Positions 1 to 45,258 of a DNA stretch of 45,258 nucleotides are shown here, one piece after another. Position numbers and translations under genes: made by a program. Source of the DNA: Bdellovibrionota bacterium. Lineage in GTDB: Bacteria; Bdellovibrionota; UBA1018; CAUJDS01. The first letter of the stretch is position 1; every line of letters starts with the position of its first letter. The stretch is taken from positions 1 to 45,258 of the forward strand of contig CAUJDS010000020.1 in assembly GCA_963169695.1 (NCBI GenBank). Direction: 5' to 3'. Below the pieces are notes generated by a model. It did not search any database, was not told the origin of the DNA, and saw only the letters and a list, made by a program, of their open reading frames with translations.

Positions 1-1010
1 GGATCGTTGGGATTGTTATAGAGAGTAGATGGATCAAACCTGTGTTGATCAAAAGTAGGAATTTCGGGATCTAAGTAATATCCCATAATTCGAAAGTAAC
101 CGCCCTCAACACCACTCCAATTGGTATTGCCTACCGTCGAAAAATCAAAGTTATACTGCCCAACAAGATCGCCGCGGCCATTAAGGTAGCGTCCACCCCG
201 GATGACAATCGCTTTGCCGGCTCTTGTTTGAGGATTCGGCCAGCGCGCTTGCGCAATGACCTTGGCTCTGGTCAACGTAAGCACTGGGCACTGCAGCGTG
301 CCGTCGCAGTTGGTGTCATTTCCCACTGACCCATACGTCCCATTGCTCACCACAATCATGTCTGCAGGGTTGGCAGGTAAACTCGTATCTCGAACAGGCG
401 GACTCAGCGTCCGCGTAAAGAAAGTGGGATCGCTTGTCGGCGCTTCCTGAGGTAAGGGAGAAACCGAAGCGCGCAATACTACGGGCAATAGAACCGATGC
501 TCCGAGTTTGGTTTGACCGTTCTGGGTACCCTGAACAACAACCGCAAAATACATTGTACCGATTAAATTCCTCGGAACGATCCAAGGAAAATAATAACGA
601 AGCAATTCGGGATGCATCTGCATGGGAGTTGATTGAAAGGTGGTGAGACAGCCACTAGAAGTTACGCCATTTTGACAGAGGGTCGGGACCAGTGGATCTG
701 AAGAAAAATAAATTGTCGCCAGGGTTGCCACAAATCCTACCGGCGCTGTGTAATTTGCGACAAGGTACTCCACTTGTCCAACCACTTCGACATTAGGACT
801 GTATTCCACATTAACCGTAAAGTCGGTGGGTCCCGTGCCAATTGGATCTGGCGTACTGCCAGACGATCCACCGGCCGGAGAATGGTCAGGAGATTTCAAA
901 AAATTGGCACTTTGATTCAGCGTCGGCATAGTGCACGACACCAAAAAAAGCAACCCACAGGTCAGCAAAAAAGCCGCCCTATTCCAGTATTTTATTTCCT
1001 CTAACCCCAC
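1..1010 (-). CDS. Secreted lipoprotein with beta-helix-like region (partial, runs off left edge)
   Basis: An uninterrupted reading frame of about 336 codons runs from a GTG at 1010 to the window edge, so the C-terminus is missing. The N-terminus has a hydrophobic signal ending in the lipobox LVSC, then a Gly/Ser/Pro-rich linker, as expected of an exported lipoprotein. The middle part is beta-rich without recognisable catalytic motifs. Around residues 230-270 there is a segment with NGTYGS, NCDGTLQCP, then GKAIVIRGGRYL. This resembles the first turns of right-handed beta-helix (pectate-lyase-like, DUF1565-type) proteins, where a short-spacing PFxTI-like strand precedes IVIxxGxY. The start is uncertain: GTG at 1010 is the only common start codon upstream of the signal, and its ribosome binding site is weak. 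It lies 51 bases downstream of another exported-protein gene on the same strand. Function is unknown; surface polysaccharide binding or cleavage is only a guess. Confidence 0.75.
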   Translation of the reverse strand, partial: MGLEEIKYWNRAAFLLTCGLLFLVSCTMPTLNQSANFLKSPDHSPAGGSSGSTPDPIGTGPTDFTVNVEYSPNVEVVGQVEYLVANYTAPVGFVATLATIYFSSDPLVPTLCQNGVTSSGCLTTFQSTPMQMHPELLRYYFPWIVPRNLIGTMYFAVVVQGTQNGQTKLGASVLLPVVLRASVSPLPQEAPTSDPTFFTRTLSPPVRDTSLPANPADMIVVSNGTYGSVGNDTNCDGTLQCPVLTLTRAKVIAQARWPNPQTRAGKAIVIRGGRYLNGRGDLVGQYNFDFSTVGNTNWSGVEGGYFRIMGYYLDPEIPTFDQHRFDPSTLYNNPND

Positions 1011-1061
1011 TCCCTTAGTATGCGATTTTTCAAGGCTTGGGGCTAGTGTGTCAGAAAAAAC

Positions 1062-1997
1062 CTACTCATCATGTGAATAAACCAAGCCAAACCAGGTATC
1101 GTCCGTCTCAGAGTCCCAACGAGTCACAAAGTACAAATGCTGACGGTGCTTACGGTTTCTTTCGATTAGGTCGCAAATACCCATACTGGCGCTGATTTCC
1201 CAGCGTTGGTCACCCGATCGAATATTCTCATCCCAATCGACCCGAAACTGCAATGGGAAGTCATCCTTCCACGGTCGCCACCCAATGCCCGCACCAATGT
1301 TTCGGGACCGAATTCGACCATTGATCTTGATCTCTCCCAGCCACTCTTCATAGAAGCCAAGTCCGGCATTGACGTAAGGCTCAATCACTCGCGCATCGAC
1401 ATTTTGATCAAGGGTTGACCCGTCCAGAGGCGCAACTGGCCCGCCTAGTTTGGTCTCGACTTTAGGTATTCGATCGGACTGACTAAATCGAAGTGAAGCA
1501 TACCGAAAGAACTTAGCCTCTCGAAGTTGTCGCGGAAGCAAGTCTCGCAACTGATCGGCATCTCGATCAACAAGGTGCGCCAAGTACCACTCGGAGGCCC
1601 GAGCGACACGTCCTTTTATAAACTCTGAAAACTCATTTCTCGAAAAGTCATCCAGCTGTTCTAGGCTTTGAGAATCCTCGAGATCGACGCCGAAAAACTC
1701 CAACTCCCCAAACATTCGATCTTTGATATTTCTTTGGAGTCGCTCGCCGATTTCAAAAAGCTTTCCATGACTTAAGTACTTGCGAATATTCTCGTCATCA
1801 AACAGCGTCTCGGTCCTTCTTTGCTCCTCTTCTTGCAGACGTTGAGCTTCTTGCTTTTCAACTTGGTCAAGGTCCTTCAATCGATCTTCAAACGAAAAAT
1901 GCCATCGCAGGTGACACTCCGAAGGAAGATCTACCGATTGAGCCACTACCTGAAACGGAAAAAAAGAGAGAACGAGAATTCCCCAGTGTTTTAGCAA
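1062..1997 (-). CDS. Exported protein with charged coiled-coil segment and beta-rich C-terminus
   Basis: A 311-residue protein starting at TTG 1997, preceded by a GATAGG-like ribosome binding site. Residues 1-19 form a Sec signal peptide ending VVAQ. Residues 35-130 are strongly charged and predicted helical, with many Glu, Gln, Arg and Lys (for example EKQEAQRLQEEEQRR), so a coiled coil is likely. From about residue 205 the sequence alternates hydrophobic and polar residues with many aromatics (VNAGLGFYEEWLG, GAGIGWRPW, LYFVTRW, DTWFGLVYS), as in outer-membrane strands or a small beta-barrel. I do not recognise a family. It is followed at 51 bases by the lipoprotein gene at the left edge, probably in the same transcript, and is divergent from the 7-TM gene at 2111, with 113 bases between. 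A periplasmic helix joined to an outer-membrane-associated beta domain is inference. Confidence 0.7.
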   Translation of the reverse strand: MLKHWGILVLSFFPFQVVAQSVDLPSECHLRWHFSFEDRLKDLDQVEKQEAQRLQEEEQRRTETLFDDENIRKYLSHGKLFEIGERLQRNIKDRMFGELEFFGVDLEDSQSLEQLDDFSRNEFSEFIKGRVARASEWYLAHLVDRDADQLRDLLPRQLREAKFFRYASLRFSQSDRIPKVETKLGGPVAPLDGSTLDQNVDARVIEPYVNAGLGFYEEWLGEIKINGRIRSRNIGAGIGWRPWKDDFPLQFRVDWDENIRSGDQRWEISASMGICDLIERNRKHRQHLYFVTRWDSETDDTWFGLVYSHDE

Positions 1998-2110
1998 TCA
2001 ACCTATCCCCCACTCTGACAAGTATCCTCTGATAGCGGGATCGGCAAGAGGCCCACCCCCCCTCATGATATTTGCTTGTCAATTATTGAACCTTCGCTAC
2101 CATCCTAAGA

Positions 2111-2962
2111 ATGGCTTGGTATTTGTCAGCTCATTCAATAGACCCGGGCGTTATGCTCTGGTGGAAAATGCTCTCCATCATCAGTGTATTTAATTTGGTG
2201 ATATGGGGCTGGTCGGCTTGGACTTGTTGGTACCGCTTTCACAAGACTGATCCGGCGCATTACCATTTGCGTCGAACCCATATTGTCTTATCATTGGTTT
2301 TTACATTGGTTTGCGGATTTCGTTCGTGGTTTCCACGTGGCGATGTGCAGCGCCTCGTGCTGGTAGATCATTGGATCTCCAGTGTATTTCTGGGCCGCTC
2401 GCTGGCCACCATTGCAGAACTATGCTTTGTAGCGCAGTGGGCTTTTTTGATTCGTGAGATCGCCAGAAAAACCAATGCCCCTTACTCTCGGATGGCGACT
2501 TACTGGATCATCCCTCTTACTGCAACCGCGGAAATATTTTCATGGTTTGCGGTTCTCACCACCAATTACCTCGGCAACACGATTGAGGAATCTCTCTGGA
2601 CAGTTTGCTTTGGTTTGATTTCTTTTGGCGCCTTGAATCTCGTGAGAAAGGCTCGGCCCAATTTTAAGGTAATCCTCGCTGCAGGAGCCCTCGCGGGACT
2701 GGGTTATTTGGTTTTTATGATTTCAGTGGATGTACCGATGTACCTTCACCGTTTCCTCGCCGACTCCGAAGCCGGAAAATCTTACCTCAGCTTTTGGCAT
2801 GGAGTACGGGACGCGATGCATACGCGGCATCCGTCTGGAAGTTGGAGTGCCTGGGAGAGTGAGATACCCTGGATGAGTCTCTACTTCAGTGGAGCGGTTT
2901 GGATCAGCATCGCCGCTATTCATTTTCCGCCAACCTCTCGAAGTTGGATGAAGAGCAAATAA
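2111..2962 (+). CDS. Seven-TM integral membrane protein of unknown function
   Basis: This 283-residue protein is very hydrophobic and Trp-rich. I count seven probable membrane segments at about residues 17-42, 54-76, 89-118, 132-156, 160-182, 186-213 and 250-275. Several charged or polar residues sit inside or at the edges of the segments: RSWFPRGDVQR after segment 2, GRS and AELCF in segment 3, and SVDVP in segment 6. This points to a functional polar core rather than a simple anchor. A 35-residue loop precedes the last segment. There is no signal peptide, transporter signature or kinase domain, and I cannot name the family. The ATG at 2111 has only a weak upstream site; ATG codons at 2153 and 2168 are alternatives that would keep all segments. 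It is flanked by unrelated genes and appears monocistronic. Confidence 0.75.
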   Translation: MAWYLSAHSIDPGVMLWWKMLSIISVFNLVIWGWSAWTCWYRFHKTDPAHYHLRRTHIVLSLVFTLVCGFRSWFPRGDVQRLVLVDHWISSVFLGRSLATIAELCFVAQWAFLIREIARKTNAPYSRMATYWIIPLTATAEIFSWFAVLTTNYLGNTIEESLWTVCFGLISFGALNLVRKARPNFKVILAAGALAGLGYLVFMISVDVPMYLHRFLADSEAGKSYLSFWHGVRDAMHTRHPSGSWSAWESEIPWMSLYFSGAVWISIAAIHFPPTSRSWMKSK

Positions 2963-2968
2963 ATAGGA

Positions 2969-3451
2969 CTATGGACCTTTCTTCGCGCAATACCCCTTGA
3001 TGCACGCCGGCGGTGGCGGTAATTTGACCCCACAAGCGGGCGACTGATACGATTGACGTGAAAGGGTTTCTTGATTTCGATTGAATTCCCTTACTGCGGC
3101 AAAGAACCTCTCTTCATCAAAGGTTCGCGTCGAATAATAAAAAAAATTAAGGTAACCATCGCAAGTCTTCGCTCCCAATCCAGCTGCAGCACAATCACCG
3201 TCGTCTTCGCATTGACCACTTCCTGCAAATTGCCTCACTTGCTGCGCCAAGTTTTTTTGACTCTCAGAAATTTCTTTCATTTGGGCGTTTCGAGTAACCC
3301 AATTCTGGCCTTCGCGATGAACTTCATCACGGTACATTTGATTGATCACTTCGAACTTCCAAACAAACAACCCCAGAACTCCGAAGAAGAGCCCCAGTCC
3401 AATAATGACCCAGCGATTTTCGTAAAGTGACCGAATAGAAAAGCGCTTCAT
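2969..3451 (-). CDS. Membrane-anchored protein with a conserved Cys-rich extracytoplasmic domain
   Basis: A 160-residue protein with one N-terminal membrane helix (about residues 13-31), a short helical stretch, then a Cys-rich C-terminal domain. The visible pattern is C-x-D-D-G-D-C, then LGAKTCDGY, YYST, an EFNRN segment, and PACG with a final PPACIKGYC. Similar domains recur in exported proteobacterial proteins with the order C-x-D/N-x-x-C, LGxKxCGG, YST, YN, C, PPxC; six or more cysteines suggest disulfides outside the cytoplasm. That family assignment is from memory of the pattern and its function is not known. The gene starts at ATG 3451, and this ATG overlaps the TGA stop of the upstream SRPBCC gene (ATGA), so the two are probably translationally coupled. 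Its 3' end faces the 7-TM gene with only 6 bases between the stop codons. Confidence 0.75.
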   Translation of the reverse strand: MKRFSIRSLYENRWVIIGLGLFFGVLGLFVWKFEVINQMYRDEVHREGQNWVTRNAQMKEISESQKNLAQQVRQFAGSGQCEDDGDCAAAGLGAKTCDGYLNFFYYSTRTFDEERFFAAVREFNRNQETLSRQSYQSPACGVKLPPPPACIKGYCAKKGP

Positions 3452-3897
3452 CCGAAAAGTCTCCCAATCTGTTCAGTCCGATAATGAAAGATTTTCTGCA
3501 CGTCTCTTCTTACTAGCCATCCCGTTGCAAGCTGCCCTAAGTATCCAAATGGCACAAGGTACAAAACACGATCGCTGATCAGGGTACCGCCGTCCTTGGA
3601 TTCAAATAAGTGGGTGTGATGCCAATAGCGATAGGGCCCCTTGAGTTGCCGATCCACAAAGCGCTGATGAGGGATCCATTCTTCAATGATGCTCTCCCAG
3701 CGCGTAGGAATACCGTGAATTTTTAGGCGATACTGGATTCTAGTTCCTTCTTGAACTTGAGGAGTGGACTTTCCAACGACATGGAAGTGGATCCAAGGAG
3801 GTGTTAGGATCTCGAGGTTTTTTTCCGTCGAGAAAAAATCAAAAACCTTTTCAACCGAATGCCCGGGGATAAATTGCTGCTGTTCAAATACGTTCAT
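3448..3897 (-). CDS. SRPBCC-fold ligand-binding protein
   Basis: A 149-residue cytoplasmic protein matching the SRPBCC/START-like group of ligand-binding proteins (COG4276-type). The N-terminus FEQQQFIPGHSVEKVFDFFS is the typical first strand and helix, followed by LEILTPPWIHF, then TRIQYRLKIHGIPTRWES with the alternating strands of the helix-grip fold, then GPYRYWHHTHLFE, the usual W-x-H-x-H segment, and a C-terminal long helix ending RTEQIGRLFG. Members bind hydrophobic ligands and are often found beside NAD-dependent epimerases such as YfcH, but none is present here. It is the first gene of a two-gene unit, with its stop overlapping the start of the Cys-rich membrane gene by 4 bases. The ligand cannot be predicted. 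Confidence 0.85.
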   Translation of the reverse strand: MNVFEQQQFIPGHSVEKVFDFFSTEKNLEILTPPWIHFHVVGKSTPQVQEGTRIQYRLKIHGIPTRWESIIEEWIPHQRFVDRQLKGPYRYWHHTHLFESKDGGTLISDRVLYLVPFGYLGQLATGWLVRRDVQKIFHYRTEQIGRLFG

Positions 3898-4051
3898 ACA
3901 AAATCAGTGTAAACGCTTTGAAGTTTCTGAAGAAGTAGAATCCTTCTCCAAAGTTAACCCAGGCCAATAACACTAAGCGCCAATCGTGGTGCTGTTGTTT
4001 AAAAATTCACTTTTATGTTAGCTTCTTTGAGGGGTCTGGGGGGATCTAACT

Positions 4052-6418
4052 ATGCGTTCGTTATTTTTGATTTTACTTTTTGCTATTGAAGCTTCGGCTC
4101 AATCTGGTCTCACTTGTCCTGTCGTAGAGAAAAGAGGTTCGGACGCTTTGCTAAGAATCAGCAGTGACCTTCAGGTTTCGATCCTCGCTACGACCAATGG
4201 GATGGATCTCAAGGCACTCGTAACCGATCGAGAGACCGGGACTCGCCAAGTCCTTGAGCGCAGTGTTGATGCAAGCAATACCATGGGGGATCTCTATGTC
4301 TTCAGAATGAAGAACGGCACTTACCAGCAGTTTCTTAAAGCGGGCTTGCTTCGATGGCCCTCGGGTGGCTATGTATGGGCCATCGCGTCCTTAGATCACC
4401 CCGATGTAGCACCATTTCTATTGGTAGACCTGACGGAAATTGATGGATCAGGGATCCAGTGTTTGCCGCCTGGAATATTGAGTGGACTGATTTTTGGAGA
4501 TTTCTCGCACGCCAGCGTTGCTATGGTTGAAACCCAAGGGAATGTCCTGCAATTTGCAGAAGCGGCGAGTCGACTCGCGCGACTCCCGCACCAGGCACGA
4601 AGCACCATGACGTCAAGCGCAGACATCAACGGGGGCAACAGTGACGGCTTTGACAATAGCCAATACCTTCGTACAACTGGCGCACCTTATGTCCTTTTGG
4701 ACGAAGAGAATTCTGGAATACTCACTCATGCATTTCTGAACCCACAGTATCCCTTTATGGTTCCCAACTACGTAAGTTCAAATTTTTCATTCTTCCTGAA
4801 TGGTGAAACCTCTCCTTCACTCTCAGCGTCCGCTTATTCTTTATTTACGATAGGGCAAGGTCCCTTTCTGCCTTCGCAGATCGGTAGTGGCGAGGGAGGA
4901 TTTTGGGCCTACCTTACGATGCCCTTTCGAGATGGACTTCGATTGGAATCAGCCTCGGCTACCTTTCATCATTTTGTGGTTCAAAAGGGCCTCGGAGACT
5001 CGGATACCGAAGGCTGGGATCGGCTCCTTCCGCTCGTCGCATCTTCAGGAGGCTCACCCCATGGCGCCATTCCTGCATTGACCACCCTTACTCAGAACAT
5101 CCTCGTACCGGCACAAGGGTCAGTTCAACTCCCTCCCATCCAAAGCGCAGGTGTCATTCTTAAACTCGCCCTTCAAGGGACGATGAATCTCAGCGAGTGG
5201 AAGTATTTGCGAATCAGAGCAACTTTTGACCAACACGCCACACCTGATATCGATCTCCCACTTTGTACTTTCTTTGGAGCCTGCTATCCGTCCTATTCGG
5301 TTCAATCCGCAATGTGGCAGTTGGCCGCTTTACCTGGCGGGGGCAGTTCTGGAACGACTTATTTCCCGATGCCATTTGATTCGGACGCTCGCATTGAGCT
5401 GGTCAATCTAACGGCGGTAGATCAGAGCTTCAGCGTGGACCTTGATTGGCTGCCGGGACAGTATCCAAAACCTTACGGCTATTTTCGAGCGGATTATCGT
5501 GAAGGTATGAGTTCGACAGGTGTAGATTTTACGACGGCCTCGCGTGCAGGGTATGGCAAGCTTGTCGCTGAAGTAATTGAGCCCTTAGTGGAGGTCTCTC
5601 AACTGAATGCCAATTTTAATATCTTTGAAGGCGATGAGCGCATCTATGTCGACGGCGAGGATCATCCGAGCCACCATGGCACCAGTCACGAAAACATCGC
5701 CAATTGGGGTTGGTATGGCATTGCGGGGTTTGATCAACCCTTCTCAAGAAGTACCCATGGATATTCAGGGCCTATTCCAAGTCAAACCAATGGAGTGAGT
5801 GAGCTTTGGAGGTCCTTCTATCGCCAGCGTCTTTTTTGGGATCCTGTCTACTACTACCAGTCCCTCGAAAGTAAACTGGAGCACGGACCCAGCAATGATC
5901 AAAACGCGTACTATCGAACAGCATTTTTCTTTTATGAGTCAGATAAAGCCGCGCCCATGGTAATCCAAGATGAGCTTGAACACGGCAGCTCAGCCAATGA
6001 ATCCCAGCATGCCCTCATCACTGGCACGAATACTTCTTTTCAAAATGTGCAAAGCACTTTTACGGGAGACTCCACTCAAGTTGCTACCAGCAAACGATTT
6101 TTGGTAACTCAAGATCCATTTCGGTTTCGGCTAAACACTGCCAACAATAATTTTGGAGGGATGCTCCGATTTACCTTAGAACGATTTGGGAATGGCTCAG
6201 CCCGAGCCAAAATATTAGTTAATGGACACGAAGTTGGAACTATTCATCAACCGTGGGATCAAAGGTCGGATCCGCAAGCCATTCGATTCTACCAAACCTC
6301 AATTGAGCTGCCCTATTCCGTCACTCACAATCAAACAAGCCTTGGAATAGAAGTGATTCCTCTGGGACCTTCGCCTTGGAGACAAGCGCAGGTAAAGCTC
6401 TATAGTTACTTCCATTAG
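4052..6418 (+). CDS. Secreted DUF2961/GH172-like protein, 788 residues
   Basis: Residues 1-17 form a Sec signal peptide ending EASAQS. A beta-rich region to about residue 190 has no family I recognise. Residues about 190-630 carry the order of DUF2961: DGFDNSQYLRTTG, SGILTHAFLNP, a Gly-rich segment, TYFPMPFDSDARIEL, YGYFRADYR, then FEGDERIYVDGEDHPSHHGT with SHENIANWGWYG, and an LFWDPVYY-EHG-YYRTAFFFYE end. DUF2961 defines glycoside hydrolase family GH172, which includes difructose-anhydride and D-arabinan-active enzymes. As I recall, the two catalytic glutamates of the founding GH172 enzyme are 21 residues apart; here E526 (in FEGDE) and E547 (in TSHEN) have that spacing. Residues 630-788 look like a C-terminal jelly-roll. 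The protein is longer than typical members because of the N-terminal region. An exported glycosidase is inferred; the substrate is unknown. Its TAG stop interlocks with the stop of the convergent RDD gene. Confidence 0.8.
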   Translation: MRSLFLILLFAIEASAQSGLTCPVVEKRGSDALLRISSDLQVSILATTNGMDLKALVTDRETGTRQVLERSVDASNTMGDLYVFRMKNGTYQQFLKAGLLRWPSGGYVWAIASLDHPDVAPFLLVDLTEIDGSGIQCLPPGILSGLIFGDFSHASVAMVETQGNVLQFAEAASRLARLPHQARSTMTSSADINGGNSDGFDNSQYLRTTGAPYVLLDEENSGILTHAFLNPQYPFMVPNYVSSNFSFFLNGETSPSLSASAYSLFTIGQGPFLPSQIGSGEGGFWAYLTMPFRDGLRLESASATFHHFVVQKGLGDSDTEGWDRLLPLVASSGGSPHGAIPALTTLTQNILVPAQGSVQLPPIQSAGVILKLALQGTMNLSEWKYLRIRATFDQHATPDIDLPLCTFFGACYPSYSVQSAMWQLAALPGGGSSGTTYFPMPFDSDARIELVNLTAVDQSFSVDLDWLPGQYPKPYGYFRADYREGMSSTGVDFTTASRAGYGKLVAEVIEPLVEVSQLNANFNIFEGDERIYVDGEDHPSHHGTSHENIANWGWYGIAGFDQPFSRSTHGYSGPIPSQTNGVSELWRSFYRQRLFWDPVYYYQSLESKLEHGPSNDQNAYYRTAFFFYESDKAAPMVIQDELEHGSSANESQHALITGTNTSFQNVQSTFTGDSTQVATSKRFLVTQDPFRFRLNTANNNFGGMLRFTLERFGNGSARAKILVNGHEVGTIHQPWDQRSDPQAIRFYQTSIELPYSVTHNQTSLGIEVIPLGPSPWRQAQVKLYSYFH

Positions 6419-6885
6419 TCTTTGCGAATCGAAACAGAGCCCGCCATAAGATCGTGCAGTGCTCGTTTCTCAGGATGAACCGCGGCCATCAAATAGCCCG
6501 CGCAGAATGGAACGTAAGACACAAAGTATCCAACTGCCCGAAGAAAAGACTGGTTCAAGGTGAGGAAAGCGGAAGGTTCCTTGTACTGACCGACATAAAT
6601 CCTGAAGGTTTTTTTTCCAATGGTTGTTCCCCATCTTGCATGGGCAATCGTCGCATAAGCCAAAGTCAGAACACTGTACAGTCCCAAATAAGCGATCTGC
6701 ACCCAAAAAGAACTAAAGGCATCCGAAAGCGGAGGCATTGCCTCTCGACCTATCTGCATCGCCTGCATTTGATAAACGATGACCAACACCAGGGCCATTG
6801 CAAGCCATGAAACAACCATTACTAAAAGCCCGTCGATTCCCGAAGCAACCCATCGAATCCAAAAACCTGCATACTTTGGTTTCAT
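6415..6885 (-). CDS. RDD family membrane protein
   Basis: A small integral membrane protein of 156 residues from ATG 6885. It shows the RDD family layout: an N-terminal YAGFWIRWVASGIDGLLV (the R-x(5)-D motif at the start of helix 1), a second hydrophobic segment, then WGTTIGKKTFRIYV before the last helices and an RALHDLMAGS end. RDD proteins are poorly characterised; some have been linked to ion exchange. A longer frame extends upstream to 6990, but ATG 6885 has a good GAAAGGA ribosome binding site at proper spacing and overlaps the TGA stop of the DMT transporter gene as ATGA. It is the last gene of the lysC-transporter-RDD unit. Its TAA stop lies inside the stop of the convergent gene at 6418. 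Confidence 0.85.
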   Translation of the reverse strand: MKPKYAGFWIRWVASGIDGLLVMVVSWLAMALVLVIVYQMQAMQIGREAMPPLSDAFSSFWVQIAYLGLYSVLTLAYATIAHARWGTTIGKKTFRIYVGQYKEPSAFLTLNQSFLRAVGYFVSYVPFCAGYLMAAVHPEKRALHDLMAGSVSIRKD

Positions 6886-7799
6886 ACGGTTCCTTTCACA
6901 GATGAGGGCTCCCTTAAAGCGAGTAAAAGACCCAAGAATATCAATCCCGTCGAAGCCATTACTCGCAAAGTAATCGGAGTTCCGCTCCAAAGCCAGGCAA
7001 AACCCGCTGCAATACTCGGCTGAAGATAAATCATCAGAGCCACGTGTGAAGGTTTTGCATACGCCAGCGCCCAGTTATTGAGAAAATAAGTGGTCATTGT
7101 GCCAGCAAAGATGGCGTAAGCAGCAAAAACAATTAAGGTTGAAGTCAGCGTCGGCCATTCAAATTTGGCTAGTTCGGGTGCAGCCACTAGCGTTATGCCA
7201 ATACTGCCGTAAATAAAAAGCCAGGTCGTGACCCAGGTTCGATCGTATTTTTCTAAAAAGGACTTTCCGTAAGAAAGAAAAATGGCATAACTCAGGCAGT
7301 TCGCAATCGTCAGAAGGTCTCCGATAAAAGTCTTGTCGCTTAATCTGAAGTCCCCCAACTTTCTCAAGGTTAATACACCTCCAAGCGCAAAGAGAAATCC
7401 CAAACCACGAGACCAGCTTGCCCGCTCTTGTCCTCTTGCTATGACGACCAAAAGTGTAAAAACCGGAATCAACGTACTAAGCACAGCGCTATTGGTCGGA
7501 GTCGTAAGTTGCAGTCCTTTCAAAAAGCAAATCTGATTGATCACAGTCCCCAAAAGAGAAAGTGCAATGAGCGGGATAAAAAATTCTTTACCCACCTTGG
7601 GATGCGGTCGATTCAATACCGTAGCAACTAGAACCATGAATCCGGAAGCTAAGATAATGCGGAAACTCGCCCAAACCATTGGTGGTACAGCTTCAACTAC
7701 CACTTTGGTTACGACATAATTGATTCCAAATAGGATTTGAACGAAAACGAGCGCACCATAGACGCGAAAGGCAGAAGGGGATCGTCCGTAAGACTTCAT
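6882..7799 (-). CDS. EamA/DMT-family transporter
   Basis: A 305-residue protein with about ten membrane helices in two EamA repeats, the standard size and layout of drug/metabolite exporters related to RhaT and YedA. Markers include FGINYVVTKVVVEAVPPMVWASFR in the first repeat, the mid-protein GGVLTLRKLGDF at the repeat junction, and ALAYAKPSHVALMIYLQPSIAAG with TLRVMASTGLIFLGL in the second. Substrates of this family include amino acids and other small metabolites. The gene starts 14 bases after the lysC stop and overlaps the RDD gene by 4 bases, so all three are probably one operon. That context suggests, but does not prove, export of an aspartate-family amino acid or related metabolite. 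Confidence 0.9.
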   Translation of the reverse strand: MKSYGRSPSAFRVYGALVFVQILFGINYVVTKVVVEAVPPMVWASFRIILASGFMVLVATVLNRPHPKVGKEFFIPLIALSLLGTVINQICFLKGLQLTTPTNSAVLSTLIPVFTLLVVIARGQERASWSRGLGFLFALGGVLTLRKLGDFRLSDKTFIGDLLTIANCLSYAIFLSYGKSFLEKYDRTWVTTWLFIYGSIGITLVAAPELAKFEWPTLTSTLIVFAAYAIFAGTMTTYFLNNWALAYAKPSHVALMIYLQPSIAAGFAWLWSGTPITLRVMASTGLIFLGLLLALREPSSVKGTV

Positions 7800-7813
7800 C
7801 CCATAAGTTTACA

Positions 7814-9073
7814 TCAAGTTGACAGTGAAGTGTCTAATCCAAACGCGTGATGAAGGCTGGAAACAGCTTTCTGAATAGCCTCTCCCGGTATCATGCAAGA
7901 TACCTTGATTTCGGACGTAGAAATCAGTTTTATTTCGATACCTTGTTCTGCAAGGATCTGAAACATCTTGGAAGCAACACCGGGATGATGCTGCATACCA
8001 ACACCTACAATACTTACTTTGGCCAAGCTTCGCTCTTGCTCGATTTCCATCTCTGGAAAGGCATCGTACTTTAACTGCTGAAGCACGCGATTTGCTGTTT
8101 CAGCATCCGCATCCGATGCCGTAAAACTCAGTGAAGTGACCCCACCTTTCGGCAGTTCTTTGACGATAATATCCACGACGACAGCTGCCTCAGCCAAGGC
8201 ATGAAACACTTTGGCGTCGGTAGTCAATCGATGAGGAAGTTTTTGCAATGAAAACCGGACCTGCGCACGATCGGCAGCAATTCCTGCGACCACTACGCTT
8301 TCCATTCCCTCCTTAGAGCCGAGAGTCGTCATAACGCGAGTTCCTTCCTGGGGTTCAAAACTAGAGCGAACATGAATGGGAATCTGATATTTGGAGGCGA
8401 GTTCTACCGATCGAATTTGAAGGACCTTTGCACCCAAGCTCGCAAGCTCCATCATTTCTTCATAGGATATGCGCTGCATTTTTCGAGCCTGAGGACAGAG
8501 ACGAGGATCGGTGGTGTAAACGCCATCGACGTCCGTATAAATCTCGCATTCGGTCGCACCCACTGCTGCGGCAATTGCGATGGCACTCGTGTCCGACCCT
8601 CCACGACCAAGCGTCGTAATTGCCTGATCACAATCGACCCCTTGAAATCCTGCAATAACCGGAATGAGGTTGCTTTGAATAGCTTGGTGAAGAGGGGCCG
8701 CATCGATCGACTGAATGCGGGCTTTGGATGCTACCCGATCCGTCTGAATTCCTAATTGATAACCCAAGAATGGCTTAGCTCGAAAAGCACAGCCTTTTTT
8801 TTCAGCGAGCGTGTTGATGGCAAGAGATAACAGCGCAACAGAAACCTGCTCGCCTGACGCCAATAGCATGTCGTACTCGCGCGAAAAGGGTTCAGACCGA
8901 ATGCCCTCTGCAAGTGCCACAAGCCGATTGGTTTCGCCCGACATTGCTGACACAACAACCACCACCTGACTACCAGCGAGCTGACAGTCGAGAACCCATT
9001 CTGCAACTTTCTGGATGCGATCGATGGATCCTACGGAAGTTCCACCAAATTTTTGTACGCGAATTCGATTCAC
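7814..9073 (-). CDS. lysC: Aspartate kinase
   Basis: Aspartokinase catalyses ATP-dependent phosphorylation of L-aspartate, the first step toward lysine/diaminopimelate, threonine and methionine. The N-terminus RVQKFGGTSVG is the amino acid kinase signature (KFGGTS at residues 8-13), followed by VVVVVSAMSGETNRL, QGVD, TTLGRGGSDTSA and CEIYTDVDGVYTTDPR, all core kinase motifs. Residues about 265-415 form two ACT domains, the site of feedback inhibition in monofunctional aspartokinases; VSIVGVGMQHHPGVASKMF and KLISTSEIKVSCMI mark the second. Length (419) is typical for a monofunctional enzyme. It heads an operon with a DMT exporter and an RDD protein and is divergent from fabI across 86 bases. 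That gap is too short to hold a lysine riboswitch of normal length. Confidence 0.96.
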   Translation of the reverse strand: MNRIRVQKFGGTSVGSIDRIQKVAEWVLDCQLAGSQVVVVVSAMSGETNRLVALAEGIRSEPFSREYDMLLASGEQVSVALLSLAINTLAEKKGCAFRAKPFLGYQLGIQTDRVASKARIQSIDAAPLHQAIQSNLIPVIAGFQGVDCDQAITTLGRGGSDTSAIAIAAAVGATECEIYTDVDGVYTTDPRLCPQARKMQRISYEEMMELASLGAKVLQIRSVELASKYQIPIHVRSSFEPQEGTRVMTTLGSKEGMESVVVAGIAADRAQVRFSLQKLPHRLTTDAKVFHALAEAAVVVDIIVKELPKGGVTSLSFTASDADAETANRVLQQLKYDAFPEMEIEQERSLAKVSIVGVGMQHHPGVASKMFQILAEQGIEIKLISTSEIKVSCMIPGEAIQKAVSSLHHAFGLDTSLST

Positions 9074-9127
9074 CTGGGCTGACTACCAGAAAACCTGACT
9101 AAAAACAAAGAGATTAACCCCCTAGCC

Positions 9128-9146
9128 AGCTCAGGCAGTTTGAGCT
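9128..9146. promoter_or_regulatory. Inverted repeat just upstream of fabI
   Basis: AGCTCA and TGAGCT are perfect 6-base inverted arms separated by 7 bases, ending 13 bases before the fabI ATG in the lysC-fabI divergent region. It could be an operator or a small RNA hairpin that affects fabI translation, where no strong ribosome binding site is visible. One short palindrome can also occur by chance, so confidence is low. Confidence 0.25.
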
Positions 9147-9159
9147 AATTGTCAGACCC

Positions 9160-9942
9160 ATGTCACAAACCAACCTACCGCTGACCGGCCGAACCGCTTT
9201 AATCGTTGGAGTTGCCAATGAGAGAAGTTTAGCTTGGGGAGTAGCCAAGAAGCTCCACGAGCTTGGAGCCACCCTTGGGTTTACTTTTCAGGGGGAGGTA
9301 CTCGAGAAGCGAGTGCGCCCTTTGGCAGAAAGCATTGGCGCAACCTTTGTAGAGAGTTGCGATGTGGCCAATGATCAGGACATTTCTGAAGTGTTTTCTA
9401 AAGTGAAAGCGCGCTGGGATAAATTGGATATTTTAGTCCACTCGGTGGCATTTGCGAATCGAGAGGACCTGGAAGGTCGATTCGTTGATACGAATCGCGA
9501 AGGCTTCCGCAAAGCCTTAGACATTAGTGCTTATTCGTTGGTTGCTCTGGCAAAGGCCGCCGAACCCCTAATGGAAAGCCACGGGGGTTCGATACTCACG
9601 ATGAGCTACCATGGCGCACAGAAGGTGATCCCCAATTACAATGTCATGGGTGTCGCCAAAGCTGCTCTTGAGGCCTGCGTACGCTACCTTGCGGTCGATA
9701 TGGGTCCAAAAAAGATCCGCGTCAATGCAATCTCTGCTGGTCCCGTAAAGACCTTGGCTGCGGCTGGAATTCGTGGATTTCGAGATATTCTGGGCCAGAT
9801 GGGAGAAAAAAACCCGCTTCGAGAAAACATTTCAGCTGAGGATGTTGGCGAATTTGCAGCCTTTTTGTCTCTACCAGGAGCCAAGCACATCACCGGCGGA
9901 GTCCACTACGTCGACAGCGGTCTTAACATCCTAGGCCTATAA
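9160..9942 (+). CDS. fabI: Enoyl-[acyl-carrier-protein] reductase (NADH)
   Basis: FabI reduces the enoyl-ACP double bond in the last step of each fatty acid elongation cycle, in the cytoplasm. The sequence has the FabI-type nucleotide-binding start [13 protein letters not shown], the VHSVAFA segment at the active-site side of the Rossmann fold, and [20 protein letters not shown] with the catalytic Y-x6-K (Y160, K167) plus the extra Tyr at 150. [19 protein letters not shown] is the substrate-loop region. Length (260) fits the family. The position equivalent to E. coli Gly93 is Ala, as in several natural FabI proteins. It is monocistronic, ends before a strong bidirectional hairpin, and is divergent from lysC. 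Confidence 0.97.
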
Positions 9943-10036
9943 ACTAACAGGCTTGTGATGAAAACCTTGGACTTCTTTCAGTAAAAAAATTGCACGATTG
10001 AGTTCTTTAGGCTATTCCATGCCTCACAACAAGTTT

Positions 10037-10084
10037 CCACGGGGTTCCACCATCATTTCCCCCTAATCCAATCCACCCCCGTGG
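10037..10084. repeat. Inverted repeat in the fabI 3' region
   Basis: CCACGGGG at 10037-10044 and CCCCGTGG at 10077-10084 are perfect 8-base inverted arms with a 32-base pyrimidine-rich spacer, directly upstream of the fabI terminator hairpin. Together they could form the body and terminator of a 3'-UTR-derived RNA, or the first could simply stabilise the fabI transcript. This is inference from base pairing only. Confidence 0.35.
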
Positions 10085-10086
10085 CT

Positions 10087-10124
10087 ATAAAGGACCCTGT
10101 GGCCAAAACCATAGGGTCCTTTAT
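10087..10124. terminator. Bidirectional hairpin terminator between fabI and EF-hand gene
   Basis: Sixteen-base arms at 10087-10102 and 10109-10124 pair with a single G-U wobble around the 6-base loop CCAAAA. The core is AAAGGACCCT/AGGGTCCTTT and both ends are A/T-rich, so U-rich tails exist in both directions. It lies between the convergent fabI and EF-hand genes; the stop codon of the latter is inside the right arm. Confidence 0.85.
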
Positions 10125-11275
10125 TGTTTCTGGACTCGAAGTCTGAGCATAATTTCATTTCGGACTGGTTCTGGCAGAATCGCCCAATTACCAACGGCCT
10201 TGCTCAATTCACCGACAGATACTTCCCCATCCGAATTGAGGTCGGCTTCTGAAAAGCCCAGCCAGACTCTCTCAGCTCCCTTCATCGTAAAAAGAGAATC
10301 CCTTAGAAATTCTATGAATTCCGATTGAGCGACCCATCCATCTTTGGATTGGTCCATTGCGGCTAACAATTTTCTTCCAAGAACTTGAAGGTCCCAAAGT
10401 TTTAAAGTGGTCATTTCGGTATCAGGATCCATTCCTAGATGCTTTTGGATGAGCCATGCATACTCATTAACCAGACGTTTACCTTCCGCGGGAGTTGTAC
10501 CGCGCGCAAAACCAAGTAGTTCAGAAAAACAAGTTTTCTGATTCCCGTCTCGATCAACCTGATTAAAAAGATTTTTCAAAGACTGCTCCATGATTGGCCA
10601 CTCCCTGCCAATAAGGAGCTGGTGTATGTCCGACAATGAAACATGGAAGCTCGCCAGTGATCTTTCACGCTGAGAACCTTCAGCTTGCTGCTCTACCGCC
10701 GTGGAATTTTTCAGCAAACGAATCCTTTCGAGTTCTGCGGCTGAAAACTGCTCAATGCTTTTAAAAACCCTTTCTCGAACTTCCAACGGAATCTCGTAAT
10801 TATAAAAAAGAGCGTAGAGACGAAGTCCGGTAGGGCCTAGGTTGTAAACAGAAGGTTCGGGAAGTTCAAGGTAGCCACTCAACCCGTTCAGAACCGCTGC
10901 GGTCTGCTGAGCAGTCATCCCTCTTACCGCCATAGCCATTACTTCGGTAACAAGACGGAAACGCGTAGTAGCGTGATGGTGAGGCGAAAGCATTTCAGTA
11001 AGAAAAAAATCGAGGTTCATGGGAGCGAGATCCGCAATTTCTTTCTCTACAGGAGCGTATTCGAGATTGACTCGAAAGAGTTCCTTGACGAGGTCTTTGG
11101 ACTTCGCGTAGTCCCCCTGGGACCTAGCTTTAGCAAGCTCTGATTTTATGACTTCAACATCACGGCTCACTCGATCCGAACGTTCGAGGACTTCCTGGGG
11201 ATCTTGAGCCCTCACTGTCGAACCCAGTAGACCAAAAAACAATAGAAGTACAGTAACGTATTTTATGCAACCCAT
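10121..11275 (-). CDS. Exported EF-hand calcium-binding protein
   Basis: A 384-residue protein from ATG 11275 with a signal peptide (VLLLFFGLLGSTVRAQ). A longer frame begins at TTG 11323, but the ATG is preceded by AAAGGAG/GGGGGA and places the signal at the N-terminus. Residues 25-75 are helical and charged; a long helical region follows to about residue 230. Three EF-hand loops are visible: DRDGNQKTCFSE (241-252), DQSKDGWVAQSE (308-319) and DLNSDGEVSVGE (345-356). The second and third have canonical D-x-D/S/N-x-D-G spacing and a final Glu; the first has Gly at position 4 rather than 6 and may bind calcium weakly. The function is probably calcium-dependent binding or structure in the periplasm; no enzyme domain is seen. 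Transcription ends in the hairpin shared with fabI. Confidence 0.8.
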   Translation of the reverse strand: MGCIKYVTVLLLFFGLLGSTVRAQDPQEVLERSDRVSRDVEVIKSELAKARSQGDYAKSKDLVKELFRVNLEYAPVEKEIADLAPMNLDFFLTEMLSPHHHATTRFRLVTEVMAMAVRGMTAQQTAAVLNGLSGYLELPEPSVYNLGPTGLRLYALFYNYEIPLEVRERVFKSIEQFSAAELERIRLLKNSTAVEQQAEGSQRERSLASFHVSLSDIHQLLIGREWPIMEQSLKNLFNQVDRDGNQKTCFSELLGFARGTTPAEGKRLVNEYAWLIQKHLGMDPDTEMTTLKLWDLQVLGRKLLAAMDQSKDGWVAQSEFIEFLRDSLFTMKGAERVWLGFSEADLNSDGEVSVGELSKAVGNWAILPEPVRNEIMLRLRVQKQ

Positions 11276-11352
11276 CAGATCCCCCACTCCTTTTGAAGTA
11301 TCAAACGGATTCTTGACCGTCAAACCGGGCCCTCCGTGATAGAAACAGAGTC

Positions 11353-13410
11353 GTGGAACGCTACCTCCGTGACCTCAACCCCCTTCAACTCCAAGCTGCA
11401 ATGCATACAGATGGGCCACTTCTCATTATTGCAGGGGCAGGCTCTGGCAAAACAAAGACGATCGCCGCCAGAATGGCGCGTATGGTCGACCGTTCGAAAC
11501 TTCCTGCAAGTGCGATCTTGGGACTGTCGTTTACCAATAAGGCAGCATTGGAGCTACGCGAGCGGGTGCGACGCTACCTTCCAGCAGGCACCGAGGCCCC
11601 CTGGGTTGGGACCTTCCATTCGACCTGCGTTAGGATCCTTCGACTTCACGCCAAAGAGCTTGGGTACTCTCCCCACTTTTCCATTGTTTCTGAGTCGGAC
11701 AAGGAAGATCTGATTCGTGATCTGCTGCGCCTTATCAAGGTTGATGAAAGAAAATTCAAACCCGCAACCATTGGTTTCTATATAAGCCGAATAAAAAATC
11801 AGGGCGCCTCCACAGACCGCGCGCTAGAAGATCTTCTGGCGAGTGATGGAAAAGGAATCCCTCGCGACTATGGAATCATTACAGCAGACCTTTACCCCAA
11901 GTACCAAGAACGGCTTCGAAGCAATCAGTCTATGGATTTTGACGATTTACTTTCTCAGACGGACCACCTTTTCTCGACGAGTCCCAATGCCAAGGCCTCG
12001 CTTCAAAAAAGATTCCATTATCTCCTCGTGGATGAATACCAAGATACGAATCCAATTCAATTTCGGCTTCTGAGGCATTTGACCGAAAAGCAGCCTAACC
12101 TTTGCGTCGTTGGTGATGACGATCAGTCGATCTACGGATGGAGGGGGGCAGATTCCAGCCTGATTCTGAATTTCAAACAACATTTTCAGGGAGCGACGGT
12201 TGTTACACTTGATCAGAACTACCGAAGCACTCCCGTTATTCTAGAGGCTGCCCACCATGTCATTTCGAAAAACCGAGTGAGGCATCCAAAGAAACTCTGG
12301 AGCGCCCAAGAAGGCGGCGAGCCTGTTCAAGAAACTGTTGCACAAGATGACACCGATGAGGCTGAACAGGTCGCAGAGACCTTGCTTCAATTAAAAAAAG
12401 AAGACCCCCAGTCCCATTGGGATCAATTTGCCATTCTCTATCGATCCAATGCCCAATCACGCCTCTACGAGGAGGCGCTTCGCGCGCAACAAATCCCTTA
12501 TCGAATTGTTGGTGGATTGTCCTTTCTGGATCGAAGGGAGATCAAAGACCTTCTGAGTTACTGGCGATTTATATTGAATCCCAAAGATGACGTAAGCCTG
12601 CGTCGCATCTTGAATCGACCGAAACGCGGAATCGTCAAAAGCCTCATCGACACCGCAAACCAGTGGGCTCTGCAAAATGGACAATCACTTTGGGAAGGAC
12701 TACTTGCTTCCATTGGGCAGTCACCTAAGTCCGAGGCGGGCCTAAAACAGCTGCAATATGCCCTAGAGAATGCTCGAATGCTGCTTCAAAAAATGGAGAC
12801 TTCTCAGGACGCCTTGGTGCTCTGGGCATTAGAAACTCTTAAGTCCTTCCAGTATAGAAAAACGCTTGAAGAGGATGGTCACGAGCCGCTTCAGGTTCAA
12901 AGTCGAATGGAAAATCTGGAAGAGCTCTGCCACGGCCTGGGCCAACTGAAGTCCAGAAATGCCGACCAGTCTCCATCGGCTCTCCTTGGCGAATACCTCT
13001 CCGCCCTGGCACTTTCCGAACGAGAACCCAAGGAAAAGGAAGAATCCAATAGCCCTCGTGTCACGCTATTGACCCTTCATGGGGCCAAAGGGCTAGAGTT
13101 TGACAATGTATTTTTAGTCGGCTGCGAGGATGGGATCACTCCTCATCAGAAGGTCCTAGATTCTTTGGAGCCCCTTGACGAAGAGCGACGTCTTTTCTAT
13201 GTGGGAATGACGCGAGCTAAGAAAAGACTTTGGTTTTTCAGGGCATCTCATCGAATTCGTTACGGTAAAGCCACGCCTAGAAATCGGAGCCGCTTTCTAG
13301 GAGAGATTCCGGAGCAGTCTCTGCTGTCCTCTGCACCCGCTCAAGCCGAGAAAGTCGTATCGCAACTTGCGCAAATCCGCGAAGCCCTTCAGAAATCTTC
13401 AACCCGATAG
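11353..13410 (+). CDS. UvrD/PcrA/Rep-family ATP-dependent DNA helicase
   Basis: A 685-residue superfamily 1A 3'-5' helicase acting in DNA repair and replication restart. The N-terminus has the Q motif LNPLQLQAA, which fixes the GTG start at 11353 since the next ATG would remove it. Walker A is GAGSGKT (28-34), followed by LGLSFTNKAA (motif Ia), LVDEYQDTN (motif II), VVGDDDQSIYGWRGA (motif III), LDQNYRST (motif IV), LLTLHGAKGLEFDNVF (motif V) and RRLFYVGMTRAKKRL (motif VI). The length and motif set fit PcrA, UvrD or Rep about equally, so no symbol is given. It ends in a Ser/Arg-rich tail without an obvious extra domain. A 17-T tract follows 8 bases after the stop, before the signalling genes. 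Confidence 0.95.
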   Translation: MERYLRDLNPLQLQAAMHTDGPLLIIAGAGSGKTKTIAARMARMVDRSKLPASAILGLSFTNKAALELRERVRRYLPAGTEAPWVGTFHSTCVRILRLHAKELGYSPHFSIVSESDKEDLIRDLLRLIKVDERKFKPATIGFYISRIKNQGASTDRALEDLLASDGKGIPRDYGIITADLYPKYQERLRSNQSMDFDDLLSQTDHLFSTSPNAKASLQKRFHYLLVDEYQDTNPIQFRLLRHLTEKQPNLCVVGDDDQSIYGWRGADSSLILNFKQHFQGATVVTLDQNYRSTPVILEAAHHVISKNRVRHPKKLWSAQEGGEPVQETVAQDDTDEAEQVAETLLQLKKEDPQSHWDQFAILYRSNAQSRLYEEALRAQQIPYRIVGGLSFLDRREIKDLLSYWRFILNPKDDVSLRRILNRPKRGIVKSLIDTANQWALQNGQSLWEGLLASIGQSPKSEAGLKQLQYALENARMLLQKMETSQDALVLWALETLKSFQYRKTLEEDGHEPLQVQSRMENLEELCHGLGQLKSRNADQSPSALLGEYLSALALSEREPKEKEESNSPRVTLLTLHGAKGLEFDNVFLVGCEDGITPHQKVLDSLEPLDEERRLFYVGMTRAKKRLWFFRASHRIRYGKATPRNRSRFLGEIPEQSLLSSAPAQAEKVVSQLAQIREALQKSSTR

Positions 13411-13418
13411 AAAATTCA

Positions 13419-13435
13419 TTTTTTTTTTTTTTTTT
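13419..13435. repeat. Homopolymer tract of 17 T
   Basis: Seventeen consecutive T between the helicase stop and the ATG of the DHp-only gene 31 bases downstream. No stable GC-rich stem precedes it, so it is not a standard intrinsic terminator. Tracts this long are prone to slippage. Located where a promoter for the signalling genes could lie, it may change promoter spacing or act as an A/T-rich upstream element. Length in the assembled sequence may be inexact. Confidence 0.8.
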
Positions 13436-13466
13436 GCGACTTATCGATTAAACTGAAAATCCATCT

Positions 13467-13697
13467 ATGTTAGCAAAGACCTTTCTTCATGACATTTCTA
13501 GCCCGGTTCAGGCCGCAAAAATTGTTGTAGGGATCTTGAGAAAAAAACTCAAGGGCCTAGACCCCGTTACGGCCAAACCGCTCTTGGAGTATGTAGAAAG
13601 GATCAATGGAAGCATTGAGGACCTTTCAAAATTGATCCACGAGGAAAGAGAAAGGCTCCAATCAACTAGTCTAAAAGGCGTGAACGATGACCATTGA
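13467..13697 (+). CDS. DHp-only histidine phosphotransfer-like protein
   Basis: A 76-residue protein resembling only the dimerisation/phosphoacceptor (HisKA, DHp) part of a histidine kinase. The first helix has FLHDISSPVQAAKIVVGIL, an H-box with His8-Asp9 and Pro13, as in HD-x-x-x-P of kinases and the CHD-x-x-SP start of ChpT-type histidine phosphotransferases. A linker PVTAKP and a second long charged helix (LLEYVERINGSIEDLSKLIH) follow. There is no ATP-binding domain and no room for one: the frame ends 11 bases into a lone receiver gene. It is either a phosphotransfer intermediate or a truncated kinase used as a scaffold. A specific histidine phosphorylation is inferred, not shown. The ATG 13467 lacks a clear ribosome binding site. 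Confidence 0.7.
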   Translation: MLAKTFLHDISSPVQAAKIVVGILRKKLKGLDPVTAKPLLEYVERINGSIEDLSKLIHEERERLQSTSLKGVNDDH

Positions 13698-14073
13698 GAA
13701 AAAAAAGCTCCTCATCATAGAAGATGACAAAAAACTTGCGAGATCATTGGCAGAGCGGTTTGAAGCGGAGGACTATATTGTCATCCGAAGCACTACCCTA
13801 GCCGAAACCAATTTCAAGTTAACTAACGACAGCTTCGCATGCATCCTGATGGACTTGAGAATCGAAGGAGGTCGTGCAGACCGAATCATCGATCATTTAA
13901 ACGAAAATGAAGTCGGACCAAACTTCAAGACTCCCATCATTGTCGTAAGTGGCAACGTTGAAAAGGATTTTCTTACACTCTATCGCACAAGAATTGCTGG
14001 CATCCTCGTGAAGCCCTACGATGTTGAGAAACTCGTTGCTCAGGTCAACGGCCTCATTAGTCAGAAGATTTAG
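13687..14073 (+). CDS. Stand-alone response regulator receiver protein
   Basis: A 128-residue CheY-like receiver without output domain. The acidic pair is in LLIIEDDKKL (E-D-D), the phosphoacceptor Asp in CILMDLRIEGG, the switch Ser in IIVVSGNVE and the conserved Lys in ILVKPYDVE, so all key residues are present and phosphorylation is expected. The start ATG overlaps the preceding DHp-only gene by 11 bases, so the two proteins are probably made in step and may be phosphotransfer partners. Its TAG stop shares the tetranucleotide TTAG with the TAA stop of the convergent NtrC-like gene. The target is unknown. Confidence 0.9.
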   Translation: MTIEKKKLLIIEDDKKLARSLAERFEAEDYIVIRSTTLAETNFKLTNDSFACILMDLRIEGGRADRIIDHLNENEVGPNFKTPIIVVSGNVEKDFLTLYRTRIAGILVKPYDVEKLVAQVNGLISQKI

Positions 14074-15362
14074 GCTGCCTTCCTGAACCCCTGCGCATTG
14101 AGTCCATGACGTCTCAGTAGCCTTAAGAAATTACTCCGATCAATCTTGGCTTCTCTTGCAGCAGCCGACACGTTTCCGCCGTGGCGACCTAGCGCAGCAC
14201 TTAAGTATTCATACTCAAAACGGTCGGACCACTTTCTTTTGAGGTCCATATAGCCATCCTCACTGAGCGACGGCAATGCCGACATCTTGAACCCTTCGGA
14301 AGTAGCAGCGCTCCCTTGAGTATTCTGAAGACCGAGATGTTGGTCCGCAACGGGTCCATTCCCTTTCCACAAGAGCGCAATGCGTTCTGACATATTGAGC
14401 ATTTCACGTAGATTGCCCGGCCACGGATGATTCTCCAATGTCCGCTCGGCTTCCGGTGTCAAACCAGAAAATCGCTTCCCACATGAGGAGAATGCGGCCT
14501 CTAAAAAAGTGTGAGCAATTTTTACTATTTCGTCCTTTCGATTCCTTAACGCTGGAATTTCAATTTCGAATTTAGAAATACTAGCCTTCAAGTCGGATCG
14601 AAGCATGTTTTTTTCTAATATTTCCCCAATTCCATAGTTGGTAGATGCGATCACGCGCACATCAGAGGAAAGGTCTTCCGTACCACCGACTCGACGATAG
14701 GTTCCTTTTTCTAAGAATCCTAAAAATTTGGACTGAAGCTTTTCCCCAAGTGCCGTTACCTCATTGAGAAACAGCGTTCCACTCTGAGCAAGCTCCAACG
14801 CCCCATACTTGAGAGAGACTGCTCCAGCGTGAGCTCCTTTTTCGTGGCCAAAAATTTCACTTTCTAAAGAATGTTCAGTAAAGTCACCGCAATTCACAGA
14901 AATCCAGGGGCCATTTCCTCGGCGCGAACCCGCGTGAATTTGCCTGGCAACTCCTTCTTTCCCGGTTCCGGCTTCTCCCAATAGAAGAACCGTAGGCTCC
15001 TTCGCACTCCCTTTCATGGATTCTCTTTGGAGGGCACTGATCACTTCATTAACTTTTTGCATGGACTCTGACTTAGAAATAAACCAATAGCGGTCTTCAT
15101 TCACACCTTCGGCTCTTCCAACCCTTGCTCGCAATAAAGCTTGGGATTCTTGAGCAAAGTTTGTTTTGTGAAAATGTTTCAACGCCTGAAGATCTTTGAT
15201 CACTATACCAACGGCCTTGCTTTTTTGAAGGTAAGTCTCGACTTCCAATCCACTGGAATAGGCCAGAACGTCATAGCCTTCATTCTCAATGGTAGATTTC
15301 AATTGGTTTCTAACGGATTCTTCTTTCTCAATAATCATGACCTGATTTTTTGTCATCTGCAT
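14070..15362 (-). CDS. Degenerate NtrC-type (bEBP-like) transcriptional regulator
   Basis: A 430-residue protein with receiver-like N-terminus, AAA+ domain and Fis-type helix-turn-helix. Start ATG 15362 follows GGGAG; a longer frame from TTG 15398 has no good site. The receiver is reduced: MIIEKEE replaces the acidic pair, a possible acceptor is Asp57 in VIKDL, but the later Ser/Thr and Lys strands are missing before YWFISKSESMQKV. Walker A is intact (GEAGTGKE, 129-136). The sigma-54 contact loop GAFTGA reads GAHAGA (176-181), Walker B reads LFLNEV rather than LFLDE, and of the two arginine fingers the first is kept (LRSDL) while the second is Ser. The HTH (GGNVSAAAREAKIDRSNFLR) looks intact. 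Family knowledge says members lacking GAFTGA do not activate sigma-54 polymerase, so this is probably a DNA-binding regulator working otherwise. Its TAA stop interlocks with the receiver gene. Confidence 0.88.
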   Translation of the reverse strand: MQMTKNQVMIIEKEESVRNQLKSTIENEGYDVLAYSSGLEVETYLQKSKAVGIVIKDLQALKHFHKTNFAQESQALLRARVGRAEGVNEDRYWFISKSESMQKVNEVISALQRESMKGSAKEPTVLLLGEAGTGKEGVARQIHAGSRRGNGPWISVNCGDFTEHSLESEIFGHEKGAHAGAVSLKYGALELAQSGTLFLNEVTALGEKLQSKFLGFLEKGTYRRVGGTEDLSSDVRVIASTNYGIGEILEKNMLRSDLKASISKFEIEIPALRNRKDEIVKIAHTFLEAAFSSCGKRFSGLTPEAERTLENHPWPGNLREMLNMSERIALLWKGNGPVADQHLGLQNTQGSAATSEGFKMSALPSLSEDGYMDLKRKWSDRFEYEYLSAALGRHGGNVSAAAREAKIDRSNFLRLLRRHGLNAQGFRKAA

Positions 15363-15426
15363 TTTTCTCCCAAGGTCTAGTCGGACACATGAGTCCAAAA
15401 AGTGAGGAAGAAATCATGAAATGATC

Positions 15427-16872
15427 CTAAAGCTTTAGCGTCACTAAATTGACGAGATTGTCAAAACCGCCATTGGAAAGAATAAGTAAAACATCTCCCA
15501 CCTTGAAATGCGAGAAAAGCTGCTGGAGCCGTGCCTCGCCGCTCGCTAGAACTTCTGCTTTCTTTCCAGAAGCAAGGAGATCTTGGACCAACTCCTCTGC
15601 AGAGAAAGAATCTTGCAGTGGACCTTTCCCTTGATCAAAGGGCTTCGCAATAAAAACCAGATCTGCCGAACCAAAGGCCTGAGCATAATCCCTTTGAAAG
15701 ACTTTTCTCCTGGAAGTCGCACTTCGAGGCTCAAAGGCTACCAGGAGTCTTCTTCCGGGATATTTTTCTTGAATCGCGCGAAGGGTTTCTCGAACGGCAG
15801 TCGGATGGTGAGCAAAGTCATCAATTACGGTCCTACCTTCTTTATCGGCACGGACTTCCTGGCGACGCTTTACTCCTTGAAATGCATTTAATCCCTTTTG
15901 AATATGAGAAAGGTCCAAACCGTGAAAAAATCCTACCGATACGCACGCTAGGGCGTTGAGCGCATTGTGTTGCCCGGGAGCACTCAAAGTCAACTCGAAG
16001 GGATCTTGCCCCCTTGGCTGAACCTCAAGTTGAAACCTCTCTCCCTTTTTTTCGTGACGCACCAAATGAAGATCACAACCAGCTTTTGTGCCATAGGATA
16101 GGCACTTTATTTCTCGCTGTGCCAGTGACCCCAGTTCCTTTTGTACAAGGTTCATAACTTCAGGATAGTCCGAACAGTAAGTCAGCGTTCCTCGAGGACG
16201 AATCCTCTGCAAAAGCCCCTGAAAAGCTATTCGGAGAGCGTCCATGTCAGGGTAAATATCCGCGTGATCATATTCTATGGAGGTCAGGATTACGTCATCG
16301 GGGAGGTAGTGATTGAATTTGGGAACTTTATCCCAATATACCGTGTCGTATTCGTCTCCTTCCAAAACAAAGGCCCCGCGCGGAGGGATGGAATTCAAAT
16401 GAAAGCTCTGTTCTAGACCTAAAACCGCTCCCCCAATGAAATAGGACAAGGGAAGGCTATTGCTCCGAAAAAGCGCAGTCAACATAGCGGATACCGTAGT
16501 CTTGCCATGAGTTCCGCAAGCCACAACATTTCGAGTGCCACTTAGAAAAAACGTCTCCATAAATTCTGGAAGTGAAGTCATGGGAAGACCCGCAGAAACA
16601 GCAGCTGCAGCCTCTGAATTATCACGCCGAATGACATTACCAATGACGACCAGATCTTCTGTAGTAAGGCCCGAGAGGTTCTCGGCGCGATACCCTTGAA
16701 AGATCGTGACACCAGCTTCTTTGAGACGATCACTCATCGGTGGATAGAGGACCTGATCCGAACCTGTGACCTTCACGCCCTTCTTATGAAGCAATATGGC
16801 AAATGCACCCATTAGAGTGCCACCTACGCCTACAATATGAATCCGCCCCAGCTCAGCCAATCCCTTTTTCAA
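15427..16872 (-). CDS. mpl: UDP-N-acetylmuramate:L-Ala-gamma-D-Glu-meso-DAP ligase
   Basis: Mpl recycles the murein tripeptide by joining L-Ala-gamma-D-Glu-meso-DAP to UDP-MurNAc in the cytoplasm. The N-terminus is the Mur-ligase Rossmann start IHIVGVGGTLMGAFA, with the Mpl-type GTLMG rather than the GIGMSG of MurC. The ATP loop is CGTHGKTT (119-126), then VLEGDEYDTVYWD and SIEYDHADIYPD, and the C-terminal DDFAHHPTAV, all Mpl hallmarks. Length (481) is normal. The start is TTG 16872, which has an AGAGGA site; no ATG is available upstream of the Rossmann motif. The NtrC-like gene follows 64 bases downstream on the same strand. Presence of Mpl implies meso-diaminopimelate-type peptidoglycan that is turned over and recycled. 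Confidence 0.95.
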   Translation of the reverse strand: MKKGLAELGRIHIVGVGGTLMGAFAILLHKKGVKVTGSDQVLYPPMSDRLKEAGVTIFQGYRAENLSGLTTEDLVVIGNVIRRDNSEAAAAVSAGLPMTSLPEFMETFFLSGTRNVVACGTHGKTTVSAMLTALFRSNSLPLSYFIGGAVLGLEQSFHLNSIPPRGAFVLEGDEYDTVYWDKVPKFNHYLPDDVILTSIEYDHADIYPDMDALRIAFQGLLQRIRPRGTLTYCSDYPEVMNLVQKELGSLAQREIKCLSYGTKAGCDLHLVRHEKKGERFQLEVQPRGQDPFELTLSAPGQHNALNALACVSVGFFHGLDLSHIQKGLNAFQGVKRRQEVRADKEGRTVIDDFAHHPTAVRETLRAIQEKYPGRRLLVAFEPRSATSRRKVFQRDYAQAFGSADLVFIAKPFDQGKGPLQDSFSAEELVQDLLASGKKAEVLASGEARLQQLFSHFKVGDVLLILSNGGFDNLVNLVTLKL

Positions 16873-17033
16873 CTTTTGCCAATCCTCTGACTAAAGAATA
16901 CTCAGCAATCCCGGTTTTGGCTAGCGCGTTACGGAAAAAGTGCCTCGCATTCTTACACAAAAAAAATTGCGAAATTTTCGAGAGCCCATCTCCGTTATTT
17001 ACTGTGTTTGCAATTTCCATTTAAATGACCTAG

Positions 17034-17753
17034 ATGGCCATCCATACAGATCAATCCTATAGAAGCATTTGGATCCTTGAACCTGAGACCGCTTCTCAGG
17101 ACGCTCTCAAATCCTGGTTAAAGGAGGCATGTCAAACGACATTCTTTACTTCCAGCATCGATTTCTTGACGCACCTCGATTCGGAAAAGTCGCCGCCCAA
17201 TCTCATTGTTGCGAACCTAAATCTACCCGAGGGCAATTTCTTCGAAGTCTTAAAACAGAACGAAACTTATCGAAACCTTCAGTTGCCCATTTTTTTGTCA
17301 GGCCCCCTCAATTCCATTGAGCAACTACGTGCTTCCCTAAATCAAGGCGCTATGGACTACTTGCTCAAACCTTATTTGCGAGCAGAAGTCGAAGCTCGAC
17401 TGATGCAGGGGCTTAGAATTCTTACTCCCTTTTCTGCCATCCCTTCCCTGCCAGAGGTTTCATTGGATCCTTTGGGATTGAGGGTACTATCGGGTGAGTC
17501 AATACCAGTGCAGCTCACTCCGAAAGAGTTTCATGTCTTCAGCTACCTCTATCGTGAAGGCGGAAAGAAACTAAAAAAAGAAGACATCGTCAGAGAAGTC
17601 TGGCATGGAGTCAAAGTCTGTCCGAAGACTCTCGATGTTCATCTTTTCAATCTTAGAAGAAAACTTTCCAAAACGTCTCTGAAGATCGAATACACTCCAC
17701 CCGATTATTTTACGCTTCACTTGAAAAAACCTGAAGATACGGCATCCAAATAA
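17034..17753 (+). CDS. OmpR-family regulator with non-canonical receiver
   Basis: A 239-residue protein with an N-terminal receiver-like domain and a C-terminal winged helix (about residues 140-235; PVQLTPKEFHVFSYLY, GGKKLKKEDIVREVW and TLDVHLFNLRRKL are the OmpR/PhoB signature). The receiver has WILEPE in place of the acidic pair and LIVANLNLPEG where the phosphoacceptor Asp would be; residue 61 is Asn. The switch Ser (FLSG) and Lys112 (YLLKPY) remain. It therefore probably acts without Asp phosphorylation, as known for some atypical OmpR regulators. No kinase gene is adjacent. It sits alone on the plus strand between mpl and the serine hydrolase gene, with 161 bases between its start and the mpl start, and its 3' end overlaps the serine hydrolase gene by 37 bases. 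Confidence 0.9.
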   Translation: MAIHTDQSYRSIWILEPETASQDALKSWLKEACQTTFFTSSIDFLTHLDSEKSPPNLIVANLNLPEGNFFEVLKQNETYRNLQLPIFLSGPLNSIEQLRASLNQGAMDYLLKPYLRAEVEARLMQGLRILTPFSAIPSLPEVSLDPLGLRVLSGESIPVQLTPKEFHVFSYLYREGGKKLKKEDIVREVWHGVKVCPKTLDVHLFNLRRKLSKTSLKIEYTPPDYFTLHLKKPEDTASK

Positions 17754-18838
17754 AGCGCGTCGTGTAGCAAGGGACGAAAATCTTTGATCTTCAAATTCTC
17801 TCGAGAAGGATGTACGCGATTCGCCAGAAGAGTGATCGCAAAGCCCTTTGCTAAATCAATCCAAAGTGAACAACCCGTAAATCCCAAATGCCCCACCGAC
17901 TTCTCTGAAAAAAATCTCCCAGAGGATGATTTCGGACTAGGGATATCCCATCCTAGGGTACGCCCACTTTGCTGCCATGGTGCCCACATAGCATGCAGAA
18001 TTTTGGTAGAAAGGTAGCCAGACCTAAGTTGCTGCAAATGTTTGAGGATGTCATCGGTCGTTGAGAAGGCGCCGGCATGGCCTCCGTAGCCACCCATTGC
18101 CCAAACATTGTCGTCATGTGACTGTCCCTGCAATACGGTTTTTCTCCATGGACAGTCTTCGGTAGCGGCAAATTCTTCTTGCTGAAGTGCAGATGGAGCC
18201 TGATCCGTTCGGAAAAAAAAAGTCGAATCCAATCCCATTTCTTGCCAGACGTACTTTCGCACCAACTCATCAAACGGCGCATTGAGAAGCACCTCTAAGG
18301 CAAAGCCCAGCATCATAAATCCCAGATCCGAATACAAACAACGCTTTCCTGGTTCTTCTTCTAAAGGAGTTGCTAGTACCCATTCCTTCATTTTGGACTG
18401 CCGCTCGGCAACAGAAAATCGATGCAATTCTGGCGTTCCAAAATCACGAATCATGAGTTCAAAAAAAGGCTTCCAAGCAGGGAGACCAGAAGTATGCGAC
18501 AAAAGGTGAGAAAATCGAAGGCGGCTGTCCGCCGAAGGTAGAAACTTTGCCACGGGCTCCTCCCACTTTACCCAACCGCGGTCCACGCAACGGGCAAAAA
18601 GGGAGGCGGTAGCAAGTACCTTGGTCAATGAAGCCACATCAAAGGGTGTTGAAGAAAGGAGAGGCTGTTCCGAGGGGTGAATCCTTCTTCTTCCCTCAAA
18701 AAAAGCAAAGCGATCCTCCGGAGCGGCAAGCGACCAGAAGCCTACTGAGATTGCAGATGCGACACCTTGCCGTATTCCACTTTGAATGACTTCAGATGTT
18801 CGAGGTAGGTCCGTTGAGGTAAGGTATTTGACTGGCAT
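17717..18838 (-). CDS. Beta-lactamase-fold serine hydrolase (penicillin-binding-protein-like)
   Basis: A 373-residue member of the class C beta-lactamase/DD-peptidase/esterase family. The nucleophile motif is SLTK (Ser70, Lys73), the second motif YSDLGF (Tyr169) corresponds to Y-S-N, and HLGFTG near the C-terminus is the third motif (H-x-G). LLSHTSGLP is another family landmark. No signal peptide is visible, so unless an upstream start is missed the enzyme is cytoplasmic. Substrates may be D-Ala peptides or esters; the sequence does not decide. It neighbours mpl, an FAD oxidoreductase and an L,D-transpeptidase-like gene, so a role in muropeptide turnover is possible. Its last 37 bases overlap the convergent OmpR-type gene. 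Confidence 0.88.
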   Translation of the reverse strand: MPVKYLTSTDLPRTSEVIQSGIRQGVASAISVGFWSLAAPEDRFAFFEGRRRIHPSEQPLLSSTPFDVASLTKVLATASLFARCVDRGWVKWEEPVAKFLPSADSRLRFSHLLSHTSGLPAWKPFFELMIRDFGTPELHRFSVAERQSKMKEWVLATPLEEEPGKRCLYSDLGFMMLGFALEVLLNAPFDELVRKYVWQEMGLDSTFFFRTDQAPSALQQEEFAATEDCPWRKTVLQGQSHDDNVWAMGGYGGHAGAFSTTDDILKHLQQLRSGYLSTKILHAMWAPWQQSGRTLGWDIPSPKSSSGRFFSEKSVGHLGFTGCSLWIDLAKGFAITLLANRVHPSRENLKIKDFRPLLHDALYLDAVSSGFFK

Positions 18839-18896
18839 AAGGCATGGGACAACACCACCGCCGCTAAATCAATAGAAAACGAAGGTAGCATTTTTC

Positions 18897-20141
18897 CTAG
18901 ATAATATTGGATTCACGAATAAGACGGCCCTGGTCAAACCGAGATGCATGAAGGGGGTCGAGATCCAGTGTCTGATAGGCACCAGTAACGATTTTTTCCG
19001 CTAAGCCTCTTCCTGCGGCAAAACTCTGCATAGCTCCGTGTCCCGAGAAGGAATGAGACTCAAAGACCCTTTTGGCTGGCACGTTTCCAGCGGGGTCCTC
19101 TACGGTACCTACTATCCCACAGTCATCAGGTGAAACTTCATAGAGACCTGCCCAACCCGTTAAGTGCTTAAGGCGTTCAAACTTACTCGACCGCTCGTAT
19201 AGAGCGGGCCACAAATACTCAGTAAAAAAGCTCTCACCATCGTACTGAAAGTTCCTACCTTCGGGTTCACCCGCATTGGCAAACCCAGCTAGTCCATTGG
19301 TCGCTTCGGGATGAAAATACACCCCCGAAGCGTCGACAATCATTCCATACGGCCTTAGGTCCAAATCTCGGCAATCAAAGACACTGATTTGCCTTCGCAC
19401 GGGCTTCGATGGGCACGGGTATCCCAATCCTTTTGCAACTTCTGGGGCCCAAGCTCCGGCGCAATTTACCACTTGATCGGCCTCGAAGATCACCTCTCGC
19501 GATGCACCCGATCCGCTCCCGGCATCTGTAAGAAGGTGCTTCTTAAACTCCGAGTCCTGATAAATCTCTGCATCCCAGTACTGATCAAAAACAAGATTTG
19601 CCTTACCACCGTCATAGGAAGCACGTTTAAACCAAACACGATCAACGAATTCTACTCCCAGACTGCGTGCGCGCTCTCTATAGTGATTCTTGAGGCGATT
19701 GGGATTGATCAGTCCATCCCGTTTTCCAAAAATGGCTCCCGCTAAGTCATCTGTTTTATCCAAAAAAGGGCGACGCTTGATGAGTTCAGGCACGTCCCAT
19801 GCTTCCACATCCCAGCCCAATGCTATTTGTCGCTCTCTTGAAGCAAGGGCCCCTTCCCACTTTGAGGGCGGATATAGCCATAGATAGCCGCAAGGGTGAT
19901 ATCCTACCTCACTCGCAACCGACTCATAGTAGAGGATTGAATCTCGCGAAATTTCTATATTCAATGGGTGATTCCAAGTCGCTCGGACTCCGCCTGCGTT
20001 CAGCTCTGAACTACTCCACTGACCTTCAAGGTCGAAGTCCAAAACAAAAATATTGCGTACACCTTTTTCGGCTAGGTGCATTGCCGTCGCGCTCCCAAGC
20101 ACTCCGGCTCCAATAATAAGGATGTCTGCTTTTCTCTTCAT
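18897..20141 (-). CDS. FAD-dependent oxidoreductase (DAO family, FOXRED1-like)
   Basis: A 414-residue flavoprotein from ATG 20141. The FAD-binding Rossmann motif is ADILIIGAGVLGSATAMHLA (GxGxxG at 11-16) and the C-terminal second FAD segment is HSFSGHGAMQSFAAGRGLAEKI; GWAGLYEVSPDDCGIVG precedes it, as in sarcosine/D-amino-acid-oxidase-type enzymes and FOXRED1. A longer frame reaches 20210 but would overlap the upstream gene; the ATG starts 4 bases after its stop. The family oxidises the C-N bond of amino acids or N-methyl glycine derivatives. The exact substrate is not visible. It follows an L,D-transpeptidase-like gene and precedes a beta-lactamase-fold gene, which raises, but does not establish, the idea of oxidising amino acids released from the cell wall. 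Confidence 0.88.
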   Translation of the reverse strand: MKRKADILIIGAGVLGSATAMHLAEKGVRNIFVLDFDLEGQWSSSELNAGGVRATWNHPLNIEISRDSILYYESVASEVGYHPCGYLWLYPPSKWEGALASRERQIALGWDVEAWDVPELIKRRPFLDKTDDLAGAIFGKRDGLINPNRLKNHYRERARSLGVEFVDRVWFKRASYDGGKANLVFDQYWDAEIYQDSEFKKHLLTDAGSGSGASREVIFEADQVVNCAGAWAPEVAKGLGYPCPSKPVRRQISVFDCRDLDLRPYGMIVDASGVYFHPEATNGLAGFANAGEPEGRNFQYDGESFFTEYLWPALYERSSKFERLKHLTGWAGLYEVSPDDCGIVGTVEDPAGNVPAKRVFESHSFSGHGAMQSFAAGRGLAEKIVTGAYQTLDLDPLHASRFDQGRLIRESNII

Positions 20142-20145
20142 GGTC

Positions 20146-21015
20146 TTACCAAGTTTGCGGCGTATATCGCTCGGCAATGATCCGCGGCTCACCCTTTTCT
20201 TCAGCCACAACTAATACCTTTGTTCCACGAGATTTAAATCCTGGGGCGCCACCTCGGAGTATGGACTCATAATTTTGAGTAAACTGGATAATCGCGTATT
20301 TGGGATGCCGATAGAAGTGAACATTTTCGGGCTGAACCTTAATAGACTGATACTTCTTATTGAGATTGCCTTTATAGTCACGCCATTGATCCTTGTTTTT
20401 TCCATCTGCGTGAAAATCCGTATGATACCCGCCAATGTATACATCTAGGTTTCGATCTTCCCAGCCCTTGATCCAGTTCTTAAAAAATTGAACGGTAGCT
20501 CCGTCCGACTCGGGCTTAAGAAAAGTATCCGTCAATTCAGCAAAAACCAAAATCGGAGTCAGTCCCAAGTGAATATAAGGCTTAATCTTAGCGATTTCTT
20601 CGTTGCGAACGACAATGCATCCTTGGCTATCGTAATTCTTTTTCAAACGATCTGGTTCGTTGGTGGCGTGCAACATGATGTCAAATCCTGTTCGACCAGC
20701 CAGCGTGTCAAACTCGTTTGGGTAATTCATATGAAACGCCATCGCCCCGAACTTCGGCTTTAAATGAGGCGGCGTCAGGAAATTATTAAAGAAATAAACC
20801 CCCTCAGGAGTTTTGAGGTCACCTTCTTCTTCCTTATCGCCAATAACGGAACCCATCGTGACGTGGTAGGTTTCGAGAATTTTATATTCTGGGACAGCAT
20901 ATTCAGCCACTCGAAGGGTATTGGTCTTTTTATCGACTAAAATTGCCGTAGGCGTACTCGCCCAAGCCAAACTCTGAAAGAGGACCAGGCCCAATGCCAA
21001 TCGAAGGCTATTCAA
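20146..21015 (-). CDS. L,D-transpeptidase-fold (YkuD) protein, YafK/DpaA/Csd6-like
   Basis: An exported YkuD-domain protein. The catalytic region is IMLHATNEP through SQGCIVVRN, with His and Cys (H116, C133 counted from TTG 21015) in the H-x(16)-C arrangement of L,D-transpeptidases. After the catalytic domain a roughly 130-residue segment (FFKNWIKGWEDRNLDVYI, YKGNLNKKYQ, KVLVVAEEKGEPRIIAERY) fits an NTF2-like domain, as in E. coli YafK/DpaA and Helicobacter Csd6, which cleave or trim peptidoglycan rather than crosslink it. The frame extends to TTG 21075, inside the GT2 gene, but TTG 21015 gives a conventional signal peptide ending SLAWAS; neither has a strong ribosome binding site. It lies between a GT2 gene and the FAD oxidoreductase in an apparent ssb-led operon. 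Confidence 0.85.
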   Translation of the reverse strand: MNSLRLALGLVLFQSLAWASTPTAILVDKKTNTLRVAEYAVPEYKILETYHVTMGSVIGDKEEEGDLKTPEGVYFFNNFLTPPHLKPKFGAMAFHMNYPNEFDTLAGRTGFDIMLHATNEPDRLKKNYDSQGCIVVRNEEIAKIKPYIHLGLTPILVFAELTDTFLKPESDGATVQFFKNWIKGWEDRNLDVYIGGYHTDFHADGKNKDQWRDYKGNLNKKYQSIKVQPENVHFYRHPKYAIIQFTQNYESILRGGAPGFKSRGTKVLVVAEEKGEPRIIAERYTPQTW

Positions 21016-21025
21016 AAAAAAATGC

Positions 21026-21727
21026 TTAGGATCCAAATCGGAAACTCCAAACCTTACGCAATGCTTCGAAAACAATTCCCTGACTCATTTTAGATTTTCC
21101 AACTTTTCGATCCTCAAAAATAATGGGAAATTCAAAATATCGAAACCCTTTTTTAAAAGCTCGGTATTTCAGTTCAATCTGAAAAGAATAGCCATCCGAA
21201 CGAAGGGACTTCAAGTCAATGGCCTCTAGCACTTCTCTGCGCCAACTATTAAATCCACCCGTAAAATCACGAAGGGGCGCTCCCAAAATCAGTCGAGAGT
21301 AGAAGCTCCCACCTCGGCTGATGATTTTTCGCATCAGTCCCCAATTCACAGTTCCACCACCGCGCACATAGCGTGATCCAATGACGAAATCAAAATTCCT
21401 GAGGTGCTCCAAGTGTTGGACGAGATAGGAAGGTCGATGTGAAAAATCAGCGTCCATTTCGATACAAGCATCGTAATCGCGTTGCAGGGCCCATTCGAAT
21501 CCGCAAACATAAGCGGTTCCTAATCCCATCTTTCCCGCTCGATGAAGACAATGGAGACGCGGCTGAGATCGAATCATCTCATCTACTAATTTACCGGTTC
21601 CATCGGGTGAGCCATCATCGACTATAAGAAGGTCCACTGTAGGGGGCGTGCTAGCGAGCACCTGCTCTACAAAGGATTCAATATTCTCAGCTTCGTTATA
21701 GGTGGGAGTAATAATGAGACTCTTCAT
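21026..21727 (-). CDS. Polyprenol-phosphate mannose/glucose synthase-like GT2 glycosyltransferase
   Basis: A 233-residue soluble GT-A fold enzyme close to Dpm1/polyprenol monophosphomannose synthases. Motifs: IITPTYNEAENIE at the N-terminus, LLIVDDGSPDGTG, the metal-binding D-A-D at 92-94 (EMDADFSH), GSRYVRGG and DFTGGFNSWRREVL, all characteristic of this subfamily. There is no C-terminal membrane domain, so it resembles the catalytic-only type that transfers a sugar from a nucleotide donor to a lipid phosphate at the inner face of the membrane. The ATG at 21727 has an AGGAAT site and lies 6 bases after the ssb stop. A GT87-type membrane protein at 40039 could use a polyprenol-linked sugar, but the two genes are far apart and that link is speculative. 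Confidence 0.93.
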   Translation of the reverse strand: MKSLIITPTYNEAENIESFVEQVLASTPPTVDLLIVDDGSPDGTGKLVDEMIRSQPRLHCLHRAGKMGLGTAYVCGFEWALQRDYDACIEMDADFSHRPSYLVQHLEHLRNFDFVIGSRYVRGGGTVNWGLMRKIISRGGSFYSRLILGAPLRDFTGGFNSWRREVLEAIDLKSLRSDGYSFQIELKYRAFKKGFRYFEFPIIFEDRKVGKSKMSQGIVFEALRKVWSFRFGS

Positions 21728-21733
21728 GAATTC

Positions 21734-22213
21734 CTAAAAGGGAATATCGTCTTCAGTAAATCGGGGCTCTTCTACCGAACCCACCCCAGGAGATGATGAG
21801 GAAGACAACGGACCTGCTGGTGCTGATTCAAATGCGTCCGATCCAGACGAAGGAGCTCCTTCGTAGGCATCCGAGCGTGAAGCATTTCCAGATCCAAGGA
21901 ACTGAACATTCTGTGCCACGACTTCGGTGGTATAACGTTTATTCCCGGCCTGGTCTTGCCACTGCCGAGTTTGAAGTCGGCCTTCTACATAAACCTGTCG
22001 CCCTTTTTTAAGGTATTGCGCACAATTCTCAGCTTGCTTGCCCCAAACAACAACGCGATGCCATTCGGTTCGCTCTTGCTTTTGGCCACTCTTATCCAGC
22101 CAATTCTCCGAGGTAGCAATATTGATCGTGGCAACTCCTGCTCCGCCCTGCGTGTAGCGAATCTCAGGATCTTGCCCCAGCCGTCCAACAATAATTACTT
22201 TATTTACTGACAT
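21734..22213 (-). CDS. ssb: Single-stranded DNA-binding protein
   Basis: A 159-residue SSB. The OB fold occupies residues 1-110: [53 protein letters not shown] and a [14 protein letters not shown] end. A low-complexity Ser/Gly/Pro linker ([10 protein letters not shown]) leads to the acidic tip FTEDDIPF, the conserved site that recruits replication and repair proteins. The length is normal. It starts at ATG 22213 and is followed 6 bases later by a GT2 gene, so it heads a mixed operon. A perfect 7-base inverted repeat lies 8 bases upstream of the ATG. Confidence 0.96.
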
Positions 22214-22221
22214 ACGCGCAC

Positions 22222-22238
22222 GAAAGTAGCTTTCGTAT
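22222..22238. promoter_or_regulatory. Inverted repeat upstream of ssb
   Basis: ACGAAAG and CTTTCGT form perfect 7-base arms around a 3-base centre, beginning 8 bases before the ssb start codon on its 5' side. This is a plausible operator or a short leader hairpin. It does not match the TTAC-N3-GTAA LexA box described for Bdellovibrio. No partner protein can be named. Confidence 0.3.
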
Positions 22239-22308
22239 CAGAAGTCTGTCAAGCAGCCATCGACCCCTTCTGAAAATAACGCTGCGCACGCAGGCCGAAT
22301 TCACAACA

Positions 22309-22758
22309 CTATGCGTGAGAGGCAGGCTCTTCCTGCGCAGATTCTGAATCCACCTCAGGCTCGGGATCTCCAGGATACGGATGACCCATCTCATCAAATT
22401 TTGCACGCCAAAATCGCTCGATTTCATCTCGAGCACGCTGCGTGTCATTAAGGTACAAGTAGGGATCAAATCCGCAGTGTGGGCAACTGAGTTGCGCCCT
22501 GGCCAATACTCGATATCCCCCTTCAAAGAGAACCCAAACGGGCAGAAAAGAGAACATCCCTTTCCACTGCAACCAATCCCAAGCCGCAAGGGTAACCATT
22601 GCCGCTACCAACGTAACCTGGATCACTCGCAAGGGTGTTTCAGGGCGAGGCCGCAATCGCACGCGCCGAGATGCTTTGCACTGAGGGCAGTAGAAGTGCC
22701 AAAGAGGCTTTGAAGGTCGCCAAGCAGACTTTTCTGTAACCGTGTCGATGGTGTTCAT
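22309..22758 (-). CDS. Membrane protein with paired zinc-ribbon cysteines
   Basis: A 149-residue protein with CPQCKASRRVRLRP near the N-terminus and CPHCGFDPYLYLN after the membrane region. The two C-x-x-C pairs are on either side of a hydrophobic stretch (VIQVTLVAAMVTLAAWDWL and MFSFLPVWVLFEG, about residues 45-80). The pairs could come together as one zinc ribbon at the cytoplasmic face. The last 40 residues are acidic and probably disordered. No catalytic motif is seen and I do not recognise a named family. It is followed by ssb after 95 bases and preceded by the outer-membrane barrel gene after 76 bases, all on the same strand. The codon pattern and charge distribution support a real gene rather than the overlapping frames. 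Confidence 0.75.
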   Translation of the reverse strand: MNTIDTVTEKSAWRPSKPLWHFYCPQCKASRRVRLRPRPETPLRVIQVTLVAAMVTLAAWDWLQWKGMFSFLPVWVLFEGGYRVLARAQLSCPHCGFDPYLYLNDTQRARDEIERFWRAKFDEMGHPYPGDPEPEVDSESAQEEPASHA

Positions 22759-22834
22759 CCTTGAACCTTTCGAAATTTATTTTAACAACAAACCCTAACC
22801 TTGTCCTGCGTCGAGTTTTTGACGGATAAAAGCG

Positions 22835-23923
22835 CTAGAACTGATAGCCCACCCCAATGAGAGTTGAAGAACTTCCAACCGTTCCGGTCGTCAAAACAAA
22901 ATCCAGTTTAGATATTCCTAGGCTAACCAAGGCACGACTTCCGGAGCGAAAACGGTAGTAATAGGTCGCCCCAAAAAATAAGTTGCGATCGCCAAGACCG
23001 AGGCCAAAAACCGGAGCGTACCGCGCATGAACTGCGAGCGAATGTTTGTCACTCAAAGAGTACCGAAACTCAGTATCCAACGAATAAGAGAGCAATCCCT
23101 TAAATCCAAAGCTCGTCCCCGTCGTCCCTGCAATCGTCGTCGTACTCGATCCCGTGGAATTGATAAACCCGAGCCCGGGTCCAGCGACCCACTGCCACTT
23201 GGTACTTTCCGCTATTCGATAGCCGAGATACCCCCATAACTCTAAGAAACTTACACTATAGGTAGCTGGAGAACTGCTAACCGAGAAAACGTCATAGTCG
23301 GCACTGGTCCAAAGCTCCAATTTTTTAAAAATATGCCACCAAAACTCGACAGACGGACGAATCAAAAATCCCGAAAAATTCGAGACATTGGTTTCGGTAT
23401 AGGAAAGCAAGTGTGCCTTTGCCGCCACGGACAACCGCATTTTTTTCTCGCCGGAGGAAGTCGTTACTTCCTCACGACTCTCTTCCCTCGTAGATTGCTG
23501 CGCTTCCTTTTTCTTTTTAGTCGCAGCCTGTGGAGGTCTTCCACCACTCTGCCAATGCAGTACTAACTTTTCTCGCTCACGTGCTTTCTGAGGTCCAATT
23601 GCCAGGACGACAAACTCCTGATTCTTTTTTTGAATAATAATTGGAATTTCAAAAGTCGATTTCCCTTTGGAAGGATTGGCGAGGAGCTTTTTATTCGCAC
23701 CCAATTTCCATCCACTTCGAGTGTAAGTTCCACGCAGCCGAACCGTTCGAACTTTTTTTCCATTCGATTGGGTCACTTCAACTGAAAGAGGACCACCTGA
23801 TATCTCTAGTCCTTGAATGGAAGACTCGCGCTCAACAGAGACCGACTCAGATCCATTGGCGGCACCCATCATCCCGAAAAGTACAAGAACAAGTCCAGAA
23901 GCTTTGCGAAAAATACTACTCAC
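22835..23923 (-). CDS. Exported outer-membrane beta-barrel-like protein
   Basis: A 362-residue protein with a signal peptide (VLVLFGMMGAANGSE). Residues 40-125 are a beta-rich domain with TVRLRGTYTRSGWKLG; residues 130-160 form a basic/acidic linker (KKKKEAQQSTREESREE). From about 165 to the end, alternating aromatic and polar residues with Gly (LELWTSADYDVF, YLGYRIAE, GPGLGFINS, FGATYYYRF, TLIGVGYQF) form a likely 8- to 10-strand barrel, ending in Phe as BAM substrates usually do. No family name can be assigned. It lies 74 bases downstream of sppA on the same strand, at the end of the large envelope gene block. Confidence 0.8.
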   Translation of the reverse strand: MSSIFRKASGLVLVLFGMMGAANGSESVSVERESSIQGLEISGGPLSVEVTQSNGKKVRTVRLRGTYTRSGWKLGANKKLLANPSKGKSTFEIPIIIQKKNQEFVVLAIGPQKAREREKLVLHWQSGGRPPQAATKKKKEAQQSTREESREEVTTSSGEKKMRLSVAAKAHLLSYTETNVSNFSGFLIRPSVEFWWHIFKKLELWTSADYDVFSVSSSPATYSVSFLELWGYLGYRIAESTKWQWVAGPGLGFINSTGSSTTTIAGTTGTSFGFKGLLSYSLDTEFRYSLSDKHSLAVHARYAPVFGLGLGDRNLFFGATYYYRFRSGSRALVSLGISKLDFVLTTGTVGSSSTLIGVGYQF

Positions 23924-23997
23924 GCCTCACCCCATCCATTACCGACATTGTCTCTAAGGTTGCGAGGAGAGTAAAGAAGAAGGTCTACCAGGGAGCT

Positions 23998-24972
23998 TTA
24001 GATTTCGGCAGAGCCCTTCCAAAGCCAAAGGACTCGGGGCATCCAAGACGATCGCTTGATCAGTCCCAAAAGCGCTCCAAGGGTTTTATCTGGGGCGAGG
24101 GAATCATAGTCCTCATCCTGATCGCCTTGCTCCATGACCCAATCGAGAAGTCGGTGCCTACGCTTCTCTGGGTAATAGCGGATAGGCTCACCCTTAATAC
24201 CGGCCATCTTGCTAGCTTCCTGAATGGCATCATCCAAGGTACCCAATTCATCGACGAGCTTGCTTCGAAAGGCTTGGGCGCCTGATAGGATCCGACCATC
24301 GGCGATTTTTTCAACTTCTTTGAGGGGAAGGTTTCTAGACGTAGCCACAGTCTGCTTAAACTGCATATGCACGTCATCAATCATGTCTTGGAAAAGTTCC
24401 TTTTCTTCTGGAGTCATATCCCGAGAATCAGAACCAGAATCTTTATAACGCCCCGCCTTAACGGTATACCTTTTGACCTTGGCCCACTGATAGAGGTCCT
24501 TGAGATTGATGAAATCCATTCGTACGCCAATGGAACCCGTCAAGGTGCCAGGATTGGCGAAGATCTTCTTCGCTCCGCACGCAATATAGTAGCCCCCACT
24601 TGCCGCTAACGAGGACATCGAGGCCACAACCGGCTTTTTCTCTTTTTTTAGCGCCTCGTAGATCTCCTGGGACGGGGCTACTGCCCCGCCCGGAGAATCA
24701 ATTCTCAATACGATCGCTTTTACGGCATCACTATTAGAGAGGTCTTCCAGGTTCTTCAGGACTCGCTTGGAATCCATGATTACCCCATTTACCTCTAGGA
24801 TACCTACTCCCTCGGATTTTGTCCCAAAGACCGAGCGGCCAGAAGCCCTCGCGCCCTTTGCCCCGTCATCCCCTTTTCCAAGGAAAACATAGGCTGAGAC
24901 ACCAAGAAAGATGAGAAAGAAAACAAACGAAAGTCCCAGCAAAATCCAAATCGGATTTCGGCTATTCGCCAT
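23998..24972 (-). CDS. sppA: Signal peptide peptidase SppA (short type)
   Basis: A 324-residue membrane-anchored serine protease that degrades cleaved signal peptides. The ATG at 24972 lies inside the last codons of rpsA; a longer frame to 25014 is less likely since this start is followed directly by a positively charged residue and one membrane helix (ILLGLSFVFFLIFLGVSAYVF). The catalytic region includes VLRIDSPGG, then SSLAASGGYYIACGA with the nucleophile Ser125, TGSIGV, and the general-base Lys177 in GRYKDSGS. The length matches the single-domain SppA of Gram-positives and many delta-like bacteria rather than the duplicated E. coli form. It overlaps rpsA by 11 bases, implying co-transcription with ribosomal protein S1. 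Confidence 0.94.
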   Translation of the reverse strand: MANSRNPIWILLGLSFVFFLIFLGVSAYVFLGKGDDGAKGARASGRSVFGTKSEGVGILEVNGVIMDSKRVLKNLEDLSNSDAVKAIVLRIDSPGGAVAPSQEIYEALKKEKKPVVASMSSLAASGGYYIACGAKKIFANPGTLTGSIGVRMDFINLKDLYQWAKVKRYTVKAGRYKDSGSDSRDMTPEEKELFQDMIDDVHMQFKQTVATSRNLPLKEVEKIADGRILSGAQAFRSKLVDELGTLDDAIQEASKMAGIKGEPIRYYPEKRRHRLLDWVMEQGDQDEDYDSLAPDKTLGALLGLIKRSSWMPRVLWLWKGSAEI

Positions 24973-26770
24973 CTCCAGAATTCCCCTCGCCACCGGAATC
25001 TTTTGTAGAACCAAAGAAGTTCTTCAAGCGATCACCCAGCAAATCTCCCATTGACGTCTTACGATCACTTTCGCCCACGTACTGGTCGTAAGTTGCTCGA
25101 TCTTCGCTCTTCATCAATTGCTTGATTGAGAGACCGATACGTCGCTCCTTTGGCTCAATGCTGATGATTTCAGCGCGAACCACTTCCCCAGCTTTGAGGA
25201 TATCGGACGGCTTTTCGATTCGATGATCGGCGATTTCGCTGACGTAAATCAATCCTTCAATTCCTTCTTCCAATTCGACGAAGGCGCCAAAATCCGTCAA
25301 CTTCGTCACTGCACCGTCGATGGACTGACCCACGCGGTACCGAGACTTAATATTGTCCCACGGATCTCTTTCGAGTTGCTTGATTCCCAATGAAAATTTC
25401 TCATTGGCTCGATCGATCGAAAGAACAACGCTTCGAACCACGTCGCCTTTCTTAAACTTCTCAGAAGGATGATTAAACTTCTTGGTCCAAGCGATGTCAC
25501 TGACGTGAATGAGGCCATCAATGCCCACACCAACATCTACAAAGACTCCAAAGTCGGTTACGGACTTAATAGCGCCGTCCTCAACAATGGATCCTACGGA
25601 GTACTTGGCTTCAAGATCATCCCAAGGGTTAGCCTGAAGCTGTTTGATTCCAAGACTGATGCGCTTATTTTTGGCGTCAACTTCGAGGACTTTACATTCA
25701 ACATCGTCACCCACTTTGAGAACTTTGGATGGATGCTTCACTCGCTCGGTCCATGACATTTCTGAAACGTGAATCAAACCTTCGATGCCTTCATCCAAAG
25801 CGATGAATGCGCCGTAGTCCTTGAGGCTAACAACCTTACCCTTCACCGTGATGCCGATTGGGAATTTGTATTCCGCTTCATCCCACGGATCTGGAGAAAC
25901 CTGTTTCAAGCCAAGAGAAACTCGCTGCTTCTCTTTGTCGTATTTTAGAATTTTTACTTGAACGTCGTCACCAACCTTGAACAACTCACTTGGGTGCTTG
26001 ATGCGACCCCAAGACATATCAGTAATATGAAGCAGTCCGTCCATACCACCTAGGTCGATAAATGCGCCGTACTCGGTAATGTTCTTAACGTGACCCTTAA
26101 CAATAGACCCTTCTTCAAGGCTTGAAAGCGTCTCAGCACGTTGAGCATCTCGCTCTTCTTGCATCACTGCACGTCGAGAAAGAACAATATTGCCTCGTCG
26201 CTTATTGAATTTGATGATTTTGAATTTCATCTTCTGACCAATCATAGAATCCAAGTTCTTGATGGGTCTTGTATCAATCTGACTTCCTGGCAAGAAAGCC
26301 TTCACGCCGATATCGACAGAAAGACCACCTTTTACTTTCGTAATGACGGTTCCTTCTACGATTTGGCCAGAATCACACGCAGCAGAGATTTCATCCCATG
26401 CGCGAATGATATCTGCTTTATCGCGAGAGAGTTGAATGACTCCCTCTTCAATTTCCATGCGCTCGAGGTAGACGTGAATTTCATCGCCTACTTGAACATT
26501 GGGACGTCCTTCTGCATCTTTGAATTCATACAGTGGAACATGTCCTTCGCATTTAAATCCGATGTCGACCGCTACGAAATCTGGGCCGATATTGATAACT
26601 TTTCCGGGGATTACTGAGCCCTCATTGAGGTTGCTCTCTTGTTGAAATGATTCAAAAACATCCTTGAAGCTGGGACCGGAGCGGGAGGCATTGACGTCTT
26701 CAGGCTCTTTATCACTGACGTAATCGTCGAATTCCTTCATCCAGTTTTGATTTTGAGGACTAGCTGACAT
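24962..26770 (-). CDS. rpsA: 30S ribosomal protein S1
   Basis: A 602-residue protein with six S1 RNA-binding domains at about residues 50-118, 135-202, 220-290, 305-377, 391-465 and 480-551. Domains 3-6 show the G-x-V-x-x-x-x-x-[FY]-GAF signature (VKNITEYGAFIDL, VVSLKDYGAFIAL, IKSVTDFGVFVDV, VTKLTDFGAFVEL) and each ends in a KQ motif such as SLGLKQ. The first two are divergent, as in other S1 proteins where they bind the ribosome. It promotes initiation on mRNAs with weak ribosome binding sites, fitting the many weak Shine-Dalgarno sequences in this window. The C-terminal tail (from 552) is acidic and Gly-rich. sppA starts within its final codons. It follows a GT4 gene by 80 bases. Confidence 0.97.
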   Translation of the reverse strand: MSASPQNQNWMKEFDDYVSDKEPEDVNASRSGPSFKDVFESFQQESNLNEGSVIPGKVINIGPDFVAVDIGFKCEGHVPLYEFKDAEGRPNVQVGDEIHVYLERMEIEEGVIQLSRDKADIIRAWDEISAACDSGQIVEGTVITKVKGGLSVDIGVKAFLPGSQIDTRPIKNLDSMIGQKMKFKIIKFNKRRGNIVLSRRAVMQEERDAQRAETLSSLEEGSIVKGHVKNITEYGAFIDLGGMDGLLHITDMSWGRIKHPSELFKVGDDVQVKILKYDKEKQRVSLGLKQVSPDPWDEAEYKFPIGITVKGKVVSLKDYGAFIALDEGIEGLIHVSEMSWTERVKHPSKVLKVGDDVECKVLEVDAKNKRISLGIKQLQANPWDDLEAKYSVGSIVEDGAIKSVTDFGVFVDVGVGIDGLIHVSDIAWTKKFNHPSEKFKKGDVVRSVVLSIDRANEKFSLGIKQLERDPWDNIKSRYRVGQSIDGAVTKLTDFGAFVELEEGIEGLIYVSEIADHRIEKPSDILKAGEVVRAEIISIEPKERRIGLSIKQLMKSEDRATYDQYVGESDRKTSMGDLLGDRLKNFFGSTKDSGGEGNSGDGE

Positions 26771-26850
26771 AGTTTAATAGTCTACCTTTCAAATGGGATA
26801 TCGCGAAAGCTAAGCGCGTTGCTCTGGTATAGGGGTGGCACCTAAGTTTG

Positions 26851-28008
26851 TCAACGACGTAATCGAAGCAGTTTCTCGTAGATTTCGAGGGTCTTTTGCA
26901 ACCTAGCCTGCACGTCATATGCCCGCGTAACGAATAATCGAGCCTGTTTTCCCATCTCCTGACGCTCCTGGGGGCCCTCAATCATCCGGCGCAGCTTTTG
27001 GTAAAGATCAAACGCATCCTCTGGACGCACCAAAAGGCCATACTCTTCATTGCCTACAATCTCTCGAGCACTCCCGGCGCTTGAGATAATCACGGGCGTT
27101 TCCATCGCCATGGCTTCAATAGCCACCATCCCAAAAGCCTCCTGACGGGAGGGCATAACTAGAATATCTAGCGCCGCCATGACTTCCGGAATATCTTGAA
27201 TAAATCCAGTAAAAATAACCTTTCGCTCAAGGTCGTAAACCCGAAGGAGTTCTCGCAAACTCGCCAAATAATCCGACTCCGCCCCGACGGTTTCTTCTCC
27301 GACCAAAACAAAGAGGAGCTTCTTCTGCGGAAAATCATGCACCAGCCGAGCGGCCGATCTCAAAAAAGTGCCCTGTCCCTTGGCCGGATCAATCCGACCA
27401 ACCAGACCGATTACGACAGTGTCCTCTTCGGCACCCCATTCGGATCGTCTGGATTTGCGATGAACTCGCGTCGCATTGAATTGCGTAAAATCTAGTCCAA
27501 GCCGAACCACTCGAACATGCCGCTCTCGAATACGGTGGGTCGCCAAAACATTTTTTCGAAGGGCTTCGCTCATGACAATTAAGGCGTCGACACGACGATA
27601 AATAATACTATGAAAAATTCCGCGCTTATTGTGGTTATTCATTATGTGACGTGAAACCACAAGTGCCAGCTTAGGTTGAAACCAAAGCCACGGAGTCAGC
27701 GAACCTAAATAAGAAGTCTGATGGGTGTGAAGGAGCGTGACTCCTTGTGCTGCCCACTTCTTGATCAACGCTCTCATCTTGAAATCGAGAAAATTTCGTG
27801 GGGGTTGAGAAAGGGTCTCGCAGGAAACAGGACCTCGCGACAGCAAGTACCGGTGAATGGGACTGTCCTTGATACAGAGCACTCGGCAAGCAATCCCTGC
27901 TTGAGTTAGCGCCACCGCATCGTTCGCAGCAACTTGTTCGAGTCCTCCCCATGCCTTAGAAAGGCAGAGGATCACCATTCGAAATCGATCAGGGTGCTGA
28001 AAAATCAA
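26851..28008 (-). CDS. GT4-family glycosyltransferase
   Basis: A 385-residue GT-B enzyme. The N-terminal domain has VILCLSKAWGGLEQV, the usual first strand and Gly-rich donor-side loop of GT4; the C-terminal nucleotide-sugar domain has VIGLVGRIDPAKGQGTFL, LLFVLVGEE, ILVMPSRQEAFGMVAIEAMA (the E-x7-E motif) and GLLVRPED. It probably adds a sugar to LPS core or a related glycan. The TTG at 28008 is preceded by GGAGGA with 4-base spacing and overlaps the heptosyltransferase gene by 20 bases. An internal ATG at 27978 has no such site. It lies between the heptosyltransferase and rpsA. Confidence 0.9.
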   Translation of the reverse strand: MIFQHPDRFRMVILCLSKAWGGLEQVAANDAVALTQAGIACRVLCIKDSPIHRYLLSRGPVSCETLSQPPRNFLDFKMRALIKKWAAQGVTLLHTHQTSYLGSLTPWLWFQPKLALVVSRHIMNNHNKRGIFHSIIYRRVDALIVMSEALRKNVLATHRIRERHVRVVRLGLDFTQFNATRVHRKSRRSEWGAEEDTVVIGLVGRIDPAKGQGTFLRSAARLVHDFPQKKLLFVLVGEETVGAESDYLASLRELLRVYDLERKVIFTGFIQDIPEVMAALDILVMPSRQEAFGMVAIEAMAMETPVIISSAGSAREIVGNEEYGLLVRPEDAFDLYQKLRRMIEGPQERQEMGKQARLFVTRAYDVQARLQKTLEIYEKLLRLRR

Positions 28009-29065
28009 CGATTCCTCCGGACGCCTGACTCATTCGAATTTCCTCCCATACGCGGTCTGACTCGATTCCCATCAAACAACGATTTTTTTGGCTAGCTTCT
28101 AGATAACATTGATTTCGCTCGCAAGGCCAACATTCTACTGGATTGATCATGACCTGAACCCTTCCGGGACCAATAGGTCGAGTTCGCTTAGGATCCGCGG
28201 CACCACAAACAATATAAGTACTCAGCCCTAGAAGCGAACCAAAGTGTGAGAGGCCCGATTCATTGCCCACAAAGAATTTTCCTCCCAGGAAGCGTTCGCA
28301 CTGACTTGGCAAAGGACCGGCAGCCGTACCATCTATTCCGGGAACTTGGGATTCTCTCAATATTTGATCCGCCAAGGGGGCCTCTTTAGGGCCTCCAACG
28401 ATCAGTGGCTTCAATCCCCATTCACGAAAAATAGTCTGCGTAAGTTTCGAAAATCGGGCGGTTTCCCATTGCCGAGAAGTTGCAGTGGCACCCGGTGCAA
28501 GGATCCAATACGGATCAGTGGGAACGGGCAGCTGATGAAATCCCGGCCAACTTCGCTTCCAATCAAAAACCGGATGCTCCTTTTGATCCCAGAATGCCTT
28601 CGCACTTGGCAGGGCTAATCCTGCTTCGGCAAGCAAACCTTGATACGCCTCAGAACGATGAAGCCGAGACGGACCATCCCACGATCTCCCTGAATTTAAC
28701 AAAAACCCGCGTGCTTCGGTACGATAGCCAATTCTCCTATTTGCTCCCGATCGAAAAAGAAACCAGGCTGAAGAAAAAGAATTAGGCAGGCAGTAGGCAA
28801 TGTCCCAAGACCGCAGGTTTCGAACTTCTTGCGAGGACTTTTGCAACTGCTTCCAACGGCCGAGCAAGCTGGGGACCTCGGGCTTTGAGAGCACAATGAC
28901 TTCGTCCACTAAATTCCGAAACTGAAGATCCTTCACCCAAGGGACACTGCTTGCAGCGATCCAAGCGTTCGGGTATCGCTTGCGAAGTTCATCATAGAAA
29001 GGAAGGGCAAGGATTTGATCTCCAATCCAGTTTGGACTTCTTACTAGAATTGATTGTTTCATCAT
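27989..29065 (-). CDS. ADP-heptose:LPS heptosyltransferase-like (GT9)
   Basis: A 358-residue GT9 enzyme resembling WaaF. The N-terminus ILVRSPNWIGDQILALPFY is the classic GT9 start (V-R-x-P-N-W-I-G-D); later come IGYRTEARGFLLN, APGATATSRQWE (the A/P-G-x-x-x-x-x-K/R-x-W motif), LKPLIVGGPKEA, FVGNESGLSHFGSLLG and the Cys-rich end CWPCERNQCYLE. GT9 enzymes transfer heptose from ADP-heptose to the inner core of LPS. Being between lipid A genes and a GT4 gene supports LPS core assembly. I assign the family with confidence but not the exact acceptor, so no symbol is given. Confidence 0.93.
   Translation of the reverse strand: MMKQSILVRSPNWIGDQILALPFYDELRKRYPNAWIAASSVPWVKDLQFRNLVDEVIVLSKPEVPSLLGRWKQLQKSSQEVRNLRSWDIAYCLPNSFSSAWFLFRSGANRRIGYRTEARGFLLNSGRSWDGPSRLHRSEAYQGLLAEAGLALPSAKAFWDQKEHPVFDWKRSWPGFHQLPVPTDPYWILAPGATATSRQWETARFSKLTQTIFREWGLKPLIVGGPKEAPLADQILRESQVPGIDGTAAGPLPSQCERFLGGKFFVGNESGLSHFGSLLGLSTYIVCGAADPKRTRPIGPGRVQVMINPVECWPCERNQCYLEASQKNRCLMGIESDRVWEEIRMSQASGGIVDFSAP
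28013..28018 (-). promoter_or_regulatory. Strong ribosome binding site for the GT4 TTG start
   Basis: GGAGGA lies 4 bases upstream of TTG 28008-28006, within the final codons of the heptosyltransferase gene. It is one of the few consensus Shine-Dalgarno sequences in the block and supports the TTG start and translational coupling. Confidence 0.5.
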
Positions 29066-29081
29066 GGATCTCTGCCGAATC

Positions 29082-30044
29082 CTAAGGCCTGGTGCCTGGA
29101 ACGTATTCCGTTATCAACGCTCGAACCGTTCCGATTTTGACCTTTGCATCCAGTCTCAATAGAATTCTACGATCGTCGTCTGATAGCCAAATAAAATTAT
29201 CTCCCGTTGACTGAAGCACTCCATTGAATTTTGTCTCGACCTTGAATACGAGGGTCGGAAGCCGGCCAATTGCCGTTCTCATGATTTCTTTCCGCACGAG
29301 CGTACACTGCGCCTCCCAGGCTTTTCCCTCAGAAACAATAGGCACACTGAACTTACTTCCCACTTCAAGCGAGTGAGACCGCATTCTCATGAAGAAAATA
29401 CCGGACAGACTATCCTGCGTAAATGCTTCCGTAGGAAAAACTTGCTTCTCTTCAATGTACCCCTTCTTGTAGTGGTTCCATCGATTCCAATAAAACGTCT
29501 GCTTTTTCTCCGAATCATAGAGTTCAAGGGTGCGACGAGTCTGCTTGCTCTCATCTAGTACCATTTCAAAACGATGCGAAAATAAGCCTTCATAATCAAA
29601 GTAAGATTCCACACTGTCATCCACTTTGTAGAAGAGACTAAAAACCTTAGAGCTCTGCGCCCTTCCGAGTAAGGAGTAAACTTTGCGGTGATTGATGGTC
29701 TTATAGGCTGGAACACTAACCGTAAATGCCCCCGCAGCAACTCCAAAATAGGTTAGCTCGTATTCCGCTCGTTCTCCCGGAAAAAACGCATCCACCATTC
29801 CTTCTCGTCGATTCGGATAGGAGAATTCCGCCTTGGACTTCACTTTCTTATGAATTGCGACGGATGAACTTGCATGTCCCTCGGCTTCTCGGTCTTCTTT
29901 TTGCAATGCCTCGCTGACTCGAAATTTCTCCTGAAACTCTGATGGTGCCTCATCCGGAAGGTCAGACAATTCCTTAATAGGAACAAGTTCAGCCGATGAG
30001 CAACCAAAAAAGAAGATCAGAAACCAAATGCACCGTCGTTTCAT
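29082..30044 (-). CDS. DUF3108-domain lipoprotein
   Basis: A 320-residue lipoprotein: the signal peptide ends at lipobox FFFGCSS with Cys15. Residues 20-75 form a charged linker. From about residue 85 it matches DUF3108: ERAEYELTYFGVAAGAFTV, SSKVFSLFYKVDDSVESYFD, the EMVLDESKQTRR segment, LSGIFFMR and a C-terminal WLSDDDRRILLRL with KIGTVRALI. DUF3108 proteins are periplasmic, beta-rich and of unknown function; many lie near outer-membrane or lipid genes. Here it is 15 bases after the acyltransferase gene and 16 before the heptosyltransferase, firmly inside the LPS operon, so a role in LPS or OM handling is a reasonable inference. Confidence 0.9.
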   Translation of the reverse strand: MKRRCIWFLIFFFGCSSAELVPIKELSDLPDEAPSEFQEKFRVSEALQKEDREAEGHASSSVAIHKKVKSKAEFSYPNRREGMVDAFFPGERAEYELTYFGVAAGAFTVSVPAYKTINHRKVYSLLGRAQSSKVFSLFYKVDDSVESYFDYEGLFSHRFEMVLDESKQTRRTLELYDSEKKQTFYWNRWNHYKKGYIEEKQVFPTEAFTQDSLSGIFFMRMRSHSLEVGSKFSVPIVSEGKAWEAQCTLVRKEIMRTAIGRLPTLVFKVETKFNGVLQSTGDNFIWLSDDDRRILLRLDAKVKIGTVRALITEYVPGTRP

Positions 30045-30059
30045 GCAATAAATTCTAAC

Positions 30060-30974
30060 CTAACTCCTAGGCCTTTGCTTCCATTCATTTTCTAGCAGTG
30101 GACCCAGGTCGCCTTTGAACCGTCGATGAATCCACAGCCACTGCTCTGGATAACTTCGAATGTCCTGTTCCACCCCTTTGACCAGCGTAGCAGTCCATTC
30201 TGCATCCGAGGATTCAGAAGCATGCTCATTCATTCGAATCTCGGGTCGGATTTCTACCGTCCAACGCCCCTTAGGCGCACGGTGACAAACAACTGGAAGC
30301 AGTGCTGCACCGGTCCGTTTAGCTAGAATGGCCGCCACTGAAGAAGTCCCAACCATCTTCCCAAAAAAAGGTACTCGATATCCAACGGGTGGACCACTGT
30401 ACTGATCGATTACCAATCCAACGTCACAGCCCTTTCTCAAGTGCTTCAATGCCGATTGAAGGGTGCGGGGTTCGTAAGCAGCTTGTACTCCGACCAAACG
30501 CCTGCGCTTTTCTATCGCCTCATGAAGCCAGGCTGGCTTAATACGCTTGGTAACCATCATCAACGGCATCTTGCCAAGTGTCGCACCAGTCCCCACCATG
30601 ACTTCCCAGTTACCAACGTGACTCGACACGAAGAGGACGGGCCTACCTTGAGCCTTAACAGCGAGGTAGTATTCCATTCCTTGAAGTTCCGAGTAGCGTT
30701 GTAGAAATTTCCGAAAGGGACCAAAAAGTAATAGGATCTCCAAGACAAGGTTTCCGAAATGCCTATAGTAGTCCCGGATGACCTTCTCTTTCTGCTCCTG
30801 GCCTAAGGCTGGAAATACGATTCCCAAATTGCTTTCAACCACAGAACGCCGAAGTCCAATCCAACCCAAAAAATCCCCCAGGCGGTCGGCAAGGAAAATC
30901 TGCCCAGACCTTGGCAACAGGCCCAAAAGAAATGAGACTCCATATAATAGAGGAAGCCCGATCAGTCGCCCCAT
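30060..30974 (-). CDS. LpxL/HtrB-type lipid A acyltransferase
   Basis: A 304-residue membrane-associated acyltransferase. It has one N-terminal hydrophobic helix and the H-x4-E catalytic motif in SSHVGNWE (H119, E124), then GLVIDQYSGPPVGYRVPFFG and LPVVCHRAPKGRWTVEI, as in the lysophospholipid/lipid A acyltransferases LpxL, LpxM and LpxP. The start ATG 30974 overlaps the lpxK 3' end by 13 bases; a TTG at 30989 would add five residues. It adds a secondary acyl chain to Kdo-lipid A in the inner membrane. The exact acyl-chain and LpxL versus LpxM identity cannot be read from sequence alone. Confidence 0.93.
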   Translation of the reverse strand: MGRLIGLPLLYGVSFLLGLLPRSGQIFLADRLGDFLGWIGLRRSVVESNLGIVFPALGQEQKEKVIRDYYRHFGNLVLEILLLFGPFRKFLQRYSELQGMEYYLAVKAQGRPVLFVSSHVGNWEVMVGTGATLGKMPLMMVTKRIKPAWLHEAIEKRRRLVGVQAAYEPRTLQSALKHLRKGCDVGLVIDQYSGPPVGYRVPFFGKMVGTSSVAAILAKRTGAALLPVVCHRAPKGRWTVEIRPEIRMNEHASESSDAEWTATLVKGVEQDIRSYPEQWLWIHRRFKGDLGPLLENEWKQRPRS

Positions 30975-31924
30975 AACACTCGATTCCAAATTTCTTCCGA
31001 AGGCGTTAGGGCAAAATTCAACCTAGGCTCAATTCCATACAGATCTTTCAATCTTGGATGGTTGGGCAGCCGAGCCAATTGCCAACGCCATTTTACATAA
31101 TCCTTGCCAGTTAGTGCGATTGGCATGCCCTCGGGAGTTGCATCGAAGACTGCCTGAATCTCTTCTTGGGAATAACGATGATGATCTGAAAATGAAAAGT
31201 GCCGATGAATGCTGAGATCCAAATCTTTGACCCAAGAATCTCGAACCTCCTGAGGGGCACCGACACCTGTCACAAGGACCACCGATTTTGAACGCGGGAC
31301 CTGCTCATCATAAATGCGCTTCATTGCCAGTACTTCACTACCGGACCAATCCTGCTGGGGCCAAGGCCCCTTGGTCTGCAAAAGGAGGTGCGCTCGCAAC
31401 TTACATCGATCAAAGTCTCGAAACAGCCTATCGCTTCGACTGCTCCCAGTGACCAGAAGAATTTCGAGATCTTTTTGAACAGAAGTACTCTGAAATCCAT
31501 CGTCCAATAACACCCAATCAGGTGTCTTACCCCACTGATTTATTAGTTCGTGGTAGGACTTTACTCGATCTGCGCCAATTCCAATTGGCACCTCAGGGAT
31601 TTGCCAAGCCATCAATGCCGCTTCATCTCCATAAACATAAGGATCTACAGGATGTGCGTGAGGAAGAAGGATCGCTCCTTTTTTCTCACTTTCTCCCCGG
31701 TATCCGCGCATCAATACACCTACGGTGATTCCGCGAGCCACTGCCTGCCGGGCCAAGAACATAACCAGCGGAGTTTTTCCGGTACCTCCCGCTTGAATAT
31801 TGCCAACGGAAATTACCCTCGAAGGAAGTCGATGAGAAGCAACCCATCCGCGATCACAAAGGAGTCGTCTCGCTGCATTTGCCGAGGACCAAAGAAACGA
31901 TCCTGAAAGATTGAGCCAACTCAC
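30962..31924 (-). CDS. lpxK: Tetraacyldisaccharide 4'-kinase
   Basis: LpxK phosphorylates the 4' position of the lipid A disaccharide at the inner membrane. The N-terminus has SVGNIQAGGTGKTP (P-loop, family hallmark V-G-N-x-x-x-G-G-x-G-K-T-P), then VLMRGYRGE, YGDEAALMA, IGADRV and PDWVLLDDGFQ with the D-D-G-F-Q motif, all LpxK landmarks. The C-terminal FSFSDHHRYSQEEI is the family SDHH-x-Y segment. The length (320) is normal. It starts in the last codon of lpxB (4-base overlap) and overlaps the acyltransferase by 13 bases. An intact LpxK suggests that this bacterium makes a 4'-phosphorylated lipid A at least as an intermediate. Confidence 0.96.
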   Translation of the reverse strand: MSWLNLSGSFLWSSANAARRLLCDRGWVASHRLPSRVISVGNIQAGGTGKTPLVMFLARQAVARGITVGVLMRGYRGESEKKGAILLPHAHPVDPYVYGDEAALMAWQIPEVPIGIGADRVKSYHELINQWGKTPDWVLLDDGFQSTSVQKDLEILLVTGSSRSDRLFRDFDRCKLRAHLLLQTKGPWPQQDWSGSEVLAMKRIYDEQVPRSKSVVLVTGVGAPQEVRDSWVKDLDLSIHRHFSFSDHHRYSQEEIQAVFDATPEGMPIALTGKDYVKWRWQLARLPNHPRLKDLYGIEPRLNFALTPSEEIWNRVLWGD

Positions 31925-33117
31925 GGGGACGCCTCCCGCGCTCGGCAGCGTTCAATCAGAATATTTGCAACGGTGTCGCTTGGACTCTGCTCCATAGCTA
32001 AGTTGGCGCGGACCTCTTCTATGCCCCGCTCTGCCAAATCACGACTTCGAGCATCTCCCACCAAATCCATCCAAGCAGAAGCCAACCTCTCCACGCTTGC
32101 TGCGCCCGCAATAACTTCCTTAAAGCGATAGGATTCACCAGGTTTCCAGTTGGATAGAAGATTCGAAAGCGCCACGGGACCTTGATAGCTCAAGATTCGA
32201 TCAAAAATAAATTCGGTGAGCGGACTGGCTTTATAAAATGCTATATGCGGTAGTCCACAATACGCTGCCTCGAGTGTGGATGTGCCGGACTTAACAAGTC
32301 CGCTATCTGCTGCGCAAAGCACTTCGTGCGACTTCCCCTGAAAGAATTGACAGTTGAGACGCGAATCGACTGGGGCCGCCTTTTGAACTTCCGCCACTGA
32401 AAACATATCTGGAATCGGAATCAAAACCTTCCACGGATTCGAAGCCTTCATCCTCTGGTGAGCTAGCACCAGGCTTCTCAGCCCTAGAGGGAGATTTCTC
32501 GAAATTTCATTGGGACGACTACCTGGCAATAGCGCAATGACACGATCCTCAGACCCAACGCTCAACCCCAATCGAGATCGAGCTTCTTCCATCTTGAAAG
32601 GCGCCGGAAGGTGATCTGCCATTGGATTTCCTACAAAGGTTGCCCGAATATTTTGGTTGGCATAGAAGGTCGCTTCAAACGGAAAGATCAAAAACAACTC
32701 TTCAAAATATTTCCGAAGCAGACGCACTCTACCCTGCCTCCAAGCCCAAACCTTAGGTGGAATAAAATAATAAAGGGGAATTCCCCGCGCCCTCAAATCC
32801 CGGGCCAATCGAAAATGAAAGTCGGGATAATCAATAAGCACAGCAAAGTCAGGTTTGCTGCGATCCACTTCATCCAAGATCAAGCGCCGTGCTTTCCATA
32901 TTGAAGGCAGCTTGCTGATAATCTCAGAGGTCCCCATCGCCAAAAGTCGCGAAGAAGGCAGAAGGATATGCATGCCCCCTTCAGCAAGTCGAGGACCTCC
33001 CAACCCAAAGGCATCCAGCGCGCGACCATCTTTTTGCAATTGTTTATGCAGGGACTTTAAAACTCGCGCACCGTGCAAATCGGAAGAGGTTTCGGCTGCG
33101 GAGATCAGTACGCGCAT
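31921..33117 (-). CDS. lpxB: Lipid A disaccharide synthase
   Basis: LpxB joins UDP-diacyl-GlcN and lipid X into the lipid A disaccharide (GT19). The start is ATG 33117, one base after the lpxA stop; the open frame extends about 85 codons upstream into lpxA but these lack any family resemblance. The protein (398 residues) begins MRVLISAAETSSDLHGARVL (the GE-x-SGD-x-hG motif of LpxB, here AETSSDLHG), then GLGGPRLAEGG, MGTSEIISKLP, VLIDYPDFHFRLA, IPLYYFIPPKVWAW and LLPGSRPNEISRN, VKSGTSTLEAAYCGLP, all diagnostic. Length is typical. Confidence 0.96.
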   Translation of the reverse strand: MRVLISAAETSSDLHGARVLKSLHKQLQKDGRALDAFGLGGPRLAEGGMHILLPSSRLLAMGTSEIISKLPSIWKARRLILDEVDRSKPDFAVLIDYPDFHFRLARDLRARGIPLYYFIPPKVWAWRQGRVRLLRKYFEELFLIFPFEATFYANQNIRATFVGNPMADHLPAPFKMEEARSRLGLSVGSEDRVIALLPGSRPNEISRNLPLGLRSLVLAHQRMKASNPWKVLIPIPDMFSVAEVQKAAPVDSRLNCQFFQGKSHEVLCAADSGLVKSGTSTLEAAYCGLPHIAFYKASPLTEFIFDRILSYQGPVALSNLLSNWKPGESYRFKEVIAGAASVERLASAWMDLVGDARSRDLAERGIEEVRANLAMEQSPSDTVANILIERCRAREASP

Positions 33118-33118
33118 T

Positions 33119-33892
33119 TTATCGTACGACACCCGACTGATTGCCCCGAATAAAGGCAACAAAAGTACGAATCTCTTCAACATCCCCGAATTGCGACTCG
33201 ATTTCGATGAGGGACTGTTCTTTTTCAAAATCAGGTCGTGACCAAAGCTTAATCGCTTCGTTAATTTTAGTGATGGTCTCGGCCGAAAACCCCGCACGCC
33301 GCAAACCAATGATATTGGCCCCTTTGACTCGGCAAGGACGAGATCCCATTGCAATGGAGTAAGGAGGCACACTCTTCTCTAATCCTGATTGCCCGGTAAT
33401 GTAGGTATAGGATCCGACACTCACAAACTGAGATACGCCAACCATTCCACCTAAATTTGCGAAGTCTCCAATATCAACGTGACCTGCAAGCCCCACATAG
33501 TTTGCTAAAATAGCGTGATTGCCGACTTTACAGTCATGGCCCAAATGCACATAAGCCATCAAAAGATTGTGGTCTCCGATTTCCGTCACGCCACCGCCCT
33601 GAGCAGTACCCAAATTGATTGTCACGGACTCTCGAATGCGATTGGAATTTCCGATTTTGACTCGCGTCGGTTCCCCTTTATACTTCAAGTCCTGTGGTAC
33701 ACCGCCAACGACACAAAAAGGATAGAACACATTGCTTTCGCCAATTTCGGTATGACCTTGCACAACGACATGACTTACTAGCTGAGTATCCTTCTTGATT
33801 TTAACGTGAGGACCCACAACGCAATAGGGTCCAATCTCTACACTAGGATCAATTTCTGCATGGGGGTCAACAAGTGCAGTGGGATGAATCAT
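33119..33892 (-). CDS. lpxA: UDP-N-acetylglucosamine O-acyltransferase
   Basis: LpxA transfers 3-hydroxyacyl chains from ACP to UDP-GlcNAc, the first step of lipid A synthesis. A left-handed beta-helix of hexapeptide repeats fills residues 1-190 (IHPTALVDPHAEIDPSVEIG and following), with RIRESVTINLGT, AYVHLGHDCKVGNHAILAN (catalytic His119 in HLGHDC), GGMVGVSQFV and the C-terminal helical GLRRAGFS-EAIKLW section. The start ATG overlaps the lpxD stop as ATGA. The usual lpxD-fabZ-lpxA order is altered here because fabZ is absent. Length (257) is normal. Confidence 0.97.
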   Translation of the reverse strand: MIHPTALVDPHAEIDPSVEIGPYCVVGPHVKIKKDTQLVSHVVVQGHTEIGESNVFYPFCVVGGVPQDLKYKGEPTRVKIGNSNRIRESVTINLGTAQGGGVTEIGDHNLLMAYVHLGHDCKVGNHAILANYVGLAGHVDIGDFANLGGMVGVSQFVSVGSYTYITGQSGLEKSVPPYSIAMGSRPCRVKGANIIGLRRAGFSAETITKINEAIKLWSRPDFEKEQSLIEIESQFGDVEEIRTFVAFIRGNQSGVVR

Positions 33893-35007
33893 AGGGGCCT
33901 CGTTTCGTTATTTTGGTTTTCGCGCTTCTGGTTACGTTCTTTCCGACTACTTGCTAGTCGATTCATCAGCGCCTGAATTCTAAAATGGGTGGACACCTCA
34001 CGCTGAGGATTACCAGCGACAGTGGTACCCGCGGGCACATCTTTGGACAAGAGACTACAAGCTGCAACTTTAGCACCCGCCCCTACGCTTACACCGTTGG
34101 AGATTCCTACCAATCCACCAACGAGCGCAAAAGCCCCAACATGGCTACTTCCAGCTAATCCGGCGCAACCACAGATGATCGCACCTTGCTCAATCACGAC
34201 ATTATGTCCAACCTGGACTTGATTATCCAATTTGGCACCCTTACCGATGATTGTATCTTCAAAAGTTCCTCGATCCACGCAAGTATTGGCTCCGATTTCG
34301 ACATCATCGCCGATACGAACGCTTCCAAAGTGTTGAATCTTACAATGACCCAAGGGCTTTCCATCCGGACTACGCTCGAGCGCATATCCAAATCCATCAG
34401 CACCGAGGACTACGCCACTGTGGATTCTCACATTCGCGCCGACCTTTACGCGATCATAAATAGTAACTCTTGGAAACAACACCGTAGACGCGCCCAATTC
34501 CACTTCACTCCCAAGGGTGCATCCCGATCCCAATTGAACTCCATCACCCAAAACACAATTCGCACCCAACACGCAATAAGCACCGATGACCACCCCTGCG
34601 CCGATACGGCAAGTGGGATCTAGGACGGCCGTTGGATGAATGGAATTTGATACCGAACTCGTGTCGCCTGGACCTGGACAAAGTCTTTGCCAAAGTCGAT
34701 TCGAGACCTGAGCCATCGCCAGATAGGGATCTTTCACTGCGATGATCACTGTCTCAGACCACAAAGGAAGGCCAGACTGCTTCAGTGGTTCTACAAAAGC
34801 TTCGCCTGTGACCAAGACACCAGCTTTGGATCGAAGGAGTTCTTGCTGATACTCCTTAGAAAAAAAGAACGCCAAATGCATCTCTTGCGCTTCACCAAGA
34901 GCGGCCACCGTGGCAAACTCCCGCGATAAACAACGCTCTGCAAAGTACTCGAGATTGGCAACTCGCCCCGGAATCCAATCCAGCAATTCACGAACACTCG
35001 TACCCAT
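33889..35007 (-). CDS. lpxD: UDP-3-O-(3-hydroxyacyl)glucosamine N-acyltransferase
   Basis: LpxD adds the second, N-linked hydroxyacyl chain in lipid A synthesis. Start ATG 35007 is preferred over the adjacent TTG at 35010. The N-terminal uridine-binding domain (residues 1-110) precedes a left-handed beta-helix (HPTAVLDPTCRIGAGVVIGA onward). The catalytic His268 is in DNQVQVGHNVVIEQG, and LGADGFGYA and ANTCVDRGTFEDT are family markers. The C-terminal helix carries a charged tail ending NNETRPL that is longer than in E. coli. It starts 18 bases after skp, and its stop overlaps the lpxA start. Confidence 0.96.
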   Translation of the reverse strand: MGTSVRELLDWIPGRVANLEYFAERCLSREFATVAALGEAQEMHLAFFFSKEYQQELLRSKAGVLVTGEAFVEPLKQSGLPLWSETVIIAVKDPYLAMAQVSNRLWQRLCPGPGDTSSVSNSIHPTAVLDPTCRIGAGVVIGAYCVLGANCVLGDGVQLGSGCTLGSEVELGASTVLFPRVTIYDRVKVGANVRIHSGVVLGADGFGYALERSPDGKPLGHCKIQHFGSVRIGDDVEIGANTCVDRGTFEDTIIGKGAKLDNQVQVGHNVVIEQGAIICGCAGLAGSSHVGAFALVGGLVGISNGVSVGAGAKVAACSLLSKDVPAGTTVAGNPQREVSTHFRIQALMNRLASSRKERNQKRENQNNETRPL

Positions 35008-35028
35008 CAAGATTCCAATTCACTTCGG

Positions 35029-35574
35029 CTAGTTAGAAATTAGCTTGCTACCAAACTTCTTGTCGAAGCGTTTGATCGCTTCTTCCGTCAAATTATCTTG
35101 ATCCATGGAATAGATCACATTGTTTTCGCTGCCTTCAAAAACCATGGTGTAGGATTTTTCTTTGGCGAGTTCCGCAACCAATTCCTTGATATGCTTGATG
35201 ATGGGGGCCTTGAGCTTTGTTTCTTCTGCGGCAAGCTCTTCTTGCGATTTCTGTCCCATTTGATTCAACATCATAATTCTTTGCTGAATTTCAGCCTGCT
35301 TCTCAGCACGTGCCTGTTCGTTCATCGCCAACGATTTCTTCTGAAACTGTTCGTGAAGCTTCTTCACTTCCGCTTCGCTCTCCTGAAGTTCTTTTTTTCG
35401 CTTATTAAAAATAACTTCCAATGATTCGCGCGCTTTTTTTCCTGCCGCGACCGACATCAAAATTTTCTGCATATCCACGGTGCCAAGCTTGACGCCGGGA
35501 GCAACCGCTGTTGCGGCATGAGCCTGACTTAAAAAGAAAGAACCCATCAACAAACCGAGCAAACCTGCATTCAT
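35029..35574 (-). CDS. skp: Periplasmic chaperone Skp/OmpH
   Basis: A 181-residue periplasmic chaperone that carries unfolded outer-membrane proteins to the BAM machinery. It has a signal peptide (SFFLSQAHAAT), KLGTVDMQKILMSVAAGKKA (typical of OmpH: A-x-V-D-x-x-x-x-x), a long charged coiled coil at residues 50-130 (KKELQESEAEVKKLHEQF, EEELAAEETKLKAPI) forming the tentacles, and the C-terminal YTMVFEGSENNVIY strand. The length fits. It lies between bamA and lpxD, the order commonly found in Proteobacteria. Confidence 0.93.
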   Translation of the reverse strand: MNAGLLGLLMGSFFLSQAHAATAVAPGVKLGTVDMQKILMSVAAGKKARESLEVIFNKRKKELQESEAEVKKLHEQFQKKSLAMNEQARAEKQAEIQQRIMMLNQMGQKSQEELAAEETKLKAPIIKHIKELVAELAKEKSYTMVFEGSENNVIYSMDQDNLTEEAIKRFDKKFGSKLISN

Positions 35575-35681
35575 CCGTAGAACCTCCTCATAACGAACAA
35601 TTCCAATTGGTTTAACATGCTTCCAGTTCGGGTAGTAGCCTTAGAAAATAATAATGCCCGGCGTCATTACTTCGCTGACCT

Positions 35682-38024
35682 TTAGAACGGCTGGCCGATA
35701 AAGAACCAGAAAGAAACCGCGTCTTCCCAAGGTCGGCGGTCAACCGGAAATCCCCACTCAAACCGCAAAGGACCCAATGGAGAGAACCAGCGGAATCCAA
35801 ATCCATAGTCAGCTCGAATTCCAAAATCTTGCCCATTCGTACCAGGAAACGAGGACCAAGCATTTCCGGCGTCGGCAAAGAGGACCCACTTCAGGCCTGC
35901 TTCCTTGATAAGAGGGTACTCCAACTCAAACATTCCAAATGCCTGAACCATCCCTCCCGTTGGTACGGGATCTCCAGAACTATTGAATCGCAATGGCCCT
36001 AACAAGAAGGTCGAAAAGCCTCGCATATTGTTTGGTCCACCGAGGTAGAATTTCTCCGAAGGTGGCGTGGGACGATCACTGACATCCCATATATGCCCAT
36101 ATTCCAAATTGGTTCGGAATACCAAATCACCTATAATTGGAGTGTAGTAGCGCTGATTCCCCGTAAGCTTCAGGAACTTCTTATCGCCGCCGATTCCTGC
36201 AGTCTCGAGAGAGAGCTTTTCAAAATCTCCGCTATTGGTTTCATAACGATTGTCGCGCTTATCTCTCACCGCACTCCAGATAATGCTTGAAAGCACGCCT
36301 TCGTCCAAAGAGGTGTCTTCGGCAGCATCATCCTTATCCGATATTTTGAGTCCTTCATTCTTGTAGGTAATAAAGGCCGAAATGTCGTCTGTGACAGGAT
36401 AGCCAAACCGTACGTCAAATCCTAATTTACGAATGAAGTATTTATTAGGAACCAAGTAAGTCAGCGAGAAAAGATCACCACCCATCGACCACTTGGTGTC
36501 GAAGGCATAAGGTTCCGTAAATCCAAGATTGAAGCTTCGCTGTTTTCGGTCGGCAGAATACTGAGCCTGGAAACTCAGCGTCTGTCCCTTACCAAAGAGA
36601 TTGATCTCCTGGACTTGGCCCGTGAAGAAGAAGTTCTGCACACTGCCGTAACCTGCACCAACCGTAATCGTGCCGGTGGATCGCTCTTTGACTCTGATCT
36701 CAATATCGACCAAGTCATCATGACCCTTGCGTGTGAGCGTATTGAAAACTACTTGGCCTGGTTCAAAATAGCCTAAGCGCTCCACGCGTTCCTTAGAAAG
36801 CCGGAGATTGGTACCGTTGTACAACTCTCCCTCATGAATCCTCAATTCGCGCCGAATCACTTTATCGTGAGTCTTGTTGTTCCCTAGCACTCGGATTTCG
36901 CCAAAATGGACGAGATTTCCTTTTTCAAAAGAATAATCAATGTCGATCTTGCGCGTCTTCTCATCGATATTCATCTTTGGAATCACGTTGACGAAGGCAT
37001 AGCCAAGATCTTGATACTTCTCGGTTAGTCGACGAATATCTAAGTTACGAGCAGAGATCTTAAATATTTCATCCTTCATCAACTTCACTTCGCTTCGAAG
37101 TTCTTCTTTGGGAAATAGGAGGTCACCCGAAAAATCCAAATCCCCCATCTGATACTGGTCGCCCTCTTCGACGTAAGTCGAAATGTACATCCAACGCTTA
37201 TCATCAGTGACGGTGATCACAGGATTCTCGAACCGAAACTTGACGTAACCGTGATCGAGGTACCAGTACGTCAACCGTTGCAAGTCTTGCTTAAAGGAGG
37301 TGTCCTTAAAGGACCCCGCCCCAGAAAGAAAGGAGAAGAATCCACCCTCGCGAGTTTCTTGAAACACGTTTTTCAGTTCATTGTCCTGAAAAGCCTTATT
37401 ATTTAAGAAGGTGATTTTCTTGACTTCGACTTTTTCAAAATCCCGAATTTTGAAAGTCAACTTCACCTTTTCGGGATCTTCCTTATCGGGCGAAATGTCG
37501 TACTTCACCTTCGCGAGGTAGAAACCTTTTTCTTCATAATGGCTTTGAATTTTCTGAACATCCTCGCGGACGCGATTCACATCGAGAATCGACCATTCCT
37601 TCGATTTGACAACACCCTTGAGGTCATCGGTATCAATGCGTTCGTTTCCTTCAAAAAGAACTTCCGAAAGAACAGGTCGCTCTTTGAATACGTACGTGAG
37701 CTTGATGCCACCGTCGCTTCGAGTATCGCTCTGCACTTCAATGTCATCGAAATAGCCCATTCCATGAATCGAGCGAATTTCTTCACGTAAATTTTTTAAT
37801 GATAATTTTTCGCCGACTTTGGCTTTGAGCTTGGCTTCCACCGCAGCTTTTTCAATTTTCTTAAGTCCTTGGATCTGAATTTCCGCAATCCTGCGGCCCT
37901 CGTAGGAACGAAGGGATTCACCGGTTGTTACTCGTGCTGATACAGGACCCGCAAGTCCTGGGACAAGAGTGCACACCGCCAGCAAAGCAAGTAACTGACA
38001 AAAACACTTAAACCGGGATTTCAC
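35682..38024 (-). CDS. bamA: Outer membrane protein assembly factor BamA
   Basis: BamA is the essential Omp85 protein that folds beta-barrels into the outer membrane. The start is GTG 38024 followed by a signal peptide (LLALLAVCTLVPGLAGPVSA). Five POTRA domains span about residues 45-430, visible as the repeat of RRIAEIQIQGLKKIEKAA, RPVLSEVLFEGNERIDTDDL, VEVKKITFLNNKAFQDNEL, YQMGDLDFSGDLLFPKEEL and FGEIRVLGNNKTHDKVI. The 16-strand barrel has EPYAFDTKWSMGGD, FYLGGPNNMRGFSTF (the VRGF lock-loop motif, here MRGF) and LRFEWGFPVDRR, and ends with Phe (FFIGQPF). The length (780) is normal. It is followed by skp after 107 bases and preceded by lolD after 66. Confidence 0.97.
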   Translation of the reverse strand: MKSRFKCFCQLLALLAVCTLVPGLAGPVSARVTTGESLRSYEGRRIAEIQIQGLKKIEKAAVEAKLKAKVGEKLSLKNLREEIRSIHGMGYFDDIEVQSDTRSDGGIKLTYVFKERPVLSEVLFEGNERIDTDDLKGVVKSKEWSILDVNRVREDVQKIQSHYEEKGFYLAKVKYDISPDKEDPEKVKLTFKIRDFEKVEVKKITFLNNKAFQDNELKNVFQETREGGFFSFLSGAGSFKDTSFKQDLQRLTYWYLDHGYVKFRFENPVITVTDDKRWMYISTYVEEGDQYQMGDLDFSGDLLFPKEELRSEVKLMKDEIFKISARNLDIRRLTEKYQDLGYAFVNVIPKMNIDEKTRKIDIDYSFEKGNLVHFGEIRVLGNNKTHDKVIRRELRIHEGELYNGTNLRLSKERVERLGYFEPGQVVFNTLTRKGHDDLVDIEIRVKERSTGTITVGAGYGSVQNFFFTGQVQEINLFGKGQTLSFQAQYSADRKQRSFNLGFTEPYAFDTKWSMGGDLFSLTYLVPNKYFIRKLGFDVRFGYPVTDDISAFITYKNEGLKISDKDDAAEDTSLDEGVLSSIIWSAVRDKRDNRYETNSGDFEKLSLETAGIGGDKKFLKLTGNQRYYTPIIGDLVFRTNLEYGHIWDVSDRPTPPSEKFYLGGPNNMRGFSTFLLGPLRFNSSGDPVPTGGMVQAFGMFELEYPLIKEAGLKWVLFADAGNAWSSFPGTNGQDFGIRADYGFGFRWFSPLGPLRFEWGFPVDRRPWEDAVSFWFFIGQPF

Positions 38025-38090
38025 TTTCTACATGTCTAGGTGTGCCAACTGAATTAGTCAAATCGATTCTGTGCAATCATGACCAAGGGA

Positions 38091-38783
38091 CTAGGCAAGC
38101 ATCCCGTCACGCATAACCAAGACACGCTGCATTCTTTTTGCGAGATTTTCGTCATGCGTAACCATCAGGATGGTCACGCCTGTTTCTTGATTGAGGCGAC
38201 GCAAGAGGTCCACCACCATCTCTCCATTGGCAGTATCTAGATTGCCCGTCAGCTCATCTGCCAAGAGGAGCTTGGGCTTGAGAATCACCGATCGTGCAAT
38301 AGCGACGCGCTGTTGCTCTCCTCCCGACAACTCCGAAGGGCGATGCTGCAATCGATGCGAGAGCCCCACGAAGTCCAAGAGCGCGCTCGCTTGCTTGGTT
38401 GCAGCGGAATGGGACAAGCCGGCGATCATCGCGGGCATCATCACATTCTCCAGTGCAGAAAATTCTGGAAGCAAGTAGTGAAACTGAAACACAAATCCCA
38501 ACATTCGATTTCGAAACTGTGCCAGATCCCGCTCCGAAAGTCGCGCAAGGTCCTGGCTTGCGGATCCGAATAAAATCCGCCCCGATGTTGGCGGCTCCAA
38601 GGTGCCCAAAATATGAAGCAAGGTTGATTTTCCTGCGCCTGACTTTCCTGTAATGCCGACAGCTTCTCCCGGAGCGAGCGAAAAAGACACGCCTCGCAAA
38701 ACCGGAATGCGATCCTTGCCTTTGATAAAAGTCTTCGTGACTTGCTCTGCTTTTACTAAAAAACCACTAGAACTAGCTGTCAT
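38091..38783 (-). CDS. lolD: Lipoprotein-release ABC ATPase (LolD-type)
   Basis: A 230-residue ABC ATPase. Walker A is GKSGAGKST, the Q-loop FVFQFHYLLPEFSALENVMMP is typical of the LolD/MacB/FtsE group, the signature is LSGGEQQR, Walker B is LLLADEL and the switch is VTHDE. The usual ADEPTGNLD reads ADELTGNLD here, a mild departure (P to L next to the catalytic Glu). It overlaps the LolC/E-type permease gene by 11 bases. Together they extract lipoproteins from the inner membrane and hand them to LolA. Context beside bamA supports LolD rather than a drug exporter. Confidence 0.92.
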   Translation of the reverse strand: MTASSSGFLVKAEQVTKTFIKGKDRIPVLRGVSFSLAPGEAVGITGKSGAGKSTLLHILGTLEPPTSGRILFGSASQDLARLSERDLAQFRNRMLGFVFQFHYLLPEFSALENVMMPAMIAGLSHSAATKQASALLDFVGLSHRLQHRPSELSGGEQQRVAIARSVILKPKLLLADELTGNLDTANGEMVVDLLRRLNQETGVTILMVTHDENLAKRMQRVLVMRDGMLA

Positions 38784-39996
38784 TTCTCAATCCATCCAAG
38801 GGAGACTTCATCGATACGCGAATTGCCGGAACAAGCGTTGCTAGAAAACACAAGAAGATCGAAAAACCCGCGATCATCGCAATTTCTGTCCAACGCTCTA
38901 CGACTGGCAAAAAATTAATATGATAGATATCAGCAGGAAGTTCAATCCATCGTTTCTTTCGAATCAACTCGTTCAGACCCAACCCACCCAAAAGTCCAAG
39001 TCCCGTACCCACTACTCCGATACCGGTCCCAATAAGACAAAAGAGTCCAAATCCCTGGCCACGCCGAAATCCCATCGCTTTAAGAATGGCGATGGCCTGA
39101 GCCTTCTCATGAATCATCATGATCAAGGTACTCACCACATTGAAAACAGCAACCAGCACAATCGCCGTAAGAATGACCGTGATGACTGCCTTTTCTAATT
39201 TTACGGCGTAAAATAAATTTCGATTCAGCTGAGCCCAATTCTTACTGACAAAAGGATAGCCAAAATTCTGATACAGACGACTGGCAACCTCGCCAGAATC
39301 CACATTGCCAGGCAATCGAATCCTAAAAGAAGTGACCTTCTCCGGTTGATTCAAAAAATGCTGTACCGAAGCGAGCGTCGCGTAAACAAACTTCGAATCG
39401 TACTTATACATTCCAAGCTGAACAATTCCAGTGACCAATGCTTCCTCAGCTTGTGGCGCGTAAGCACCCAACTTCTGCCCCTCACCGCCGGCCGTCATCG
39501 GCGCGATCAAGCGCATGGAATCTCCAACGTGAAGCCCCAAACGCTCGGCCAATGCCTTCCCTACAACAACTTCATTCGCTTTCTGAGGCATTCGACCTTC
39601 GGACAGTCGATGCGAAACCTCTGTTGCTTCGCCAACCGTGTCTTGATTGATTCCTTCCAATACCGCGCCCGCAACTCCTTTGGACCCTGAGACCATCAGT
39701 TCCGTGACAAAAGACTCCGTCAGCCCCTGCGCCTCCGGAACAATCTGGCGAATGCGTTGCAGAATCGTTTCGGGATGGTTTACCGGATTGCCTCGCGTGT
39801 ACAAAACAACATCGCCATTGACCGCAGTGACCGCTCGACGCAATTCGTCTTCAAACCCATTGATGACACTCGTCACTACGGTGAGTGCCAAGACACCGAG
39901 AGCCACACCCGACACCGATACTCCCGTAATAAAAGAAAGGAATCGATCGTGAGACTTCGATAGCAAAAATCGCTTAGCCAGCATCGGGAGAAACAT
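38773..39996 (-). CDS. LolC/LolE/LolF-type lipoprotein-releasing permease
   Basis: A 407-residue FtsX-like permease with one N-terminal membrane helix (SFITGVSVSGVALGVLALTVVTSVINGFED, the LolC/E signature segment), a large periplasmic domain (about 50-265) and three C-terminal helices including IMMIHEKAQAIAILKAMGFRRGQ. These are the LolC/LolE hallmarks. Only one permease gene accompanies lolD, unlike the lolC-lolD-lolE set of E. coli, so the transporter is probably a homodimer (LolF-like) or the partner is elsewhere. The gene starts at ATG 39996, divergent from the GT87-like gene by 42 bases. Confidence 0.92.
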   Translation of the reverse strand: MFLPMLAKRFLLSKSHDRFLSFITGVSVSGVALGVLALTVVTSVINGFEDELRRAVTAVNGDVVLYTRGNPVNHPETILQRIRQIVPEAQGLTESFVTELMVSGSKGVAGAVLEGINQDTVGEATEVSHRLSEGRMPQKANEVVVGKALAERLGLHVGDSMRLIAPMTAGGEGQKLGAYAPQAEEALVTGIVQLGMYKYDSKFVYATLASVQHFLNQPEKVTSFRIRLPGNVDSGEVASRLYQNFGYPFVSKNWAQLNRNLFYAVKLEKAVITVILTAIVLVAVFNVVSTLIMMIHEKAQAIAILKAMGFRRGQGFGLFCLIGTGIGVVGTGLGLLGGLGLNELIRKKRWIELPADIYHINFLPVVERWTEIAMIAGFSIFLCFLATLVPAIRVSMKSPLDGLRNDS

Positions 39997-40038
39997 GCCT
40001 TGAGTCTACCAATGAAGCCGAAAGCGAGGTAGCAGATA

Positions 40039-41199
40039 GTGATGGTGCGAGTGTTGGCCTTTGGGATCCTGAGTCTGGTTGCGGTCTCGCTTTTTTTTCG
40101 GGACTACTCGCCGCATTTTAGCGTGGAAAACCTTCCCCACGATTACCACGTCCTATGGAAGGTCAAGACCCGAGTTGCCCAAGGAGTCGATCCTTACTTC
40201 GCCTCGTGGAATGAATCCAAATACAATTACAGCCCAGGGTTGATTCCTTTTCTTCAAATTTTGCCGAACAATCCTCAAGTCGCCTTTTACCTTGTGAGAG
40301 GCCTAGCCATCTTGCTTTGGGTGCTAGGCATTTTTTTCGGTGTGGTCTGGCGCTCAAAGAGGGATCTGCTCTGTCTCTGCGGCGGCCTCATCCTTGCGTG
40401 GCAGGGAGCCGGAGTCACGCTTGCCATGGGACAGGCTGAACTCCTCGGACTCGGACTTATGCTGCTGGCCTTTCGACTCTTCGACACCAAACCCATGGCC
40501 ACCGCTTGGATCCTCGCTTTTCTTCCAATCGTCAAACTGCCCTGGCTTTTTCTCTGGATACCTTTTGGCTATCGGCTTTGGGTGACTCAACCCCGATGGG
40601 CTTTGTCGTTTCGGATTCATTTGATCCTAGCCTCTTTTCTAGGCTGGCTTGCCATACCGCTATTAACCGCCGGAACTGAGCTTACGCTCCAGTGGTACCT
40701 GTCCTGGCTTGAAGTGCTCAAACATCAAAATCCCGAACTCTTCACCTTGCCCGCCAATCAGTCCATCTGGTCTCGGCTAGCACCCTTGAAGTCCATCGTC
40801 CCAGGAGGAACGCTTCTCATCCCCTTGGCCTGTCTTGGAATTTTGGGCTTTCTGGCATTGCAGGGCCTCCGTCAGATCAAATCTGCTCGACATTTTTCTT
40901 CTAAGGCACTTGCCCTAACCACACCTTGGGTGCTCCTTATGCAACTAGCTAACCCGCTAGCCTGGTATTGGGCAGGGGCATACTTGCCCGGCGCTTTTTT
41001 TTCCATTTTTGAAAACGACCTTGGCAAGCGCTCCAAAAAAATTTTTGCAGCGATGCTGGTAGTCCTAGCGCTCACCTTTCTCTTTCAGCAAAAGTGGGTG
41101 AATGGTTGGGTGTTAGGAATCCCGGATCGAAGTGCCGCACACGCGTATGGAGTCATGACAGTGCATTGGCTTTCGATCCTAGGGCTGAGCTTGCTTTAG
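40039..41199 (+). CDS. GT87-like (DUF2029) polyprenol-dependent glycosyltransferase
   Basis: A 386-residue multi-pass membrane protein with 9-11 predicted helices. The first extracytoplasmic loop has LPHDYHVLWKVKTRVAQGVDPYFA, matching the acidic D-Y and G-x-D-P-Y motifs of GT-C glycosyltransferases of family GT87/DUF2029 (mannosyl- and arabinosyltransferase-like). FLPIVKLPWLFLWIPFGYR is the usual middle K-P segment. GT-C enzymes use lipid-phosphate sugars on the outer face of the membrane. GTG 40039 follows GAGGT by 8 bases; ATG 40042 is three bases later. It is alone on the plus strand, divergent from the Lol permease, and its TAG stop interlocks with the lysS stop. Confidence 0.8.
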   Translation: MMVRVLAFGILSLVAVSLFFRDYSPHFSVENLPHDYHVLWKVKTRVAQGVDPYFASWNESKYNYSPGLIPFLQILPNNPQVAFYLVRGLAILLWVLGIFFGVVWRSKRDLLCLCGGLILAWQGAGVTLAMGQAELLGLGLMLLAFRLFDTKPMATAWILAFLPIVKLPWLFLWIPFGYRLWVTQPRWALSFRIHLILASFLGWLAIPLLTAGTELTLQWYLSWLEVLKHQNPELFTLPANQSIWSRLAPLKSIVPGGTLLIPLACLGILGFLALQGLRQIKSARHFSSKALALTTPWVLLMQLANPLAWYWAGAYLPGAFFSIFENDLGKRSKKIFAAMLVVLALTFLFQQKWVNGWVLGIPDRSAAHAYGVMTVHWLSILGLSLL

Positions 41200-42695
41200 T
41201 GCTTTTTCCGCATTTGCGGAAACAGAATCACATCTCGAATGCTAGCTGCATCCGTAAAAAGCATGACCATTCGGTCAATTCCGATTCCTTCGCCCGCTGT
41301 GGGAGGAAGTCCGTATTCCAAAGCTCGCACGTAGTCTTCATCCATATCGCAGGCCTCGTGATTGCCCTGGGTCTTTGCTTCTACTTGAGCCTCAAATCGG
41401 CGTTTCTGATCAAAGGGATCATTCAATTCTGAAAATCCATTGGCAATCTCACGACCATAAATAAAGAGCTCGAAGCGATCCGTCAAAAACGGATCCTTGT
41501 CATTGCATCGAGATAGCGGCGATACATCGATAGGATAGTGAGTAACAAAAGTCGGCTGAATCAACTTCGGCTCGGCAAAATGCTCAAAGATCGCCATCTG
41601 TAGCTCACCCACGGACATGACGTCTTTAATTGGAATGTGATGAGAAGTGGCAAAGCGAGTCAGCACTCCCTTATTGCGCAACTCCGTGCGGCTATGCTTC
41701 TGGGCAAAGTCAGAATACTCCAATATCGCATGCTCCACACTCAAGCGCCGCCATGCCCCACCCAATTGAATCTCGGTTCCTTGGTAGACAAGTTCGGGCT
41801 TGCCCAAAACCTTAGTAGCCACCGTTCGAAAAAGATCTTCCGTCAGATCCATCAAGTCTTCGTAAGTGGCATAAGCCCAATAAAATTCCAGCATCGTAAA
41901 CTCAGGATTGTGCTGGATCGAAATTCCTTCGTTGCGAAAATTTCTGTTGATCTCAAATACCCGGTCCATCCCACCAACCACCAATCGCTTCAAATAAAGC
42001 TCAGGTGCAATTCGGAGGTAGAGTGGCATATCCAGCGTATGGTGATGCGTTGCAAAGGGGCGCGCCGCCGCACCTCCCACCAAGGGATGCATCATGGGTG
42101 TTTCGACTTCCAAAAAATCTCGTTCCGCAAAATAACTGCGAATGCATTCCACGACCTTCGACCGGCGCTGAAATCGCTCGCGTACCGTCGAGTCGGTCAT
42201 CAAGTCCAGGTATCGCTGCCGGTATTTGATTTCGACATCGGCAATTCCATGAAACTTTTCAGGCAATGGGTGCAGAGCTTTGGTCAAAAGCGTAAGTGTT
42301 TCGACCTTAATGCTAAGTTCTTCCGTCTTGGTTTTGAAGACCGCACCTTTGGCAAAGACAATATCGCCCAAGTCCAATTCCTTAAATCGTTGATAGCCTT
42401 CGTCTCCCAAGGCCGTCTGTTGAACAAAAAGTTGAATGCTTCCGGTCCGATCCTGCAATTGTAGAAAAGCTGCCTTCCCGAAGAGTCGAATGGCCATCAA
42501 GCGACCTGCTACCGTGACAGGGACTGCAAGGGTCTCGAGGGCTTCTTTGCTTTGATCGGAGTACTTTTCGCGCAAGGCGAGCGCGGTATCCTTAGGGACA
42601 AAGCCATTTTTATATACAATGGGCTCGCGCTCTTGAAGCTTCTTGAGCTTCTCGATTCGGACCAGCTCTTGTTCGGACCGTCCTTCTGAGCTCAT
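41196..42695 (-). CDS. lysS: Lysyl-tRNA synthetase, class II
   Basis: LysS charges tRNA-Lys with lysine. The protein (499 residues) has an N-terminal anticodon-binding OB fold (VTVAGRLMAIRLFGKAAFLQLQD, residues about 55-165), followed by the class II catalytic core: motif 1 region with FLEVETPMMHPLVGGAAARPF, motif 2 in FRNEGISIQHNPEFTMLEFY, and motif 3 in YGLPPTAGEGIGIDRMVMLF. The start ATG overlaps the trxB stop as ATGA. It ends the small protein-trxB-lysS unit; its stop shares TTAG with the convergent GT87-like gene. The length and motif set are normal. Confidence 0.97.
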   Translation of the reverse strand: MSSEGRSEQELVRIEKLKKLQEREPIVYKNGFVPKDTALALREKYSDQSKEALETLAVPVTVAGRLMAIRLFGKAAFLQLQDRTGSIQLFVQQTALGDEGYQRFKELDLGDIVFAKGAVFKTKTEELSIKVETLTLLTKALHPLPEKFHGIADVEIKYRQRYLDLMTDSTVRERFQRRSKVVECIRSYFAERDFLEVETPMMHPLVGGAAARPFATHHHTLDMPLYLRIAPELYLKRLVVGGMDRVFEINRNFRNEGISIQHNPEFTMLEFYWAYATYEDLMDLTEDLFRTVATKVLGKPELVYQGTEIQLGGAWRRLSVEHAILEYSDFAQKHSRTELRNKGVLTRFATSHHIPIKDVMSVGELQMAIFEHFAEPKLIQPTFVTHYPIDVSPLSRCNDKDPFLTDRFELFIYGREIANGFSELNDPFDQKRRFEAQVEAKTQGNHEACDMDEDYVRALEYGLPPTAGEGIGIDRMVMLFTDAASIRDVILFPQMRKKH

Positions 42696-43630
42696 GACTC
42701 AAGGGATTCCAAATAGCGCTCGGCATCGATTGCGGCCATGCAACCTGTGCCTGCGGCCGTGACTGCTTGACGATAGTGCGGGTCCGCGACATCCCCCGCC
42801 GCAAAAACTCCCGGCAAGTCCGTTTTGGTCGAACCCGAATGAACCAGCAAATAACCCGCAGGATTGGTCTTCAGTTGGCCTTCAAAAAGTTTGGTATTGG
42901 GTTGGTGGCCAATAGCAATGAACACACCTTGAACTTCAATCTCACGCTTGGCTTTCGTCACAGTATCCTGCAAACGCAAGCCCGTGACTCCATCGGTTCC
43001 CAAGATTTCATCCACTGCTGCATTCCAGATAAAGCTGATCTTTGGATTCTTCTTAGCCTTGTCTTGCATGATTTTGCTGGCACGCAACTGATCACGCCGA
43101 TGAATCAAAACCACCGAACTCGCAAAGCGCGAAAGAAAGCTCGCTTCTTCCAAAGCGGTATCGCCCCCACCGATGACTGCTACTTTTTGGTTCTTAAAGA
43201 AAAAGCCGTCACAGGTTGCGCAGGCACTGACACCCTTGCCCATCAATTTCTTCTCGGAAGGTATGCCCAGCCACTTTGCTGATGCTCCGGTAGAAATAAC
43301 CAAAGACGTGGCCTCGACACTATCGCCCGAGGACAATTCAAGCTTCAAGGGAGAGGATCGTAATTCCGCCTTCACCACTTCGCCGACCACAAAGCGCGCG
43401 CCAAAACGTTCCGCCTGCTGACGAAACTTCGTCATCATGTCTGGACCCATAATACCTTCAGGAAATCCTGGATAATTTTCTACATCGGAGGTCAGGGTCA
43501 ACTGCCCACCTGGTTCCACTCCTTCAATGACGAGCGGAGAAAGGTTAGCTCGCGCAGCATAGATTGCTGCAGTCAACCCGGCAGGGCCTGTGCCTAGGAT
43601 GACGATCTTCTCTTTAGTCATCGAAGCCAT
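42692..43630 (-). CDS. trxB: Thioredoxin reductase
   Basis: TrxB passes electrons from NADPH via FAD to thioredoxin. The sequence has the FAD motif IVILGTGPAGLTAAIYAAR, YPGFPEGIMGPDM, the redox-active CATC in GVSACATCDGFFF, the NADPH motif KVAVIGGGDTALEEASFL and the second FAD segment GVFAAGDVADPHYRQAVTAAGTG. The length (312 residues from ATG 43630) is normal. ATG 43621 is three codons downstream and a longer frame reaches 43660; none changes the folded part. Its start lies inside the last codons of the small gene ending at 43614, and its stop overlaps the lysS start. Confidence 0.96.
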   Translation of the reverse strand: MASMTKEKIVILGTGPAGLTAAIYAARANLSPLVIEGVEPGGQLTLTSDVENYPGFPEGIMGPDMMTKFRQQAERFGARFVVGEVVKAELRSSPLKLELSSGDSVEATSLVISTGASAKWLGIPSEKKLMGKGVSACATCDGFFFKNQKVAVIGGGDTALEEASFLSRFASSVVLIHRRDQLRASKIMQDKAKKNPKISFIWNAAVDEILGTDGVTGLRLQDTVTKAKREIEVQGVFIAIGHQPNTKLFEGQLKTNPAGYLLVHSGSTKTDLPGVFAAGDVADPHYRQAVTAAGTGCMAAIDAERYLESLES

Positions 43631-43820
43631 TGGATCCGGACCTGCCCTCTCCAGACGCAAGGTGTTCCGTATTTACCCACAGCGCATTGACGCCATCGTC
43701 GGACAACCCTTTCAGGAATTTTTCTCGGTCTTTGTGGGTCATGACTCCGCGAGTGAGATTTCTCTCCAATAAACGAACGTCATACTGTTTCTCTTCGGAG
43801 GCTTTCGAAAGAAGTGCCAT
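43614..43820 (-). CDS. Small conserved-looking protein upstream of trxB
   Basis: A 68-residue protein ending in the trxB start region (overlap 17 bases). The sequence QYDVRLLERNLTRGVMTHKD, followed by REKFLKGLSDDGVN, resembles a short family common in delta-proteobacteria-like genomes: K-x-Y-D-x-R-x-x-x-R-N-x-x-x-G-x-[IL/V]-T, then a helix and an LPD-like turn. The charged, helix-forming sequence and its tight overlap with trxB support it being translated. Function is unknown; no binding motif is seen. It probably heads the trxB-lysS operon. The C-terminal GEGRSGSNGFDD tail is probably flexible. Confidence 0.6.
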   Translation of the reverse strand: MALLSKASEEKQYDVRLLERNLTRGVMTHKDREKFLKGLSDDGVNALWVNTEHLASGEGRSGSNGFDD

Positions 43821-43854
43821 AAGTCTTGGGAGTATTGCTAATTGCTAGGGTTTG

Positions 43855-44571
43855 TCAATGCCACGTTTTGGGCTTGGGCTTCTTCTCGGCTTCTTCAGCA
43901 GGATCCACCACCAACCGAAGGTGACTCTTCCCACTGGACTTGGAGGTACGAGACTTCTGGGTCTGTCTCTGGCGCCACTTGGTCGAAACATAAAGAAATA
44001 AAAATCCTGACGCCATTCCGGCGAGATGCGCCACACTCGAAAGTCCGCCCTGCCGCGAATAGAGCGAAGTAAAAAACTCAAGCCCCGCAAGGATCCAGAC
44101 AAAGTGCTTTGCCTTCATCGGAAACAAAAGCATGAAGAGCAAGGTCCGCTCTCCAAAGAAAATTCCGTACGCGGTCAAGAGCCCGTAGATCGCACCTGAC
44201 GCACCAACCATCGGAGTATGAAGTCCTTGAGTGATCCATACTTGGAGCAGAAGGTAGACCAGCCCCGCCGAAATCGAACAAAAGAAGTAATACGTCAAAA
44301 ACCGCCGCGCGCCCCAGAGGGCCTCGATCTCTGATCCCAAGAACAGCAACATCATCATGTTGAGGAATAAATGAGTGGGGTCACCATGAAGAAAGGCATA
44401 AGTCACCAGCTGCCAAACCCAAGCCTGATTCACCAACGCGGCTGGAATCAATCCCAACACGCCAAGGAGGTTGGCACCAAAAAATTGGTCCGCCGTCTGC
44501 TGGATCAAAAACCCCGCAAAGATGGCGATCAGTAAGTATTTGACTGCGGGAGTTAATCGAAAAGGGACCAT
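43855..44571 (-). CDS. Rhomboid-family intramembrane serine protease
   Basis: A 238-residue membrane protein with six probable helices. HGDPTHLFLNMMML is the H-x3-N motif in helix 2, VGASGAIYGLL holds the catalytic Ser in GASG, and SVAHLAGMASGFLF holds the catalytic His (A-H-x-x-G-x-x-x-G), so the protease dyad is complete. A basic, low-complexity C-terminal tail (KWRQRQTQKSRTSKSSG onward) follows the last helix. ATG 44571 has a GAAGG site 8 bases upstream; a GTG at 44589 is also open. Substrates of bacterial rhomboids are mostly unknown. The gene stands alone, 34 bases upstream of the small protein gene. Confidence 0.93.
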   Translation of the reverse strand: MVPFRLTPAVKYLLIAIFAGFLIQQTADQFFGANLLGVLGLIPAALVNQAWVWQLVTYAFLHGDPTHLFLNMMMLLFLGSEIEALWGARRFLTYYFFCSISAGLVYLLLQVWITQGLHTPMVGASGAIYGLLTAYGIFFGERTLLFMLLFPMKAKHFVWILAGLEFFTSLYSRQGGLSSVAHLAGMASGFLFLYVSTKWRQRQTQKSRTSKSSGKSHLRLVVDPAEEAEKKPKPKTWH

Positions 44572-44660
44572 TTTGACAGCCTTCGCCACGCATCCCGCTC
44601 CGTTCGGTGTTCAAAGGTCACACGGAGCTTTGGCGGATAAGTTTAGCTTCTCATACCGCC

Positions 44661-44747
44661 AAAAATAAAAAAAGAGGACCACTACTACCCACCGTAAGCT
44701 GTACCCATTCGACTCCTCGTCGAACCGTGGCTGTAATAGCGGTCCTC
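44661..44747 (-). terminator. 74-base structured element with U-rich end
   Basis: Read on the minus strand, bases 44747-44674 form a long stem: 15-base outer arms (44733-44747 with 44674-44688) pair with two G-U wobbles. The interior holds a perfect 6-base hairpin, TTCGAC/GTCGAA with loop of 5 (44708-44724), and a possible second small stem. The outer stem is followed at 44673-44661 by a T-rich run (seven T, one A, five T). This is the pattern of an intrinsic terminator, but the loop is far larger than usual. It lies 118 bases beyond the toxin stop and 90 upstream of the rhomboid start, so it can end the toxin-antitoxin transcript. It may instead be a small structured RNA ending in its own terminator. 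No tRNA cloverleaf fits. Confidence 0.6.
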
Positions 44748-44864
44748 AGTCAAGTGTCCAAGCTAGAGCACCCACCAAAAGCTCCTCTTGCCCGGACAAT
44801 GCACTGATCGGAATACTCCGGGAGACCTTAAATTTTTGTGCTGACTTAATGCGCCAAGAAGCCG

Positions 44865-45122
44865 CTAACGATAAACCTTGCTACGGTGAGCCACGCGAAC
44901 AACCGTCACAACCAGTCTATGGTCAATAATTTCATAAAGGATGCGAAACACTCCGACTCTTACTCGATAGTACTCATTGTTAGAGAGCTTCTTTGAATCC
45001 GGGCCACGGGGGTTCGAGCTTAGAGCTAAAATCTTTGCAACGATCCGCTTTCGATCGGTCGCCTCAAGCGACTGAATTTCCTTCTTTGCTGACCGAGTGA
45101 TTTCAATCTTATAGCTTTCCAT
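44865..45122 (-). CDS. RelE/ParE-family toxin
   Basis: An 85-residue protein of the RelE/ParE toxin fold: YKIEITRSAKKEIQSLEATD at the N-terminus, KILALSSNPRGPDSKKL in the middle and the core strands YYRVRVGVFRILYEI followed by VVTVVRVAHRSKVYR, where the Arg, Tyr and C-terminal His-Arg-x-x-V-Y residues lie as in RelE-type ribosome-dependent RNases. The start ATG 45122 overlaps the last 14 bases of the antitoxin frame, the usual tight coupling of type II modules. The sequence alone does not separate RelE (mRNA cleavage) from ParE (gyrase). Confidence 0.9.
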   Translation of the reverse strand: MESYKIEITRSAKKEIQSLEATDRKRIVAKILALSSNPRGPDSKKLSNNEYYRVRVGVFRILYEIIDHRLVVTVVRVAHRSKVYR

Positions 45123-45258
45123 CGGATCGCAGCTGCTTCAAAAAGGTGGCAAAATCCGACCGAGGCTCCTTTTTTCGATCCTCAAAAGCAGCCAAATCGC
45201 TCTCATCTTCACTCAGCAGTCCTTTGATCGCATCGTTGACTAAATCCGAGATACTTAC
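45109..45258 (-). CDS. Antitoxin C-terminal part (partial, cut by right edge)
   Basis: An open frame of 49 codons runs from the window edge to TAA at 45109-45111, overlapping the toxin start by 14 bases. It reads SISDLVNDAIKGLLSEDESD then FEDRKKEPRSDFATFLKQL. The first part looks like the second half of a ribbon-helix-helix or RelB/CopG-type DNA-binding region, and the later charged helix is the toxin-neutralising part. The N-terminus lies outside the window. Confidence 0.75.
   Translation of the reverse strand, partial: VSISDLVNDAIKGLLSEDESDLAAFEDRKKEPRSDFATFLKQLRSDGKL

Follow-up and report, generated by a model that had tools for sequence, protein, structure and literature searches.

An open reading frame of the window (the whole stretch of 45,258 nucleotides that was analysed) encodes a 788-residue protein that is a sound member of the known GH172 fold, with a pocket altered in an unusual manner that runs through its clade. 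On balance, it would be an exported, retaining furanosidase that acts as a dimer, has a remodelled -1 subsite and probably cuts a sugar other than that of the characterised members. Few GH172 members have been characterised, and a branch that lacks an Asp of this subsite and keeps the catalytic Glu pair offers a direct test of wider specificity in the family. The features of the gene are collected in Table 1.

Table 1. Positions in the window of the GH172-like gene and its features
Feature	Position	Strand	Basis
Open reading frame, predicted secreted GH172-like protein, 788 aa	4052..6418	+	open frame throughout, Pfam match
Putative signal peptide MRSLFLILLFAIEASA, residues 1-16, cleavage after ASA (before QS)	4052..4099	+	translation read by eye
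N-terminal domain, residues 17-165	4100..4546	+	all-beta by low-confidence prediction
Jelly-roll A, residues 168-342, carries GGNSD calcium-site motif	4553..5077	+	hhalign, model strands
N196-S-D198, equivalents of calcium ligands N31'/D33' of alphaFFase1	4637..4645	+	alignment
Jelly-roll B, residues 343-474	5078..5473	+	hhalign; first half of Pfam DUF2961
Jelly-roll C, residues 475-640, catalytic	5474..5971	+	Pfam, model, hhalign
E526, equivalent of acid/base E270 of alphaFFase1	5627..5629	+	alignment
E547, equivalent of nucleophile E291 of alphaFFase1	5690..5692	+	alignment
N548, site of D292 in alphaFFase1	5693..5695	+	alignment, 101 family members
C-terminal beta-domain, residues 641-788	5972..6415	+	alignment with long relatives, model; weak BPA_C resemblance

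The protein was matched by Pfam DUF2961 (PF11175) over residues 383-628 (E 7.6e-38, 130.8 bits against a curated cut-off of 27). A phmmer search of the PDB returned 8ah3 (8e-16), 4kq7 (1.7e-14), 8ic8 (5.7e-8) and 7v1v (1.2e-7), which are all the GH172-family structures found there (n = 4). The DUF2961/GH172 kinship claimed by an earlier, sequence-only reading is borne out by these matches; the hidden-Markov search was one of the checks it had named, and one of the outcomes that would have counted against it, no DUF2961 match, is excluded. The AlphaFold model had a mean pLDDT of 76 overall, with residues 165-788 mostly confident and many blocks above 90, and Foldseek placed the four GH172-family proteins of solved structure at the top of its matches (E 2e-16 to 6e-15). 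The catalytic jelly-roll pair of GH172 corresponds to jelly-rolls B and C (model strands, Foldseek), the catalytic Glu pair to E526 and E547, and the calcium-site N-x-D on the neighbouring jelly-roll to N196-S-D198. The -1 subsite Asp after the nucleophile, a common feature though not a formal criterion of GH172, is absent and N548 stands in its place.

Foldseek also matched the capsid proteins of PRD1, PM2, STIV and FLiP, for which common ancestry has been argued in a PNAS paper. That the protein is a structural, capsid-like double-jelly-roll protein and no enzyme is nevertheless highly improbable: the capsid matches were far weaker than the GH172 matches, the protein retains a signal peptide, the Glu pair and the calcium motif, no viral genes were recognised in the window and no relative was confirmed in viral contigs.

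Residues 168-640 consist of three mutually homologous jelly-rolls, an arrangement of '1.5 DUF2961'. The modules were aligned to each other utilizing hhalign (A-B 99.5 %, E 1.8e-22; A-C 96.7 %; B-C 95 %) and have a like strand-helix pattern in the AlphaFold model, with for example helices 261-265, 404-407 and 545-550 after equivalent strands. Three jelly-rolls per chain are the mark of DgGH172b (HMPREF9455_02471, Dysgonomonas gadei), reported by Al-Jourani et al. as dimeric with '1.5 DUF2961 domains' (PMC10115798). The likeness is drawn from this published description, in which DgGH172b is a dimer in solution with weak activity on pNP-alpha-D-Araf; it differs in coming from a D-arabinan utilisation locus. 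ExoMA1 (8ic8), DgGH172c (8ah3) and BACUNI_00161 (4kq7) share the core fold and Glu pair, but are double jelly-rolls with canonical GTGTED and without the extra N- and C-terminal domains. The founder of GH172, alphaFFase1 (BBDE_2040, Bifidobacterium dentium, PDB 7v1v), shares the fold, the 21-residue Glu spacing and the calcium motif, whereas it has a double rather than triple jelly-roll and no Sec signal.

Long relatives from Planctomycetota, Chloroflexota, Bacillota, Actinomycetota and Bacteroidota (L017, L008, L011 and L013 among them) are colinear with residues ~168-786, and the 641-788 beta-domain is common to long GH172-like proteins of many phyla (alignment). Its resemblance to BPA_C lies below the cut-off (E 0.0042). 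The truly extra part of the protein is residues 17-165 alone. Pfam returned nothing for this part at E values up to 10, a search of 57 further genomes from the order and class gave no convincing relative, and its single-sequence fold model had a pLDDT of 42. A fourth, decayed jelly-roll was considered for it and is unsupported, as it was unrelated to jelly-rolls A, B and C by hhalign. The sequence-only reading had described an unassigned N-terminal part of 170 residues, which is real but about 150 residues long, and a C-terminal jelly-roll, which is a real all-beta domain but standard in long GH172-like proteins, the core itself having three jelly-rolls. Its attribution of the extra length to the N-terminal domain holds in part, because the catalytic core, at 1.5 DUF2961, is also longer.

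In alphaFFase1, E270 is the acid/base and E291 the nucleophile; the sugar is contacted by W267, E270, E291, D292, W298 and Y187' of the neighbour, and a calcium beside the sugar is coordinated by N31', D33' and N272 (PMC8605356). By alignment, the pocket positions are occupied by N523 (for W267), E526, E547, N548 (for D292), W554 and F305 and the calcium positions by N196, D198 and D528; F305 is the least secure of the pocket equivalences, being assigned by way of several alignments. The catalytic glutamates named by the sequence-only reading are confirmed, as E526 and E547 align with E270 and E291, lie 21 residues apart in both proteins and are invariant in the alignments (101/101 unique family proteins). 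The residue after the nucleophile was Asp in 95 of the 101, Glu in 4, Thr in 1 and Asn in 1, which is the present protein; this first sample, uneven in its coverage of other phyla, was drawn by a peptide pattern permitting either Asp or Asn, so proteins with Asn could also be retrieved. The surrounding motif is changed from GTGTEDYF to GTSHENIA.

Mutants of alphaFFase1 indicate the weight of these changes (PMC8605356). Y187F kept 90 % of activity on pNP-alpha-D-Araf and 31 % on inulobiose, so F305 would be a mild change. D292N retained 1.4 % on pNP-alpha-D-Araf and 0.1 % on inulobiose; N548 is therefore the notable change of the pocket, and the enzyme could be very weak or inactive on its account. 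An ordinary GH172 exo-alpha-D-arabinofuranosidase (or fructofuranosidase) that tolerates the Asn and trims D-Araf from bacterial surface glycans (pili, lipopolysaccharide, arabinogalactan) is considered unlikely. In its favour, the protein has the Glu pair and the calcium motif, and alpha-D-Araf or alpha-D-Fruf is the substrate of the characterised members (PMC8605356, PMC10115798, PMC10509167), but N548 equals an inactivating mutation of the founder, and no D-arabinan partners were found in the neighbourhood or genome (DUF4185 being searched without a positive control). A GH116 partner was not found in the genome either.

A scan of genome contigs with the single protein found no relative, and an alignment-based query returned 80 loci. 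The best relative found was L140 of the Planctomycetota MAG G645 (E 4.6e-91, 32-34 % identity over residues 168-786, about 620 residues). Its motif is HGTSHETISNWGWY, and the two proteins have GTSHE[N/T]I[A/S]NWGWY in common. L140 is apparently exported too (lipobox by eye), but is without the ~150-residue N-terminal domain, and its neighbourhood gave no substrate clue. A lone decay or sequencing error at N548 was rejected, as the whole motif is shared by L140. G645 (L140-L142, L145-L150) is a 3.4 Mb MAG, differing from the present genome in its six matches to the long GH172-like type. At least two of these proteins have lipobox-like signal peptides (by eye), and their active-site motifs differ (SHET, GGED, GTET, GTEV, GTEE).

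Tree building with 32 proteins placed the 788-residue protein and L140 as sisters (99/96), inside a nine-member group that separates from all others with 98/99 support. The Asp site of these nine is N, T, T, T, T, V, V, E and D, leaving eight without Asp, while both Glu are kept in all nine. The branch of the 788-residue protein is among the longest in the trees, and since branches are long its exact placement is uncertain. The long branch, together with the near inactivity of D292N, would also suit a catalytically dead glycan binder, a secreted or surface lectin in which the fold and Glu pair stay and N548 and the lost GTGTED abolish turnover. Such a protein is rated unlikely, since no member of the diverged clade has lost either Glu, even those that lack the Asp, and decay is not expected to preserve the pair. 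A working enzyme with a changed pocket is therefore favoured over decay. The plain 'exported glycosidase' of the sequence-only reading stands as to kinship, Glu pair and export but needs a caveat that it overlooked, because N548 replaces the essential -1 Asp and the site is also altered in the nearest relatives.

Two lineages outside the group of nine vary at the Asp site as well. One is a Bacteroidota-containing group with E; in the other, L123 and L124 (Planctomycetota), the Asp is replaced by T (SDGHETWWGWAWY), and its loss in GH172-like proteins may thus have happened repeatedly. DUF2961 is rare in the same phylum, with 4 of 369 genomes having it, and the three besides the present one belong to a different branch. 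Their proteins (L005:121-2985, -; L006:823-3444, +; L007:76-3231, -) have extra C-terminal sequence after a three-jelly-roll core and a canonical GTGTEDYY motif. The tail of L006, the one protein scanned, is GH43-like (PF04616, E 1.5e-7, just under the cut-off). Orthology of these three to the 788-residue protein was rejected on the separate clade and this GH43-like tail. Plasmid records held distant relatives alone, annotated GH172 or unannotated.

As a furanosidase, the protein would leave the cell by Sec export. Two A-B-C chains would pair into a six-jelly-roll ring, as in ordinary GH172 trimers of double jelly-rolls. Jelly-roll C would supply the acid/base E526 and the nucleophile E547; N196 and D198, which would bind calcium, and F305, which would close the pocket, would come from jelly-roll A in the other chain of the pair. 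A terminal furanoside would be cleaved with retention of configuration. The -1 subsite appears remodelled, and the sugar is for this reason probably not alpha-D-arabinofuranose or alpha-D-fructofuranose. The residual activity of D292N, the lack of adjoining sugar genes and the DUF4185 and GH116 searches count against this furanosidase. More tentatively, the protein and its Planctomycetota relatives (the G645 paralogs, L122 and L093/L095) might form a Glu-keeping GH172 branch in which the Asp was lost because another furanoside is hydrolysed; in the host, possibly a predatory Bdellovibrionota, an enzyme with its own N-terminal domain might then act on prey surface glycans.

The ATG of the gene is preceded by GGGGGGA ~8 nt 5'. 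The flanking genes are divergent and convergent, with an SRPBCC-like gene on the upstream side, and on the other an RDD gene that overlaps the GH172-like stop with its 3' end; a Pfam scan of the neighbours found no carbohydrate or sugar-metabolism gene adjoining. The sequence-only reading had noted no sugar-uptake genes nearby, which agrees with the window genes scanned against Pfam/NCBIfam (all but a few ORFs), and its exported protein is supported by the putative signal peptide, seen by eye. Elsewhere in the window, proteins of 386 residues (40039-41199, +) and 283 residues (2111-2962, +) had no Pfam match, and one of 400 residues (10121-11323, -) had EF-hand-like matches, with one model (EF-hand_6) just over its cut-off. 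A YkuD/NTF2 protein (20146-21075, -) hints at a Bdellovibrionota host: its match to Bdellovibrio Bd1075 (PDB 7o21, E 2.7e-39), a peptidoglycan-editing shape determinant, was much stronger than those to the structures of the related Pgp2 and Csd6.
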